Assembly (NCBI RefSeq): GCF_030389965.1
Contig: NZ_CP128399.1
Coordinates: 496,001-560,000, forward strand
Length of the DNA stretch: 64,000 bases
Direction: 5' to 3'
DNA from: Candidatus Chlorohelix allophototropha
GTDB taxonomy: Bacteria > Chloroflexota > Chloroflexia > Chloroheliales > Chloroheliaceae
Position numbers and translations under genes: made by a program. Positions 1 to 64,000 of this stretch are shown piece by piece (the stretch's first letter is position 1; every line of letters starts with the position of its first letter). The notes under the pieces are model-generated. The model ran no database searches. It was not told the origin of the DNA and was given only the letters and a program-made list of their open reading frames with translations.

Positions 1-58
1 GCTGGTTTGTTCCAGTAGCTTTTTTAGGTTACATAATATTGTTCTTCTAGGGTATCAG

Positions 59-96
59 AAGAACCCCATACGTTTTGAGATATGGGGTTCTTTTTT
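59..96 (+). terminator. Rho-independent terminator of an upstream gene
   Basis: A perfect 12-bp stem (59-70 with 81-92) closes a 10-base loop and runs into a T tract on the + strand. It must end a rightward transcript entering from outside the window. It lies just past the 3' end of the leftward gene at 100-498 but has no T run in that direction. Confidence 0.8.
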
Positions 97-99
97 CTG

Positions 100-498
100 T
101 CACTCATCACCAAAGTATTCCAGCATAGGTTTGAAATAATAGTCTTCCCAACCTTGCCGATATTCGGCGGCTTGACCGTCAGGAATTTCGGTATGTACCA
201 CCGTAATTTCGGTTTTATCTTCGCCCACTTCTTTTAATAAGATTTCCAGATGTGAATCCTTGCTCTCAGGCGGGAATTCGCTGGTACGCCACGCTTGTAC
301 AATACGCGAGTATGGTTGTAACTCAAGGGTTGTGCCTTCAATATACCCATCCCACGCACTGAATTTGCCTCCTACCACCGGATTAATTATAGCGTGGCTT
401 CCGGTCATCCGGCTATGTCCGGCGCTATCCAGCCATGCTTCGTATATCTCGCGTGGGGCAGCGGCGATAATTGTAACTAAAGTTGTAGATTCTGACAT
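100..498 (-). CDS. SRPBCC/AHSA1-family protein
   Basis: This is a 132-residue single-domain protein of the START/SRPBCC (AHSA1, activator of Hsp90 ATPase homologue) fold, a helix-grip domain with a hydrophobic pocket. The sequence shows the family pattern: an N-terminal APREIYEAW stretch, a central GGKFSAWDGYIEG turn, then a VQAWR strand and a C-terminal GWEDYYFKPM helix. The ATG has a strong GGGAGG ribosome site about 4 bases upstream. The thiolase gene lies 70 bases upstream on the same strand, with a hairpin between, so co-transcription may be partial. The ligand cannot be predicted; bacterial members are mostly uncharacterised. Confidence 0.85.
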   Translation of the reverse strand: MSESTTLVTIIAAAPREIYEAWLDSAGHSRMTGSHAIINPVVGGKFSAWDGYIEGTTLELQPYSRIVQAWRTSEFPPESKDSHLEILLKEVGEDKTEITVVHTEIPDGQAAEYRQGWEDYYFKPMLEYFGDE

Positions 499-535
499 GA
501 TTTCCTCCCATAAAATTCAGGATAGGATATTAGAT

Positions 536-563
536 AATCCCCTTCTGATTTTGGAAGGGGATT
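536..563 (-). terminator. Stem-loop between thiolase and SRPBCC genes
   Basis: A perfect 10-bp stem (536-545 with 554-563) with an 8-base loop lies 6 bases beyond the thiolase stop. The leftward strand has no real T run after it, so it is a weak terminator or a 3'-end-protecting hairpin. Confidence 0.5.
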
Positions 564-568
564 CAACT

Positions 569-1765
569 TTAGCGTTGCAGGTTTTCTACAATTACAGCGA
601 TACCCTGACCGCCTCCAATACATGCGCTGGCGATACCATAGCGACCACCACGCCTGCGCAATTCGTACAGCACCGTTAGGGTGACACGTGCGCCACTCGC
701 GCCAAGCGGATGACCTAGCGCAATTGCGCCGCCATTTACGTTGTATCGTTCGCGTTTGATGCCCAAATCTTTTTCGACTGCACAACATTGCGCCGCGAAA
801 GCCTCGTTTACCTCTATCAGATCAATGTCGTCCAACTTGAGGTCAGCTCGTTTCAAAGCAAGCCGAATAGCGGGCGCTGGACCAATACCCATAATGTGCG
901 GCTCAACCCCTACAACGCCCCAACTTACGATTCGACCCAATGGTTTCAAGCCATGCTGTCGCGCATAATCTCCACTGCTAACCACTACCGCTGCCGCTCC
1001 GTCGGTTATACCGCTGGCATTGCCCGCTGTAACCGTGCCGTTTTCCTTGATAAATCGCGCAGGTAATTTGCCCAACGCTTCAAGGCTGGCATCAGGGCGG
1101 ATACCTTCATCGCGTTCGATGCGCTTTACGTTTCCCTTTTTGTCCTTGATTTCAATTGCCACGATTTCTTCGGCGAGTATCCCTTTTTCGGTGGCATTCT
1201 GGGCGGCTTTATGACTACGCAAGGCGTATTCATCCTGAAACTGGCGACTTAAGTTGTATTGGGCGGCAAGATTCTCGGCAGTAATCGCCATGCCCTGTCC
1301 GGTGTAACTATCTACCAACGCCGTCCACAGCGAATCTTCAAAAGCAGTGTTCGCGCCGAACCCAAAACCCCAACGTGCTCCACGCACCACATGCGGCGCT
1401 TGGCTCATATTTTCTGCGCCACCTGCCAGAGCCACTTGGCTTTCACCTAAAAGTATGGATTGTGCGACATTCACGATTGCCTGTGCGCCACTACCACATA
1501 GTCGGTTGACGGTAAGGGCGGGGGTTTCGATGGGCAAGCCTGCTTTCAAGCCAACATGTCGCGCCAAGTAAATAGCGTCGCTGCTGGTTTGCAGTACATT
1601 TCCGTAAACTACATTATCTAGTTCGCTTGCCTCAACTCCACTGCGCTTGATGGCTTCTTTCGCGGCTAAAACCCCTAACTCAGTAGCAGAAATATCTTTA
1701 AGGCTGCCACCAAAACTGCCAAAAACGGTACGCGCCCCATCCAGAATAACCGCCTCGTTCGCCAT
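569..1765 (-). CDS. Acetyl-CoA acetyltransferase (thiolase)
   Basis: This is a thiolase of about 398 residues, condensing or cleaving acyl-CoA thioesters in the cytoplasm. The acyl-accepting cysteine is Cys90 in NRLCGSGAQA. The C-terminal catalytic motifs GHPLGASGAR (His) and CIGGGQGIA (Cys) are intact, as is the NEAFAAQ segment. The ATG at 1765 is preferred because AGGAGGT lies 7 bases upstream; a GTG three codons earlier falls inside that ribosome site. Length and the central loop look like acetoacetyl-CoA thiolase (AtoB/PhaA type), but a beta-oxidation role is also possible. No fatty-acid or PHB genes adjoin it, so the direction of reaction is unknown. Confidence 0.93.
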   Translation of the reverse strand: MANEAVILDGARTVFGSFGGSLKDISATELGVLAAKEAIKRSGVEASELDNVVYGNVLQTSSDAIYLARHVGLKAGLPIETPALTVNRLCGSGAQAIVNVAQSILLGESQVALAGGAENMSQAPHVVRGARWGFGFGANTAFEDSLWTALVDSYTGQGMAITAENLAAQYNLSRQFQDEYALRSHKAAQNATEKGILAEEIVAIEIKDKKGNVKRIERDEGIRPDASLEALGKLPARFIKENGTVTAGNASGITDGAAAVVVSSGDYARQHGLKPLGRIVSWGVVGVEPHIMGIGPAPAIRLALKRADLKLDDIDLIEVNEAFAAQCCAVEKDLGIKRERYNVNGGAIALGHPLGASGARVTLTVLYELRRRGGRYGIASACIGGGQGIAVIVENLQR

Positions 1766-2057
1766 TGAATGCACCTCCTGAGTATATTTGTGTGTATTTT
1801 AGGAATGGTTGATTATACCATCAACGCCTTGATTCGGCTTAGCTTAGAGCTTTGCCGGGCAGGTGTAATGAAAGAGGGATTTATGAGAATACAGACTGAG
1901 GGTTTGTGCGCGTTAATCTTAGCTTTGAGTTGAAATTCAAGCGCTTTTGTCCAATAAATGTAAGGCTACCTGAATTTACCTTGAGAGAGGCTTAGTTCTG
2001 CGTCTAGGAGAATAAGGCGCGTAACACCCTCGTAGAAACAAGCACTTCTCGTTTGGG

Positions 2058-2747
2058 TTAGATTACCCCGGCTTCTTGCACCTTTTCGTGGGCTTTTTTC
2101 CTCAGAAAATCCGCTCTTTGATGTTCGTAGGATTCATCCGGGATGTTGATTACCCTGCCAAAGCGCGAGGCTTCTACGAAAACCCGCGAAACCCGCTCAA
2201 CTGTTTCGCATACTACCATTGCTTCGCGTAGGTTCGCCCCGATTGCTACCATGCCGTGATTAGCCAGAATCGCTGCTTGCTTGTCGCCCAACGCTTCTAC
2301 AAAATTTAACGCCAGTTCCTGAGTGCCGGGAAAGCCGTATTTAGCTACTTTTACGCCCCCGCCTATTACCATCGTCAACTCGTCCATAATTACGGGGAGG
2401 TCGGTGCGGGTAACTGCTAGCACGCTGGCATAGGTGCTGTGGTTGTGTACCACCGCTTTGCAATCGGGACGACTGAAATAGGCGGCGAGATGTAGCGGCA
2501 GTTCGCTAGAAGGGCCGGGGTTGCCGCTGAAAACCTTACCTTGCCAATCCACAAAGCACAATTCTTCAGGAGAAAGCGCTCCGTAATTTTTCCCGGCGGG
2601 TGTGATGAGCAAGCCTTCTCCCCCGGAGAGCCTCGCGCTCACATTTCCGGCTGTGCCGTGTGCCAGCCCTGTTCTGAACATGTAGCGCGCCGTATTTACC
2701 ACTTCTTCAGCCACTCCGAGGTATTTATCCAGATAGTTAAAAAGCAT
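2058..2747 (-). CDS. Class II aldolase/adducin family protein
   Basis: This is a 229-residue member of the zinc-dependent class II aldolase family (FucA/AraD/MtnB group), which cleaves or epimerises sugar phosphates. The AHGTAGNVSAR glycine-rich phosphate loop near residue 30, the zinc ligands HNHS near residue 100 and a third ligand in NHGMVAIG near residue 160 are all visible. The ATG at 2747 has AAAGGAG a few bases upstream, so the longer reading (10 more residues) is rejected. It is a single gene, divergent from the lysine aminotransferase. Substrate is unknown: fuculose-1-phosphate, ribulose-5-phosphate and methylthioribulose-1-phosphate are all possible. Confidence 0.88.
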   Translation of the reverse strand: MLFNYLDKYLGVAEEVVNTARYMFRTGLAHGTAGNVSARLSGGEGLLITPAGKNYGALSPEELCFVDWQGKVFSGNPGPSSELPLHLAAYFSRPDCKAVVHNHSTYASVLAVTRTDLPVIMDELTMVIGGGVKVAKYGFPGTQELALNFVEALGDKQAAILANHGMVAIGANLREAMVVCETVERVSRVFVEASRFGRVINIPDESYEHQRADFLRKKAHEKVQEAGVI

Positions 2748-3000
2748 TGGCTGCTCCTTTTGATAAGAAGTTCTCAACTCTATAAAAAGAATAGTACAGA
2801 GTCGCTACTATTTCAATGAGTTAGGCTACAAACAAAGCTCATTACTATAAAGACCCACGCGAAAACCCATAGTTTAGGCATTTATACTAATCTTTTACGA
2901 TTGGGGGTGGGGTTCTTTCCCTCATCCCGCTATAATAATTATAGAACGATTTTTAAGTTTGGTAGTTTACAGGAATATTAGGATAAAGGGGGTTTTGCAT

Positions 3001-4368
3001 ATGGCAAAGACAGTCGAACGCAATGCAGCGGAACCGATAGCGGGCAATGTCGCCCAGTCCGTGCATATCAGCCCAGATGAAGTGCATACTACTTTAAGCC
3101 GTCACATGCTGGCGGATGGCTATAGTTTTGTGTACGATCACCGCAAGAGCGAAGGCAGCTATCTGGTAGATGCCAAAAGCGGCAAACGCTACCTAGATTT
3201 ATTCAGCTTTTACGCCAGTTCGCCGCTTTCTCACAACCATCCCGGCATGAAAGACCCGGCATTTCGCGAGCGGTTGCTGGACGTGGCGCTGATAAACCCG
3301 GCAAACCCGGATGTTTACACCGTTGAAATGGCGGAGTTCGTAGAAACTTTTACCAGTTTGGCTATCCCCAATTATTTGCCGCACCTTTTCTTCGTGGCAG
3401 GAGGTGCGCCTGCGGTAGAGAATGCCCTTAAAACCGCCTTTGATTGGAAGGTGCGCAAGAATTTTGCAAAAGGCTATGCCTATGAAAAAGGGCATAAGGT
3501 ATTGCATTTCAAAGAGGCTTTTCACGGGCGTTTGGGCTATACGATAAGCCTGACCAATACCGCCGACCCGCGCAAATATATGTATTTCCCGCGCTTTGAT
3601 TGGCCCCGCGTAGATAACCCGAAACTCGAATTTCCGGTGGATGCTTCGTTGGCGGAGGCGCGCGAAGCGGAATCGTTGTTGCAAATAAAAGAAGCTTTTG
3701 AGCGCAACCCTGATGATATTGCCGCTATTATTATTGAGCCGATTCAGGGCGAGGGGGGCGACAATCATTTCCGCCCTGAATTCTTCAGGGCGTTGCGCCA
3801 CGTAGCGGATGAGTATGAAGCCATGCTCATTTTCGATGAAGTGCAAACCGGAATCGGTATTACCGGCACAATGTGGGCGCACCAACAACTCGGTGCAAAA
3901 CCGGATATTCTGGTCTTTGGTAAGAAAACGCAAGTGTGCGGTATTGCCGTGTCTAGTCGGGTGGATGAGGTGGAACACAACGTTTTTGTGGAACATAGCC
4001 GCATCAACAGTACATGGGGCGGAAATCTGGTGGATATGGTGCGCGGACAACGCTATCTTGAGATTATCCACGCCGAACGATTGGTGGAGAATGCACGGAT
4101 AATGGGCGAGTATTTTCTTGGAAAATTGCAGGAGCTTGAGGAGAAAGACGCACCGATTGGCAATGTGCGGGGTAGAGGTTTGTTCATTGCTTTTGACCTG
4201 ACCGATATGGCTGCCCGCAATAAGCTGATTAAGGACGCTTATGACAACGATTTACTGCTACTGCAAAGCGGCATCTGTTCTATCCGTTTGCGCCCACATT
4301 TAGACATCAAAAAAGAGGCGATTGACCACGCGCTGGGAATTCTCGAACAACTCTGGCATCTTCGCTAA
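3001..4368 (+). CDS. lat: L-lysine 6-transaminase
   Basis: This is a 455-residue class III PLP aminotransferase. It matches lysine epsilon-aminotransferase, which moves the side-chain amino group of lysine to 2-oxoglutarate to give 2-aminoadipate semialdehyde (piperideine-6-carboxylate). Recognisable parts are the N-terminal HISPDEVHTTLSRHML, SFYASSPLSHNHP, IIEPIQGEGGDN, the PLP-phosphate region FDEVQTGIG and the Schiff-base lysine in VFGKKTQVCG. The ATG at 3001 follows AAAGGGGG by 8 bases; the longer ORF starting at 2959 has no site. Neighbours carry no beta-lactam or lysine-catabolic partner, so it probably serves lysine degradation or osmolyte synthesis. It shares a two-way terminator with isocitrate lyase. 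Confidence 0.9.
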   Translation: MAKTVERNAAEPIAGNVAQSVHISPDEVHTTLSRHMLADGYSFVYDHRKSEGSYLVDAKSGKRYLDLFSFYASSPLSHNHPGMKDPAFRERLLDVALINPANPDVYTVEMAEFVETFTSLAIPNYLPHLFFVAGGAPAVENALKTAFDWKVRKNFAKGYAYEKGHKVLHFKEAFHGRLGYTISLTNTADPRKYMYFPRFDWPRVDNPKLEFPVDASLAEAREAESLLQIKEAFERNPDDIAAIIIEPIQGEGGDNHFRPEFFRALRHVADEYEAMLIFDEVQTGIGITGTMWAHQQLGAKPDILVFGKKTQVCGIAVSSRVDEVEHNVFVEHSRINSTWGGNLVDMVRGQRYLEIIHAERLVENARIMGEYFLGKLQELEEKDAPIGNVRGRGLFIAFDLTDMAARNKLIKDAYDNDLLLLQSGICSIRLRPHLDIKKEAIDHALGILEQLWHLR

Positions 4369-4373
4369 CAAAT

Positions 4374-4410
4374 AAAAAAGGAGACGCTTCTTTGCGCCTC
4401 CTCTTTTTTA
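4374..4410. terminator. Bidirectional terminator between lat and aceA
   Basis: Six A bases, a GC-rich stem (one A-C mismatch) around a short loop, then a T run. It reads as an intrinsic terminator on both strands and sits between two convergent stops at 4368 and 4422. Confidence 0.8.
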
Positions 4411-4421
4411 TTTCAGGATAA

Positions 4422-5735
4422 TTAGTGGGTGAACTGAGCTTCTTCGGTCGAACCGTGCAAAGCGGTAGTTGAGGAAGTACCGCCGGAAATTACTTGAGCC
4501 ACCTCATCGAAGTAGCCAGTACCAACCTCGCGCTGGTGCTTAACAGCGGTGTAGCCATGATCTTCAGCTGAGAACTCCGCCTGTTGCAACTTGGAGTAGG
4601 CTGCCATGCCACTTTCCTTGTAACCACGCGCCAGTTCAAACATGCTGTAGTTCAGAGCGTGGAAACCGGCGAGGGTGACGAACTGGAACTTGTAACCCAT
4701 CTTGCCCAATTCTATTTGGAAGTTCGCAATAGTGGCTTCGTCCAGTTTCTTCTTCCAGTTGAAGGAAGGTGAGCAGTTGTACGCGAGCAACTTGCCGGGG
4801 AACTGTTCGTGAATTGCTTCGGCAAACATACGGGCTTCTTCAAGGTTCGGTTCGGAAGTCTCGCACCACACCAAATCGGCGTAAGGAGCATAAGCCAAAC
4901 CGCGTGCAATTGCTGCGCCAAGTCCGCCCTTAATGCGATAGAAGCCTTCCGCAGTGCGTTCGCCCGTTACGAACGGTTTGTCGTAAGGGTCAATGTCGCT
5001 GGTAATCAGGAAAGCGCCGTTAGCATCGGTGCGCGCAATCAGAAGGGTGGGTACTCCCATCACGTCCATTGCAAAACGTGCCGAAATGAGGTTGCGAACG
5101 GCTTGTTGGCTAGGAAGTAACACCTTACCGCCCATGTGTCCGCATTTTTTCTCAGATGCCAACTGATCTTCAAGGTGTACGCCTGCTGCGCCAGCTTCAA
5201 TCATCGCTTTTGCCAGTTCGAATACATTGAGAGGACCACCGAAGCCAGCTTCGGCATCTGCAATAATGGGGGCGAACCAGTGAATATCGTCTCTGCCTTC
5301 AGAAGTGTAGATTTCATCGGCGCGTTGTAGAGCTTGATTAATGCGCTTTACAACGTGCGGTACACTGTTAGCCGGGTAGAGGCTTTGGTCAGGATACATG
5401 TTTCCCGACAAGTTAGCATCTGCCGCAACCTGCCAACCGCTCAGGTAAATGGCTTTAAGCCCGGCTTTAACCTGCTGAACTGCCTGATTTCCGGTGAGTG
5501 CACCCAATGCTGGTACGAAATCGTCTGTGTGCAGCAACTCCCACAATCTAGCTGCGCCCAATCGTGCCAGTGTATGCTCTACCTGTATTGATCCACGTAA
5601 CCGCACTACGTCAGCGGCGGTGTAAGGGCGTTTAATGCCTGCCCAGCGGCTATCTTCCGCCCAGCTTTTCTCTAACTCGGCGATGGCTTGTTCTTGTTTG
5701 TAGTTTCGGTGACCGTTGGAATTGCTGTTAGCCAT
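4422..5735 (-). CDS. aceA: Isocitrate lyase
   Basis: This 437-residue enzyme splits isocitrate into succinate and glyoxylate, the first step of the glyoxylate bypass. The family signature [11 protein letters not shown], carrying the catalytic cysteine, is present near residue 190. [15 protein letters not shown] (Mg-binding aspartates), VHLEDQ, LIARTDA and the [10 protein letters not shown] substrate loop are also intact. Length equals that of short bacterial aceA enzymes. A ribosome site AGGAGAG lies about 8 bases before the ATG. Its partner malate synthase is 10.6 kb away in the same orientation rather than adjacent. The upstream 400 bases hold repeated ATGGTAAT-like words that could be operator sites. 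Confidence 0.97.
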
Positions 5736-6142
5736 TTAAAACCTCTCCTTTTTGCTTCTTTGCAAATATCCTATTCCCCAAAGGTTTCTTTGAGGATAAA
5801 TATGCTGATAGTTTTGCCAGTTTAATGAACTTATTTCTCCGATTGTCAATGAATCGGAAAAGCAGTATTGTGTTTGTTAAACCATTGATTTATGCAATTA
5901 GTGCCATAAGATTTATCTATGGTAATGACGTTTATAATTAACATTACCTATCAATAACTATAATCACAAAATCACATGGAATCAAGAGAATCATAGGTGA
6001 ATGGTATAGAATTGCCTGTGAATGGTAATTTGAGGTCTTTGAGCTGTTATATTTAGCGAAAACAAGCTTTAAATAAAATTATATTCTGTGCACCAACCTA
6101 TTTTCACGGCACTATATTTTGCGAAATGGTACAATATCACTT
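5736..6142. promoter_or_regulatory. aceA-fmt intergenic region with repeated ATGGTAAT-like words
   Basis: This 407-base AT-rich gap separates divergent aceA and fmt and has no credible gene. It holds an inverted repeat GGTAATG/CATTACC (5921-5927 and 5942-5948) and a direct repeat GTGAATGGTA at 5997-6006 and 6018-6027, 21 bases apart, about two helical turns. A further AATGGTA lies at 6125-6131 beside the fmt start. The arrangement suggests a DNA-binding regulator of aceA, but the protein is not identified. Confidence 0.45.
6130..6135 (+). promoter_or_regulatory. Possible -10 element for a leaderless fmt transcript
   Basis: TACAAT ends 7 bases before the fmt ATG at 6143, and no Shine-Dalgarno sequence precedes that ATG. 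The spacing is what a leaderless mRNA would need. No good -35 hexamer is visible. Confidence 0.35.
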
Positions 6143-7120
6143 ATGGATAAGTTAAAAATTCTTTTTATGGGTACTCCTGAATTTGGCGCTACGATACTGT
6201 ATGCTCTGGCAACTGCCCCCCATTTAGAGGTTACGGGCGTGGTTACTCAACCTGACCGTCCTGCCGGTAGAAAAAACCAACTTAGCCCGCCACCCGTTAA
6301 AGTAGCCGCTCAGGAACTTGGTCTTCCTTTGATGCAGGTTGAGCGTTTGCGCAACCCTGCCGTTCAGGCGCAGTTGTTAGAATTTAGCGCAGGCGCGGAG
6401 ATATTTGTGGTGGCAGCGTTTGGTTTGATTTTGTCGGTTGCCGTTTTGAATATGCCACGATTGGGTTGTATTAATGTGCATGGTTCTTTACTACCAGAAT
6501 ATCGGGGAGCCTCTCCGGTGGCGCAGGCTATTTTGGATGGGAAAACCGAAACGGGTGTCACGATAATGTTGATGGAAAAGGGGCTGGATACCGGTCCTAT
6601 GCTCAGCAAAGTGGCAATTCCAATTGAGCCTGAAGATACCCAACCCAGCTTGATGGATAAATTGGCTAAATCTGGCGCCACCTTGTTGCTGGATACTTTA
6701 CCGCGCTGGGTAGCAGGTCAAATTATTCCTGAGAAGCAGGACGATACATACGCTAGTATTACGGGCATTATCAAGAAGGAATATGGCTTGATAGATTGGA
6801 ACAAAACCGTTGCAAGTATCGTATGTATGATTCGCGCCTACTATCCGTGGCCCGGAACCTATACTTTCTGGCAAGGACAAAACTTGAAGATAATCGGAGC
6901 AACTGCCTTTCAGGAGAAAGTAGCCGAAAGCGCTACACCGGGAACCGTACTTCTGGCACGAGTTGAAGGAAAAGAATGTGTTTTGATTGCTACTGGTAAG
7001 GGCTGGCTTGCGCCCCGTGAGTTACAATTACCCGGAAAAAAGGCTATACCGGCATTAGAATTTGTAAAAGGACAACGCGCAATTATCGGAGCAAGGCTTG
7101 GAGATGGGCAAGAAGCTTAA
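6143..7120 (+). CDS. fmt: Methionyl-tRNA formyltransferase
   Basis: This 325-residue enzyme formylates initiator Met-tRNA using 10-formyl-tetrahydrofolate. The N-terminal Rossmann domain begins KILFMGTPEFG. The catalytic Asn-x-His lies in CINVHGSLLPEYRG and the catalytic Asp in KGLDTGPML. The C-terminal OB-like tRNA-binding domain (residues about 210-320) is complete. ATG at 6143 is chosen because the protein normally begins a few residues before the KILFMGTPEF strand; the upstream TTG at 6119 adds eight unconserved residues. The def gene that often pairs with fmt is absent. It overlaps the next gene by 17 bases, so the two are translationally coupled. Confidence 0.97.
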   Translation: MDKLKILFMGTPEFGATILYALATAPHLEVTGVVTQPDRPAGRKNQLSPPPVKVAAQELGLPLMQVERLRNPAVQAQLLEFSAGAEIFVVAAFGLILSVAVLNMPRLGCINVHGSLLPEYRGASPVAQAILDGKTETGVTIMLMEKGLDTGPMLSKVAIPIEPEDTQPSLMDKLAKSGATLLLDTLPRWVAGQIIPEKQDDTYASITGIIKKEYGLIDWNKTVASIVCMIRAYYPWPGTYTFWQGQNLKIIGATAFQEKVAESATPGTVLLARVEGKECVLIATGKGWLAPRELQLPGKKAIPALEFVKGQRAIIGARLGDGQEA

Positions 7121-8303
7121 TTTGTGGCGGCATCTGTTGAATTTTGGTTTATGGGTGTTGTGTTTAGGCATAGGCTACTTTGTTTTGGTCGGCATTACTT
7201 ATGGCATAGGTGGTATTCCTGAGATTTTCGGTGCAACCGGTGAGAGCTTACAATGGTGGGGGTGGGGTTTAAGACTTGTTATTGCCCTTATATTCGGTTT
7301 TGCTACCTTCTGGCTGCTTTTCCATCCAATCAGGGCGCGTCGGGCTGTAGTTACCTTTGTAAAAACTCTATATAGACGATTTATACCAATTAAAAAAGCT
7401 GAAACGCCCCCTGTTTCAGAGGCTGCTAACAACGTTAGTGAAATAAAACCAATCAGCCGTCGTCGTTTTGTGGCGGAAAGCGCTGCTTTGACCGCTTTTA
7501 CGGGCTATAGCTTTTTTGCTGAAGCCAATGGCTGGACAGTTAACCGGATTGAACTCAACCTGCGGGATTTACCTTCCGCTTTCGAAGGCTTTATCATCGC
7601 CCAGATCACCGATATTCATATTGATTCTTATTCTACCCCACAAGATGTAAGCAGGTTCGTGGCTAGGGTAAATTCATTCAAGCCTGATCTTACAGTTGTG
7701 ACTGGTGATTTCATTTCCAGAGGAACTTATTATTTCGATATGGCGGCGGAAACCCTCGGTAAGTTACAGGATGGGGCGCGTATGGGGGTTTACGGGGTAA
7801 GCGGTAATCACGATTTCTGGTCTGAAAGTGATTTAGGACGCTTTCAGACGGCTTTAAAGAAAAACGGGATTCCATTAATTCGCAATAGCGCTACTGAATT
7901 AAAGCTGAACGGGGATAGCCTTTGGCTGCTTGGTACGGATGATAGCACCACCCATAATGCTGATTGGGGCAAAACAATCAAATCGCTGGGCTATCGGACG
8001 GTAGAAGAGGCACAAAAAGATACACGCGCTAAAATTTTGCTATCCCATAACCCCAATTTTACCCAACAGGTAAAAGATACTGACAACTGCTTGATGTTGA
8101 GCGGTCATACGCATGGTGGGCAAGTTTATCTACCGGGGGTGATGGATTTGGTGATGCAACCGATTTTTCCGCGCTACCGGGGTTTATATCAGATTGGTGA
8201 GTTCCAGCTTTATGTGAATAATGGGTACGGTACGGTTGGTCCCCCCTTGCGCTTCCTGACTCGCCCTGAAATTACACTTATCCGATTAACTAGAAAGTCC
8301 TAG
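7104..8303 (+). CDS. Membrane-anchored metallophosphoesterase (YkuE/YaeI type)
   Basis: This 399-residue calcineurin-like phosphoesterase has two N-terminal membrane segments (about residues 10-35 and 50-75). A twin-arginine-like stretch SRRRFVAESAALTAF follows near residue 120, as in exported YkuE-type enzymes. All five metal-site motifs are present: DIHID, GDFISRG, GNHDFW, SHNP and GHTHGG, so it should bind two divalent metals. YkuE-like relatives act on phospholipids or UDP-diacylglucosamine, but the substrate here is not known. ATG at 7104 follows AAGG; the TTG two codons earlier is less likely. The catalytic domain probably faces outside the membrane. Confidence 0.9.
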   Translation: MGKKLNLWRHLLNFGLWVLCLGIGYFVLVGITYGIGGIPEIFGATGESLQWWGWGLRLVIALIFGFATFWLLFHPIRARRAVVTFVKTLYRRFIPIKKAETPPVSEAANNVSEIKPISRRRFVAESAALTAFTGYSFFAEANGWTVNRIELNLRDLPSAFEGFIIAQITDIHIDSYSTPQDVSRFVARVNSFKPDLTVVTGDFISRGTYYFDMAAETLGKLQDGARMGVYGVSGNHDFWSESDLGRFQTALKKNGIPLIRNSATELKLNGDSLWLLGTDDSTTHNADWGKTIKSLGYRTVEEAQKDTRAKILLSHNPNFTQQVKDTDNCLMLSGHTHGGQVYLPGVMDLVMQPIFPRYRGLYQIGEFQLYVNNGYGTVGPPLRFLTRPEITLIRLTRKS

Positions 8304-8613
8304 CCTAAATGTACCATCAAAATTCACTGAAAATAGGTCAAAAGTCATATTTCAAATGTAACCTATGTCTCTTTGTTTCGTAATGTTATATGCATATACT
8401 TATATTATGATAAAAACGGTACTTATTCTGGAATATGTAGATAGTGGAAAGAGTATAAAGCGCAATTAAAGTCAAGAAAAATCCACAAACGTTTACCAAA
8501 TGTTGACTTTCGACAAGCGTTTAAAAACTATAATAGTTGTTATCAAACAGAAATTAGTTATTTTAACAATTAAGTAGTAAAAAGAAATTTAGTACAAAGA
8601 AAAGGTGGATATT
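8304..8613. promoter_or_regulatory. AT-rich leader of the small acidic gene
   Basis: This 310-base gap contains no gene. TTGACT (8503-8508) and TATAAT (8529-8534) form a plausible promoter, though the 20-base spacer is long. The -10 lies inside a near-palindrome AACTAT-A-ATAGTT (8526-8538), a possible operator. Nothing else is recognisable. Confidence 0.4.
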
Positions 8614-8889
8614 ATGGAAAATTTTAAGAACTACGGTACTAATGAAAGTTCAGATACGGAAATAGATGAGATTCACACTGTTGGCGAAAACCTCGACCTG
8701 AAAGGTGGTCAGGTAGTAAATGCGCCAGATTTTATAGATTTATTGATGATGGGTTTCTCTGAGGAGGAGCTTAAACTGTTGCTAAAGTTGCGCCGTCGCT
8801 TTGAACAGGGCGAGCATGACGTAACACCTGAAATCATTCGATTGCGCTTCGCAAAGTTTTTGTACGAAAACGGTAAAATCGACGCCTAA
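8614..8889 (+). CDS. Small acidic hypothetical protein
   Basis: This 91-residue protein is not recognised. The first 45 residues are polar and acidic, probably disordered. The C-terminal half is a compact, charged helical segment (SEEELKLLLKLRRRFEQGEHD then TPEIIRLRFAKFLYENGKI) that looks like a small helical domain. There is no signal peptide or membrane segment. AAAGGTGG lies 5 bases before the ATG at 8614; the GTG at 8605 overlaps this site and is rejected. It has its own promoter and a strong terminator, so it is a monocistronic gene. Coding quality is good, but function is unknown. Confidence 0.75.
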   Translation: MENFKNYGTNESSDTEIDEIHTVGENLDLKGGQVVNAPDFIDLLMMGFSEEELKLLLKLRRRFEQGEHDVTPEIIRLRFAKFLYENGKIDA

Positions 8890-8919
8890 TAAGGCATTGG
8901 ATTTAAATATAGATAGAAG

Positions 8920-8950
8920 AGAGCGCACTGTTTAGGTGCGCTCTTTTTTA
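8920..8950 (+). terminator. Rho-independent terminator
   Basis: A perfect 9-bp GC-rich stem (8920-8928 with 8936-8944) with a 7-base loop is followed by a T tract. It ends the small acidic gene. Confidence 0.92.
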
Positions 8951-9000
8951 GCAAATTATTAACGGTAAAATAAAGCCTGAGGTTATATAGCTTTACTTTG

Positions 9001-9291
9001 TATAATAATTCGGTTAATATAATCGTTAAAAAGAAGTTGTAAAGTGGTGGGGTCGCTTTTCTAGCGTACTCACGCTGTCGGATAACAGATATTTTTGTAG
9101 GCGGGGGTGTTAGGCATTGGAGCTTGGATCTAACCTGCCCCGGGTGAGGATTTTGCAGAGTTAGAGGCAACCTCCAGTTCCTAACCCCCCTATATGTTAG
9201 AAGGTACAATTGCAGGAACCACAGAAATAGCCGGGAAAGCTCGGTTTGGTATTCCTGTTCCTATGTTATGGAGGTTAGGAAATAATTTATT
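9001..9291 (+). promoter_or_regulatory. pnp promoter and long structured 5' leader
   Basis: TATAAT at 9001-9006 is a good -10 with a poor -35, implying a leader of about 280 bases. The leader contains a small hairpin (AGCGT/ACGCT, 9064-9077) and a rod-like hairpin at 9103-9190. That rod has 5 bp plus 6 bp around a bulged T, a 1x1 mismatch, 7 bp, an internal loop, then 6 bp and 4 bp around a bulged A. In E. coli an RNase III-cleaved leader duplex mediates PNPase autoregulation. A similar role is inferred here, not shown. GGAGGT lies upstream of the ATG. Confidence 0.6.
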
Positions 9292-11559
9292 ATGTCTGAA
9301 AGACAAATTCAAAAGTTCGAGACTGTAATAGGCGGTCGAAATTACAGCATTGAAGTAGGTCGAGTGGCTGAGCAAGCACACGGTGCCGTACTTGTACGCT
9401 ATGGCGATACAATGGTTCTTGCTACCGTAGTTGCTTCATCTGAGCCTCGTGAAGGTCAGGATTTCTTCCCCCTAACCATTGAATACGAAGAGCGCATGTA
9501 TGCCGCAGGTAAGATTCCCGGTGGTTTTATCAAACGTGAAGGTCGCCCAAGCGAAAATTCGATTCTGATTTCCCGCTTGACCGACCGCCCCCTTCGCCCT
9601 TTGTTCCCTAAAGGGTATTTCAATGAAGTGCTAGTACAAATCACCGTGTTAAGCACCGATCAGGAAAATGAACCAGATACTATGAGTATCATAGGTGCTA
9701 GTTGCGCTATTGGTCTTGCAGGGTTGCCTTTTGGTGGTCCGGTGAGTGCAGTTAAGGTTGGCTATATCGATGGTGAGTTCATTTGCAATCCTACTGCGCA
9801 CGAACTGGCAGATAGCAAACTTGATCTGACCGTAGCCGGAACCGAAGATGCGGTAATGATGGTGGAAGCAGGCGCATGGGAACTGTCCGAAGAAATAATG
9901 CTGGAAGCGGTAAAATTTGGTTTCAATGAACTTCAAGCCGGTATTCGCCTTCAGAAGCAAGTATTTGAAGCGGTAGGCGTAGTTAAACAGACCTACACAG
10001 TGCCAGTGGTTGACGAATCCCTCAAGAGCGAAATCAAGGGTTGGTTGGGTGATAAATTGCGTGGTGCGGTTCGCAATGCAGACAAAAACGCTCGCGTAGA
10101 AGCTACCGAGAATTTGCGCAAGGAAACCATCGCCAATTTTACACAGGGCTTTGAAGACGAAACACAATTGGCAGAACGCACCAAAGCAGCCGAAAAGTAT
10201 TTCGATAGTTTGCTCAAAGAAGAAGTACGAACCGCAATTACGAACGAAGGTATTCGCCCTGATGGTAGAGCAGTAGATGAAATTCGCCCCATCAGTTGCG
10301 AAACCGGGTTGTTGCCGCGAACTCACGGTAGCGCCTTGTTCACTCGCGGGCAAACTCAGATTTTAAGCGTAACTACGCTTGGTACTAGCGGTGAGGAGCA
10401 AATCCTTGATGGCTTAGGCTTAGAAGAGTCGAAGCGCTTCATTCATCACTATAACTTCCCTCCCTTTAGTACAGGTGAAGTGAAACGGTTACGTGGACCT
10501 TCGCGCCGCGACATTGGACACGGGGCGTTGGCAGAGCGTTCGTTGGTTCCCGTAATCCCTGATGAGAACGATTTTCCCTACACAATCCGGGTGGTATCTG
10601 AGACACTCAGCAGCAATGGCTCTAGTTCTATGGGTAGCGTCTGCGCTGGCACTTTATCACTAATGGATGCTGGCGTACCGATTAAAGCTCAGGTTGCCGG
10701 TGTGGCGATGGGTCTTGTTACCGACTCAGAGGGTGGCTGGAAAGTGCTTACCGATATTCAAGGTATCGAAGATGCACTCGGCGACATGGACTTCAAGGTA
10801 GCTGGCACTGAAAATGGTGTTACCGGTTTGCAGATGGACATCAAGACCACCGGCATCACTTTTGAGATTATGCAAGAAGGTTTCAAACAGGCACTTAAAG
10901 GTCGCTTGTTTATTCTAGGGAAAATGCAAGAAGCCCTTAGCAATTCGCGCCCTGAACTTTCGCCCTTTGCTCCACGTATTGTAAGGATTCAGATAAATCC
11001 GGAAAAAATCGGAGCATTAATCGGACCCGGCGGCAAGAATATTCGTGCCATTATCGAAGAAACCGGCGCGAAGATTGATGTAGAGGATGATGGCTCGGTG
11101 TTTGTTGCTAGCGTTGATGGTGAGAGCGCCAAAGCCGCCATTCGCCGTATCGAAGCTCTTACCAAAGAGGCTGAAATCGGTGCGATTTATCTCGGAAAAG
11201 TAGTACGAATCATGCCTTACGGCGCGTTTATCGAAATTCTGCCTGGTAAAGATGGCTTGGTACATATCAGCGAACTCGCAGATTATCATGTACAGCGGGT
11301 AGAGGATGTGGTCAATCTGGGCGATGAAATTAATGTAATGGTCACCGAAGTTGATAAAAACGGCAAAATTACATTATCTCGCCGCGCTATCCTTACCGGA
11401 CAAATGCCTGCTCCACAAAAGAGTGGCGGCGGTGATCGCGGTGGTGATAGAGGCGGTCCCGGTGGCGGACGCGACCGTGATAGCCGTCCCGGTGGTGGTG
11501 GTAGCCGCCCACCGAGCGGTCGTAGTGACTCACGTGGTGGTGGCAATCGCCGTTTCTAG
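9292..11559 (+). CDS. pnp: Polyribonucleotide nucleotidyltransferase with RGG-rich tail
   Basis: This 755-residue PNPase degrades RNA 3'-5' by phosphorolysis and is usually a trimer in the RNA degradosome. Domain order is RNase PH 1 (about 10-145), linker helical domain, RNase PH 2 (about 320-545), KH domain with the GPGGKNIR loop (about 565-625) and S1 domain (about 630-700). The core is complete. The last 50 residues after the S1 domain are almost only Gly, Arg, Asp, Ser and Pro, with repeated RGG/GGDRGG elements, an RNA-binding style tail that E. coli PNPase lacks. The leader hairpin suggests post-transcriptional autoregulation. A hairpin follows the stop. Confidence 0.98.
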   Translation: MSERQIQKFETVIGGRNYSIEVGRVAEQAHGAVLVRYGDTMVLATVVASSEPREGQDFFPLTIEYEERMYAAGKIPGGFIKREGRPSENSILISRLTDRPLRPLFPKGYFNEVLVQITVLSTDQENEPDTMSIIGASCAIGLAGLPFGGPVSAVKVGYIDGEFICNPTAHELADSKLDLTVAGTEDAVMMVEAGAWELSEEIMLEAVKFGFNELQAGIRLQKQVFEAVGVVKQTYTVPVVDESLKSEIKGWLGDKLRGAVRNADKNARVEATENLRKETIANFTQGFEDETQLAERTKAAEKYFDSLLKEEVRTAITNEGIRPDGRAVDEIRPISCETGLLPRTHGSALFTRGQTQILSVTTLGTSGEEQILDGLGLEESKRFIHHYNFPPFSTGEVKRLRGPSRRDIGHGALAERSLVPVIPDENDFPYTIRVVSETLSSNGSSSMGSVCAGTLSLMDAGVPIKAQVAGVAMGLVTDSEGGWKVLTDIQGIEDALGDMDFKVAGTENGVTGLQMDIKTTGITFEIMQEGFKQALKGRLFILGKMQEALSNSRPELSPFAPRIVRIQINPEKIGALIGPGGKNIRAIIEETGAKIDVEDDGSVFVASVDGESAKAAIRRIEALTKEAEIGAIYLGKVVRIMPYGAFIEILPGKDGLVHISELADYHVQRVEDVVNLGDEINVMVTEVDKNGKITLSRRAILTGQMPAPQKSGGGDRGGDRGGPGGGRDRDSRPGGGGSRPPSGRSDSRGGGNRRF

Positions 11560-11588
11560 GAACATCTAGCCAATTCTAACGTATATCT

Positions 11589-11620
11589 CAGGGACACAGT
11601 ATTCTGTGTCCCTGCTATTT
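11589..11620 (+). terminator. Stem-loop after pnp
   Basis: A perfect 11-bp stem (11589-11599 with 11604-11614) with a TATT loop sits 30 bases after the pnp stop. The following bases are T-rich but interrupted, so termination is likely but may be incomplete. Confidence 0.7.
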
Positions 11621-11652
11621 ATAAGGCTATGAATAAGTTTGAGGAGTCGGTT

Positions 11653-12114
11653 ATGATGCGTCGCTTTGCCCTGACATTTGTATTTGCCCTGCTTTTATCC
11701 TTAACTTTGGGTGCATGCGGTGATACCAAGAATAAGATATTAGAAGATGTGCCTCAATACACCAATTCAACTGCGGTAGAATTTCCTGACACTTTCAAAA
11801 CTCAGTTAGATGCCAGTCTTAAAAGTATTAAGGATAAAAGTTACGAGGCTTATAAAACCGCTGAATCTACCACAAAGATAAAAGATTTCTTCGTGGAAAG
11901 CTTTAAGAAGAGTGGTTGGGATGATAAGTCGGATAAGTTTGAACCTGAAACCAAACAACTGATGACGCAATTACAAACTTTCGCCATTATGTACCAGAAA
12001 GGTACTAAAATCGCTACCGTAATGAGCCTGAGCGGTAATGAGGCTGCCCAACTTGGCTTCCAAGAAGTATCTCCGACTGACACTTTATATCTTTTGGTAG
12101 TTGGCGAACGTTAA
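11653..12114 (+). CDS. Putative lipoprotein of unknown function
   Basis: This 153-residue protein begins MMRR followed by a hydrophobic signal segment. It has a good lipobox (TLGAC, cysteine near residue 21), so it should be lipid-anchored on the outer face of the membrane. The mature part is a small alpha/beta-looking domain with many lysines, ending in a strand LYLLVVGER; I do not recognise the family. ATG at 11653 has GAGGAG 6 bases upstream, so the in-frame ATG at 11629 is not used. It converges with queE, the two stops lying 5 bases apart. Confidence 0.75.
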   Translation: MMRRFALTFVFALLLSLTLGACGDTKNKILEDVPQYTNSTAVEFPDTFKTQLDASLKSIKDKSYEAYKTAESTTKIKDFFVESFKKSGWDDKSDKFEPETKQLMTQLQTFAIMYQKGTKIATVMSLSGNEAAQLGFQEVSPTDTLYLLVVGER

Positions 12115-12119
12115 CTTTC

Positions 12120-12788
12120 TCAAGGCAGGTCAAGATATTTGTGAGTCTGAATGCTCAGTCGCCACCCTCTGTTTTGAACCGTTTCAATACATAATTTTGT
12201 GGCTTTGGGGTTCAGGCTCAGTGGTTGCAGCAATATCTGGGTACTTTCTTTATAGCGAAAAGTTGCCAAGAACCGGTCAACCTTTTCCAAATCTGCTTCC
12301 TTGCCCACTATAAATTTTAGCTCATCTGCTTCGAAAATCACTTCCGGCAACAATGGCTTACCGTTTGGGTTATCTATTTTGGGGGAAACACACACCCAAT
12401 TGATGCTTGCCCCGACTCCCCCATTAGCCGTACCACTGGTTTCAAGGGCAACTCGATAGCCACTTCGCTGTAATTCGGTTACGAGCGGCTTTAAGGGCTG
12501 TTCTGTCGGTTCTCCACCCGTTACAAGCACCCATTTCGGTCCTTTGTGCTGCTCGACTATAATCTGCGCTATAGCTTGTGCGCTCATTTCAACAAAGCGA
12601 GTATTCGTTCCTAACGCTTGCTCAAGGTTGTTTACCTTATCTTCATTGCGTACAAACCATGTTTCGCCCGTATCGCACCAAATACAGCCTACCCCGCATC
12701 CGTGAAGGCGGAGCAAGACCATTGCCGTTCCTGCCAATGTGCCTTCGCCCTGTACGCAGGTATATAGGTTATTAACTCGGTATAACAT
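12120..12788 (-). CDS. queE: 7-carboxy-7-deazaguanine synthase
   Basis: This 222-residue radical-SAM enzyme converts 6-carboxytetrahydropterin to 7-carboxy-7-deazaguanine, the step after QueD. The cluster-binding CxxxCxxC is seen in HGCGVGCIWCDT near residues 30-37, and the TGGEPT SAM-binding motif is near residue 115. The N-terminal NLYTCVQGEGTLAG substrate segment is typical of the family. It is the last gene of queF-queC-queE: its ATG follows the queC stop with a one-base gap, so the genes are coupled. Confidence 0.95.
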   Translation of the reverse strand: MLYRVNNLYTCVQGEGTLAGTAMVLLRLHGCGVGCIWCDTGETWFVRNEDKVNNLEQALGTNTRFVEMSAQAIAQIIVEQHKGPKWVLVTGGEPTEQPLKPLVTELQRSGYRVALETSGTANGGVGASINWVCVSPKIDNPNGKPLLPEVIFEADELKFIVGKEADLEKVDRFLATFRYKESTQILLQPLSLNPKATKLCIETVQNRGWRLSIQTHKYLDLP

Positions 12789-12789
12789 C

Positions 12790-13461
12790 TTAAGCCTCGT
12801 ACTCGGTAGGGTCGGGGACTCCTGCTAACTGAAAGGCTTCCTTACGTTCTACACAGGTTCCGCACTTTCCACAGTGTTTTTCGCCGCCCTTGTAGCAACT
12901 CCAAGTTTCGGCAAAGGGAACGCCAAGCCTAGTACCAATTGCTGCTATATCATGCTTGCCGCTATTGATGAAGGGAGTGTATAACCTGAGCTTTGGATTT
13001 CCAAAGCCTTCCACTGCCAACTTTTGCATCTGGTCGAAAGCTTCTGTAAAGGCAGGGCGGCAATCGGGATAGATAAAATGGTCACCACCATGTGCGCCCA
13101 ATGCCACCACTTCGGCATTCTCTGCCACTGCCGCGGCGTATGCCACTGCTAGCATGATCGCGTTGCGATTGGGGACTACTGTTATTCCCATATTGGGCGC
13201 AGCGTAATGCCCTTCTGGAACTTCTATTGTACTATCTGTCAGCGCCGAACCTTTCAACAATACATTTATGCCGGATAAATCCACAACATTATATTCAGCG
13301 TTGAGGCGTTGGGCGCAGAGCCTCGCATATTCCAGTTCTTTGCGGTGTCGCTGCCCATAATCAATTGAAAGCAAGTGCAGCGCATAGCCCTCAGAGTGTA
13401 GTACATGGGCTAAGGTTACACTATCCATCCCACCGCTTACAATAGCAATTGCTTTAGCCAC
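12790..13461 (-). CDS. queC: 7-cyano-7-deazaguanine synthase
   Basis: This 223-residue ATP-dependent enzyme turns 7-carboxy-7-deazaguanine plus ammonia into preQ0. The N-terminal PP-loop SGGMDSV and the C-terminal zinc-binding cysteines CYKGGEKHCGKCGTC are both intact. ALGAHGGDHFIYPDCRP resembles the substrate-binding segment. It overlaps queF by 8 bases and leaves one base before queE, so translation of the three is linked. Confidence 0.96.
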   Translation of the reverse strand: MAKAIAIVSGGMDSVTLAHVLHSEGYALHLLSIDYGQRHRKELEYARLCAQRLNAEYNVVDLSGINVLLKGSALTDSTIEVPEGHYAAPNMGITVVPNRNAIMLAVAYAAAVAENAEVVALGAHGGDHFIYPDCRPAFTEAFDQMQKLAVEGFGNPKLRLYTPFINSGKHDIAAIGTRLGVPFAETWSCYKGGEKHCGKCGTCVERKEAFQLAGVPDPTEYEA

Positions 13462-13828
13462 GCTCTACCTCAGCTTCCGCTTCTATCTGAATACCGCCCC
13501 GGACACTTTGCGTAAGGGTAACATGCACTTTGAAGGGTTCGAGTTTTTTGAATATATCATGGGCTATTTCGGCAGAAAGGGCTTCACAGAAAGCCGCTTC
13601 ATTTCGATAACTCCAAAGATATAGCTTTAAACTTTTGGATTCAAGGCATAATTTATCGGGATAATATTCGATTTTTACAGTGCTAAAATCCGGTTGTCCA
13701 GTAATCGGGCAAAGGCTGCTCAATTCTGTGGATGTCATCCGTACTACCTTTACGCCATCCGGTTTGGGAAAAGACTCAAGGTCGCGGCTAGGTTGGGTAG
13801 ATGGCTTGCCAAGCGCTTTAAATTCCAT
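13454..13828 (-). CDS. queF: NADPH-dependent 7-cyano-7-deazaguanine reductase (type I)
   Basis: This 124-residue unimodular QueF reduces preQ0 to preQ1. The catalytic Cys is in SSLCPITGQPDF near residue 41 and the QueF motif ESKSLKLYLWSYRNE follows near residue 65. Its presence means the pathway runs to queuosine, not just preQ0. ATG at 13828 is chosen because AAGGAG lies 10 bases upstream and homologues begin near this residue. The longer ORF, starting at 13930, would translate the structured intergenic element. It is the first gene of queF-queC-queE, possibly controlled by the pseudoknot-like element upstream. Confidence 0.94.
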   Translation of the reverse strand: MEFKALGKPSTQPSRDLESFPKPDGVKVVRMTSTELSSLCPITGQPDFSTVKIEYYPDKLCLESKSLKLYLWSYRNEAAFCEALSAEIAHDIFKKLEPFKVHVTLTQSVRGGIQIEAEAEVERG

Positions 13829-13839
13829 CGCTACAATTA

Positions 13840-13927
13840 CTCCTTGCGAATTATTCTCTAAATTTATCTGCAAGAGTTTAGCACAGGGAAGAGCAATCGC
13901 CAAACTTTTGGTTGCCGCTAATCCCTG
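13840..13927 (-). promoter_or_regulatory. Candidate pseudoknot RNA switch upstream of queF
   Basis: Read on the queF strand, CAGGGA (13927-13922 complement) pairs with TCCCTG (13889-13884), and TTAGC (13921-13917) pairs with GCTAA (13882-13878). The order is that of an H-type pseudoknot, and a hairpin (13915-13893) is inserted in its loop. Next comes CTCTTGC (13876-13870), which can pair with GCAAGGAG, the queF ribosome site (13847-13840), with one bulge. This could be a preQ1-sensing element acting on translation. It does not match the class I preQ1 consensus as I know it. The palindromic layout would also fold upstream of queD on the other strand. Confidence 0.45.
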
Positions 13928-13994
13928 CAAATGCTATCATGAATAATCTATTAACTCTTATTCGATTCAGAAGTGGTGTAACTTCGGAGATTTC

Positions 13995-14384
13995 ATGAGA
14001 ACAGCTATTATAACCAAGATATTTCGTTTTGAATCTGCTCATAGATTAGAATACCATCAGGGCAAGTGCGCACAGCTTCATGGGCATTCCTACAAACTGG
14101 AAGTTTCGGTGTTTAGTAATATCAAAGAAGCGCTTGGACAATCTGACCATGGCATGGTTATGGATTTTAGCGAGCTATCGCATATTGTGAAAGAAGCGGT
14201 AATTGCACAGCTTGACCATAAAGAACTAGGCGAGGCAACGGGGGTTTATTCTACTGCCGAGCATTTAATACATTGGATTTGGGAGCAATTGATTATCGCC
14301 GGGATTCCCAAAGAGGTGCTTTACCGACTACGCCTGTGGGAAACTGAAAGTAGCTATGCCGAACTATCTCAGGATATTTTATAG
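13995..14384 (+). CDS. queD: 6-carboxy-5,6,7,8-tetrahydropterin synthase
   Basis: This 129-residue enzyme of the PTPS/6-pyruvoyl-tetrahydropterin synthase fold makes 6-carboxytetrahydropterin, the precursor used by QueE. The zinc-binding histidines are in ESAHRL and LHGHSYK, and GMVMDFSEL and LDHKEL are standard family segments. Size fits QueD. It is divergent from queF-queC-queE across a 166-base gap. Its 3' end overlaps the esterase gene tail-to-tail by 16 bases. GTP cyclohydrolase (folE) is not in this window. Confidence 0.95.
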   Translation: MRTAIITKIFRFESAHRLEYHQGKCAQLHGHSYKLEVSVFSNIKEALGQSDHGMVMDFSELSHIVKEAVIAQLDHKELGEATGVYSTAEHLIHWIWEQLIIAGIPKEVLYRLRLWETESSYAELSQDIL

Positions 14385-16111
14385 TTGCTTTGACTATTAA
14401 ATGCATCACCATAAAATAGCATGTAGTCCTTGACGTGGCTATTCCAATATTCGGCGGTATGTCCTCCGCTCCACTCGTGGTAAGAGTGCGGGATATTCTC
14501 ATCATCCAGTAATTGATGCAATTCTCGATCGCGAGGCAGCCAATCGGCATCTTCAGTGCCTATATCAATCCAGATTTTGAAGCTCGATACATCGTATGAG
14601 CGGGCTAAAGAAACCGGATCGACGGTGGCATAGTAATCCTGATCTCCAAAGAAATCAAAGGCTTGTTGTTTAGTGCGTAGCGCCGGACTATGTGCCCCGA
14701 TAATTGAGAAAACCGAAGGATTATTAAAGCCTATCTGTAGTGCGCCATGCCCTCCCATTGATACTCCACCGATAGCCCGCTCTGCCCTTTCTGGCAGAGT
14801 GCGGTAGTTCGAATCTATTTGCCCTACTAATTCAATTGCTACAAAATCAGCCCAACGTGGTCCGCCATTAGCTTGATCCATCCAATAGCCAAGTTCGCCA
14901 CCATCCGGCATAATGATTATCATGGGCGGTATTTTACCACTATTAATTAAATCATCCGCTGCATTTACCAGCCCTAAATTGAACCACATCTGATATGACC
15001 CACCGCGCCCGTGCAACATGTATAAAGTGGGGTACTTAACGTTCTTATTTTTATCATAGTCAGGGGGTAAATAAAGGCGGTAATTGACCACTTTGTTCAG
15101 GATACGGCTATTGGTAGCAACATCCTGAACTTTGCCCTTTCCGGTAAATTCTACAGGAGTAGTGGTAAAAGCTCCTAATTGAGCGTGGGCGGGTGCAGGT
15201 GCGTTCTTGTTTACAACATAACGCCAGTAGTAATAGTGCTGCCCAACATTGCCCATCTCAACCTTAAAGCCGTCAGGATTGGAGGGGGTATAGCTCAGCA
15301 CGCGCCGTTCAAAAAGTTGAACCAGCACATCCTTTTCAGCCCCGCCGGTTACCACCCTTGTCCAATAGGCTTCAGTGACCGGGCGACCCAGTACATAGAC
15401 CGGATTTGGCGACATTACATTGGCTTGTTCAAAGCTCTTACCATTCCATATTTTGCCTTTTATATCTTCAAAGCTGGCAAAAACATCCGCCACGTTATGT
15501 TGGGTAACAGAATCATACTGGCTAAAGTAGCGCTGCTCGTGAGGAATTATCTCGGTAACTTTTCCATCCCGCTCTATTTTTTGTGCAATTGGCTTGCCGC
15601 TATAGTCGGGGGTGGTGTTTTCACCGTTAAATGTAATTACATTGCGGAAGCTAGAATAGGTAGGCGCTATACTATTTGCGCCTTCGCTGTTGGGGTCTCC
15701 GGCAACCTGAACATTACTTGGTGGAAGGGGCGTAAAAGTGTTGTCACCGTCTTGTCGTTGCCCGGTAACCAGTTCTTTAACCAGCAGTCCGGTAGTTACT
15801 TTATAGGGGTCAGAAGGTTTGGCATTGAAATTTCCAACCTCCATGCGGGCTTTATCAAAATATTGGATTTTCCGGGCGAAACCGTTGTAATATTCAACAG
15901 TGATAGATTCGCTATCACTTACGGGTGGTCCCCAAATATAGCCTCTACCTAGACCCGGAATTTCCTTAACGGGCTTATCGGTGGTTTTCCAGACTTGTGA
16001 GAAATTCCAATCGTTGTAGCGTGTGGTATTGGTTGGCGCTGCAACTGCTACAGGTATGAGGTAGAACAGTATTCCAAGTATAGATAACCAAGCAAAAACG
16101 AGCTTTTTCAA
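14369..16111 (-). CDS. Secreted esterase with N-terminal Chloroflexota-type module
   Basis: This 580-residue protein has a clear signal peptide (about residues 1-24, ending AVAA). Residues about 30-310 form a module that includes RRVLSYTPSNPDGF and GNVGQHYYYWRY. The C-terminal domain (about 315-575) is an esterase-D-like alpha/beta hydrolase. Its catalytic Ser is in GGVSMGGHGAL, the Asp probably in IGTEDADW and the His in WSGGHTAEYW. LYMLHGRGGSY provides the oxyanion region. It is probably an extracellular carbohydrate-ester or feruloyl-type esterase; the substrate is not predictable. It stands alone, with a terminator-bearing gap upstream. Confidence 0.88.
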   Translation of the reverse strand: MKKLVFAWLSILGILFYLIPVAVAAPTNTTRYNDWNFSQVWKTTDKPVKEIPGLGRGYIWGPPVSDSESITVEYYNGFARKIQYFDKARMEVGNFNAKPSDPYKVTTGLLVKELVTGQRQDGDNTFTPLPPSNVQVAGDPNSEGANSIAPTYSSFRNVITFNGENTTPDYSGKPIAQKIERDGKVTEIIPHEQRYFSQYDSVTQHNVADVFASFEDIKGKIWNGKSFEQANVMSPNPVYVLGRPVTEAYWTRVVTGGAEKDVLVQLFERRVLSYTPSNPDGFKVEMGNVGQHYYYWRYVVNKNAPAPAHAQLGAFTTTPVEFTGKGKVQDVATNSRILNKVVNYRLYLPPDYDKNKNVKYPTLYMLHGRGGSYQMWFNLGLVNAADDLINSGKIPPMIIIMPDGGELGYWMDQANGGPRWADFVAIELVGQIDSNYRTLPERAERAIGGVSMGGHGALQIGFNNPSVFSIIGAHSPALRTKQQAFDFFGDQDYYATVDPVSLARSYDVSSFKIWIDIGTEDADWLPRDRELHQLLDDENIPHSYHEWSGGHTAEYWNSHVKDYMLFYGDAFNSQSNYKIS

Positions 16112-16262
16112 ACTACTCTTTCAGAATATGCTGATAATATTTTATAACGTAAGGTTGGTTGGCTAGGCGCTGTAGTGGAACGAAAACTGGAAGTGTGCTA
16201 CTACTTTAATAAGGATATATTAATAATAAATTAATTTAGGTTAAAATTGGTATAAAAATAAT

Positions 16263-16306
16263 AAAAAATACCCCCTATACTAAATTAGTATGAGAGGGTA
16301 TTTTTT
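16263..16306 (-). terminator. Terminator of malate synthase
   Basis: An AT-rich but long stem, with A and T runs on either side, spans 16263-16306. It starts 18 bases beyond the aceB stop and has T tracts in both directions. Confidence 0.8.
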
Positions 16307-16323
16307 CAAACAGCGTATCTCAA

Positions 16324-17931
16324 TTAGTCAAGATAAGCATAACCGGGCAGAGTTAGGAACTCTACAAAATCATCTGAGGTGGTTATTTTGTCGAAAAGCT
16401 GGCTGGCAAGCTTGTAATTTCCGCTATTGTAACGCTCGTCTCCCACTAACTGCCGAATTTTTTCCAACTCTTCCACCATTAAAGTGCGGAATAATTCGAC
16501 ATCAATCTTGCGCCCATCCGATAATTTGCCCTCTGGGTGGCGAATCCATTGCCATACCTGAGAACGAGAGATTTCAGCCGTTGCCGCATCTTCCATCAGG
16601 TTGTAGATAGGCACACAACCGTTCCCACCCAACCATGCTTCCAGATATTGGATACCAATACTGATATTGGCACGCAAGCCCGCCTCGCTGATGTTGCCAC
16701 GACCATCGGGGAATGCCAGCAAATCTGTGGCGGTTACATTGACATCTTCGCGCTTGCGGTCAATTTGATTGGGAGTTTTCATATACAGATCGAAGGATTC
16801 CAACGCAATCGGGACTAGACCGGGATGCGCTACCCATGTACCATCATGTCCCTCGGTTGCTTCGCGGGTTTTGTCGGCGCGTACTTTGTTCATGGCCTCT
16901 TCGTTTGCTTGGGGATTATTCTTGATCGGGATTTGTGCTGCCATACCGCCCATTGCATTCGCATTGCGTCGATGGCAGGTCTTGATTGAAAGTTTGCTGT
17001 AAGAGTGCATGAAATGGGTAGTCATTGTTACCAACGCGCGATCAGGTAGGATAAAATCTTTGCGATTGCGGAACTTCTTGATACAGCTAAAAATATAATC
17101 CCAGCGACCACAGTTCAACCCGGCAGAATGCTCTCGCAATTCATACAGGATTTCATCCATCTCAAATGCGGCTAGAATAGTTTCAATTAATACGGTAGCA
17201 CGGATAGAACCCTGTGGAATGCCAAGCTCATTCTGTGCCATTACAAATATATCATTCCAGAGACGCGCTTCGAGGTGGCTTTCCATTTTCGGCAGATAGA
17301 AGTAAGGTCCGCTGCCTTTCGCAAGTAAGTTCCGAGCATTGTGGAAGAAGTACAAACCAAAATCAAAAATCCCGCCGGAAACAGGCTGTCCGTCCACCAG
17401 CATATGTTTCTCAAACAGATGCCAGCCACGCGGACGTACCATTAAAGTGGCGATGGTTTCGTTCAGGCGGTATTGTTTGCCTTCCGGGCTGCTAAAGCTA
17501 ATAGTGCCCTTAATCGCATCCCGCAAGTTGATGTGTCCCTCGATATTATTATCCCAAGTAGGCGAGTTGGCATCTTCGAAGTCTGCCATAAATACTTTTG
17601 CGCCAGAATTGAGGGCGTTAATTACCATTTTGCGATCAACCGGTCCGGTAATTTCAGTGCGGCGATCCATAAGATCGGCGGGGATAGAGGCAACGTACCA
17701 TTCACTTTCGCGGATATGCGCGGTTTCTGGCAAGAAATCTGGATTAATCCCATTATCAATATCTATCTGTCGTTCTGCTCGCCGTTTCAGCAATTCTTCG
17801 CGTCTGTCGCTAAAGGCTCGAACGAGTTTTGTAACAAAAGCAATCGCTTCAGGTGTAAGGATTTCAGCATACTCCGGTGTAATTTTTCCCCGCAATTCAA
17901 CGCCGGCAGGATACGCTATTGTTTGACTCAT
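16324..17931 (-). CDS. aceB: Malate synthase A
   Basis: This 535-residue enzyme condenses acetyl-CoA and glyoxylate to malate, the second glyoxylate-bypass step. It has the length of the A isoform rather than the longer G isoform. The [12 protein letters not shown] active-site segment, the family signature around KDFILPDR and [22 protein letters not shown], and the C-terminal [13 protein letters not shown] with the catalytic Asp are all present. A ribosome site AAAGGAC lies upstream of the ATG. It is a single gene; isocitrate lyase lies 10.6 kb to the left. Confidence 0.97.
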
Positions 17932-18126
17932 GACGCCATAGTCCTTTCAATGCTCTTTTTTCAGTTAGAATGTTACTTATTATACTATCCTAAGAATAAT
18001 AGAAAATACCTATGGAATGCAATTATTTTCGGGAATAATCCTATAGGAAATAGCATTGATATAGATTATATATTTCAATAAGCGGAAAAACATTTTTAGA
18101 ATGTAAAAACTATTTGAGGAAATGGT

Positions 18127-19722
18127 CTATTTCAGCCGTTCTTGTAATTTTTCAAAGAAGCTGATTATTTTTGAGTATATTCTAAAACCAAGCGATTTTC
18201 GGATTGTCACTAATTCAGCCTCTAGGCTTTTAGCCCAGTTTTCAAGCTTATTTTGTTCTTCTTTGAGAGCAGAATTTTGCTTAAGTAGTTCGCTGCGTTC
18301 GCGAGAGTGTTCCCTGAGTAGATATACTTCCCTTTCGTGTGCGCTTATTTCAGGGGCGTATTTACCTTCCAAGAATAGCGGTTTGGTAGCTTGTTTTTCG
18401 AGCCGCAGGTTTATAAATTTGTGCCAAAGCGGCTGCATCTCATCATTTTCAACTGTGTTAGAGCCGTTATCGCGCACATTTACAGTGGCAGTTACTTCCG
18501 GTAGGGTAATGATTTTGAATATTTGAGCGGCGCGATTTAAAAATTCCCAATCCTCTGCCAGTTCCATTTGCACATCGAAACGCAGCGTGGTTTGTTCGAC
18601 CAACTGTCGCGGAATCGCAAAACAGCAGTTTGGTACCTCATTATGGTCTTGCTGTGCCAACGCATTAAACGGAGTGGTATATTTGGGTTCGGTTGCTTTA
18701 ACGGTATATGGATAGGTTTGGTCGGGTTGCGCTACTATCACGCGCCTTTTATTGGCAAAGGTCTGGAAAATGTAACCCGAACCATGTTTTTCAACTGCTT
18801 GATAGAGAGTTTGAACGTGGTTTGGAAATAAAAGATCATCGTCATCGAGAAAGCTGATGTATTTTCCCCTCGCCTTTTCCATTAATGTATTCAAGGGTGC
18901 AGTTCGGCTTTTACCATCGACCGGAATGATCTGGATTTTCTCCTGAAAGGCTGACGGAAATTTAGTGATTATATTTGTTAGGTTTCTTCTAACCTCCTCC
19001 TGTTCAGGAAAGGTTAAAAGCACCTCGAAATCTGTTATAGTATCCTGAGCATAGATAGAGTCAAGCGCTTCTTCCAGAAGCTCCAAGCGATCTCCCAGTG
19101 TTCGCATTAAGATTGAAAGAAACGGTGCAGGGCTTGGGGTTGCATTTTTTTCATGATTACAGGGGGTAAGTAGCCAAACAAAAGACTTTACATAACAATC
19201 GCGATTTAATGTTTCACCCATCCAACGCAGTGCTTCTCCGGCAAGCGTGGGTAGGCTCAAAATCGATTTAGACTCTACAAAGGAGCTGTTAGGATCGCAA
19301 AGGTTGTTTTCCGCTTGTACCTCCCACCCGCTCAATTGAGCTTGAAGCGATGGGCGCGTGAAACCGGGAGTTACAATTCCACCTCCGGTTAGTAGTTCAA
19401 GCGTATTTATCAGGTATCCCGCGTTTCGGCAAACCAGTACTAACGGTAAGATCGGCTGATAGCCCGCCAGATGCTCAAGAAGTGAGGTAGGAAGCTCTCC
19501 AGAGATAAATAGGCAGACGGCACAGGTAAACTGGAATCGAGCCAGCGCCTTTTCTAGGCTGCTGCTATCGAGCGCGTCTACCGATAGATGAGCGAAATAC
19601 AATTCGTCAGAAAAAGCCTCTAATTCTGGAAGCCCAACACATAGCACGGTTCCACGCAAACCCTCTGCTTGCAGTAACTCTATCACCTTCTGCCCGATTT
19701 GCTCTTCGGAAACTCGTGTCAT
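18127..19722 (-). CDS. Family 2 glycosyltransferase with extra N-terminal domain
   Basis: This 531-residue protein has a GT-A type glycosyltransferase domain at about residues 200-440: FLSILMRTLGDR, a GKYISFLDDDD metal-binding motif and LAEDWEFLNRA. The first 180 residues look like a degenerate Rossmann-like domain (TVLCVGLPELEAF) without a clear SAM motif. The last 70 residues are a charged coiled coil. No membrane segment is seen. It is third in a pirin-GT4-GT2 run, 11 bases after the GT4 stop, and the pair probably builds a surface glycan. Donor and acceptor are unknown. Confidence 0.85.
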   Translation of the reverse strand: MTRVSEEQIGQKVIELLQAEGLRGTVLCVGLPELEAFSDELYFAHLSVDALDSSSLEKALARFQFTCAVCLFISGELPTSLLEHLAGYQPILPLVLVCRNAGYLINTLELLTGGGIVTPGFTRPSLQAQLSGWEVQAENNLCDPNSSFVESKSILSLPTLAGEALRWMGETLNRDCYVKSFVWLLTPCNHEKNATPSPAPFLSILMRTLGDRLELLEEALDSIYAQDTITDFEVLLTFPEQEEVRRNLTNIITKFPSAFQEKIQIIPVDGKSRTAPLNTLMEKARGKYISFLDDDDLLFPNHVQTLYQAVEKHGSGYIFQTFANKRRVIVAQPDQTYPYTVKATEPKYTTPFNALAQQDHNEVPNCCFAIPRQLVEQTTLRFDVQMELAEDWEFLNRAAQIFKIITLPEVTATVNVRDNGSNTVENDEMQPLWHKFINLRLEKQATKPLFLEGKYAPEISAHEREVYLLREHSRERSELLKQNSALKEEQNKLENWAKSLEAELVTIRKSLGFRIYSKIISFFEKLQERLK

Positions 19723-19733
19723 TATTTATCCTG

Positions 19734-21311
19734 CTAGCTTTTGCTCAATGGTTTGCTTAAAATCCAGCCCACTATTTCATCCAACTCATGTTTGAATTTA
19801 TCCGCGCCAAAATTCCTACTCGTTTCAATTGCTTTTGCGCTGAGCTTTTCTCTTAAAGGTTCGTTTTCAAGAACTTTGACAGTATTACTTATACAATTTT
19901 CAAGACAGTTCCAGAGATAACCGTTGTCTGTATGTCTGACAACTTCACGTTGTCCGGCTTTGTCTATCACCACCGGAACACAACCGCTTGCCATCGCCTC
20001 AACAGTGGTAATGCCAAAATGCTCAAATAATTCAGGCGTATTGTCATCATCTTCATCAAGTCCGGTAGCGTGCCAGAAAACCATACTTTCGGCGTAAAGA
20101 CAGTTTAAATCATCTGAATCAATGTTTGGGTGTATGTAAATCGGATAGCCCTTTGCTTCGGCGTACACTTGCGCCATATACTCCTCATCTTCGGGGCGTT
20201 TGGGATAGTAGCCACCTGCTAAATGAAATTCGTAACCGGAAAGACCATTATCACACATACGCCGGAAGGCATGAATCAAGGGCAGATGCTTTTTATTGTG
20301 GAACCCTGCAAAAAACCGCCCAACTGCCAGTAACTGCCGTTTCTTAGGCATCTGTTTAAACTTATCAATCTGCACTCGCGGATATAACAGATACGATTCT
20401 CTACCCCAGCGATTCTGTACCCACTTGCGAGTGTACTCGGAAATTGAAATAATATCTTGATATGTATCAAGAGAATAGTGCGCCTGCATGCCGGGTAATT
20501 GGCTATCCTTGAATTTTACTAAAAGCTTAGGCTTAGTGAAGCGTGCCATTAACGACTCTGGAACAACTGAAACAGATTGTATGACTACGCCAAGTTCACG
20601 CCCATCCTCAGAACCTAAACGCTCAGGAGAGAAGGTTGTACAATCTAGCCGTAAAACTGCCTGTTCAGAGTTCGCCGTAAAGCAGCGAGTAATACGAGTG
20701 TAGCCTCTATTTGTCAGATTCTCACTATTGCCTAACTTCCTACCGTTTATTAGTAATTGTAAGATAGCAGGAGGCAACTTATCTTGTCTAAAACCGCCTA
20801 TGTCAAGTGAAAGATTATAACTTCTGCCCGGTTCGAGGTTGTCTATATAAATCTGTGCGCTTTCACCGCACCAGCGATATTTTTCGCCCTTTGCCCCCGT
20901 TTCAGGAGGAAAGAATCCGCTCAAAAGTCGAAAATTAACTTTTCTATCTCTCCCATTTCTCCAAGATTCAATAGCTTCCTCACGCGGTGGCAACTTGTGC
21001 GGAAAAAAAACTAGATATAGATTGTGAGTGGCGTAAGCGGGGAATAACCCTTCATAGGTGCAGTTGATAAAAAGATCGTAATTAGTGGAAGCGTCCTGTA
21101 TAGCCCGATAACCGGACAGGGCGGGAAACGTTTTCAAGGGCAGATGAGTGAGGTCTACTCCAAGCCGTTCATTTAGGAGATCAAGTTTAACTTTTTCATA
21201 AGTAAGTAACTCAACCTCATGGTTAAGGCTCAGGTGTTCCGCCACCGCCCCCATATATTGTTCGCCCCCGCCCATAACCGGCAGGTTCTGGTTAAAAATG
21301 CCAATGCGCAT
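19734..21311 (-). CDS. Family 4 glycosyltransferase with inserted beta-rich domain
   Basis: This 525-residue GT-B enzyme has an N-terminal domain starting IGIFNQNLPVMGGGEQY and a C-terminal nucleotide-sugar domain: LLAVGRFFAGFHNKKHL, FEHFGITTVEAMASGCVPVV and the KAGQREVV loop. Between about residues 130 and 260, inside the first domain, is a beta-strand-rich insertion. It runs from SGFFPPE through YRWCGESAQIYI to a closing EDGRELGVVIQSVSV and looks like a small jelly-roll carbohydrate-binding module. The ATG directly abuts the pirin stop. Function in surface polysaccharide synthesis is inferred. Confidence 0.85.
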   Translation of the reverse strand: MRIGIFNQNLPVMGGGEQYMGAVAEHLSLNHEVELLTYEKVKLDLLNERLGVDLTHLPLKTFPALSGYRAIQDASTNYDLFINCTYEGLFPAYATHNLYLVFFPHKLPPREEAIESWRNGRDRKVNFRLLSGFFPPETGAKGEKYRWCGESAQIYIDNLEPGRSYNLSLDIGGFRQDKLPPAILQLLINGRKLGNSENLTNRGYTRITRCFTANSEQAVLRLDCTTFSPERLGSEDGRELGVVIQSVSVVPESLMARFTKPKLLVKFKDSQLPGMQAHYSLDTYQDIISISEYTRKWVQNRWGRESYLLYPRVQIDKFKQMPKKRQLLAVGRFFAGFHNKKHLPLIHAFRRMCDNGLSGYEFHLAGGYYPKRPEDEEYMAQVYAEAKGYPIYIHPNIDSDDLNCLYAESMVFWHATGLDEDDDNTPELFEHFGITTVEAMASGCVPVVIDKAGQREVVRHTDNGYLWNCLENCISNTVKVLENEPLREKLSAKAIETSRNFGADKFKHELDEIVGWILSKPLSKS

Positions 21312-22196
21312 TTAGAAATCTATTGAACCCATCCTGCCGCTTTGGTAGTCGATAAATGCCTGATAGATTTCTTCGGGTGTGTTCATTACAAACGGCCCGT
21401 AGCGTGCTACCGGCTCATTTAATGGTACTCCACCGATTAACAACAGGCTTAGGGGTTGGTTGGTTGTTTCGAGCAACACCGCTTTGCCATCCTGCCCGAA
21501 AACTACCATTTGCCCTTCATGTGCTTCAATCCCATCGGTGCCAAAAGTACCTGCCCCTTCGACAATGTATCCGAATACATTAAAATCAGTTGGAACAGGC
21601 TGGCTAACTTTTGCTCCGGGTTGTAACAAATAGTGAAGATACATAATGGGGGTGCGGGTTTCGATAACCGCGCTTTGCCCCATTGCCTCACCAGCAATTA
21701 CCCTTACGCGCACCTTGACATCTTCGCTAACTGCTTCTGGGATGCGAGAGGCGGGAATATCTTGGTAGCGTGGTTTCATCATTTTGTCGCGGCGCGGCAG
21801 GTTTACCCACAATTGGAAAGCATGCATCCGTCCGCCCTTTTCTCGAAATCCCTCTTCTGGCATTTCGGAGTGCACTACCCCACTTCCGGCGGTCATCCAT
21901 TGCACATCGCCTGCGCCTAATACACCTGAATTACCAACTGAATCTTTATGTTGTAATTTTCCTTCCAGAATGTAGCTGACCGTTTCAAAGCCACGATGCG
22001 GGTGATCGGGCGCGCCTATGGCTTTTCCCGGCGCATAATCAGTTGGTCCAAGATGGTCAAGCATCAAGAAGGGGTCGAAATCTTCTAAAAGTTGGGTTGG
22101 AAATGGTCGCCTAACCTCAAAACCCCCACCTTCTAATGTACGAATAGTTTGTATTATTTTCGCCACTGAGCGAGTATTTATAAATGTTGTTGTCAT
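21312..22196 (-). CDS. Pirin family protein
   Basis: This 294-residue bicupin has the pirin metal-site residues in DHPHRGFETVSY and VVHSEMP, with the second cupin in the C-terminal half. Bacterial pirins bind Fe or Mn; some act as quercetin dioxygenases or as modulators of metabolic enzymes. A clear promoter lies upstream. It is the first gene of a run with two glycosyltransferases (start-to-stop contact with GT4), an unusual partnership that may be only positional. Confidence 0.93.
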   Translation of the reverse strand: MTTTFINTRSVAKIIQTIRTLEGGGFEVRRPFPTQLLEDFDPFLMLDHLGPTDYAPGKAIGAPDHPHRGFETVSYILEGKLQHKDSVGNSGVLGAGDVQWMTAGSGVVHSEMPEEGFREKGGRMHAFQLWVNLPRRDKMMKPRYQDIPASRIPEAVSEDVKVRVRVIAGEAMGQSAVIETRTPIMYLHYLLQPGAKVSQPVPTDFNVFGYIVEGAGTFGTDGIEAHEGQMVVFGQDGKAVLLETTNQPLSLLLIGGVPLNEPVARYGPFVMNTPEEIYQAFIDYQSGRMGSIDF

Positions 22197-22234
22197 AAAT
22201 CATCCTTTCAACGCTAAACCTCTAGCGCGGTTCA

Positions 22235-22263
22235 AAATTACCAGCAATATCGCTTGCTGTCAA
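22235..22263 (-). promoter_or_regulatory. Promoter for pirin gene (divergent region)
   Basis: On the leftward strand TTGACA (22263-22258) is followed after 17 bases by TAATTT (22240-22235). A rightward TATAAT for the threonine dehydratase gene sits just beyond, at 22280-22285, so the two genes share one control region. Confidence 0.65.
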
Positions 22264-22341
22264 CCTTTCATGCCGGATGTATAATGTAACTGCTGGCTAT
22301 GTAAAACAGTCAATCAAAGATAAACTAGGAAACTAAAATAA

Positions 22342-23292
22342 ATGGTTACGCTGGATGATATAAAAGCAGCACAGAAACGGCTTGCAGGGGTTACATTCCA
22401 TACTCCATTGATACCTTGTCCGAAAGCAGCGGGGGTGGAAGCCTATTTCAAGCCAGAAAGTTTACAGCCCATCGGCTCATTTAAAATTAGAGGCGCTTAC
22501 AATTGCATAGCGGCAATGCCGGAGGCACAAAGAGCGCAAGGGGTAATTGCCTATTCTAGCGGAAACCACGCGCAAGGGGTGGCTTATGCCGCTCGCTTGT
22601 TGGGCTTGAAAGCGGTAATCGTGATGCCGAACAACGCGCCAAAGGTGAAAGTTGAGGCAACACAAGGCTATGGGGCGGAAGTGGTATTTTACGACCCTGC
22701 TACCCAGAAGCGAGAAGAGGTGGCGGCGCGCCTCATGCAAGGTCAGAACTGGACATTGGTTCCGCCTTTCAACGACCCTTATGTAATCGCCGGGCAAGGT
22801 ACGATTGGGCTTGAAATCTACGAGGATTTGCCGGAAGTAGAATTGGCGTTGGTTCCGGTGGGCGGAGGCGGTTTGCTCAGCGGAATAGCTACTGCCCTTA
22901 AAAGCCTCAAGCCGAGTATTAAGGTAATTGGGGTTGAGCCAGAACTGGCAGCCGATGCTCAGGAATCCTTCCGTAGCGGAAAAATTGTAGAGATAACGGC
23001 AGCGCAAGCCGGACGCACTATTGCTGATGGTACACGTACTCTTAGCTTGGGCGACCTGACCTTTGCTCAGATTCGGCATTATGTGGATGATATTATTACC
23101 GTAAGTGAAGCTGAAATTCGGGATGCTGTCCGGCGACTTGCGCTCAATGCCAAACTGACCATAGAGCCTTCCGGCGCGTTAACCTATGCCGCTTTCCTGC
23201 ACCATCAGCCTGAATTGCCGAAGGCTTCAAAAGTGGTGATGGTATTAAGTGGCGGCAATATTGAACCGGAGCTTTTGAAAGAACTGCTCTGA
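22342..23292 (+). CDS. Threonine dehydratase/serine racemase-like PLP enzyme
   Basis: This 316-residue fold-type II PLP enzyme has the Schiff-base lysine at K48 in SFKIRGAYN, the SSGNHAQG substrate loop, the GGGGLLSG phosphate-binding loop and a C-terminal SGGN. It lacks the ACT regulatory domain of biosynthetic IlvA. It is therefore either the catabolic threonine ammonia-lyase or a serine racemase-type enzyme. The stop is followed 22 bases later by the sacsin-like ATPase gene on the same strand, so the two may be co-transcribed. Confidence 0.9.
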   Translation: MVTLDDIKAAQKRLAGVTFHTPLIPCPKAAGVEAYFKPESLQPIGSFKIRGAYNCIAAMPEAQRAQGVIAYSSGNHAQGVAYAARLLGLKAVIVMPNNAPKVKVEATQGYGAEVVFYDPATQKREEVAARLMQGQNWTLVPPFNDPYVIAGQGTIGLEIYEDLPEVELALVPVGGGGLLSGIATALKSLKPSIKVIGVEPELAADAQESFRSGKIVEITAAQAGRTIADGTRTLSLGDLTFAQIRHYVDDIITVSEAEIRDAVRRLALNAKLTIEPSGALTYAAFLHHQPELPKASKVVMVLSGGNIEPELLKELL

Positions 23293-23314
23293 TAGCGGAA
23301 ATTGCATAAACAAA

Positions 23315-25333
23315 ATGACTACAGATAAAACGCCGCAAGGCTCAGAGCTAATCAGCTATCTGCAAAAACGCTTTACCGGCATGTGGCAGCGCTTGGCGAG
23401 TGATGCCGACCCTACCGAGCGTGAGTTTTTCCTTGAAGAATATTTGCGTGATTTGGAAGAGCGCGCCTACCTTGAAACCACCATCGCCAATCAGTACCGG
23501 AATCGCTACCTCGCCGAATTGGTGCAAAATGCGGTAGATGCCATGCACCGCCACGTTGAGAACAATCCGGTGCAATCCACAGATGTCGAAGAAATGTCGA
23601 TGCCGATTTATCGCTGCCATATACAGCTTACCCGTGCTGCCCTATATGTCGCCAATGACGGACAGCCCTTTCAAGCGGAGGATGTACGCAGTATCACGGC
23701 AATGGGTAAGAGCAGCAAAAGCGGTGGGCGTTATATCGGTTATAAAGGTTTGGGTTTTCGTTCGGTGCTTGAAATAACCGCCGAGCCTCAAATATTTTCA
23801 GGCGATTATCATTTCAGGTTTAGTAGTGCCGACACGCTGGCATTGCTTCAGAAAACCAATAGCCCGTCTGAAATCACAGATGTGCCGGTTCTATCCGTGC
23901 CTTTCCTGTGTGAATCTGACAGCTTACCTGCGGATGAACACGCTATTATTGCTGATTTGAAAGCGCGCGGTTTTGTAACCGTAGTTCGCTTGCCCCTCAA
24001 ACCGGGCTGTTATGATGAAGTAAAAGCGCTTTGCCGTGAGTTTATGCAAGAGCAAAGCCTGCTTTTTCTGCCCTATATTACATCCTTATCCCTGCGTTTA
24101 CTCCAAGAACCGGAGATAACCCTTTCTCGAACTAGCGAACCATGGGCAACACTTCCCGGCACAGAAAAATTGATCAATCTCGAATATGTAACATTACTAT
24201 TCCAACCGGATGGCGCTCAAACCGCTTGGTTAATTGCTAAACCGCTTGAGCCTTTGCCTATCGCAAAAGATTTGCTTGAGAACCTGAATGACCGCACTTG
24301 GCTGAATGTTAGCTCAGCAGGAATTGCGCTGGCTTTCCCGGTAAGGGCGCTCAAAAGTGGCGGTTCCTACTTCAAGCGCAGGCTTGAGCCGCTACCCTTT
24401 TTCACCCATTTTCCCACCGGAGAGGCGAGCGGGTTGGGATTTGCGGTTCACGCTGATTTCTATCTTTCTGCCTCTCGCAAGCAAATTGAAGATTCTTTAA
24501 GCTATAACCGCTGGTTGTCGGGTAAAATAGCGGATTTTCTGTGCCATTCTGTCTTGCCTGAATTGCAAGAACGCTTTCCAGATGAAGCCAACTTGCTCGA
24601 TTTACTGGCAGATGTCGCCTATCATAACGGCGCATTCGGGTTGGCATTCAGAAAAATACTGGATGATCGCTTGATGGCAACTCCTTTTGTGCCGGTGGGC
24701 GCGGGAGAATATCGCAGACCGCGTGAGGTGGTTTGGACTCCCCAATCAGGGGCAGGGGTTTTGCTATTCCTTAAAGTGTTTCCACATCCACCCACCGGGC
24801 TGCATTATCCGGTATTACAGCTTGAAGAAGCCTATATTGCGGAAGAGGAAGGCTTTGAATATCGCAGGGTGCGCCGCTTTTTGCAAGAAATGGGCGTGCG
24901 TCCGGTCAGACCGGATGAATTACCGGAGTTACTACCACAGGCTTTTAAAAATCTTAACGATGGCATTGTGACTGTTTCTGATATTTGCACCTGTTTTGCG
25001 CTTTGGTTGGAACAACTAGCTAAAGGCACTTTTGTACCGGAAGAACGACAACGCGCTCTTCTACAAGCCGCAAAAGAACTGCCTGTTCTTCCGGTGGGCA
25101 ATGAATGGCTGGTACCAAACTCTGAAATTATTGATTGCCCTGCTTCCGAGCGAGGTTTTGAAGCTTTGAAAGCGCGGCGGGAACTTTTCGGGGCTCTCAA
25201 GGTAATATCGGAAAAAGCTTACAGCCTTGAAAACAACGAATTTGAAGCTCAAATCAGGAGTTGGCACAGGCGTTTGGGGGTAAAATCGCTCGACCCCGAA
25301 GCGCAATTATACGAAGAACCTTACAAGTACTGA
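23315..25333 (+). CDS. Sacsin-like GHKL ATPase
   Basis: This 672-residue protein has an HSP90-like (GHKL) ATP-binding domain at about residues 55-200. The N box is in LAELVQNAVDAM, the D-x-G motif in YVANDGQPF and the glycine-rich lid in GYKGLGFRS, as in sacsin N-terminal-like proteins. The remaining ~470 residues show no domain I can name and no membrane segment. Many relatives are longer and carry nuclease or DUF3883 domains; here the gene ends at a stop 18 bases before the convergent cardiolipin synthase stop, so it may be shortened. Some relatives lie in defence islands, but no defence gene adjoins this one. Confidence 0.82.
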   Translation: MTTDKTPQGSELISYLQKRFTGMWQRLASDADPTEREFFLEEYLRDLEERAYLETTIANQYRNRYLAELVQNAVDAMHRHVENNPVQSTDVEEMSMPIYRCHIQLTRAALYVANDGQPFQAEDVRSITAMGKSSKSGGRYIGYKGLGFRSVLEITAEPQIFSGDYHFRFSSADTLALLQKTNSPSEITDVPVLSVPFLCESDSLPADEHAIIADLKARGFVTVVRLPLKPGCYDEVKALCREFMQEQSLLFLPYITSLSLRLLQEPEITLSRTSEPWATLPGTEKLINLEYVTLLFQPDGAQTAWLIAKPLEPLPIAKDLLENLNDRTWLNVSSAGIALAFPVRALKSGGSYFKRRLEPLPFFTHFPTGEASGLGFAVHADFYLSASRKQIEDSLSYNRWLSGKIADFLCHSVLPELQERFPDEANLLDLLADVAYHNGAFGLAFRKILDDRLMATPFVPVGAGEYRRPREVVWTPQSGAGVLLFLKVFPHPPTGLHYPVLQLEEAYIAEEEGFEYRRVRRFLQEMGVRPVRPDELPELLPQAFKNLNDGIVTVSDICTCFALWLEQLAKGTFVPEERQRALLQAAKELPVLPVGNEWLVPNSEIIDCPASERGFEALKARRELFGALKVISEKAYSLENNEFEAQIRSWHRRLGVKSLDPEAQLYEEPYKY

Positions 25334-25351
25334 GCCTGCCGTATTATGGCA

Positions 25352-26659
25352 TTATACGAAGGACTTAAAAGGTCTGAGCAAAATCTCGGCTATACGTTTG
25401 CGAACTGGGGGTTTGCTAAAATCTTCAAGCTCGGCAGGGCGACAATTCAATAAGTCGTCTTGCCACATTTTGTACATTTCTGTTGCAAAGTCCCGGTTAT
25501 TCACGAACAGGTTAATTTCATGGTTGATAAGACTCCGCCCGTCCAAATTTGCGCTACCTACTGAACTCCAATGATCATCCACAATTGCGGTTTTGGAATG
25601 GATTACCGTACCGCGATAGAGCCATATCTTTCCACCTACCCTCAGTAAACGGCAAAGCACTGGACGCGCCAGAATATCTACAATAAGGTGGTTTGACCGC
25701 TCTGGCACTATTATTTCGACCTGTACCCCGCGTTTTGCTGCTTCTAACAGATAACTTTCCATATTATCATCAGGTAGAAAATAAGGATTAGTTAGTAGGA
25801 TGCGTTTTTTTGCGCTTTTGAAGGCATCCATATACGTATCTCGAATAGTACGGTTTCCGAAAAGTACATTAGCCCGACTCTGGCTTAGCCATAATATATC
25901 ATCATCATCGGGATTAGGTTTGAATGGCAAGTTTAATAGTCGGCGCGGATTGCTATTGTGCTTGTTCCACATCTCGGCGAATGCCAATGCTACTTCTTCC
26001 GCGGTTGGACCATCAATGCGCAAATGTGTATCACGCCAAGAAGTAGCATATTCGCGCCCAATGTTCATACCGCCCAGATATGCAATCTTATTGTCGATGA
26101 CCAGAATTTTGCGATGGTAACGCACATAAGTACCGAGCCAGAGCAGGTTCAGGTAGCTGTAAAGTGGACCATACCAGTTAACAAGGCACTCTTTAGGAAA
26201 GCGGCGGAAACCAAAAGGCATTAGAAGACTACCGTATCCATCAAAAGCCAAACATACCTTTACGCCCTGTTGGGCTTTGGCTATCAACCGCCGTTTGAAC
26301 TCACGCCCGATTTCATCACTTTTGAAGATATAGGTTTCCAGAAAAATGGATTCCTGCGCGTTGTCTATCGCCTTAAGCATATCCTTAAAGGCGTAACCGC
26401 CATAATTGAAAATTTTCAAGGTATGCTTTTCATCCACTTGAACTGGCTTAAGTGGACGATGAGGAAATTTATAGCGTCGTCTCAAACGGCGAATACTGCT
26501 GATGGCAATTCCGCCGTATATTAGCAAGATGATTGTTAGAAGGAAAAAGAGAGAAGAATAAAAAATAAGCTTGGTTAGCGACCAGGCTGGGGTTTTAAAG
26601 TAGTATCTAATGCTGCTTATCCGTAAGAAAGCTATGGCTTTCCCAATACGGCTCAGCAA
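25352..26659 (-). CDS. Cardiolipin synthase-like phospholipase D protein
   Basis: This 435-residue membrane-associated enzyme has one N-terminal transmembrane segment (about residues 27-50) and two PLD catalytic motifs. They are YHRKILVIDNKIAYLGGMNIG near residue 180 and IHSKTAIVDDHWSSVGSANLD near residue 360, both with HxKxxxxD intact. It probably makes cardiolipin from two phosphatidylglycerols. The start is a TTG with AAAGGTG upstream. It is the last gene of a closely packed leftward run that includes RemA and a two-component system. Confidence 0.9.
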   Translation of the reverse strand: MLSRIGKAIAFLRISSIRYYFKTPAWSLTKLIFYSSLFFLLTIILLIYGGIAISSIRRLRRRYKFPHRPLKPVQVDEKHTLKIFNYGGYAFKDMLKAIDNAQESIFLETYIFKSDEIGREFKRRLIAKAQQGVKVCLAFDGYGSLLMPFGFRRFPKECLVNWYGPLYSYLNLLWLGTYVRYHRKILVIDNKIAYLGGMNIGREYATSWRDTHLRIDGPTAEEVALAFAEMWNKHNSNPRRLLNLPFKPNPDDDDILWLSQSRANVLFGNRTIRDTYMDAFKSAKKRILLTNPYFLPDDNMESYLLEAAKRGVQVEIIVPERSNHLIVDILARPVLCRLLRVGGKIWLYRGTVIHSKTAIVDDHWSSVGSANLDGRSLINHEINLFVNNRDFATEMYKMWQDDLLNCRPAELEDFSKPPVRKRIAEILLRPFKSFV

Positions 26660-26676
26660 ATCAAATCACCTTTCTG

Positions 26677-27006
26677 TTAACGGCTTTGTTTTTGCTGGTA
26701 GCGTCCGGTGATAGTATCGGGCGTGAGCGCGGCTGCCAGCACATGTCCGGTGTCCAAAACCAGCACGGCTCGTGTTTTACGTCCATATGTGGCATCAATA
26801 AGCAATCCCTTGTCGCGTGCGTCATGCAAAAGTCTGCGTACCGGAGCAGTATCCGGCGTTAATAGCGCCAACACTCGGTTCATTGCGACTTGCCCACCAA
26901 ACCCTACCGATACAAATTCGGGGTCTGGAAGGCGCGGTGTGTTGCGGTATAACGCCGGTTGGTTAATTTCACCTTCTTGTGGTTCGTTTCCTGCGCTGGT
27001 TTTCAT
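26677..27006 (-). CDS. RemA/DUF370 family regulator
   Basis: This 109-residue protein contains the DUF370 core from about residue 30: VSVGFGGQVAMNRVLALLTPDTAPVRR, LIDATYGRKTRAV and HVLAAALTPDTI, closely like Bacillus RemA. RemA is a ring-forming DNA-binding activator of extracellular matrix genes. This version has about 28 extra residues at the N terminus, polar and proline-rich. The ATG overlaps the upstream FAD-oxidoreductase stop in ATGA, and the cardiolipin synthase gene begins 17 bases after its stop. In many bacteria DUF370 lies beside gmk; here it does not. Confidence 0.9.
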   Translation of the reverse strand: MKTSAGNEPQEGEINQPALYRNTPRLPDPEFVSVGFGGQVAMNRVLALLTPDTAPVRRLLHDARDKGLLIDATYGRKTRAVLVLDTGHVLAAALTPDTITGRYQQKQSR

Positions 27007-28277
27007 GTTCTTTTCAAAATCTCTTTTGCTGCTTTCTCCCCACTTATCATTGCCGCATTGATACTGCTGGCTTCGGTAAATTCGGCAGCGAAATAGAGAC
27101 CCGGAGTAGTTGAGGTATTTCCCGGTAAAGTTGGGTGAATACCGGGCGGCTGATCAAATTGGGCATAGGGTATTCGTATTACTTCCAAAGGTTCATACGA
27201 ATTCAATGCTGCCAACGCAGCAGTATCTCCGGCAAACATTTTCTGCAAATCAACCAATGCATGGCTAAACAAATCGTCATCACTCATTTCAGGATTGCCC
27301 AGTAAGGTGACAGAAAGTAGATGTTTACCTTCCGGGGCATATTCTGGAACGACATTTGTTAGTAGCATGGCATTGTTGATAAAAGCATCTGGAGAGGCAT
27401 TCAGTAATAATTTCTTTGTCCGGTAAAGCCGAGTATTACCTTCAAAATAGAGCGTAACCGCACTATGCTTTTCACGGGGTAATCCGGTGATTTTCCCGGC
27501 AAGACGCTCTGCTTCGGGGGCAGGGGTGGCTATCACTACCGCCTCGGCTTCAAACTCGCCCCCTTCAAACCTTACACCGCTAACCTTACCTTCTTGCTTT
27601 AACAGTTCAAGTATAGGTGTATTTAACCTGATACTGTCTTTGCGGTTCAAGATATAGGCTAGTTGTTCGGGGATAGCTTGCATTCCAAGTACCGGTAAAG
27701 CTATATCGCCCTCACCTAGCATTTTCAAATCGAATTTAAGAGCTTTAGCGCTGGTGTGCAAGGAACGATCTAGAAAGACACCTCCAAAGAAGGGACGCAT
27801 AAAATAATCAATATATTTGTTGCTGAAACCGAAACTGCGTAAAAAACCCTCGCTGCTCATATCCTCGCCTTGTACCACTTCGCGAATCGAGCTTCCACGT
27901 AAGCGGAAAGTCAACGCTAGCGTACGCAGTTTATCCGACAGGGTTACTACTCGACTCAAGGCAGCAGGTAGAGTTGAGTTCATATCCCGTAAGGGGTCGG
28001 TTAGTATCTCGCGCTTACCACCCACGCAAATGATTGCGCCGGGGTCTAATCGCCGCAAATCAAGTGCATTCAAATTTAATTGCCGTTTTACTGCCGGATA
28101 AGCGGTGAAAAGAACTTGGAAACCTCGGTCAAGGCGATACCCATTTTTATATTCGGTATGTACCCGTCCCCCTATTGCGTTAGAGGCTTCAAAAACCACT
28201 ACCTCTTTGCCGCGCTCTTCCAAAATTTTAGCGCAGGTAAGTCCGGCTACTCCTGCGCCTACAATCGCCACTGTCAC
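27003..28277 (-). CDS. FAD-dependent amine oxidase/phytoene desaturase-like protein
   Basis: This 424-residue flavoprotein begins with the dinucleotide-binding fold VAIVGAGVAGLTCAKI and an EASNAIGGR loop. It ends with GLYFAAEFTEASSINAAMISGEKAA, the FAD-closing motif of the amine oxidase/phytoene desaturase/protoporphyrinogen oxidase superfamily. The substrate cannot be told; no carotenoid or heme gene adjoins it. The start is GTG with GAGGAG about 10 bases upstream. It overlaps remA by 4 bases and follows the response regulator by 14, so it is embedded in that operon. Confidence 0.87.
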   Translation of the reverse strand: MTVAIVGAGVAGLTCAKILEERGKEVVVFEASNAIGGRVHTEYKNGYRLDRGFQVLFTAYPAVKRQLNLNALDLRRLDPGAIICVGGKREILTDPLRDMNSTLPAALSRVVTLSDKLRTLALTFRLRGSSIREVVQGEDMSSEGFLRSFGFSNKYIDYFMRPFFGGVFLDRSLHTSAKALKFDLKMLGEGDIALPVLGMQAIPEQLAYILNRKDSIRLNTPILELLKQEGKVSGVRFEGGEFEAEAVVIATPAPEAERLAGKITGLPREKHSAVTLYFEGNTRLYRTKKLLLNASPDAFINNAMLLTNVVPEYAPEGKHLLSVTLLGNPEMSDDDLFSHALVDLQKMFAGDTAALAALNSYEPLEVIRIPYAQFDQPPGIHPTLPGNTSTTPGLYFAAEFTEASSINAAMISGEKAAKEILKRT

Positions 28278-28291
28278 GGGAATTTACTCCT

Positions 28292-29014
28292 CTATGGTTG
28301 GATTAAGCCCACCCGGATAGCATATCTTACTAACTCGCCCCGGTCATGAGCATTTAATTTGTTCATCAAGCTGTAGCGGTGACTCTCCACCGTTTTAATG
28401 CTAAGGGTTAGTGCCTCTGCAATTTCGCGATTGGTGCGTCCTTCTGCAATCAATACCAATATCTCACGCTCGCGCGCGGTCAAGCTTTCAAAAGCAGGGT
28501 CGAGTTCTCCGGCAGGTTTTGCCTGCAAGCGTTTCAAATAGTCAGTCACTAGTAGGGCGGCGATACGCGGATAAAGATAGGTATCACCCCGATTAGCTAT
28601 ACGTACTGCCTCAATAAGTTCATAATCGGCAGCCTGTTTAAGGACATATCCATTAGCGCCCGCTTGCAAGATTTGCACCAAATATTCTTCTGTCTCATGC
28701 ATTGTCAAAATTACCACTCGAACTTGGGGTAATTCTTTCTTAATTCGGCGCGTTGCCTCTAGCCCGTTCATTTCAGGCATCGAAATATCCATTAAAACCA
28801 CATCGGGTTTATATTGTCGCGCCAGTTCTAAGGCTTCCCGCCCGTTTGTGGCTTCTCCCACCACTTCAAAATCATCTTGCGCTTCCAGCAAAATTCTAAT
28901 ACCTTGCCGCAGGATTGTATGGTCATCTGCCAACAACACTCGTACTTTGGCTCGATAGGCGGTTTCTTCGCCCGCTTGCGCCGGGTATCCCACTTCAGAT
29001 ATTGCTTTCAGCAC
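28292..29014 (-). CDS. NarL/LuxR-family response regulator
   Basis: This 240-residue protein has a receiver domain from about residue 23 (VRVLLADDH, phospho-acceptor Asp in VVLMDISMPE, Lys in GYVLKQA). The LuxR-type helix-turn-helix at the C terminus includes LTAREREILVLIAEGRTNREIA and TVESHRYSLMNKL. The GTG start overlaps the kinase gene by 20 bases; the first 20 residues are not conserved-looking, so a later start is possible. It pairs with the upstream histidine kinase and probably controls genes including its own operon. Confidence 0.92.
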   Translation of the reverse strand: MLKAISEVGYPAQAGEETAYRAKVRVLLADDHTILRQGIRILLEAQDDFEVVGEATNGREALELARQYKPDVVLMDISMPEMNGLEATRRIKKELPQVRVVILTMHETEEYLVQILQAGANGYVLKQAADYELIEAVRIANRGDTYLYPRIAALLVTDYLKRLQAKPAGELDPAFESLTAREREILVLIAEGRTNREIAEALTLSIKTVESHRYSLMNKLNAHDRGELVRYAIRVGLIQP

Positions 29015-30086
29015 TTGGCAAGCTCAAACTGAAAGTGCTACCTTCCCCTACTTTGCTCGTAACCCACACCTTCCCATTTAATTGCTCAACTACAGCTTTA
29101 ACAACTGAGAGTCCGAGTCCACTTCCTCGCGCTCCTTCTTGGGTGGCGTTAGAGGCACGATAGAATCGCTGAAATAACATCTGTTGATCGGTTTCCGGTA
29201 TGCCAATCCCTGAATCTGTAATATGCGTGATTATATGTCCTCCATGCTTTTCCAGCCGTATCACAATAGCAGAACCGCCTGTTCGACTGTACTTTATGGC
29301 ATTGGAAAGCAGGTTGTTCATTACCTGTTCCACTCGTCCCATATCTGCTTTAATCAAATAGCTAGGTGCGCCATCGGACTCAACAATAATATTCAGGTTA
29401 CGCTTTTGCAAATCCATTGCGAAAAAATCCACCAAATTGCGGGTGTAGCGTAACAGGTCAAAAGTTGTCAGATCGAATTGAATCATACCGCTTTCCAGCC
29501 GCTCAATTTCCAACAGGTTATTGATCATCGACAGCATATTTTTGAGATTGCGATCAGCAGTATTAAGAAATTGTCGTTGCTGCTCATTCATTTCACCAAG
29601 GCTACTATCAAGTACCATTTCCATAAAGCTGATGGCGTTAGTTAAAGGAGCACGCAATTCATGGGAAGCAATTGCCAGAAAAGTCGATTTGACCTGTTTT
29701 AGTTCATCAATCTGGTGTTGCTGCTCTTTCAATAAGATGGCTTCTTCATCGTGATTTCGCAGCAAACACACTAGCCCCTTTTCCAGCGTTCCGGGCAATA
29801 GATAGGCTTCTATCTCAATCGAGTAGTGAAGGTTGATACCTTCTTCGGTGGTACGTCTGTGAACTAGGTCGTAAGTTTTAGTCGCGCCAAGTCTTACTAA
29901 GTCGAGTTTTGCCTCTTGCCCGATTAGTTCTGGCAAACATTCGGTAATTTTACTACCTTTATTCAGTGGATAAGAGGCGTACTGATTTGCTCCTTCCGAC
30001 CACTCTACAATATTGAGCCGCGAATCAACCGTTAAAATATCAACAGCGGCGTAATCCAGAATCAGTTGCAGTAGGTTAAGATCCAC
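28995..30086 (-). CDS. PAS-domain histidine kinase
   Basis: This 363-residue kinase has a PAS-like sensor (about residues 1-115), a dimerisation domain with the phospho-His in ASHELRAPLTN near residue 140, and an ATP-binding domain (NLLSNAIKY, DSGIGIPE, GARGSGLGLS). No membrane segment is seen, so it senses a cytoplasmic signal. The coding region overlaps the response regulator, showing direct coupling. Its HisKA/EnvZ-like core is unusual with a NarL-type partner, which more often pairs with HisKA_3 kinases. Confidence 0.92.
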   Translation of the reverse strand: MDLNLLQLILDYAAVDILTVDSRLNIVEWSEGANQYASYPLNKGSKITECLPELIGQEAKLDLVRLGATKTYDLVHRRTTEEGINLHYSIEIEAYLLPGTLEKGLVCLLRNHDEEAILLKEQQHQIDELKQVKSTFLAIASHELRAPLTNAISFMEMVLDSSLGEMNEQQRQFLNTADRNLKNMLSMINNLLEIERLESGMIQFDLTTFDLLRYTRNLVDFFAMDLQKRNLNIIVESDGAPSYLIKADMGRVEQVMNNLLSNAIKYSRTGGSAIVIRLEKHGGHIITHITDSGIGIPETDQQMLFQRFYRASNATQEGARGSGLGLSVVKAVVEQLNGKVWVTSKVGEGSTFSLSLPSAESNI

Positions 30087-30196
30087 TTTATCTTATCTTC
30101 CTCAGTTAGTTGATAAAACTACACCGATACTATCTAAATTTTACACTAATTCTAGCGTTTCGGCTAACACTAATTTAAATGTAGGAGATGTGGATT

Positions 30197-30304
30197 ATGT
30201 CGAATATCGGGAATATGCAGCGTAAGGACGATTTATTGGGAAAGATTAAAAAAACTAAACCTATTAGTAACCAAATATTTACCCCCTTTCCGAGTACGAC
30301 TTGA
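30197..30304 (+). CDS. Possible 35-residue small protein
   Basis: An ATG at 30197 opens 35 codons ending TGA at 30302-30304, with AGGAG 9 bases before the start. The product is basic and polar with no membrane segment. I do not recognise it. Its stop codon overlaps the extended -10 promoter of the next gene. Evidence is the good ribosome site only, so this may be chance. Confidence 0.35.
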   Translation: MSNIGNMQRKDDLLGKIKKTKPISNQIFTPFPSTT

Positions 30305-30310
30305 TATAAT
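30302..30310 (+). promoter_or_regulatory. Extended -10 promoter
   Basis: TGATATAAT (TG-n-TATAAT) is an extended -10 with no good -35. It would start a transcript near 30317, giving a 44-base leader for the small membrane protein at 30361. Confidence 0.55.
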
Positions 30311-30360
30311 TTTGTTGTATGCAAGCAGAGTGGATGTTAATAGAAGGAGCTCAGACACAC

Positions 30361-30564
30361 ATGAAACCAAAAAAAGAAGCCAAGTACGCATTACTGCTAT
30401 CCGCTTTTATTCCCGGTCTTGGTCAGGCTTATAACGGTCAGTATGGAAAAGCTTTGTTGTTTTTCTTGACATGGTTTTTAATACTACTTTGGCCAGTAGC
30501 GATTATTGATGCTTGGGAAAGCGCTAACAAGATTAACGAAGGCGCTTATACCAAAGCCGCTTAA
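30361..30564 (+). CDS. Small membrane protein
   Basis: This 67-residue protein has a basic start (MKPKKEAKYA) and one or two hydrophobic segments: LLLSAFIPGLGQAYNGQYGK, then ALLFFLTWFLILLWPVAIIDAW. The PGLGQAYNGQYGKALLFF pattern is that of short TM2/DUF5683-type membrane proteins, whose function is unknown. AAGGAG lies about 12 bases before the ATG at 30361; the upstream ATG at 30319 has no site. It has its own promoter and terminator. Confidence 0.8.
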   Translation: MKPKKEAKYALLLSAFIPGLGQAYNGQYGKALLFFLTWFLILLWPVAIIDAWESANKINEGAYTKAA

Positions 30565-30597
30565 CTTATTTCGAAACAAGCAAACAGGAAAACTCCA

Positions 30598-30625
30598 AGG
30601 GTCGTAATGCGACCCTATTTTATTT
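30598..30625 (+). terminator. Rho-independent terminator
   Basis: A perfect 7-bp stem (30598-30604 with 30610-30616) with a TAATG loop and a T-rich tail ends the small membrane gene, just before the convergent chemoreceptor stop. Confidence 0.85.
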
Positions 30626-32230
30626 CTCCTTGAGTAATTCTTCCATTGCTTGTTCGAGTTCAGTTGCGGCAGCCGAAACGTTCTCCATTTTTTCATTATT
30701 TTGCTTTAACATTGAAGTTACGTTATATACACTGGAAACTACTTGCTCACTGGCATGCTGTTGTTGCTGGGTGGCGGAGGAGATTGATTCTGCCGACTGG
30801 GCGGTAAGTTCTACTTGCTTGATAATCTCAAGGTTGGCTTCTTCCGAAAGTTTTGCGGTAATAACACTGCGCTCCATTTTCTCAAGTCCTTCCGCAGTTA
30901 CCCGGACAGAGGAAGTAGTAGCGTACTGAATATCGTTGATTATACGCCGGATTTCCTGCGCTGCCTGTTTGCTCCGATCCGCCAATTCGTTTACTTCTCC
31001 AGCCACTACTGCGAAACGCTTACCGTAGATTCCTGCTCCACTGGCTTCGATAGTGGCATTTAAAGCCAACAACCGAATTTCATTAGAAAGACTATTAATG
31101 GTGGCAAGAATATCACCGATAAGTTCGGATTTTTGATTTAAATCCAGAATACGGATGTTAATTTCCTGCATCTTCACTTGGGCTTCCTGAATAGCCGTAA
31201 TCGTATCCCTTACAGCTATTTGCCCGTTTTGAGTAGTCTCGATGGTGGCGCTGGCGGCTTTTGCAACCTGATCAGAACTGGTGGCAATTTGGGTAGCGGT
31301 ACGGCTGAGTTCTTCTATAGTTGCGGTAATCTGTATCATTGCTACTTGCTGGTCTTGCGATGTTCCAGAATATTCCTGAACTAAATGTAATAAAATGTAC
31401 AGGGTATTATTAATTTGGGTAACCGCCACTTGACGAGCATTATTGATACGCTCTAACTCTTGATTTAAAAGGCGAGTTTTTTCCATTCGTTGCTGGCTAA
31501 GATTTTTTGTGTCAGTATATTGCCTTAAAATTAATCCTAGTACGATAGCAACACTACACGCAAGCCCAAAAGCTATTATACCGGTTTCAAATTTAAGAAT
31601 TGCCAGCAAAATTGAGCCGAGCAACATACCACCAAAATATAAAGTAGTATAGGGCACACGCTCTGATAGGTTTTTCCATGGTAGATTACCCTGCAATATA
31701 GTGGTTACACTCATAAGCAATTCACTTACGAGTCCAAACATCAGAAAAGCGATCAGTATTGCCAGAATATTGTTGAGTTTAAGGTCGCCTACCAGCGCAT
31801 TACCGCCGACTCCTTCATAAATATAACGGGCAGCGACGGTTGCCAGCACGAATATTCCGGCAGTATATATAGCCATAAATAAGCCACGTTTTAACTGAAA
31901 TAATTCCAGTAATAAGCAAGGTATCAAGACTATAATAGCGGCAGGAGCAGCAGGGTAAATCAGAAAGGTTGCCTGAATAGGAAGCATCGAAAAGCTGGCA
32001 TACAAGCCGTTTGGCATTTTGATAAGCCAGCGGTTGCACAACCATCCCGTAACCACGAGAAGAAGGGCATAAATAATATCAGAATTAATAGAAAAATTAG
32101 CCAGTGTAAATGGATCGTAGGCAGAAGGATTTGCAATACTTGCAAGCAGAATTACCAATAACCCTAGCGTAGCAACGCTTATTTGAGACACCAGAAGAGG
32201 CACATTTTGTTGCGGTCTTGGTATATTCAT
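30620..32230 (-). CDS. Methyl-accepting chemotaxis protein
   Basis: This 536-residue receptor has several N-terminal membrane segments (about residues 10-225) with no large external sensor. A long alpha-helical signalling domain follows (about 260-536). The conserved hairpin tip is recognisable in RFAVVAGEVNELADRSKQAAQEI. It should relay membrane or energy-state signals to CheA-CheW, but no che gene is present. The gene follows the LytR-CpsA-Psr gene by 29 bases. Confidence 0.9.
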   Translation of the reverse strand: MNIPRPQQNVPLLVSQISVATLGLLVILLASIANPSAYDPFTLANFSINSDIIYALLLVVTGWLCNRWLIKMPNGLYASFSMLPIQATFLIYPAAPAAIIVLIPCLLLELFQLKRGLFMAIYTAGIFVLATVAARYIYEGVGGNALVGDLKLNNILAILIAFLMFGLVSELLMSVTTILQGNLPWKNLSERVPYTTLYFGGMLLGSILLAILKFETGIIAFGLACSVAIVLGLILRQYTDTKNLSQQRMEKTRLLNQELERINNARQVAVTQINNTLYILLHLVQEYSGTSQDQQVAMIQITATIEELSRTATQIATSSDQVAKAASATIETTQNGQIAVRDTITAIQEAQVKMQEINIRILDLNQKSELIGDILATINSLSNEIRLLALNATIEASGAGIYGKRFAVVAGEVNELADRSKQAAQEIRRIINDIQYATTSSVRVTAEGLEKMERSVITAKLSEEANLEIIKQVELTAQSAESISSATQQQQHASEQVVSSVYNVTSMLKQNNEKMENVSAAATELEQAMEELLKEK

Positions 32231-32259
32231 AACGGTCTCTTCAACCCTAGAGAGTGTTA

Positions 32260-33528
32260 TCAGGCGTTATTAAATTTCTTTATCAGCTCACGAATGCTAG
32301 TCCAATCGGGTACTAGTACATCCATCCCGTTGATATTGGTGGGCTTAGCCATATTTGCGTCGATAGCATAGGTACGAATATTAGCTTTATCCATTCCGAT
32401 TGCCGTTTGAGCAAGTCCAAGAATATCATTCCACTGCAAATCAGTTTTTATAGCGTGTTGAAGGGCACTAATAAGCTTATCATTTGTTAGCAAGCCTAAA
32501 TTTACGCCTTTTTCACGTACCGCTAACAATACATCTTGCTGGCGTTGATTTCGCCCTAAATCGCTATCACTATGACGGCTGCGGGCATATTCTAGCGCGG
32601 TTTCACCGTTTAAAAATTGCAAGCCCGCCGGGATAAAAACGCGCTTGTAACCATAATCTTCAGTGGGATATTCCGCATCTATCAAGGGTTTCTTAATATC
32701 TATAGTTATACCACCGATTGAATCAACTATTTCGCGGAATCCCTCAAAATCCACCTGCGCGAAATAATGTATCGGGATACCAAAGTTACGGGCTATGGTT
32801 TCCTTAACCAAAGGAGGCCCGCCCTGACCGGGTTTATTCTGATCTCCTAAAGAATATGCGGCATTTATTCGGTTCTTACCGTATCCGGGAATATCAACCC
32901 ACAGGTCGCGTGGAATTGAAAGCATACTGGCTTTTTTTGCGCCCTGATCTATGCTTACCAAAATCAAGGTATCACTACGGATGCCTTCGCTAGGGTCATT
33001 GCGGCTATCCAAACCAAGCAGCAGAATATTTACCATTCCGTTGCCGTTTACATTACTGCCTTGCACAGCGTTTCCATTGGTATCTACACGTTGCACCGAG
33101 ATTCCATTGAAAACATTAGTAACCCGGCTGAAAAGATATAACCCACCTAGCAGTGAAATTGCTATCAGTATCAGGATAAAATAGAAAAGAAAACTCTTTA
33201 TTGAACCGCTACTTTTAGTTTTTGGACGGCGCGGCGGCGCTGATTTTGGCTGTGGCCTGCTGGAGGGCATATTTGTCTCAGGTTCCGGTTCCACGAAAAA
33301 ACCAGGAGGACGTTGCGTTTTAGGCTCCGGGTGCGGTTCATCACGAATCGGGGCACGCCCTGGACGTTGGTAATAACGCGAAACATTGCGGTATTCATAT
33401 TCTGGAAACGGTTGGTAGGGCTTTCGACTGGGATTCTGCTGGTTTTCCGCTTTATCGGAACCGTCTCCCGAAGGTTGTTGGTTATTTGGGACTCGGTTGT
33501 GTCTGTCGGGCTGTCGATCTCCTGCCAT
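32260..33528 (-). CDS. LytR-CpsA-Psr (LCP) family protein
   Basis: This 422-residue LCP protein transfers undecaprenyl-linked glycans to the cell envelope. Residues 1-105 are Pro/Arg/Asn-rich and probably disordered inside the cell. One membrane segment (about 110-132) is followed by the extracellular LCP domain: NILLLGLDSR, IRSDTLILVSID, SIPRDLWVDIPGYGKNRINAAY and ALEYARSRHSDSDLGRNQRQQ with the catalytic arginines. It may cooperate with the glycosyltransferases at 18-21 kb, though it is not linked to them. Confidence 0.93.
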   Translation of the reverse strand: MAGDRQPDRHNRVPNNQQPSGDGSDKAENQQNPSRKPYQPFPEYEYRNVSRYYQRPGRAPIRDEPHPEPKTQRPPGFFVEPEPETNMPSSRPQPKSAPPRRPKTKSSGSIKSFLFYFILILIAISLLGGLYLFSRVTNVFNGISVQRVDTNGNAVQGSNVNGNGMVNILLLGLDSRNDPSEGIRSDTLILVSIDQGAKKASMLSIPRDLWVDIPGYGKNRINAAYSLGDQNKPGQGGPPLVKETIARNFGIPIHYFAQVDFEGFREIVDSIGGITIDIKKPLIDAEYPTEDYGYKRVFIPAGLQFLNGETALEYARSRHSDSDLGRNQRQQDVLLAVREKGVNLGLLTNDKLISALQHAIKTDLQWNDILGLAQTAIGMDKANIRTYAIDANMAKPTNINGMDVLVPDWTSIRELIKKFNNA

Positions 33529-33642
33529 TAACTAACCTGTTGCTCTACTACGGACTAGCTACTCTCCGAATAGTCCCCGTTGCCATCTAATTATACCGCT
33601 TTGGGTGGTGAATCACAACATACATGACATAATAATATAAAA

Positions 33643-33664
33643 AGGGACACTATAAAGCATCCCT
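33643..33664 (-). terminator. Terminator of the ferredoxin-thioredoxin gene
   Basis: A 5-bp stem (33660-33664 with 33643-33647) with a 12-base loop is followed by TTTTT on the leftward strand. It is 15 bases past the stop of the 33679-34479 gene. Confidence 0.6.
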
Positions 33665-33678
33665 CTCACGTATGATTT

Positions 33679-34479
33679 TTATCGACGAGGGGGTTTGTTG
33701 CGTAAATTAATGTTAGGGCGCATCAACTCAGGTCGCACTTTAGGCGGTAGGCTTTTTGCTGGCGGCTGCTCAGCTGAAGCTTCAACGGGTTTTGCCTGTC
33801 CTTGTTGCGCTTCAAATTGCGCTACCGCTTGCATGACTCGATCCAGCCTGTTTTTTAAGGTGGCGCGATCTACTGCGCCCACTATCATGTCGGCAAGCTG
33901 ACCACGATACATAATTATCATGGTTGGTATACTCTGAATGCTGAATTGGGAGGCAATCATCTGCTCTTCATCCACATTTACTTTCACAAACTTCATGCGT
34001 CCCTGATATTCTTTTGCGAAAGCATCAACAATGGGAGCTATTTGTTTGCAAGGTGCACACCATTCAGCCCAGAAATCTATAAATACTGGGATGGTGCTAT
34101 CCACCACTTCCGCTTTAAAGTTATTAACTGTCACAGCAATGGGTTTTAGGGCTTCTTCTTCTTCAACACGGCGCGCTGCTTCGGCTTTTTCTTTCATTTG
34201 CTCCATGAGCTTGTTTCGAGCTTCCATTGCCTGCTCAGCGTTCAGTTCACCATCTAGCTCTTTTTGCATTATGTCCAATTCAACCAGTGATGGCGCAAAT
34301 TTAAGGGCTACGGCATCACAAAAATTAAGGCAGCGCCCCGGACAAGTACCGCATTTCTCAGGTTCTACCCAAACTCGCAGGGCAGTTTTATCGACATGTA
34401 AAGCGTCATTTGGGCAAGCATTTGCAGCAAAACAAGTTGGTGCACAGTTACATTTGTTATGATTTACCAGTACAGGCAT
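33679..34479 (-). CDS. Ferredoxin-thioredoxin fusion protein
   Basis: This 266-residue protein joins two redox modules. Residues 1-60 carry eight cysteines (10, 12, 16, 22 and 43, 46, 50, 54), with CP at 22, a layout suited to two [4Fe-4S] clusters but with unusual spacing. A charged helical linker (about 65-112) follows. Residues about 115-220 are a complete thioredoxin with FWAEWCAPCK (active Cys141 and Cys144) and the cis-Pro loop SIPTMI. The tail is Pro/Ala/Gln-rich. It probably passes electrons from low-potential donors to the thioredoxin disulfide; this is inferred. The gene for a small membrane protein lies 40 bases upstream. Confidence 0.85.
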   Translation of the reverse strand: MPVLVNHNKCNCAPTCFAANACPNDALHVDKTALRVWVEPEKCGTCPGRCLNFCDAVALKFAPSLVELDIMQKELDGELNAEQAMEARNKLMEQMKEKAEAARRVEEEEALKPIAVTVNNFKAEVVDSTIPVFIDFWAEWCAPCKQIAPIVDAFAKEYQGRMKFVKVNVDEEQMIASQFSIQSIPTMIIMYRGQLADMIVGAVDRATLKNRLDRVMQAVAQFEAQQGQAKPVEASAEQPPAKSLPPKVRPELMRPNINLRNKPPRR

Positions 34480-34519
34480 AACTTTACTCTTTCTTTATAG
34501 TTACGAGTTATAAATTATT

Positions 34520-34741
34520 TTAATTGCTTAAATAGAATAGTATTGCTACGCCACTGACCACAATTGCCCCGGCAAAATATACTAAAGCCAGAGCTAGTGC
34601 AGGTAACCCTTTTAATATGTGGGTATCGGTCAGTAAAGCGCGGCGTGTAATTAACGCCATAAAGCCCCGGTAATAACCGAAGGTAGCTACCAACGCAAGA
34701 ACTATTAATGCAAATATTCCGGCTAGATCAATTCTTATCAT
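34520..34741 (-). CDS. Small two-segment membrane protein
   Basis: This 73-residue protein has two hydrophobic segments (about residues 6-24 and 46-70) joined by a short basic loop. I do not recognise a family. It precedes the ferredoxin-thioredoxin gene by 40 bases on the same strand and is likely co-transcribed, so it could act as a membrane partner or anchor, which is only an inference. Confidence 0.7.
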   Translation of the reverse strand: MIRIDLAGIFALIVLALVATFGYYRGFMALITRRALLTDTHILKGLPALALALVYFAGAIVVSGVAILFYLSN

Positions 34742-34876
34742 ATATCAAGCATCTTCCATACTTCCAAAATTATACCATAATCGCTAAATCTCTTGCTGAA
34801 TGATTGAGACACTTGCTTGCAAAGATTAGCAATTTACATACTTTTTTAATGTCAAATTCGGGATTTCGGGTATTAT

Positions 34877-34914
34877 AATAGCTTGCTTTCCTAACAGAGA
34901 GGAAGCAAGCTATT
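34877..34914 (-). terminator. Terminator of the cobD-cobQ gene
   Basis: A 15-bp stem with one bulged T and an 8-base loop lies 22 bases past the stop at 34937. The T tail is interrupted (ATTATAAT). Confidence 0.7.
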
Positions 34915-34936
34915 TAAAGTGCTTTGCACTAATCTC

Positions 34937-37696
34937 TTATAAACCGATTAATTGTTTTAAAACTTTAACGTCGATATTTTGGCGTAATAAAGCGGCGAGT
35001 TTGTCATACTCCGCATCGTAGCTTACGGTTTTGAAGCGCTTTATTTGAACTGAACTATTAGTGATGCCTTTGCGCTTAAGCAGGTTGCTCAGGATTGCGT
35101 GGCGCAAATTGTCGTTAGAGAATATGCCGTGTAGGTAAGTGCCCCATACATTCCCGCTCTGATTAATGTACCCGTCCGGCTGGTCAATCTCATCACTTTC
35201 GCGCCGATTCAGGCGTACTACATGGTTTAACTGCTCATTGGTAGATTCGTTGTCTAATGGGTAAGTGCGTCCGCTATGTATTTCGTAACCGGACACCGTA
35301 ATACCGTTAAGACCTTCAAATAAGCCGTGTTCAACCTCAATGCGACCTGAAACCTTCTTGGTGGTTTTTTCTACGGCGAAAATGGTGGTAACGGGTAAAA
35401 GTCCTAGTCCCGGTACGCTGCTCACGCGCCCTTCAATGTGGTCTGGGTCTTCAATTCGTATCCCTAGCATTTGGTAACCACCGCAAATGCCTATTACGTT
35501 TGCACCGCTATTGGCAAGATTTCGGATTGCATTTCCAAGCCCACTTTGCTCTAGAAATTGCAGGTCGGCAATACTTGCTTTTGTTCCCGGCAAAATTACA
35601 ACATCAGGGCTACCAAGGTCAAAGAGTTCTCGCACATACCGCACTTCAACGCCTTCTTCCATTTCCAGAGCGTCAAAGTCGTCGAAGTTGGCTATATGCG
35701 GCATCAGGATAACGCATATATCTAACTGGCGATTTACACCATCGCGGTCAATTTGTTTATTCGCCTCGTTATTGCGGAGTTGGTTAGAGGGAGTATTGGG
35801 CTTATCTTCCAACGCCACACTATCCTCTTCGGCGATTTTTATATCACGGAAAAATGGTATTACTCCTAACACCGGTTTGCTAGTTTTCTTTTGCAGGTAC
35901 TGAACCCCTTCTTCAAACAAGGTCGGGTCGCCTCTGAACTTGTTTATGATCAGTCCTGCTACCAGTTCGCGCTCATCTTCTTCTAGCAATTCAAGCGTGC
36001 CCACGATGCTGGCAAAAACGCCACCGCGATCAATATCTGATACCAGCAAGACCGGGGATTTTGCAATCTTGGCGACATGCATGTTTACTATGTCTGAATC
36101 TTTCAGGTTCATTTCAACGGGGCTGCCAGCACCTTCTATTATTACCAGATCATGCTCTGCCCGTAATTTCTCCAGCGAATCACGCACAATCGTTTCAAGT
36201 TCTTGCTTGTTTCTGTAATATTCGCGCGGCGAGAGACTTTCTCGCGCTTTGCCCAGTAAAACAAGCTGCGCAATCGTGTCACCCTCTGGCTTTAGCAAGA
36301 TCGGATTCATATAAATGCTCGGTTCAACGCCGCTTGCTTGCGCCTGAACCGCTTGCGCCCGCCCGATTTCCCCGCCCTCTTTGGTAACATAGCTGTTATT
36401 TGCCATGTTCTGCGCTTTGAAGGGCGCTACACTCAAGCCTTCCTGCGCGAAGATGCGACAAAGCCCGGTTGCCAGCGTGCTTTTACCCACTGAAGAAGCT
36501 GTGCCTTGTATCATCAAAGTTTTAGCAAGTTTAGTGCGTTTGCCGCTCATTTGCGCCGGGGCAACCAACTTGACCGCATGTGTCGAATTCCAGCTTTGCA
36601 ATTCTGTCACCAGTTTGTCGGTAGCCTCATGGGTGCTTACAGCTACTCTTATATATTCGGGCAATCCGAAGCTGGTACAATCCCGTACTATCAGCTTATG
36701 TTTTAGCATTTGAAGCCGACATTCAGAGGAATTCCCAACTTTAATAAGTAAGAAATTAGCTACGCTCGGTACAAACTCAGCCTCAATTGAGCGGAGTTTA
36801 TCCAGTAAATATGCCTTATTTTCCTGCAAGTGGAGTTTGCACTCCTGAATGTAATGGGTTTCAGTCAACAGGTGTCGCCCGATTTCCTGCGCGAAAGCGT
36901 TGACACTCCAAGGGATGCGGATGTTGTTGAGCGCTCTGCCAACTTCTTTTGGCGCAATTGCATAACCCAAACGCAAACCCGGCAAGGCAAATTCTTTGGT
37001 CAGTGAGCGCACCAGCGTAATATTATCACCCCAGAGAAGGTCAATTGAGTTCCATTCAAAAGTTCCTGCATCACAAAGCGAAATATAAGCCTCATCTAAC
37101 ACTAACATTGCGCCTACGTCACTGGCAGCTTCCATTATAGAAGTAACTTCATTTTCGCTAAGCACCTGTCCGGTTGGGTTGTTGGGATTACAGGCGAAGA
37201 CCAGTTTTGGGCGTTTTTCCTCGATAAGGCTAATCACTTCGCCCAAATCGGGTTTGAAGCCGTTCTCAGCCCGCGCACAATATTCCAGCACTTCCGCGCC
37301 ACACACCCTTGCTGCTGCGCTATATTCCCCGAAAGTAGGACCAATTACCAGCACGCTATCACCGGGGTCAAGGTAGGTTTGCGCTAACAGGTAAATTAGC
37401 TCTACCGCACCATTTCCGGCAATCAGGTTATCCGGCATCAGCTTTAATTGGCTGGCAATTGCTTCGCGCAAGCCTGCTGCACGCGGGTCAGGGTATTGAT
37501 CAAGACGTACACTGGCAAGCGCTTCCTGAATTGAAGGAGGAGGGCCATAGGGATTAATATTTGCGCTCAGGTCGATAACTCCCTCCGGTTTTACCATATT
37601 GCGGGAGAGTTCGGCGTAATCCACACCGCCATGCGGTACTGCTTGCAAACCCTCCACCCGGGTACTCAGGCGAGGGGTGCGCTGTGTGAAAGCCAT
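34937..37696 (-). CDS. Fused CobD-like aminotransferase and cobyric acid synthase
   Basis: This 919-residue protein carries two cobalamin enzymes in one chain. Residues about 20-370 are a PLP class I/II aminotransferase of the CobD (threonine-phosphate decarboxylase) type: [28 protein letters not shown] and [15 protein letters not shown] with the PLP lysine. Residues about 390-900 are CobQ, which amidates adenosylcobyrinate side chains: [18 protein letters not shown]-loop, [23 protein letters not shown], a GATase domain with the Cys in [10 protein letters not shown], and YLHGIF. The CobD half would supply aminopropanol phosphate for the nucleotide loop. No cobalamin riboswitch is visible upstream. 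Confidence 0.93.
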
Positions 37697-37930
37697 AAGC
37701 TTAACCGTCCTTGCTAGCTGTATTTAATACTGCGCATCGGCAGAAACTATATCAATTCTTTACAAGATTTCTACAATAATTCCATCATTATATACTATAA
37801 GGGGCGAGAGAAACCTGACAGTGTTATTGAGGCTACAAATTTGTATCTAGAACAAGCATTTATGAAAACAGCAAGGATACGTTCTATACGCAACCTTTGT
37901 GCAACTATTTTGAATAGCTTTTCTTATTCG

Positions 37931-39187
37931 TCAAATTTGCTCAATCAAAATTGCCGATACAATCGAGCCTTCCGCTATTTCATTGCTGCCCGGAACAAGC
38001 TTCAATAAAGCGTTTGCCCCCAACATAGATAACAAGCGGCTGCTTGTTTGCGCACCTGTTGTCCGTGCCGAATACCAATAATTGCTCGTTTCCGGGTCAT
38101 AATGACTGGTGACAATCGCTCGCACAAACTCGTTGCGCTCAGGACTATGTTTTATGACATGTTCGGTGCGTACCTGTAATACCGGGCGTGATAGTTCGGC
38201 AAATCCCCCCATTTTGAGCAAAGCCGGGCGCACGAATAATTCGAACGATACAAGGCTTGACACCGGAAAGCCGGGCAAGCCAAATACAGGTTTCCGTTTA
38301 CCGTCAACCTCTACTGTTACGAAAGTTAGCGGCTTTCCCGGCTTTAAGTTTACGCGCCCAAAGTGGATTGTGCCCATTTCTTCCAGCAAATCTTTCACCA
38401 AATCGAGCTTACCGACCGATACTCCTCCGCTGGTTACTAAACCATCGTATTCCGCTAGCGCCCGTTCTACCAGATTTTTCAAGCCTTCGCGCGTATCCGG
38501 CGCAATTCCTAGCGAAACTGCTTCTGCGCCTGCATTACGTACTGCCGCTACCAATGAAAAACGGTTGCTGTCATAGATTTGTCCATAGGCAGCTACCTCG
38601 CCCGGCTCAACAATTTCATCTCCGGTAGAAATAATTGCAATACGTGGGCGGCGTACTGCCTGAAAGCGCGGGCGATTAACTGTAGCAATCAAGCCAAGTT
38701 CGGCAGCGTTTAGTGTTATGCCAGCCTTTAGCACCAATTGTCCCGCTTGCAAGTCCTGCCCGGTTGGACGGATATTATCACTTGCTTGTGGAAGTTTGCG
38801 AACAATCAGCTTTTTATTATCCTCACTCGTATCCTCAACCATAATTACGCTATTTGCGCCGGAAGGCAGCGGCGCGCCGGTCATAATGCGTACTGCCGTA
38901 CCCGCTACAACTGTGACATCTGAAACTTTTCCGGCAGTGCGCTCTCCTATAATCAAGCGAGTTTCTATACCGTCTTCCCATAGTAAGGCATAACCATCTA
39001 CTGCGGTAGTATCGAAGGGCGGCATATCCCCTATGGCGTATATATCCTCAGCTAAGATGCGCCCGTTTCCCTCCAGCAAAGAAATTTCTTCCACTCCCAC
39101 TTGAGCGACATTCTCATATATCAATTTTGAGGCTTCTTCCGGCTCTATAATGGCATAGGTCGAAGGTCTCATTGTTTTTTCGGTCAT
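37931..39187 (-). CDS. moeA: Molybdopterin molybdenumtransferase
   Basis: This 418-residue MoeA inserts molybdate (or tungstate) into adenylylated molybdopterin. It shows PPFDTTAVDGYAL, RIMTGAPLP, VGKLDLVKDLL with the TSGGVSVG loop, and KPGKPLTF plus GLPGFPVSS in the MPT-binding domain. GAGGAA lies before the ATG. No moaA or mobA is nearby, but the pterin-dependent aldehyde oxidoreductase is 3.4 kb away and needs this kind of cofactor. Confidence 0.95.
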   Translation of the reverse strand: MTEKTMRPSTYAIIEPEEASKLIYENVAQVGVEEISLLEGNGRILAEDIYAIGDMPPFDTTAVDGYALLWEDGIETRLIIGERTAGKVSDVTVVAGTAVRIMTGAPLPSGANSVIMVEDTSEDNKKLIVRKLPQASDNIRPTGQDLQAGQLVLKAGITLNAAELGLIATVNRPRFQAVRRPRIAIISTGDEIVEPGEVAAYGQIYDSNRFSLVAAVRNAGAEAVSLGIAPDTREGLKNLVERALAEYDGLVTSGGVSVGKLDLVKDLLEEMGTIHFGRVNLKPGKPLTFVTVEVDGKRKPVFGLPGFPVSSLVSFELFVRPALLKMGGFAELSRPVLQVRTEHVIKHSPERNEFVRAIVTSHYDPETSNYWYSARTTGAQTSSRLLSMLGANALLKLVPGSNEIAEGSIVSAILIEQI

Positions 39188-39220
39188 ATAGGTATTCCTC
39201 TAGCAGAAATTTTTATGGAT

Positions 39221-39236
39221 TTAAATTATAATTTAA
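39221..39236. promoter_or_regulatory. Palindromic divergent -10 region
   Basis: A perfect 16-bp palindrome contains TATAAT on both strands, between divergent moeA and the nudix gene. It probably provides the -10 elements for both; no strong -35 is visible. Confidence 0.45.
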
Positions 39237-39291
39237 GGGACTTGAAAAGGATAGCATATTCGCACGGAATCTCGTAATGAAAGAGGTAAAA

Positions 39292-39861
39292 ATGAGCGCA
39301 GGTCGAGCCGAAGAGATGGAAGCTTTGGAGAAAAATGCCCCGCTGGAAAGTGAGCTTGTTTTCAAAGGTCGTAAATTCTCGGTGCGGGTTGACCGCTTAA
39401 CCAAACCGGACGGACGGCGTTACTCTCGCGAGGTTGTGGCGCATGATGGTGCGGTTGTAATTATACCTGTGGATGCGGATGGTAAAATTATACTGGTCAG
39501 GCAATGGCGCAGACCTGCCGATAAAATTCTGACTGAGTTGCCTGCCGGAACGCTTGAGCCGCCTGAAGACCCGGCGTATTGTGCCGATCGGGAATTGCAA
39601 GAGGAAATCGGTTATAAAGCAGGCAAACTCACCGAAATGGGCGGATTCTATAGCGCCCCCGGCTTTTGCAGCGAATATCTCTGGTTGTTTTTAGCCGAAG
39701 AACTGGTGGAGAGCCAGTTAGAGCCGGATGAGAACGAAGCGATTGACATTGTGCGGGTAACGCTGGATGACGCCTTACAAATGATTGAAGATGGTGTTAT
39801 TTGCGATGCAAAGAGCGTTGCGGGTCTTTTGCGCTATTATTATAGGCTGAATAAAAAATGA
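39292..39861 (+). CDS. Nudix hydrolase (ADP-ribose pyrophosphatase type)
   Basis: This 189-residue protein has the Nudix box GTLEPPEDPAYCADRELQEEIG near residues 84-105, with the REL-EE glutamates that bind Mg or Mn. It follows the ADP-ribose pyrophosphatase layout (EVVAHDGAVVIIPVD, GGFYSAPGFCSEY). It would hydrolyse ADP-ribose or related nucleotide sugars. ATG at 39292 follows AAAGAGG. It overlaps the MFS transporter gene by 4 bases (ATGA), so the two are coupled. Confidence 0.92.
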   Translation: MSAGRAEEMEALEKNAPLESELVFKGRKFSVRVDRLTKPDGRRYSREVVAHDGAVVIIPVDADGKIILVRQWRRPADKILTELPAGTLEPPEDPAYCADRELQEEIGYKAGKLTEMGGFYSAPGFCSEYLWLFLAEELVESQLEPDENEAIDIVRVTLDDALQMIEDGVICDAKSVAGLLRYYYRLNKK

Positions 39862-41006
39862 TTTTGGTTCTGGCATTTTCTTCTTTTGCCTTGATGGGAA
39901 TTAACGATGGGGTTTTGGGCGTATTATTGCCCAGTTTGCAAACACACTACGGGATTGATAAAGCGGTAGTAGGCTTACTTTTTCTAGCAAGCGTTATCGG
40001 GCATGTAATAGCCGCTTTTGCCAGTGGTGCAATGGCTCAAAAAATGGGCTTGCGCTTTCTGATATTGCAGGGCGGGGTGATGATCAGTCTTTGTCTGGTG
40101 TTAGTGTGGCAATTACCTCCTTTCTCGCTGCTATTAGTGATTCTGGTAATCGTCGGTTATGCCATGGCGATGTTGAGTACTGGGTTGAATGCCTATATCG
40201 CGCCATTGCCCGGTAGCGGTCGCTTGCTCAACTATATGCATGGCTTTTATGGAGTAGGCGCATTTATCGGACCTTTGCTGGCAACCCTCGTACTTCAGTT
40301 ACATCTAGGCTGGAGTATAGTTTATCTTTTTATCAGCTTTTTATGTATAGCCTTGACTTTAGGGTTGGGAATATTCTTTCCGGCAAGCCGGACAATGTCC
40401 GCATCGCATGAACATAGTCCTATGGCTAGAATGTTGCGGATTCCAGCTTTGTGGTTCGCCACAATTTTTCTGGCATTCTATGTTGGAGTTGAGGTCAGTG
40501 TCGGTAACTGGAGTTTTACTTTTCTGACTGAGGCGAGAAGTGAACATGAAGTAACCGCCGGGTGGATGGTAAGCGGCTATTGGCTTGGTTTGACGATGGG
40601 GCGCATGCTGCTGGCGTTTCTGGTTGAGCGCATGGGTAAGCGCTTGTTGGTGCAGTATTGTCTGGCAGGGGCACTTGCCGGAGTTATCTTGATTTGGTTT
40701 TCAACGGGTGGGGTGTTGGCTGCGTTGGGTTTGTGGATTACGGGCTTTTGTTTCGGACCGCTTTTTCCCACTACGCTTTCTATCGTTCCAGAATATATGC
40801 CTCAACGTTTGTTAACGGGCGCGATAGGTTTTATTTCCAGTATTGCTTATTGTGGCGCGGCTATATTCCCTTGGCTGGCTGGCAATTTTATGCAATCGGT
40901 GGGCTTATGGACTCTATTGCCGTTTTGCTTCCTGATACTTTCTGCCATGTTGATTATGTGGAGTAAGCTTTCTCATAACCATGCCAAACTGGTTGAAGTG
41001 TTATAA
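39858..41006 (+). CDS. MFS transporter
   Basis: This 382-residue protein has about 12 membrane segments. The N-terminal half looks like the fucose permease/FHS type: ALMGINDGVLGVLLPSLQTHYGID, GHVIAAFASGAMAQKMGLRF. The C-terminal half includes GMRMLLAFLVERMGKR-like cytoplasmic loop residues. Substrate is unknown. It starts inside the nudix stop codon. No terminator is obvious after it; the following 200 bases are decayed sequence. Confidence 0.88.
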   Translation: MILVLAFSSFALMGINDGVLGVLLPSLQTHYGIDKAVVGLLFLASVIGHVIAAFASGAMAQKMGLRFLILQGGVMISLCLVLVWQLPPFSLLLVILVIVGYAMAMLSTGLNAYIAPLPGSGRLLNYMHGFYGVGAFIGPLLATLVLQLHLGWSIVYLFISFLCIALTLGLGIFFPASRTMSASHEHSPMARMLRIPALWFATIFLAFYVGVEVSVGNWSFTFLTEARSEHEVTAGWMVSGYWLGLTMGRMLLAFLVERMGKRLLVQYCLAGALAGVILIWFSTGGVLAALGLWITGFCFGPLFPTTLSIVPEYMPQRLLTGAIGFISSIAYCGAAIFPWLAGNFMQSVGLWTLLPFCFLILSAMLIMWSKLSHNHAKLVEVL

Positions 41007-41377
41007 ATCAAATTTGGCAGGACATTCACTTAACAGATGCCAAGAGAGAGTATATTCGGGAAATTTAGCTGCGCCGCATCTTATTGTTAATTGAAGCCTT
41101 CGGAGTAATACATGTGGTCGGGCTGCTCTCCCGCCGGGTGCTGTTCCTCGATAGCCTTTGAGCTTAAGTTCCTGCTCGAACCTAATAATTTCCGTCTACT
41201 TTTCAGAGATTTGTGCAATAGCATATTTTGCAGCTAACTGAACTTGTTCATCTTGATCACTTATTTGAGCTACAAGTGCGTCTAATACTTCAGGACCGCC
41301 GATATAGCCTAAAGCTTGTATAGCATAACGCCTAACATCATTATCAGTATCATTTAATCACCCTTTATGTCATTCTG
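41007..41377. other. Decayed intergenic stretch
   Basis: These 371 bases hold no intact gene. The right part carries a HEAT-repeat remnant (see 41196-41357). The left part, read leftward in the same frame past that stop, is open for about 60 codons (RFEQELKLKGYRGT and on). It could be a remnant of a transposase or the old gene's 3' end, but it has no start and I cannot assign it. Confidence 0.4.
41196..41357 (-). pseudogene. HEAT-repeat protein remnant
   Basis: Reading leftward from 41357, about 53 codons encode two helical repeats of HEAT/PBS-lyase type (VRRYAIQALGYIGGPEVLDALV, then VQLAAKYAIAQI) and end TAG at 41196-41198. No start codon precedes the segment, because an in-frame TGA lies just upstream. 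This is the 3' end of a lost gene. It sits directly downstream of the hypothetical gene at 41378-41944. Confidence 0.65.
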
Positions 41378-41944
41378 TTACAAATCTTCTACTTTTACTA
41401 TTTTTCCATAGCAGGATTCTTGCGAAAGCTTCTTAATTTTCTCAAACCTGAAAGCATCTATCAGGCAAACCTCGTATTCAACGGAATCAACATCCAGGCG
41501 AACTAATAATTTATCCGGGCTAATTACTCGTTTTTGCACTTCTTTTAGAAATCCATTAGGCATTAACTTATACCAGCGGCTTCTATCTTTCCAACCCCAG
41601 CCTTCGGTTTCTATCCAATTCCAACGGTTGGCATCAGGTGGTAAGTCTTCCAGCAATTCATCGATATTTTGGGCAATATCGTCAGGTAACTCGATCCTAT
41701 CAAGCTCCACTAAGCGATTACATTCTCTTAATTCATTCAACAAGGTGTCCCAGAGAATTTCGTGTAAATTCTCTTCAACCTCAACAGCATACCAACCCAC
41801 ACCGTCTTGCCAGGCTCCCTCGTACCTAACACTATGTTCAGGAGTATCCTCTATAATCTCCTTCATCTCTTCTACCAATGAAGGGTCATTGGGTAGCAAT
41901 TCCCGGGCAAGCTTTAGTAATTTCTCGTGATTATACTGACTCAT
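41378..41944 (-). CDS. Hypothetical acidic protein
   Basis: This 188-residue protein is unrecognised. It is acidic and tryptophan-rich, with conserved-looking WGWKDRSRWYKL and GVGWYAVEVEENLHEILWD stretches, and seems a soluble two-part domain. ATG at 41944 is chosen because AAGGTGG lies 8 bases upstream. A promoter with TTGACT and TATTCT is seen further upstream. The HEAT remnant follows its stop, so it may have belonged to a partly deleted accessory block. Confidence 0.7.
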   Translation of the reverse strand: MSQYNHEKLLKLARELLPNDPSLVEEMKEIIEDTPEHSVRYEGAWQDGVGWYAVEVEENLHEILWDTLLNELRECNRLVELDRIELPDDIAQNIDELLEDLPPDANRWNWIETEGWGWKDRSRWYKLMPNGFLKEVQKRVISPDKLLVRLDVDSVEYEVCLIDAFRFEKIKKLSQESCYGKIVKVEDL

Positions 41945-42026
41945 AAAATGCACCACCTTGTTAAGAAGTGTTTATTAAATTTTCCTTGGTGAAAGTCCCA
42001 GAATGCTGCCCAGTGGAGTGAACCCC

Positions 42027-42056
42027 AGAATAGCATACTACAAACAAATGAGTCAA
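42027..42056 (-). promoter_or_regulatory. Promoter for the gene at 41378-41944
   Basis: On the leftward strand TTGACT (42056-42051) and TATTCT (42032-42027) are 18 bases apart, about 80 bases before the ATG. Confidence 0.55.
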
Positions 42057-42201
42057 TTTAAGCAATACAAATATCATAGTTGACAACTTAAGCTCCAATG
42101 GTGAATACTCTGCCGGGATGTCGCAATCTTATCCATTTGTACAACCTTGAAAATATCAGCAAATCCTTTTGGTTATTCTGAAGGGGCAATCTAATTATCT
42201 C

Positions 42202-42232
42202 AAAAAAATGGATCTGCCGTGCACAGACCCAT
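42202..42232 (-). terminator. Orphan leftward terminator
   Basis: An 8-bp stem with one G-T pair closes a 7-base loop and runs into seven T bases on the leftward strand. No protein gene lies upstream on that strand until the AOR start, so it must end an unknown transcript. Confidence 0.75.
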
Positions 42233-42329
42233 TGGTAGAAAAGATTTGGTTTGAGTTATCATCTTGAGGTGTCCGATAGTAAACTATCAATAATATAACG
42301 TGCCTATTCCTCAGCGGTTACACCGACTT

Positions 42330-42414
42330 AATCACAGTTTCCAGCGCTATAACGGGAAAAAGGGTTATTTATTGCTGAGCAATAGTCTTTTGGCTTTTGC
42401 TGCAACCTGTGATT
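42330..42414. ncRNA. Candidate structured RNA upstream of AOR
   Basis: A closing helix AATCACAG/CTGTGATT (42330-42337 with 42407-42414) is extended by CAGC/GCTG (42342-42345 with 42399-42402). It encloses two hairpins: ATAAC/GTTAT (42349-42353 with 42364-42368) and ATTGC/GCAAT (42371-42375 with 42379-42383). This is a three-way-junction layout. The strand is not settled: it could be a leader of the rightward AOR gene or part of the leftward transcript ended at 42202. Confidence 0.35.
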
Positions 42415-42593
42415 CCCCCTATCTTTCTAAAAGCGTTTTTTTCAGAGCATGTCACTTTTTTCAAATGAACAACTTTACATATCTATTGCCTTTTAATTCA
42501 GGCTAGTGTAAAATTGGCTTTGTACTTCTGACATTGCAAAGCCAAAAGCGGGGCATTTGGGGCTTAAGTATTATATCGTTCTAAGGCATACTG

Positions 42594-44450
42594 ATGTCAT
42601 ACGCCAACAAGGTTCTTCGAGTAAACCTTACAACACGCAAGGTAATCTCTCTCCCCTTACCCGAACAGCTAAAGCGAGAATATTTGGGCGGGCGCGGCAT
42701 TGCCGTGAAAATGCTCTATGAGCTTCTGCCCAGAAATACCGAGCCGCTTTCCCCTGAGAACATCCTGATTTTTGCAACCGGCCCGCTAAACGGCACGATG
42801 GCTCCTGCTGCTGCCAGTGTAACCGCTTGCGCTCGTTCCCCCCTGACCGGACTGTTGGGTATTGATACCGTTTCAGGCTTCTGGGCGAGTGAACTAAAAT
42901 TCGCCGGCTACGATATGATTATTGTGGAAGGCGCGGCTGACGAACCTGTTTATATCGAAATTGACGATGACCGCTGCGATATAAAACCGGCAGACTGGCT
43001 TAAAGGGCGCGGTACTTATGATACGCTTGATTTATTACACCAGCGTTTGGGTGATGATTACAAGATTGCGGTAATAGGGCCTGCGGGTGAGAACAAAGTA
43101 CCCTACGCCAGTATTCTTTGCGATTATATCGACCCACTTGCTCGCACCGGGCTTGGCGCGGTGATGGGTTCTAAAAACCTGAAGGCTATTGCGGTACACG
43201 GCACAAAAGATATTACGCTTTATAATACCGATCGTTTCTTGCAAAAGATGCGGGACATTCACAATAAGGTGAAGAACGATCGCTTATTTGGGGCAATGAG
43301 CCGCTACGGTACGACTGAATTGTTGAATGTGTCGCACAGTAACGGCGCGTTGCTGATACGGAACGGGCAGGATGGGGTTTTTAATCGGATTATCGGGGTT
43401 AGCCGCAATACAATGGATAACCTATCCCGTAGTCAAGACCGTCGCCTCGCCGAAAGACCTTGCAGCGCTTGTATTATGCCTTGCAAAGCAATTATAGAAT
43501 CATCTCGTGGTAAACGTCCGCGCCCCAATTATGTAACTATCTCCAATCTTGGTCCGCGCCTTGGTATCAGCAATGGCAATACCATTATCGAAGCGGGTTT
43601 TCTATGCGATAATTTGGGGCTTGACCCCATCTCTATGGCAGGTTCGATTGCCTTTTTGATGGAATGTTACCAACGCCGCTTATATGACGAAGATGTGTTG
43701 GACTGGGGCAATGATGAGACGGTTCTTGAGCTAATCAGGCTTACAGCATTGCGGCAAGGTACAGGGGAGTTGCTGTCAAAGGGCGTGCGCCAGATGTCTC
43801 GTATTATTGACGGTAGCCGCGATTTTGCAATGGAAGTTAAAGGGCTTGAGATTAATGCGGTGGATGGTCGCGCCGCGAAGGGTCACGCTCTGGCAATGGC
43901 AATCTCAAATCGTGGTGGTGATACGGCATATCATATGCCACAATTTGAACTGTTGGATAAGACAGAAGCAGAAGCAGAAAACGAATTTATCTTTTCGTCT
44001 GCCGCTATTCCTTCGGCATGGCAGGGCAAAGCCAATATGGTAATCTGGCACGAATATTTCGGCGCGGTGCTGGATTCTTCGGCGATTTGCAAGCATTATT
44101 CTTTCACCACCTATGCGCTTAAACCTGCGGATGTAGCCGATTTATTGACTTTTGCCATCGGTACGCGCTTTACCGAGATGGATATTATGCTAATCGGTGA
44201 ACGCATTAGTACGGTGGAACGCTTGTTTAACCTACGCAACGGCATGAACCCACGTTTGGATGATACTCTTCCCAACCGTTTTCTCAGGGAACGCCTAACC
44301 GAAGGCAAAGCCAGCGGGCAATATATAGAACTTAACAAGATGCTGGAAGAATATTACATGCTTCGCGGTTTTACTGCCGATGGTATGCCCCGTATTGAGA
44401 ATTTACAAACGCTCGGCATTGTCAGTGAGAAAACACGCGCCCGAAGATAA
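42594..44450 (+). CDS. Aldehyde:ferredoxin oxidoreductase
   Basis: This 618-residue enzyme oxidises aldehydes to acids with ferredoxin, using a tungsten or molybdenum bis-pterin and one [4Fe-4S] cluster. The N-terminal domain (REYLGGRGIAVKMLYELLP, FATGPLNGT, SPLTGLLGIDTVSGFWASELK) and the cluster ligands CSACIMPC near residue 290, with the fourth Cys in FLCDNLGLD, are present. RPNYVTISNLGPR and LEINAVDGRAAKGHALAMAISNRGGD are pterin-site segments. It lies 1.6 kb after the nudix-MFS pair and 3.4 kb from moeA. Such enzymes are oxygen-sensitive, so its position next to the bd oxidase operon is of interest. Confidence 0.93.
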   Translation: MSYANKVLRVNLTTRKVISLPLPEQLKREYLGGRGIAVKMLYELLPRNTEPLSPENILIFATGPLNGTMAPAAASVTACARSPLTGLLGIDTVSGFWASELKFAGYDMIIVEGAADEPVYIEIDDDRCDIKPADWLKGRGTYDTLDLLHQRLGDDYKIAVIGPAGENKVPYASILCDYIDPLARTGLGAVMGSKNLKAIAVHGTKDITLYNTDRFLQKMRDIHNKVKNDRLFGAMSRYGTTELLNVSHSNGALLIRNGQDGVFNRIIGVSRNTMDNLSRSQDRRLAERPCSACIMPCKAIIESSRGKRPRPNYVTISNLGPRLGISNGNTIIEAGFLCDNLGLDPISMAGSIAFLMECYQRRLYDEDVLDWGNDETVLELIRLTALRQGTGELLSKGVRQMSRIIDGSRDFAMEVKGLEINAVDGRAAKGHALAMAISNRGGDTAYHMPQFELLDKTEAEAENEFIFSSAAIPSAWQGKANMVIWHEYFGAVLDSSAICKHYSFTTYALKPADVADLLTFAIGTRFTEMDIMLIGERISTVERLFNLRNGMNPRLDDTLPNRFLRERLTEGKASGQYIELNKMLEEYYMLRGFTADGMPRIENLQTLGIVSEKTRARR

Positions 44451-44480
44451 TAGGCGGGAACTTTTATCTAGCCTTCGGGT

Positions 44481-46214
44481 TTAAGCCGAGTAGAGCGCTT
44501 GATTCTGCGATTCCCACATTTGCCAGTACAAACCCTCCAATTGTAGCAATTGATGGTGTGTGCCGTGTTCTTCTAAATGTCCCCCGCGCAAAACCACTAT
44601 TTCATCGGCTGTTTCCAACCCTTTAAGACGGTGTGTAATCATAATAGTGGTGCGACCTTGCTGCAAGAGTTGCAATGCTTTTAATACTTCTCGTTCGGTT
44701 AAGGCATCGAGGTTTGCGGTAGCTTCATCGAGAATTAGCAATGGGGCATCTTTCAGAAAGGCGCGCGCAATTGCCAGCCTTTGTCTTTCTCCGCCGCTTA
44801 AGTTTAAGCCTTGTTCACCCACAAGGGTACTATAGCCCTGTGGCAACGATGAAATAAACTCATGAATCTGCGCCGCTTGGGCTGCTTGCTCTAATTCTTC
44901 AACAGAAGCGTCAGAACGCGCTATCTGCAAATTTTCACGAATCGTAGTATTAAAAAGGTGGGTTTGTTGACTGACAACCGCTATATGTTTCAAAAGTTCT
45001 TCTTGAGAGAAATTCTTGATTTCCTGCCCACCCACTCGAATACTACCCGATTCATAATCCCAGAAGCGCAATAGCAAATTGGCAATGGTAGATTTTCCTG
45101 CGCCGCTCGGTCCAACGATTGCCAAACATTGCCCCTGCTTTAGTTCAAAACTAACCCCCTCCAAAGCCGCCGCTATTCCCGCTTCATATCGGAAGCCTAC
45201 TTGCTTAAACGAAATATCAAAGCATGTAAGATTTGCAGATGTTTCAGGCTCTGCAATCGGCAGAGGCTTATCGGCGATTTCATGCAATCTTCGCCCCGCT
45301 TCTAGGCTTGTGCCGAGAGCTTGCGCAGCGATAGGCAATGGCATGATCGCTTCAAAACTGGCGATAGCTGCCAACGCCAGCAATGCCAGATAAACCCCAT
45401 CCAGTTTACCCTCTCGCACCTGCGGTATCGCTACAATAAGCATCGTCCATGCGGCAAGGTTAATTAGCAGGTTGCCGAGGCTGTTTTGTAAAGCATTTAC
45501 CAAAGACCAGCGACTCTGTAGTTTTACAAGTTGGCGATTACTTTCTTGTAGCTTCTGAGAAAATTCAGCTTCACAGCCAAAGGCGACGATTTCCGCCATT
45601 CCCTGCAAGCTGTCCACCATTTGAGCGTTGAGTTCGGCGCGAGTCTGTACTAACTCTCTACCGATTGAACGGCTGAGCAAGTAGGTAAGGCAGGGTACGC
45701 CAACTCCCGCCAATAGGAAGAAAAACAGCAATGTCAGTGCGAAAAGCGGGTCGAATGCACCCAACAAAAGCCACATTCCGGCGGCAGTTACAGCTGCTAC
45801 CAACGGTGGGGCAAGCACCCGTCCATAGAAATTTTGCAAAGTTTCGATGTCTGAAATAACTCGCGAGAGTAAATCTCCGCTGCGTTCACGGGTAAGGATT
45901 GCCGGGGCAAGTGGCTCGATTGAGCGATAAAACCAAGTGCGGAAACCTGACAATAATCTAAAAGTTACTTCATGGCTGACGTAGCGTTCGAGATAGCGGA
46001 AAACGCCTCTTGCTATACCGAAAAAGCGCACTCCCACAATAGCCACGTTCAAGGCAGCGATTGAGGGATGCAGCGCAGCAGCAGAAATCAGGTAAGCGGA
46101 AGTGGACATCAAGCCCACTCCGGCAGCAATGGTACAAACGCCCAATAAAACCGCCAATAAAACCCACCACTTTAGCGGGAAAGTCATTTTCAGCAAACGG
46201 GCAAAAGTTCTCAT
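44481..46214 (-). CDS. cydC: Thiol reductant ABC exporter subunit CydC
   Basis: This 577-residue half-transporter (six membrane segments, then an ATPase domain from about residue 345) pairs with CydD to export glutathione/cysteine, needed for bd oxidase assembly. Walker A is GPSGAGKST, the signature is LSGGERQR and Walker B is LLILDEATANLD. The ATG overlaps the cydD stop by 4 bases. It is the last gene of cydA-cydB-cydD-cydC and its order confirms CydC. Confidence 0.94.
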   Translation of the reverse strand: MRTFARLLKMTFPLKWWVLLAVLLGVCTIAAGVGLMSTSAYLISAAALHPSIAALNVAIVGVRFFGIARGVFRYLERYVSHEVTFRLLSGFRTWFYRSIEPLAPAILTRERSGDLLSRVISDIETLQNFYGRVLAPPLVAAVTAAGMWLLLGAFDPLFALTLLFFFLLAGVGVPCLTYLLSRSIGRELVQTRAELNAQMVDSLQGMAEIVAFGCEAEFSQKLQESNRQLVKLQSRWSLVNALQNSLGNLLINLAAWTMLIVAIPQVREGKLDGVYLALLALAAIASFEAIMPLPIAAQALGTSLEAGRRLHEIADKPLPIAEPETSANLTCFDISFKQVGFRYEAGIAAALEGVSFELKQGQCLAIVGPSGAGKSTIANLLLRFWDYESGSIRVGGQEIKNFSQEELLKHIAVVSQQTHLFNTTIRENLQIARSDASVEELEQAAQAAQIHEFISSLPQGYSTLVGEQGLNLSGGERQRLAIARAFLKDAPLLILDEATANLDALTEREVLKALQLLQQGRTTIMITHRLKGLETADEIVVLRGGHLEEHGTHHQLLQLEGLYWQMWESQNQALYSA

Positions 46215-47962
46215 GCTGCGTCACCTCGCTCACGGTAAGCTCCCACCAGTTCGCGATATAGCCCATTTTTCGCCAGTAGCTCATGATGTGCGCCACTTTC
46301 AATCACGCGCCCCTCTTTTAGAACTAAGATATTATCGGCTCTGTAAACGGTGGATAGCCTGTGCGCGATAATCAACGCGCTCCGCCCCTCAAGCAAGCGG
46401 TTGGTTGCTTCCACTATTCGGGCTTCTTGTACTGGGTCGAGGTTTGCGGTAGCCTCGTCCATAATCAGCAATGGGGCGTTACGTAAAAAAGCGCGGGCAA
46501 GGCTGATGCGTTGTGCCTGTCCACCGCTCAATCTCGAACCGCGCTCACCTATAACAGTGGCATACCCTTGTGGCAAGGTGGCTATAAAATCGTGTGCATT
46601 TGCCAGCTTTGCCGCCTCAATCACTTCCTCAAGGCTTGCGCCCTGCTTCCCAAGCCTGATATTTTCCAATACGCTGGTATTAAACAGGTAGGGATTTTGC
46701 GGTATCCAAGCCACTTGCTTGCGCCATTCCTCCGCTTTAATTTCTCCCAACGCCAACCCGTTTACCCGGATTGAACCGGAATCCGGCTCAAAAAAGCGCA
46801 ATAACAATTGTGCAACTGTACTTTTCCCGCCCCCGCTTGCCCCAACCAGCGCAATTTTCTGACCCGCTTCAATCGTAAAGCTCAACCCTTGCAAGGCGGG
46901 ACGCTCTCCGCCGTTATAGGCATAATGCACCTGCTCAAATTCCAGCTTTAATGGTTCATTCGGTTCGAAGGCTAGGTATGGATTGGTAGGTTTGGCTTCA
47001 TTGCTGGCAATTGGCTTATCAAGGATTTCAAAGATGCGTTGCGCTGCCGCAAAACCGGACATCCCGGCATGAAAACGCGCTCCCAATGCTCGAAAGGGCA
47101 TATAAAACTCTGGCGCAAGCAGTAGCACAAACAGCGCAGATTGAAAACCAATCTGAGCATAGACCAACCGCAAGCCGATTTCCACCGCTACTATGGCGGT
47201 GCTGATAGTTGCCCCGATTTCCAATACTAGCGCAGAGAGAAACGCCACTTTTAGCACGCTCATTGTCAAACGTCGGAAACTCTCGCTGGTATTAGCTATG
47301 TTCTTTTCCTGTAATTTGCTGCGCCCAAATAGTTTTAAGGTAGTTAACCCTTGCAAGACATCCAGAAAATGGGCGCTCAGCAAACTCATTGATTTATATT
47401 GTTTTCTGGTAAGCACTCCCGCCATCCTGCCGATTAATTCCATAAAAAATGGTAGCACCGGGGCGGTAACTAACAAAACAATACCGGATAAAGTATCTGC
47501 GCTGAAAACTGCAATCAATATAGTGAGTGGAACGAGTACGGTTATAAAAATCTGGGGTAAATACTGGCTGAATAATGCGTCGAGGGCTTCAATCCCCTCC
47601 CCGGCAGTATTGGTAAGCTCGCCCGTTCGTTCACTTCTGGTATAGGCTGGGCCTAATTTGAAAAGATGGGAAAAGAGTTTTTCGCGAAGGTTAGTTTTTA
47701 CATTTCTAGCTGCTCGGTCTGCCGCTACCTCGCTGCCCCAAACCAGCAAGGCTCTTAGGATGATTGCCAGCAGTAGCAGAAAAAGCCAGTCGCTTACCTG
47801 CTCAAGCTTTAGGTTTGAGAGGAATACACCGTCTATTATCTGGCTCATAAAATGAGCTTGCGTAACAGTCAAAATGCCGATTACCACGCTCAAACCGATG
47901 GTAATTACAAGATAGCGCCGGGCATTTCCGGTTTGTTGTAACAACCGTTTATCCAGCTTCAT
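46211..47962 (-). CDS. cydD: Thiol reductant ABC exporter subunit CydD
   Basis: This 583-residue half-transporter has six membrane segments and a nucleotide-binding domain with GASGGGKST, LSGGQAQR and LLIMDEATANLD. It is the CydC partner. It starts 160 bases after cydB; a strong stem-loop lies in that gap. Both ABC genes together with cydAB make a complete assembly set. Confidence 0.94.
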   Translation of the reverse strand: MKLDKRLLQQTGNARRYLVITIGLSVVIGILTVTQAHFMSQIIDGVFLSNLKLEQVSDWLFLLLLAIILRALLVWGSEVAADRAARNVKTNLREKLFSHLFKLGPAYTRSERTGELTNTAGEGIEALDALFSQYLPQIFITVLVPLTILIAVFSADTLSGIVLLVTAPVLPFFMELIGRMAGVLTRKQYKSMSLLSAHFLDVLQGLTTLKLFGRSKLQEKNIANTSESFRRLTMSVLKVAFLSALVLEIGATISTAIVAVEIGLRLVYAQIGFQSALFVLLLAPEFYMPFRALGARFHAGMSGFAAAQRIFEILDKPIASNEAKPTNPYLAFEPNEPLKLEFEQVHYAYNGGERPALQGLSFTIEAGQKIALVGASGGGKSTVAQLLLRFFEPDSGSIRVNGLALGEIKAEEWRKQVAWIPQNPYLFNTSVLENIRLGKQGASLEEVIEAAKLANAHDFIATLPQGYATVIGERGSRLSGGQAQRISLARAFLRNAPLLIMDEATANLDPVQEARIVEATNRLLEGRSALIIAHRLSTVYRADNILVLKEGRVIESGAHHELLAKNGLYRELVGAYRERGDAA

Positions 47963-48040
47963 TTATCAACAACTCCAGCTATTCAAGCGCACTGCGGGCG
48001 CGCTGCATCGCTTAGGGATAGCGGTTCTCCAGTAAAGAGA

Positions 48041-48069
48041 TAAGGTACACCCTAAGCGGTGTACCTTAT
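48041..48069 (-). other. Stem-loop between cydB and cydD
   Basis: An 11-bp perfect stem with a 6-base loop and only a weak T tail lies 50 bases past the cydB stop. It may be an attenuator or an mRNA-processing site that lowers cydDC expression. Confidence 0.6.
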
Positions 48070-48121
48070 TTAAGATACTGATTATTTTAGCATACTACTC
48101 ACTTCAAAGAAGCCGCGCTAC

Positions 48122-49135
48122 TTACAAGTGTCCGTGACTCTTAATACTTACCCGTTTGCGAAATACCCAGTAATTCCACGCTTGATAGAGTAGCATTATC
48201 GGCACGAAGCTGATCGCAACCCAACTCATTACCCCTAAAGTGTACTCAGATGATGAGGCATTGTACACGGTCAGGCTGTTCTTCGGGTCAATATTTGAAA
48301 TCAGCACTCGCGGATACAAGCCTTGGAACATCGCTAGTGTTGCCAGCACAATCGTCAATCCTGTCATTATGAAACCCCAACCGCTGCGGCGGATTTTCAC
48401 AAAATAGCCACTGGCGAGTAATGCTGCTGCTGCTCCAACCGCCGGAACGCCGGGGTTAATACCCAAGCCCTTGAAAATATCGGTAGCGAAGTAACCTGCT
48501 ATTACAAAACCTGCTACCAGAATTACTGCCGGTACATAAGCATACCATGTAAATTTATAGGCGCGTTCCAAAATTTCGCCTTCGGTCTTTAACGTTAAGA
48601 AGATGCCACCATGTAGGGCGAACAAGGCTACAAAAGCCAAACCACCCAACAAGGTATAGGGTGTTAACAGATCGAAGAAAGTGCCAATATATTGTTTTTT
48701 GGCATCAATTTTGATACCTGCCAGCACATTGGCAATTGCTACTCCCCACAGTAGTGCCGGAACAAGGCTACCGCCAAAGATTGCCCAATCCCAGAACTTG
48801 CGCCAAGTCTCGTTCTCCTCGCGATTACGAAACTCAAATGCTACTCCTCGAAGTATCAATGCCACCAGCATAACTACCAGCGCAAGATAGAAGGCGCTGA
48901 ACATAGTGGCATACCAGTTCGGGAAAGCTGCGAAAATTGCGCCACCGGCAGTCAGTAACCAGACCTCATTGGCATCCCAGAAAGGTCCAATCGAGCTAAT
49001 GACTACGCTTCTTTCTTTTTCGTTCCTGCCTACAAAGGGAAGCAGGATACCCACCCCGTAATCGAAGCCTTCTAGGAAGAAGAAGCCGATAAACAGGATG
49101 ACAATTAGGATAAACCAGAAAGTATTCAGATCCAT
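48122..49135 (-). CDS. cydB: Cytochrome bd ubiquinol oxidase subunit II
   Basis: This 337-residue membrane subunit has about eight to nine helices and the conserved start TFWFILIVILFIGFFFLEGFDYGVG. FWDANEVWLLTAGGAIFAAFP is the most conserved segment. The gene follows cydA by 11 bases. CydB supports the oxygen channel and the assembly of the heme-bearing subunit. Confidence 0.96.
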   Translation of the reverse strand: MDLNTFWFILIVILFIGFFFLEGFDYGVGILLPFVGRNEKERSVVISSIGPFWDANEVWLLTAGGAIFAAFPNWYATMFSAFYLALVVMLVALILRGVAFEFRNREENETWRKFWDWAIFGGSLVPALLWGVAIANVLAGIKIDAKKQYIGTFFDLLTPYTLLGGLAFVALFALHGGIFLTLKTEGEILERAYKFTWYAYVPAVILVAGFVIAGYFATDIFKGLGINPGVPAVGAAAALLASGYFVKIRRSGWGFIMTGLTIVLATLAMFQGLYPRVLISNIDPKNSLTVYNASSSEYTLGVMSWVAISFVPIMLLYQAWNYWVFRKRVSIKSHGHL

Positions 49136-49146
49136 AGCATCCCCTC

Positions 49147-50526
49147 CTAGTATGCGCCCACTAAATCGGCTTCTTCAGAATTTTCCGGCTTGGCGCTGGC
49201 ATCATCTCGTGCATACTTAGCCAAAAGATATACGTCAACCACTGCTAGTGCGCCGTAAAGCAAGGTGAATATCACAACTGAAATTAGCACCGATTCTGCA
49301 CCAACTGCGGTAGAAACGCCTTTCTCAGTAGTCATAAGCCCGAATACTATCCAAGGTTGCCGTCCAATTTCGGTCATAATCCAGCCTGAAGAATTGGCAA
49401 TATACGGCAATGCCATCGCAACCAGCATTAGCTTTAGATACCACGAACGAGTGCTGAGCTTTCTAGATATTACCAAATATAAGCCATAGAGGGAAAGCAC
49501 TATCATTAAACCTCCCGCGCCTACCATAGCGCGGAAACTCCAGTAAACCACCCATACCGGCGGTATATAATCACCGGGACCATAGGTTTTCTCATACTCA
49601 GTTTGAAGGTCATTGATGCCCTTCACTTCGCCTGAAGTATTGTTATATGACAGGATACTGAGCAAGGTAGGGAGTCTAATGGCGAAAACATCTTTGTTGG
49701 CATTTTCATCGCCAATGGTAAAGATGGAGAACGAAGCCGGAGACTCTGAATTCCACAGCGCCTCAGCCGAAGCCATCTTCATAGGCTGGGTTTGTACCAT
49801 ATGCTGCGCTTGAGTATGCCCAACCAGCGCTACTAACATGCTAGCGATTATAGCGGTAGCCATAGCAATACTGGCAGATTTGCGGAAAAGGTCAAGATCA
49901 CCCTTTTTGCGTAGTAAATGCCAGGCGCTGATACCAATTACAAAGAATGAGGCAGTGGCGACACCGGCTGTGAACACATGCGGCCACTGTACCCATAGAT
50001 TTGGGTTGGTTAAAAGCGCGCCAAAGTCGGTCATTTCTGCACGTCCGTTTCGCAGGGTATAGCCGACCGGTTGTTGCATAAACGAGTTGGCAATCAATAT
50101 CCAGAGGGCTGAAATATTGCTGCCGACTACTACAAGCCAAATTGAGGCAAGGTGCAAACGTTTATTTAATCTGCCCCATCCAAATATCCAAACGCCTACG
50201 AAGGTGGATTCCAAAAAGAAAGCCAGCAAAGCTTCGATTGCCAGCGGCGCTCCAAAAATATCACCTACGAAACGAGAATATTCTGACCAGTTCATTCCAA
50301 ATTGAAACTCTTGTACGATACCGGTAACTACGCCCATTGCGAAGTTAATCAAGAACAATTTGCCCCAGAATTGGGTCATGCGCTTGTAAGTATCGCTATC
50401 AGTTCTCACATATGCGGTCTGGAAAATTGCCACCAGCAAAGACAGACCAAGTGTGAGTGGTACGAAGAAAAAATGATAAATCGTGGTGATGCCAAATTGC
50501 CAACGCGCCAGCATTAGAGCATCCAT
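49147..50526 (-). CDS. cydA: Cytochrome bd ubiquinol oxidase subunit I
   Basis: This 459-residue subunit holds hemes b558, b595 and d and reduces O2 with quinol electrons. It begins MDALMLARWQFGITTIYHFFFVPLTLGLS with the heme b595 histidine, carries GRQPW near the C terminus, and has a short Q loop (459 versus 522 residues in E. coli). ATG at 50526 follows AAGGAGG; the 41 extra upstream codons run through the promoter leader and are rejected. Upstream lies a Rex-type palindrome, matching redox control of cyd genes. Confidence 0.97.
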   Translation of the reverse strand: MDALMLARWQFGITTIYHFFFVPLTLGLSLLVAIFQTAYVRTDSDTYKRMTQFWGKLFLINFAMGVVTGIVQEFQFGMNWSEYSRFVGDIFGAPLAIEALLAFFLESTFVGVWIFGWGRLNKRLHLASIWLVVVGSNISALWILIANSFMQQPVGYTLRNGRAEMTDFGALLTNPNLWVQWPHVFTAGVATASFFVIGISAWHLLRKKGDLDLFRKSASIAMATAIIASMLVALVGHTQAQHMVQTQPMKMASAEALWNSESPASFSIFTIGDENANKDVFAIRLPTLLSILSYNNTSGEVKGINDLQTEYEKTYGPGDYIPPVWVVYWSFRAMVGAGGLMIVLSLYGLYLVISRKLSTRSWYLKLMLVAMALPYIANSSGWIMTEIGRQPWIVFGLMTTEKGVSTAVGAESVLISVVIFTLLYGALAVVDVYLLAKYARDDASAKPENSEEADLVGAY

Positions 50527-50697
50527 GCCAACCTCCTTATACACGAAACAATGCTTTTGTTTCACAGCTTGCATTGAGGATAGCTCAAATCGGTAAAGGA
50601 TGTAGTAATATTTAGTAAAAACAAGGTAAAAACTAAATTGAATCGGCAAATTATGCCTATTGGTTTTCCTTATAGTGATGCGCTAGAATTGATTCGT

Positions 50698-50736
50698 ATT
50701 ATGTTAACTTGTTAAATTATTAACAAGGAGTATAAT
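50698..50736. promoter_or_regulatory. Rex-type operator inside divergent promoters
   Basis: A perfect palindrome CTTGTTAA-ATTA-TTAACAAG (50708-50727) matches the TTGTTAA-n4-TTAACAA operator type of the NADH/NAD sensor Rex. Rightward, TTGTTA (50709-50714) and TATAAT (50731-50736) are 16 bases apart. Leftward, TTGTTA (50726-50721) and CATAAT (50703-50698) are 17 apart. Bound Rex would cover both -35 regions and repress cydA and the 50794 gene together. Confidence 0.75.
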
Positions 50737-50793
50737 AAATTCATTGAATGTGATTTTCGTTTAGTGGGCAAAAATTAGTAAGAGAAGATTACT

Positions 50794-51240
50794 ATGAACG
50801 AGGATTTGTCAGATGTTCTTGCTTTCTTAACTGATGAGATCTGCTCCAAAATTGCATTGCGGGTACTGGCTAACCCGGCAAAATATACCATTTATAAGAA
50901 TATCCCTCTAGAAGAATTGCATAATCGTTTTAAAGCCACATTCGTTTACTTTGTAGATTCCATCAGGATAAACTCAGCCAAGCCGGTATTAGATATTATC
51001 GATATTAGAATCAGAGAACTCTTGAAAAAAGGGTTTAGCTGTAATGATATTCTAAACATACTGGCAGTTACGATGGAAGAAACTGTACACTGTGCAATAC
51101 GTAGTAAGCCCGGTGATCCTGCCTTTGCCAATTTTGTACGGTTGCGTATTAACTACCTCACTTCCATTGTAAGAACTCGCCTGATAGCAATCAGCATTGA
51201 AGAAAACTCAGCTTCAAAACTAACGAGCTTACCAAATTGA
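50794..51240 (+). CDS. Stand-alone RsbRD_N-like (globin-fold) protein 1
   Basis: This 148-residue protein is nearly all alpha-helical. It resembles the N-terminal non-heme globin-like domain of RsbR-type stressosome proteins (RsbRD_N): IYKNIPLEELHNRF, then RIRELLKKGFSCNDILNILAVTMEETV. No catalytic or output (STAS) domain follows. It is a paralogue of the next gene: aligned blocks EICSKIALRV/EICSAAARQI and KKGFSCNDIL/RSGVSATEIM. Its promoter contains the Rex-type palindrome, so it may respond to NADH level. Function is unknown. Confidence 0.7.
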   Translation: MNEDLSDVLAFLTDEICSKIALRVLANPAKYTIYKNIPLEELHNRFKATFVYFVDSIRINSAKPVLDIIDIRIRELLKKGFSCNDILNILAVTMEETVHCAIRSKPGDPAFANFVRLRINYLTSIVRTRLIAISIEENSASKLTSLPN

Positions 51241-51342
51241 CATATTCCGTCTAAATCGCCTAATATAAGCGCTATTATTTAAGCTTAAAAGTCTGGATTT
51301 TTACGCTATCCAGACCTTTATGTTATTAGTAGCAGGTAGGAT

Positions 51343-51813
51343 ATGAATAATCAATTAGCGGCTGTGCTTCAGGCAAGGCTGTCTGAAATATGTTCTGCTG
51401 CTGCTCGCCAGATATTTGAAGATAAAAACCAATTTCCAGCTTACAGCGCTATTTCGTTTGAAACTTTATGTGGGCAACTTAAAAATAGTTTTGATGCAGT
51501 TATAGCTTCAATAGATGCTAACAGTAACCGGGTTATGGTAAATTATCTGGACAAGGTGGTAACCGAACGTTTACGCTCAGGGGTAAGCGCTACTGAGATT
51601 ATGCGTGTTTATGATGTTTGCCACAAGACGATGCTTAAAGAGGTTATTGCTTCTAACCCGGAATACAAGCTGCTAAATGATTCTGCTCGTCAGAAGTTGA
51701 ATTATTTGAACAAGATTTTGAGGGTACGTCTGGTAGCTAAGAACTCCGAGATTTCAGAGGAGGAACAGTCGCTAGAAAATCCTTCATCTTCGCCGCCTGA
51801 AGCTGGGCTGTAA
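51343..51813 (+). CDS. Stand-alone RsbRD_N-like (globin-fold) protein 2
   Basis: This 156-residue helical protein is the paralogue of the gene just upstream (102-base gap). It has the same order of blocks: YSAISFETLCGQLKNSF and ERLRSGVSATEIMRVYDVC. Its C-terminal 20 residues are Ser/Pro/Glu-rich and probably disordered. It too lacks any output domain. The pair could work as hetero-oligomeric sensors or anti-partners in a signalling switch, which is speculative. Confidence 0.7.
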   Translation: MNNQLAAVLQARLSEICSAAARQIFEDKNQFPAYSAISFETLCGQLKNSFDAVIASIDANSNRVMVNYLDKVVTERLRSGVSATEIMRVYDVCHKTMLKEVIASNPEYKLLNDSARQKLNYLNKILRVRLVAKNSEISEEEQSLENPSSSPPEAGL

Positions 51814-51916
51814 TACAAATATGGTTTGCAAAGATTTGAACTTAGCTTGATTGTTGCTATTCATACCACCTCCGCGCTGTGGGTAAGATTAATTCTATAT
51901 TGAGAGAGGCTAGCGC

Positions 51917-53365
51917 ATGAGTGATCCATCGAATGCGGTTCAACCGCGTACCCTTTTTGAGAAAATATGGGAAAGCCATGTCGTAAGGGAAGAACCCGGT
52001 CAGGCTACCCTGATTTATATCGATCGACACCTAACCCATGAAGTGACTTCGCCGCAGGCTTTTGAAGGCTTGCGTGTTACCGGACGGCGGATTCGTCGCC
52101 CCGACCTCACTTTTGGTTTGATTGACCATAGTATCCCAACTACTCCGCTGGGAAATTATGGGAAACGTAGCAATGTTCCGGTTATTGACAAAGAAAGTGC
52201 CTTGCAGATTGCTACTATGGAGCAAAACGCCGCCGACTTTGGCATTAACTTTTTTGGGGTGGATGATACCCGCAACGGGATTGTACACGTAACTGCGCCG
52301 GAGCAAGGCATCACCTTACCGGGAACGACAATCGTTTGCGGGGATAGCCATACCAGCACACATGGGGCATTTGGCGCGCTGGCTTTTGGGATTGGCACCA
52401 GCGAGGTTGAGCATGTGCTGGCAAGCCAATGTCTGCTCCAGATGAAGCCAAAAACTATGGAAGTTAGAGTAGAGGGAGTGTTACCGCCCGGTTGCACTGC
52501 CAAAGACATTGTACTTTACATAATCGGTGAGATTGGAACGGGCGGTGGCACAGGTTATGCCATTGAATTTACCGGAAGTGCCATTCGCGCTCTTTCTATG
52601 GAAGGGCGTATGACCGTTTGCAATATGACAATCGAGGCGGGGGCGCGTGCTGGTCTGATTGCGCCGGATGATACCACCATAGATTATCTGAAAGGTCGTC
52701 CCTATGCGCCGCAAGGGGCTAATTGGGATGCCGCAGTGGCACATTGGCGAACCCTTCCCAGTGATTCAGGCGCAGTGTATGATAATGTTGTAGTGCTTGA
52801 CGCTGCCGCTATTACGCCGATGGTCACATGGGGTACTACTCCCGGTATGGTAGCGCCTGTAACCGGTAACGTACCTGACCCCGAAAGTTTGGAAGATCCA
52901 AACCTTCGAAATTCCGCTTATCGCGCCCTTCAATATATGGGATTGACTCCAAATACCAGAATCCAGGACATTAAACTCGCCCGAATTTTTATTGGTAGTT
53001 GCACCAATAGCCGTATCGAGGACTTGCGTCTTGCGGCGCGTGTAGCGAAAGGTCGCAAGGTAGCGGAAGGTGTTTGGGCGATGGTCGTTCCCGGCAGCGG
53101 TTTGGTTCAGCAGCAAGCTATTGACGAAGGACTTGACATAATCTTCAAGGAAGCAGGCTTCGATTGGCGCGAACCCGGTTGTAGCATGTGTTTGGCTATG
53201 AATGGGGACAAACTAGAGGAAGGCGAACGTTGCGCCAGCACCTCTAATCGCAATTTTGAGGGGCGACAAGGCAAGGGTGGTCGAACCCATTTGGTTAGCC
53301 CGTCAATGGCTGCCGCCGCTGCTATAGCCGGACATTTCGTAGATGTTCGTGAGTGGGAATTTTAG
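51917..53365 (+). CDS. leuC: 3-isopropylmalate dehydratase large subunit
   Basis: This 482-residue subunit, with LeuD, isomerises 2-isopropylmalate to 3-isopropylmalate in leucine synthesis. The [4Fe-4S] ligands are in [12 protein letters not shown] and [32 protein letters not shown] and [19 protein letters not shown] are typical aconitase-family segments. Length is slightly longer than usual (about 466-470). No T-box or leucine leader peptide is seen upstream. The leuD ribosome site overlaps its stop. Confidence 0.97.
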
Positions 53366-53375
53366 GAGGATAAAA

Positions 53376-53981
53376 GTGGAACCCTTCGTTAATCTAAACG
53401 GTGTAGTGATGCCGCTTGACCGTGCCAATGTTGATACAGACCAAATTATCCCGGCGAAATATCTCAAGGGTATCAAGCGCACAGGCATGGCAAAAGGTTT
53501 GTTTGCAAACTGGCGCTACAAGCCCGATGGTTCGCCTGACCCTGAATTCCCGCTTAATCAGGTGCGTTACCAGAATGCCACTATTTTGGTAACACGTGAG
53601 AATTTCGGTTGCGGTTCCTCGCGTGAGCATGCGCCATGGGCTTTGAATGAGCACGGCTTTCGTAGCATCATCGCGCCGAGTTTTGCCGATATTTTTTACA
53701 ACAACTGCTTTAATAACGGAATGCTGCCGATAATGCTTCCAAATGAGGCAGTGGATGAGCTTTTTGAAGAAATAGAAGCAGAGCCGCGTTTACGAATTCA
53801 AATTGATCTGCCCAATCAAACAATTACTGTGGCAGGGGGTAAAACTTATTCTTTCCAATTAGACCCATTCAAGAAAGAATGTTTACTCAATGGGTTGGAT
53901 AACATAGGTTGGACTCTGAGTTTTGATGATAAAATCGCCGCTTTTGAAGCGGTACGGCGTGAGGCTACTCCCTGGTTATAG
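53376..53981 (+). CDS. leuD: 3-isopropylmalate dehydratase small subunit
   Basis: This 201-residue swivelling subunit of isopropylmalate isomerase contains NVDTDQIIPAKYLKGIKRTG, ENFGCGSSREHAPWAL and FADIFYNNCFNNGMLPI. The start is GTG at 53376 with AGGAGG 6 bases upstream; the ATG at 53343 lies inside leuC and has no site. The leuC stop is 10 bases upstream, so they are coupled. A long hairpin terminator follows. Confidence 0.96.
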   Translation: MEPFVNLNGVVMPLDRANVDTDQIIPAKYLKGIKRTGMAKGLFANWRYKPDGSPDPEFPLNQVRYQNATILVTRENFGCGSSREHAPWALNEHGFRSIIAPSFADIFYNNCFNNGMLPIMLPNEAVDELFEEIEAEPRLRIQIDLPNQTITVAGGKTYSFQLDPFKKECLLNGLDNIGWTLSFDDKIAAFEAVRREATPWL

Positions 53982-53996
53982 GGAAGGGCTACCTAA

Positions 53997-54049
53997 CAAG
54001 CGGATGGACAGCTTAGCTCTCAGTTGAAACTGGCTTGCCCATCCGCTTG
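53997..54049 (+). terminator. Terminator of leuCD
   Basis: An 11-bp perfect basal stem (53997-54007 with 54039-54049) encloses a 31-base arm and is followed by AAATTTT. It ends leuCD and insulates the tRNA gene. Confidence 0.75.
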
Positions 54050-54106
54050 AAATTTTCCTGAAGATGTGGTATTCTTCTTCTCGCCTTAAAAGATCTAATA
54101 AGTAGT

Positions 54107-54182
54107 GCCGAGATAGCTCAGTTGGTAGAGCATGCGACTGAAAATCGCAGGGTCACCAGTTCAAGTCTGGTTCTCGGCACCA
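54107..54182 (+). tRNA. tRNA-Phe (GAA)
   Basis: A complete 76-base cloverleaf. The acceptor GCCGAGA pairs with TCTCGGC, followed by discriminator A and an encoded CCA. The D arm is GCTC/GAGC, the anticodon stem TGCGA/TCGCA with loop CTGAAAA (anticodon GAA), and the T arm ACCAG/CTGGT with TTCAAGT. All stems are perfect. Confidence 0.98.
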
Positions 54183-54210
54183 TTTGTTTTTATAGCGGTT
54201 TTATTCTGCA

Positions 54211-55356
54211 ATGATGTACAACCCCCTAGCACCAGTATCCGATACAGCAGTAATTTACCACGAAGTTTTTAACGAGCGTGGTTTTTCACGGCTTACCCGC
54301 TCATGGGAACGCTATCGTGTTGCTCTTCTTAAATTCCGCGAATTGGCTCTTATTGATTCCAACTATGACCCGGCAAATCCTCCTGAGATAAACTCAAGCG
54401 GTAGGGTTAGCGTTTACCACCCGGTTCAGGCAACTATCGAAGAATTGAGCATCGTACACGACCCTGCTTATATCCAGTTTGTCATTGAAATGGATGAAAA
54501 AGGTGAGGGTATGTTTGACCGAAACGATACTCCTGCTTGGCGTGGTATTTACCGCAGAGCAGCCATGGCAGTTGGCGCTACTCTTTTAGGGGCAGATTTA
54601 ATTGCTACCGATAGGGTAAAGCATGTTTTTAACCCGGCGGGTGGCTTGCACCATGCTCAATATGATCGAGCTTCCGGCTTTTGCCTGTTCAACGATATAG
54701 TAATGGCGGTTCGGCGTTGGCAAAAGCAATACGGTTTTGAACGTATCGCAATTCTCGATGTAGATGGACATCATGGCGATGGTACGCAGAACTTGCTGTA
54801 TCATGAGCCAATTCTGACCGTCTCGCTGCATATGTACGATGGGCGTTTTTTTCCGCGCACCGGAACGCTTGAAGAGCGCGGAAGTGGTAAGGGTGAAGGT
54901 TATTGCCTTAACTTACCTTTCCCCCGCTTTACCACCGATGCAGAATATCTGAAAGGTTTTGATTTGGCGCTTGAAGCGGTGGAACGCTACAGACCACAGG
55001 CTATAATCTTGCAATATGGCGCGGATGGGCACTATACCGATCGAATGTCGGGTTTGAAGCTATCCACCAGAGCCTATGAGTATGTGGCGGAACAAACACA
55101 TGCATTGGCTCATCGGGCTTGTAATGGACGCTTATTGGTAGTAGGCGGTGGTGGCTACGAACCGGAGGTTGTGGAGCGGTGCTGGGCAATCTTGCTGGCA
55201 CAACTTGCCGGGCAAAAAACTGTTTCTGCCGCCGCTTACACCGCTTTGCATGACCCACTAACCGACATGCCACAACCTAATCCCGATTCGATAGCACAAT
55301 CCAGCCAAATGTTGAGCTTGGCTAAAGACGTTTTAGATTCTATGAATTTAAGGTAG
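54211..55356 (+). CDS. Histone deacetylase-like (AcuC-type) amidohydrolase
   Basis: This 381-residue zinc hydrolase of the arginase/deacetylase superfamily has the catalytic LDVDGHHGDGTQ, NPAGGLHHAQ, SGFCLFNDI, and QYGADGHYTDRM. It could deacetylate acetyl-CoA synthetase, as Bacillus AcuC does, or polyamines. It begins 29 bases after tRNA-Phe with no clear ribosome site, and two ATG codons in tandem make the exact start uncertain by one codon. Its stop lies 3 bases from the convergent DUF2231 gene. Confidence 0.9.
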   Translation: MMYNPLAPVSDTAVIYHEVFNERGFSRLTRSWERYRVALLKFRELALIDSNYDPANPPEINSSGRVSVYHPVQATIEELSIVHDPAYIQFVIEMDEKGEGMFDRNDTPAWRGIYRRAAMAVGATLLGADLIATDRVKHVFNPAGGLHHAQYDRASGFCLFNDIVMAVRRWQKQYGFERIAILDVDGHHGDGTQNLLYHEPILTVSLHMYDGRFFPRTGTLEERGSGKGEGYCLNLPFPRFTTDAEYLKGFDLALEAVERYRPQAIILQYGADGHYTDRMSGLKLSTRAYEYVAEQTHALAHRACNGRLLVVGGGGYEPEVVERCWAILLAQLAGQKTVSAAAYTALHDPLTDMPQPNPDSIAQSSQMLSLAKDVLDSMNLR

Positions 55357-55359
55357 CGC

Positions 55360-55890
55360 CTACTTTATACCGATACCATAGGTATAAACCAGTTCCCCAC
55401 CATAGTAGCCCGTTGCCGACAGAAACCCAACCGCCACCAATGCGCCCAGAAGATACACTACTAGAAAAAAGACAGGCACAATTTGGGCACGTGCGAAAAT
55501 AGCACCCAGAAAAACTATCGGGGAATTCTTGAGTTCTGCAAGTTTCTGTTTGTCACGCAATAAAAACCAACCCCAAATTGCCAACCTGAACATGATTAAT
55601 AAGCCAAAGGCAACGATTGTTAAATTTGCAAACAGCTTGTGGGTTTCATAAACATCGGTAGAAGCGCCGCTGCGTCTTATCGCTGACATGAAACGTTCGG
55701 CGTTTTCTTCCCCGGTTTGGCGAGTTACCAAAGCGGTAATGCCACCAACCGCCATTAATACCATTTCCACCACCCGCAACCAACCGAGCTTTGGAAAGCT
55801 TGCAACAAACCCGGCTACAACACCGGCAATTAATAATGCTATGGGAAAATGAACAAGTAAGGGATGCAGAGGAGCGCCATAGGGGGTCAT
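55360..55890 (-). CDS. DUF2231 membrane protein
   Basis: This 176-residue membrane protein has four hydrophobic segments and begins GAPLHPLLVHFPIALLIAG, the hallmark of DUF2231. HPLLVHFP histidines are conserved in the family and might bind heme or metal. ATG at 55890 follows GGAGGAA; the longer ORF start at 55926 is rejected. It is divergent from the hypothetical gene at 56037. Function is unknown. Confidence 0.87.
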   Translation of the reverse strand: MTPYGAPLHPLLVHFPIALLIAGVVAGFVASFPKLGWLRVVEMVLMAVGGITALVTRQTGEENAERFMSAIRRSGASTDVYETHKLFANLTIVAFGLLIMFRLAIWGWFLLRDKQKLAELKNSPIVFLGAIFARAQIVPVFFLVVYLLGALVAVGFLSATGYYGGELVYTYGIGIK

Positions 55891-55930
55891 AAAATAGTTC
55901 CTCCAAGGTTTAACTAAATATAACAAAAGC

Positions 55931-55958
55931 TTGAATGTATCTGCTAAAATGGTATTAT
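55931..55958 (+). promoter_or_regulatory. Promoter for the gene at 56037
   Basis: TTGAAT (55931-55936) and TATTAT (55953-55958) are 16 bases apart on the + strand, about 80 bases before the GTG start. AAGCTT words flank the region on either side. Confidence 0.5.
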
Positions 55959-56036
55959 ACTGCTAAAGTAAGCTTATTGCTTTAGTTTGGTAAAAAAAGT
56001 ATTGGAGTAGGTTACCTCAAAAAGGGTAGGCAAATC

Positions 56037-56942
56037 GTGGCAACTAAAAAAGGTCAAGCACTGGCAAAATACGCCCCGTTAACTCAAAACGAGCAGGTAA
56101 TGCTCCAGAACCTGCGTAGAAGTACGGTCATCGGTGATTTTGTAGCCATCTGCCGAACTGATTATGTTCAGCCTTATTGGGACCTTTGGGTTACCGGCTA
56201 TAACTATTACTGGACTGAATGGTTATTTTTGGTGAAGAACTTATTGCAAAGCCCGGATGATCTTTCGACTCTGGTTTATTTACCGGAAGATTTGGGCGAA
56301 GTATATCTGGTGGATGTCCCTGCACAAGCGCCAACCCTGCAACACCTCACTCAAAAAGGGATACGCGATTATGAATTGTCTTCCGGTTACGAGGCTGCGG
56401 TTAATCGAGAATTATTGAAAGATTATGGTGTTGAGCCGTCCCGCTCTGTATTTCATTCGGTTGACCCACAGACTGGCGATTGGTGGACGGTTCTAGATCA
56501 AGGCTTATCCGTGAAATACAACAACTTCGAGGTGGAATTTAACGGCGTGAGCTATAAATATAGCTTCCCAAAAGATGTAGAAGCCGCCACCGCGATGTCT
56601 ATGAGCTATGCCACTAGGCGTGGCGCTTATCCTATGGAAGAAAGCCTCAAAGCTAACCAGAAGTTCGATATTGTTCCGGCAATACCGGATGGAAAAACGG
56701 CTAACATTTGGGTGCGCGAGTTTTATGCCGACCCGTCACAGAATGCCCCTTTTGAGATAATGAGTTTCCAATGCACCCAGATGCCACCCGAATCTATTAC
56801 TCCCGGCGAGCCTTCAGTGCATTTTAATCTGTCTTTTGGCAACCGTATAAGCCTAGATGCCAGCGTTGCCGATTACCTAGCGCGTAAATACGTCCAACTG
56901 GGCTTACGCAGCCCCTCAGTACGTTTTAAGAGTGTTTATTAA
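56037..56942 (+). CDS. Hypothetical 301-residue protein
   Basis: This protein is unrecognised. It is soluble, Tyr/Trp-rich and has two parts: residues about 1-110 (helical, TGYNYYWTEWLFLVKNLL) and about 130-300 (beta-rich, ending VQLGLRSPSVRFKSVY). There is no signal peptide, membrane helix or clear catalytic motif. The GTG start has only a weak AGGGTAGG ribosome site. It has its own promoter and converges with the ArsR gene, with stops 6 bases apart. Confidence 0.75.
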   Translation: MATKKGQALAKYAPLTQNEQVMLQNLRRSTVIGDFVAICRTDYVQPYWDLWVTGYNYYWTEWLFLVKNLLQSPDDLSTLVYLPEDLGEVYLVDVPAQAPTLQHLTQKGIRDYELSSGYEAAVNRELLKDYGVEPSRSVFHSVDPQTGDWWTVLDQGLSVKYNNFEVEFNGVSYKYSFPKDVEAATAMSMSYATRRGAYPMEESLKANQKFDIVPAIPDGKTANIWVREFYADPSQNAPFEIMSFQCTQMPPESITPGEPSVHFNLSFGNRISLDASVADYLARKYVQLGLRSPSVRFKSVY

Positions 56943-56948
56943 AGCTAT

Positions 56949-57350
56949 CTATTCTTCAGGGAGATGGTGATCCGGCAGATTATTTTGTACATGATCTAGA
57001 TGGTAAATCACTTCATTGAAAAGATTGCCAACGTGGTTATCATCTATCGAGTAAAAAATTGTGTTTCCTTCGCGCCGGAATTTGACCAGCCGAATATCAC
57101 GCAATCCTTTTAAGTGATGTGAGACGCTGGAAGTAGAACTACCCACTACCATAGCAAGATCGGTTACCCTTAGCTCATGACGGGTGAGCGCGAGGATGAT
57201 TTTGCAGCGGGTAGGGTCAGAAAGTGCCTGAAATATGCGCGCAATAATACCCATCTCTTCATTGCCGGGCATTGCGGCACGCACTTGTTCTAGCGTGGTT
57301 TCTTCATTTTCAAATGGAACACGGTGCTTTAGCACCAAAAGTTCCTCCAT
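56949..57350 (-). CDS. ArsR/SmtB-family metal sensor (CzrA type)
   Basis: This 133-residue winged-helix repressor has a recognition helix near VVGSSTSSVSHHLKGL and a wing FRREGNTIFYSI. The last helix shows D-x-H-x10-H-x2-H (starting IDDNHVGN and ending YHLDHV), the alpha-5 site by which CzrA and similar proteins bind Zn or Co. There is no Cys in the N-terminal arm. It should repress a metal-efflux gene when metal is scarce, but the closest candidate (the Mn2+ ATPase, 1.3 kb upstream) already has its own riboswitch. Confidence 0.92.
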   Translation of the reverse strand: MEELLVLKHRVPFENEETTLEQVRAAMPGNEEMGIIARIFQALSDPTRCKIILALTRHELRVTDLAMVVGSSTSSVSHHLKGLRDIRLVKFRREGNTIFYSIDDNHVGNLFNEVIYHLDHVQNNLPDHHLPEE

Positions 57351-57460
57351 GCACTAAAATTTCCAAGAAAATCTAGAGGGTATACTAATTGAGTGGGCGG
57401 ACGCTGTCAATTCGACTTCACTTTGCGCCGGATTTTTAGCCTCTATTGGAATTACTCTGC

Positions 57461-58084
57461 TTAGTTTGTGTTCAGCACTCTTTCGAGGGTTTGTTTTAGT
57501 TCTGTTAAAGTGTAGGGTTTAGACAATACACCCTTAAAGCCATGCTCGTAGAAATTAGACATCACTGCACTGGTGGAATAGCCACTGGATACAATAGCTT
57601 TAGCTTCCGGGTCAATTTCAAGCAGTTTTTTGATTGCTTCTTCTCCACCCATTCCGTCAGGTATAGTTAGATCCATAATAACAACCGCGACAGGCTCATC
57701 GGATAGCTGCTCTTCTTTATAAATTTTGAGAGTTTGTTTCCCATCCACCGCTTGCAAAACTTTATAACCCAATTTGGTGAGGGCGCGCTTTAGCAAGTTA
57801 CGTACAGCCGACTCATCATCCATAACCAATACTTTGTATGCGGTTGGTTGGGTTCGTGAGCTTAGTGGTTCCATATCCGAATTCTGAGTTAAACCTGGTA
57901 GGTTACTATTATAATTAGTCCCGCTTTTAGTCTGTGATTCTGTGACAAGTGCCTTATTGTTTAATTCAGCAGCTTTATTTGGTGAATTGTTTTCTAATTC
58001 GGCTAACGTGTCCCGCAGAAGCTGGTTTTCCAAAATCAAGTCACTTACGGATTTGTTATTTGCTGACATTATAGTCTGTGCCAT
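57461..58084 (-). CDS. Receiver-only response regulator
   Basis: This 207-residue protein has about 80 N-terminal polar residues, starting with a short coiled coil, then a CheY-like receiver (VLVMDDESAVR, phospho-Asp in VVIMDLTIPD, SSGYS, Lys in LSKPY). There is no DNA-binding output domain, so it probably acts by protein-protein contact. No kinase gene adjoins it. Confidence 0.9.
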   Translation of the reverse strand: MAQTIMSANNKSVSDLILENQLLRDTLAELENNSPNKAAELNNKALVTESQTKSGTNYNSNLPGLTQNSDMEPLSSRTQPTAYKVLVMDDESAVRNLLKRALTKLGYKVLQAVDGKQTLKIYKEEQLSDEPVAVVIMDLTIPDGMGGEEAIKKLLEIDPEAKAIVSSGYSTSAVMSNFYEHGFKGVLSKPYTLTELKQTLERVLNTN

Positions 58085-58424
58085 GTATTTTATAATGACT
58101 TAATTTTATTAGTGATTATATATATTCATTTAGGTAAATTTATAAATCCATTATATCTCAGTTTCTTATGAACTGTATTATTGAAAATGTAAAAACTAAC
58201 ATAACTATTCACCCCCTAACCCCCTCAAGGGGGAAAAGAGAGAGGGTGAGTTCAAGGGGACACCCCTTGCGACCCCGCACAGGGATTGCACCCCTGAGAA
58301 CCCCGCTTGGATTCCGTTAGTTACATAGGTCTATTTTCTATCTGCCTGAATTGTTACAAACTAACATAACAATTGATTTTTGATGTTTTAGCTTATGCCA
58401 ACTAAATTCAAAACTCGGCTTCCA
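58085..58424. other. Gene-free region with a repeat-flanked GC-rich block
   Basis: Here there is no credible gene. The 58193-58370 block is GC-rich and flanked by a 13-base direct repeat (AAACTAACATAAC at 58193-58205 and 58358-58370). It holds the hairpins CCCCC/GGGGG (58220-58233) and AAGGGG/CCCCTT (58254-58268). It looks like a small interspersed or MITE-like insertion. The rest is AT-rich. Confidence 0.45.
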
Positions 58425-58453
58425 TTGACATCACCTGCAAATAGGGCTACTAT
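58425..58453 (+). promoter_or_regulatory. Sigma-70-type promoter of the Mn2+ ATPase
   Basis: TTGACA (58425-58430) and TACTAT (58448-58453) are 17 bases apart. The start site would be near 58460, so the riboswitch lies in the leader. Confidence 0.75.
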
Positions 58454-58487
58454 AAAATTGAGGGAAAGTATTATTACTTCCCCTGTA

Positions 58488-58594
58488 ATGGGGAGTAACC
58501 GCCCGCTGGTACGGGCTAGATAGTCGTCAGCACGGAGTATATCTCCCGGCTATCTGGAAGCGCTTTTTGTAAGGTGCTAACGGTGAGACCATCA
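58488..58594 (+). ncRNA. yybP-ykoY Mn2+ riboswitch
   Basis: The aptamer shows the class hallmarks: GGGGAGTA near the 5' end (58490-58497), and AGTCGTCA with ACGGAG in the first arm, closing with CTCCCGGCTATC. P1 is ATGG with CCAT near 58592. The layout matches the Lactococcus yybP aptamer. P1's 3' strand overlaps the 5' arm of the terminator, so Mn2+ binding would hold P1 and prevent termination (an ON switch). Confidence 0.93.
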
Positions 58595-58628
58595 CGGCTT
58601 ATTAGCGTGTGATGGTTTTTTCTTTTTC
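58588..58628 (+). terminator. Riboswitch-controlled terminator
   Basis: ACCATCAC (58588-58595) pairs with GTGATGGT (58609-58616), followed by a T tract. Its 5' arm is shared with P1 of the Mn2+ aptamer, so it is the expression platform. Confidence 0.9.
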
Positions 58629-58662
58629 AGGAAAAGCCTGAACTAGAAAGGAGTATGTCCAG

Positions 58663-61425
58663 ATGCCAACCCAAGTTATAACCTCACCTTCAACCCCTCC
58701 TACCAATTCAATTCCATGGCACACCCTTGAGCAAAAAGAAATAATCGCTCACTTCGAGGTAAATCCTGAAATCGGCTTTTCTCAAACAAAAGTTGACCAA
58801 CTTCTGCTTGACTATGGCGCTAATGAATTGTTGGATAAAGGGGTTAAACCCCCCCTAAAAATTTTCTGGGAACAACTTACGGCTGTAATGGTGCTAATCC
58901 TACTGGCTGCCGCCGCGCTTTCATTATTTCTAAGCAAATTTCTTGAAGCCGGTTCAATATTAGCAATAGTTATCCTGTTTACCATTTTAGGTTTTGTACA
59001 GGAATATCGCGCTGCAAAAGCTATTGCGGCTCTTAAAAAGCTGGCTGTTCCGGCAGTACGGGTTTTTCGTGATGGAAAACTGGTTGAAATAAGCGCACGT
59101 TTCCTTGTTCCGGGCGATATTATTCTGCTAGAAACCGGCAATCTTCTTCCAGCCGATTGCAGAATTATAGAGAGCTTTAACCTGCGAATTCAGGAAGCTG
59201 CCCTTACCGGGGAATCAGAACCGGTAGAAAAAACTACTAGTGCCCTTGCAAATGCAGATTTACCTCTGGCAGATCGTCTCAATATGGGGTACATGGGTAC
59301 GCTGGTAACTTATGGTCGTGGCAAAGCGCTGGTGGTTGAGACCGGAATGCGTACCGAGCTTGGCAAGATTGCCTCGCTTATTCAGAGCGTCAAAGAAGAG
59401 TTAACCCCCCTTCAGCAAAAGCTGGATAAAGTGGGTAAACAACTGGCGCTTGGTGGGGTGGCGGTGGCACTTCTAATAATGGTATTGGGTTTGTTGACCG
59501 GAGAAGAGCTTACCAAAATGTTGCTTACCGCTATCGGGGTGGCGGTGGCGGTGATTCCCGAAGGTTTACCCGCAGTTGTAACTATAACATTGGCGCTAGG
59601 AGCGCAGCGTATGCTCAAACGCAATGCTCTGATTCGCAAGTTACCTGCCGTTGAAACGCTAGGCTCCGTGACGGTTATTTGCTCGGATAAGACCGGCACG
59701 CTCACCGAGAACCGGATGGTAGTACAGATAATTGATGTTGCAGGGCATCGTCTTGAAGTAGCAAAGCAAGCTATCGCTTCACAGCAACCTGTTGGGGTGA
59801 CAATGTTGCTGGCGGCGGTAACCCTATGTAATGATGCACATCTTCAGACTGCTGAAAATTCGGAAAATTCTGGGATTATCGGCGATCCTACTGAGGGGGC
59901 GCTATTGCTGGCAGCTTTACAGGGGGGAATGGTCAACGATGAATTGCTGGATAGCATGCCGCGAATCGGTGAATTACCCTTTGATTCTAGTCGCAAACGC
60001 ATGACTACCGTCCATCATTGCCCCGATAAGCTTTTGCCGAAGGAAGTGTTAAAGGTCTGGCAAGCTATCCCTCAAAATCGCTACCTTGCTTTTACCAAAG
60101 GCGCGGTGGACTATCTGCTAAAGGTTTCCAGCCATGTTTGGCTTGAAAATGCGGTCAAGCCGATGGATTCTGAAATAAGGCAGCGAATACAAGTTGCTGG
60201 AGATGCGCTATCTGCCAGCGGTATGCGGGTGTTAGGTGTAGCCTATCGGCATATTAATCATACTGACATTAAGGAAGAAGACGAATCTGGCTTAATATTT
60301 ATTGGGTTGGTTGGGATGATAGACCCTCCCCGCGAGGAAGTTCGTGAAGCCGTTACACGCTGTAAAACTGCTGGAATACTTCCGGTTATGATTACCGGCG
60401 ACCATCCGCTTACTGCCAATTATATAGCGCGCGATTTGGGTATTACTACCGAAACCACCGTACTGACAGGCGATGAATTATCCAAAATGAACGAGCAGCA
60501 ACTGAATGAGGCAGTTGAGAATGTATCGGTTTTTGCGCGGGTTGCGCCTGAACACAAGCTTAGAATTGTACAAGCATTGCGAAATAAAGGGCATATCGTA
60601 GCCATGACCGGAGATGGAGTAAATGATGCTCCCGCTTTGAAAAAGGCTGATATTGGCGTAGCAATGGGCATTACCGGCACCGATGTTGCTAAAGAAGCCT
60701 CTGATATGGTACTCCGGGATGATAATTTTGCCACAATCGTGGCGGCGGTAGAGGAAGGACGGGTTATCTATGATAACCTGCGTCGCTTTGTAATGTTTTC
60801 GGTGGCGGGGAATATCGGCAAAGTGGCAGTAATGCTGTTCTGGCCCCTACCGTTTGCGTTATCTGGTTTGAAAGTGGAGACAACGGTGGCATTATTACCC
60901 TTGCAACTGCTCTGGCTAAACTTGATGACCGATGGTTTGTTGGGCTTGAGCATGGGCATGGAAAAAGCGGAAAAAAATGTTATGAACCGACCACCCAATT
61001 CACCTGATAGCGGTATTTTCAGTGGGGGTATGGGTTTACGGGTGAGTTGGATTGGCGTGGTGATTGGGCTAATCGCTCTGGTAGTGGGCGTGGTTTACAA
61101 TATGTTAGGTTTCCAGCAATGGCAGAGCATGATTTTTACTACGCTTGCCTTCTTGCAAATATTTCAGGCGTTGGCTACCCGCTCAAATTACGATTCACTT
61201 TTCAGCATCGGAATCTTCAGCAACCGGGTGATGTGCTATATCATTGGTATAATGGCGGTTTTACAGGTTGCGGCGATTTATACCCCCTTGTCAGTTTTTC
61301 TGGGGCTTAAAGAATTATCGCCGCTCGATTTCCTGCTTAGTGTTGCTTTGAGCGCTATATTACTGGTAGTAATTGAGTTTGTTAAGCTCTTCAAACGACG
61401 ACGGGCTGGATTAATTCCCGGCTAA
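58663..61425 (+). CDS. P2-type cation ATPase, probable Mn2+ exporter
   Basis: This 920-residue P-type ATPase has a cation-ATPase N domain, the phosphorylation motif [13 protein letters not shown], the TGES actuator segment, [20 protein letters not shown] and ten membrane helices. The TM4 site is VIPEGLPAV and TM6 NLMTDGL, as in SERCA/PMR1-type pumps. TM5 reads GNIGK: the residue equivalent to SERCA Glu771 is Lys, suggesting one ion site as in Listeria LMCA1 (which has Arg there). With the Mn2+ riboswitch upstream, Mn2+ efflux is the best guess, with Ca2+ possible. The 3' end overlaps clpB's stop by 4 bases. Confidence 0.93.
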
Positions 61426-64000
61426 TAGTCGTCGTCATCCTCCTCATCGTAGGAATGTGCCGGGTTGATTTCACTGATTGCCCCTTCGCGGCGGCATAGG
61501 AAAATCAGCCCGGCATTTTCTTTTCGGTCAACTATAATCTGGTCGTTTTCAATAAATTGGCCGTCCAGCATCATCAATGCCAATGGGTCTAGCAATAACC
61601 GCTGGATTGCGCGTTTCAATGGACGCGCCCCGTAAACCGGATCATAGCCCTGCTCAACCAAATATTCTTTCGCTTGCTCGGTTAATTCTATTTCGATATG
61701 TCTATCAAGCAATCGCTTGCGCACTGTTATTAATTGCAACTCTACAATCTGACCAATTTGGCGGCGCGAAAGTGATTTGAAGATAATAGTTTCATCCACT
61801 CGGTTCAGAAATTCGGGGCGGAACTGTGCGCGCAAAGCCTGTGTCACCAATGCACGCATCTCCTCAGCCTGCCCCGGTTGTAAGTCGATAATATACTGGC
61901 TACCGATGTTTGAAGTCATAATAATGACGGTATTCTTGAAATCTACTGTACGCCCTTGCCCATCGGTGAGGCGACCATCATCAAGAATCTGAAGTAACAC
62001 GTTAAAAACATCCGGGTGTGCCTTCTCAATTTCATCCAGTAGCACTACACTATAAGGTCTGCGCCGTACCGCTTCGGTAATTTGACCCCCTTCATCGTAA
62101 CCGACATAGCCGGGTGGCGCGCCGATAAGTCGTGAGACGCTGTGCTTTTCCATATACTCGCTCATATCAATGCGTATCATTGCCTTTTCATCATCGAAGA
62201 GATATTCGGCAAGTGCGCGGGCTAGTTCGGTTTTACCCACTCCGGTAGGTCCGAGGAAAATAAAGCTGCCTAACGGACGATTGGGGTCTTGCAATCCGGC
62301 GCGGGCGCGGCGAATTGAATTTGAGATAGCCCGTACTGCTTCGCGCTGTCCTATTACTCGGTCATGCAAGCGTTCTTCCATGTGTACCAGCTTTTGCATC
62401 TCGCTTTCCATCAAGCGGCTTACCGGTACTCCCGTCCAACGCGAAACCACTTCGGCAATATCTTCCTCATCCACCTCTTCTTTTAGAAGCATGCCTTGTT
62501 TTTGCAGTTCTTCCAGTTTTTCCTCTTTGCCTTTAAGCTCATTTTCTAACTGTACCAATTGCCCGTATCTAAGCTGTGCCGCTCGTTCATAATCCGCGCT
62601 ACGTTCGGCTTTCTCTGCTTCGAGCCGGATGCTTTCTAGTCGTTCTTTAAGGCTGCTTACCGCTACAATTTGTTCTTTCTCTTGTTGCCAGCGCGCCCGC
62701 ATACCTCCGGCGGTTTCTTTCTGGTCGGCAAGCTCTCTTTCGATGTTTTCAAGACGTTCTTTGCTGGCAGCATCCTTTTCTTTGCGTAGGGCTTCCCGCT
62801 CAATTTCAAGTTGGGTGATACGCCGTTCGATTTCATCAAGCTCAACTGGCATACTGTCAATCTCGATGCGTATTTTAGAGGCGGCTTCGTCCACCAGATC
62901 GATTGCTTTGTCTGGCAGGAAGCGGTCGGTTATATAGCGATTGCTTAACATAGCTGCTGCTACCAATGCCGAATCCTTTATTCGCACCTTGTGATGCACC
63001 TCGTAACGTTCTTTCAAGCCTCGCAAGATGCTTATGGTATCCTCTACGCCCGGTTCGCCTACCAACACAGGCTGGAAGCGTCTTTCCAAAGCAGCATCTT
63101 TTTCAATATGCTTGCGGTATTCATCCAGTGTGGTTGCCCCAATGCAATGCAATTCACCTCTTGCCAGCATCGGTTTGAGCATGTTTCCGGCATCCATCGC
63201 GCCTTCGGCTTTTCCTGCGCCCACCACTGTATGCAGTTCATCAATGAACGCAATGATGCGTCCATCCGCTTCTTGAATTTCTTTTAGCACCGCTTTTAGA
63301 CGCTCTTCAAATTCGCCCCGGTATTTTGCGCCTGCCAGCATTGAGCTTAAATCAAGGGAAACAATACGTTTGTTTTTCAGTCCTTCCGGCACATCGCCCC
63401 GCACAATCCGCAACGCCATGCCTTCTACAATCGCGGTTTTACCGACTCCCGGTTCACCGATTAGCACGGGGTTATTTTTGCTTCGGCGGGATAGCACTTG
63501 TATTACACGCCTAATCTCAACATCACGTCCGATTACCGGGTCGAGTTTTCCGCGCCGTGCCAATTCGGTAAGATCGCGCCCGTATTTTTCAAGCGATTGA
63601 TATTTCCCTTCAGGATTGGCATCTGTCACTCTTTGATTCCCCCTTATCGCTGCCAGCACTCCATAAATGCGTTCACTCGTTACATTAAAAGATTTTAGAA
63701 TCTGATAGGCGGTGCACCCTGAATTATAGAAACCCTTGTCAGATTGTTGGTTAACCAACGCTAAAAGCAAATGTTCAGTGCTGGTGTAGTCATCTTTCAT
63801 TCTTCTGGCTTCATCAGCCGCTATCTCAAGAACTTTTCTAAGGTGTGCGGATGCGAAAATCTGGTTGTTAGCATTATAAACCTTTGGTAATCGCTCCAAA
63901 ATGGCGTTTATTTCATTTGTTAAAGCATTAATATCAACCCCAAGTTGACGCATTATTTCTGGCACTACGCCATCCGGTTGTTGCAAAAGCGCCAGCAAAA
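61422..64000 (-). CDS. clpB: ATP-dependent chaperone ClpB (5' end cut)
   Basis: At least 858 residues of a hexameric disaggregase; the start lies beyond the right edge, with about 40 residues missing. The N domain is partly present. NBD1 ([26 protein letters not shown]), the M coiled coil (about residues 370-500) and NBD2 ([32 protein letters not shown]) are complete. The tail is very acidic (DEEDDDDY). The M domain marks ClpB rather than ClpC. Upstream control, such as HrcA/CIRCE, is outside the window. Confidence 0.97.

Follow-up and report, generated by a model that had tools for sequence, protein, structure and literature searches.

The window analysed here, a stretch of 64,000 nucleotides (C1:496001-560000), belongs to a five-contig genome of 6,086,194 bases, in which contigs C1, C2 and C3 measure 2,961,161, 2,453,413 and 375,274 bases. 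The published genome of Ca. Chlorohelix allophototropha L227-S17 comprises two chromosomes of 2.96 and 2.45 Mb, a 375-kb chromid and two plasmids (PMC10972752). An open reading frame on the minus strand of the window (33679..34479) starts with ATG and encodes 266 amino acids followed by a stop codon, and homologues of the same architecture exist in other genomes. All parts of the product are encoded on this strand: a predicted ferredoxin-type Fe-S domain (aa 1-62; 34294..34479), a linker modelled by AlphaFold2 with helices at residues 65-75 and 81-110 (aa 63-112; 34144..34293), a thioredoxin domain (aa 113-216; 33832..34143) with the redox motif CAPC (aa 141-144; 34048..34059), and a variable tail rich in Pro and Ala with low model confidence (aa 217-266; 33682..33831). 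The protein contains ten cysteines in total, eight in the N-terminal part (positions 10, 12, 16, 22, 43, 46, 50 and 54) and two in the WCAPCK sequence of the thioredoxin (141 and 144). The preliminary description had read the N-terminal spacings as C-x-C-x3-C-x5-CP and C-x2-C-x3-C-x3-C, which is exactly what we found. It had also placed a 73-residue two-helix membrane protein 40 bases ahead of the fusion, and an open reading frame of this length with two hydrophobic stretches indeed lies there (34520..34741, minus strand); no Pfam family exceeded its cut-off for this protein. Just 3΄ of the fusion gene is a terminator-like hairpin of 12 pairs (33640..33667, minus strand), which is a weak call because the pattern scan found four such sites where 2.2 were expected.

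The thioredoxin domain was the only part of the protein to exceed the cut-offs in Pfam and NCBIfam (PF00085, aa 114-213, E = 7.9e-29, 100.1 bits against a cut-off of 23.5; TIGR01068, 113 against 96.8), and likewise the only part for which Foldseek and VIA-align returned matches, the latter with Z of about 20 to thioredoxins. Its AlphaFold2 model had pLDDT values of at least 93 per block, and the blocks covering the linker (aa 61-120) had values of about 82-93. The domain shares with ordinary bacterial thioredoxins the full fold, the WCxPC motif, Asp135 and cis-Pro185; the CxxC motif was found in 19 of 20 aligned fusion homologues, the cis-Pro in all 20 and the Asp in 19. Unlike those thioredoxins, the fusion carries an N-terminal extension of 110 residues that includes the Fe-S domain, and it forms a separate branch in the thioredoxin tree.

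We then compared the N-terminal cysteines among the 20 homologues. C10, C16, C22, C43, C46, C50 and C54 were invariant in 20/20, whereas C12 was a cysteine in only 5/20; accordingly, the eight-cysteine region followed by a full thioredoxin in the preliminary description stands as an architecture and as a count for the window protein, with seven and not eight conserved Fe-S cysteines. Across the homologues, the first motif is C-x5/6-C-x5-CP, with small shifts in length, and the second is C-x2-C-x3-C-x3-C. The pattern had been called non-standard for a ferredoxin, and the canonical CxxCxxCxxxCP motifs of dicluster ferredoxins are indeed missing. Pfam listed no Fer4 family for the window protein or for its N-terminal segment, nor was the fusion locus among the matches of a Fer4 search of the source genome; automatic annotation would therefore miss the Fe-S domain. 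However, standalone proteins of 59-76 residues in four genomes (G315, G217, G237 and G230) share the seven-cysteine pattern, and several of these standalone proteins exceed Fer4 cut-offs. When the profile of the fusion N-domain was aligned with that of the standalone ferredoxins by hhalign, the probability was 99.4 and the E value 5e-22, with the seven cysteines in register. The alignment score of 88.4 was compared with those of 60 controls, in which the cysteine columns were fixed and the remaining columns shuffled (mean 17.7, maximum 35.1); the similarity therefore exceeds what the cysteines alone would give.

Because the N-terminal domain is homologous to these standalone ferredoxins, it is very likely an Fe-S domain, as judged from sequence comparison. 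We filed it as a divergent homologue of the Fer4 clan and not as a Fer4 member, as it aligns with ferredoxins but, unlike dicluster ferredoxins, falls below the Fer4 cut-offs and has a thioredoxin attached. In 7Fe ferredoxins, the absent cysteine is that of the first motif, and the same holds for the fusion when its seven cysteines are aligned with those of dicluster and 7Fe ferredoxins. By analogy, the seven ligands suggest one [4Fe-4S] cluster plus one three-cysteine site that may hold a [3Fe-4S] or labile cluster; in the window protein, C12 could complete the latter. Ferredoxins of the 7Fe type are more frequent in aerobes (PMC7039249). The AlphaFold2 model was of low confidence in this domain and gave no reliable view of a beta-alpha-beta ferredoxin fold or of how the two domains pack; the pLDDT values were 50-63, and 55.5, too low for use, when the domain was modelled alone. 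Weak matches to AprB at aa 1-60 in NCBIfam and the PDB were below cut-off and equalled or bettered by those to other ferredoxins, so that membership in this family was rejected.

A search for the same domain order in other genomes showed that 19 of the 158 genomes in the class carry the fusion architecture; full-length homologues were present in all five Chloroheliaceae genomes (in one of them split at a contig edge). In a survey of 400 Chloroflexota genomes, eight matched, four from the same class and four from outside it, where G169 and G184 carried the fusion. One limited scan of genome contigs, on which the reach beyond Chloroflexota rests, returned 14 loci from Chloroflexota only, Sphaerobacter, Thermomicrobiaceae MAGs and the 'Candidatus Chloroheliaceae' genome L227-5C among them. 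No relatives were found in viral contigs or plasmids. The mean pairwise identity among the 20 aligned homologues was 51.1% for the Fe-S segment and 50.9% for the thioredoxin; the linker (35%) and the tail (18.5%) are less conserved. In a tree of thioredoxin domains that included 19 standalone thioredoxins, all fusions fell on one side of a single branch in 94% of bootstrap trees; those of G007 and G184 formed long branches, whose exact placement is unsure. The simplest reading of these sequences is a single origin of the fusion. The preliminary description had allowed for a random fusion with no conserved cysteines, and this, like an artefact, is excluded by the architecture kept in 20 homologues with seven invariant N-terminal cysteines and by the single-origin tree. 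The fusion protein is an old, conserved design, and we are nearly certain that it is a genuine fusion that arose once and that its N-domain is a true homologue of ferredoxins. One carrier (G028) appears to be Sphaerobacter thermophilus, a cultured heat-loving species; this obligate aerobe has two replicons and 3,993,764 bp (PMC3035262). Since one of the genomes with the fusion matches an obligate aerobe, a role specific to photosynthesis was rejected as the general function. We found no published account of such an Fe-S/thioredoxin fusion in the open-access literature, which is weak evidence of absence, and the main text of the Ca. Chlorohelix allophototropha genome paper does not mention thioredoxin (PMC10972752). 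The fusion is an apparently undescribed combination of known parts.

The gene neighbourhoods were also compared. A two-TM gene lies beside or near the fusion in 5/5 Chloroheliaceae (with a third gene between them in 3/5), but in none of the 36 other genomes searched, other fusion carriers included. The possible membrane partner of the preliminary description is consequently a neighbour kept within this family and is excluded as a general feature outside it. No gene neighbour was common to the fusions across the class. In single cases, the fusion of G184 is near a thioredoxin reductase (TrxR) gene and a thioredoxin-fold gene, and the standalone ferredoxin of G217 adjoins a rhodanese-fused pyridine-nucleotide disulphide oxidoreductase. 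In G315, also a single case, the unfused ferredoxin is part of a same-strand run (Fur-Trx-HesB-like-YgaP_TM-ferredoxin-zinc ribbon), which ties ferredoxin and thioredoxin to the same process, probably redox or iron stress.

We next considered the possible electron sources in these genomes. TrxR-family proteins were detected in 25 out of 25 genomes searched, including every searched fusion genome. In the source genome, two TrxRs exceed the cut-off, and each retains the NADPH motifs GGGDTALEE and HRR. A third TrxR-type protein of 420 aa (L112, G000:C2:1523400-1525500), glutaredoxin-like at its N-terminus and TrxR-like in the rest, lacks HRRxxxR and keeps GGGNSAAE. Given these retained motifs in all three proteins, the presence of FFTR in the source genome was rejected. 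In the Thermomicrobia-type fusion genomes, the TrxR-family proteins are below the TIGR01292 cut-off and are thus putative NADPH-TrxRs. FTR (PF02943) was absent from 157 of the 158 class genomes, the source genome included, and G007 is the only one with a homologue of the FTR beta subunit. Because FTR is missing from nearly the whole class, with or without the fusion, the phyletic pattern is uninformative as to whether the fusion replaces FTR. Of the 19 class carriers, the ten of the Thermomicrobia type (families f7 and f13) all lack the 2-oxoacid:ferredoxin oxidoreductase (POR); the remaining nine, which include the anoxygenic phototroph with a type I reaction centre, encode it. Finally, the fusion of G007 has lost the CxxC of its WCxPC motif while keeping all seven Fe-S cysteines, and a normal thioredoxin gene is located two genes downstream.

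We tentatively favour, at somewhat less than an even chance, the reading that the fusion is an NADPH-reduced thioredoxin whose Fe-S domain acts in sensing or docking. The fusion is a cytosolic two-domain redox protein of Chloroflexota, in which a long helix joins the ferredoxin-type domain, with a predicted four-cysteine [4Fe-4S] site and a three-cysteine site with an optional fourth cysteine, to a presumably active thioredoxin. The thioredoxin part would perform ordinary thiol-disulphide exchange and would presumably receive its electrons from NADPH-thioredoxin reductase. The Fe-S domain would not supply the electrons that reduce the CxxC; it may instead dock the thioredoxin onto a redox or Fe-S client, or act as a sensor that adjusts it according to oxidant or iron status. 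This reading is based on the conservation of the seven cysteines and of the CxxC, the homology to ferredoxins and the thioredoxin tree, on the ubiquity of TrxR-family proteins and near absence of FTR, on the ten carriers without POR, one of them matching an obligate aerobe, on the loss of the CxxC with retention of the Fe-S cysteines in G007, and on the neighbourhoods of G184 and G315, the gene run of the latter being known from one genome only. Against it count the sub-threshold reductases of the Thermomicrobia-type genomes, the lack of a neighbour common to the class, the low confidence of the Fe-S domain model, and the option of a low-potential electron donor in the nine POR-bearing carriers.

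This last point bears on the proposal in the preliminary description that the fusion could pass electrons directly within one protein. A low-potential donor (ferredoxin, reaction centre or oxidoreductase) would then reduce the Fe-S domain, which would hand the electrons on to the CxxC attached to it and so take the place of FTR or TrxR. Such a relay would fit the covalent fusion of an electron carrier to a disulphide protein, the two cluster sites, from which two electrons could come, the absence of FTR from the class except in G007, and the presence in Ca. Chlorohelix of a type I reaction centre along with POR (PMC10972752). However, all ten cysteines are accounted for, so that no spare pair could form an FTR-like disulphide beside the cluster. 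Established routes from ferredoxin to thioredoxin need either FTR, with its special cluster and disulphide, or the flavin enzyme FFTR (PMC9025218, PMC12796991). The fusion resembles the FTR catalytic subunit only in the concept of linking Fe-S chemistry to thioredoxin, having no FTR domain, no active-site disulphide and no PF02943 match. In NTRC and FFTR systems, thioredoxin is either fused with the source of its electrons or supplied by it (PMC9025218), whereas Pfam finds no flavin or NADPH domain in the fusion. The carriers without POR, the TrxR-family proteins in every searched fusion genome and the fate of the CxxC in G007 likewise argue against a relay, which we regard as rather unlikely; its strong form, a flavin-free, FTR-free single chain that reduces protein disulphides from Fe-S clusters and in Ca. 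Chlorohelix links thiol regulation to light, is unlikely. Beyond being possible, neither the electron relay nor the membrane partner is supported.

The fusion might also be a factor for Fe-S assembly or repair, with the thioredoxin holding client cysteines in the reduced state and the ferredoxin-like domain as the donor of electrons or of a cluster. This idea, which we consider improbable, is consistent with the G315 run, where genes for an unfused ferredoxin, a thioredoxin, a Fur-family protein and a protein like the A-type carrier HesB occur together, and with the possible lability of a three-cysteine site; however, that arrangement was seen in a single genome, and none of the genes for Fe-S assembly recurs beside the fusion itself. 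The lack of a Fer4 family at cut-off for the window protein, the unusual cysteine spacings and the low model confidence of the N-domain could instead point to a zinc or structural domain, or to redox disulphides, in place of an Fe-S site. This is very improbable given the homology, with seven cysteines aligned, to proteins above Fer4 cut-offs, at a score far above those of the shuffles with fixed cysteines. The means by which thioredoxin systems take up electrons from Fe-S chemistry, or respond to it, are known through few enzymes (FTR, FFTR and NTR). The fusion makes a possible coupling of Fe-S status and disulphide reduction testable in one protein, and it spans a type I reaction-centre (RCI) phototroph without FTR and an apparent cultured obligate aerobe, Sphaerobacter thermophilus.

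Two separate observations were made in the course of the analysis. The HesB-like gene of G315 (L089:6669-6953, minus strand) contains an in-frame TGA (GMG-U-NGP) and is a candidate selenoprotein gene of a known family. In the window itself, positions 34937-37696 on the minus strand encode another fusion, a 919-aa protein that combines a class I/II aminotransferase with a CobQ-type enzyme (CbiA plus GATase_3).
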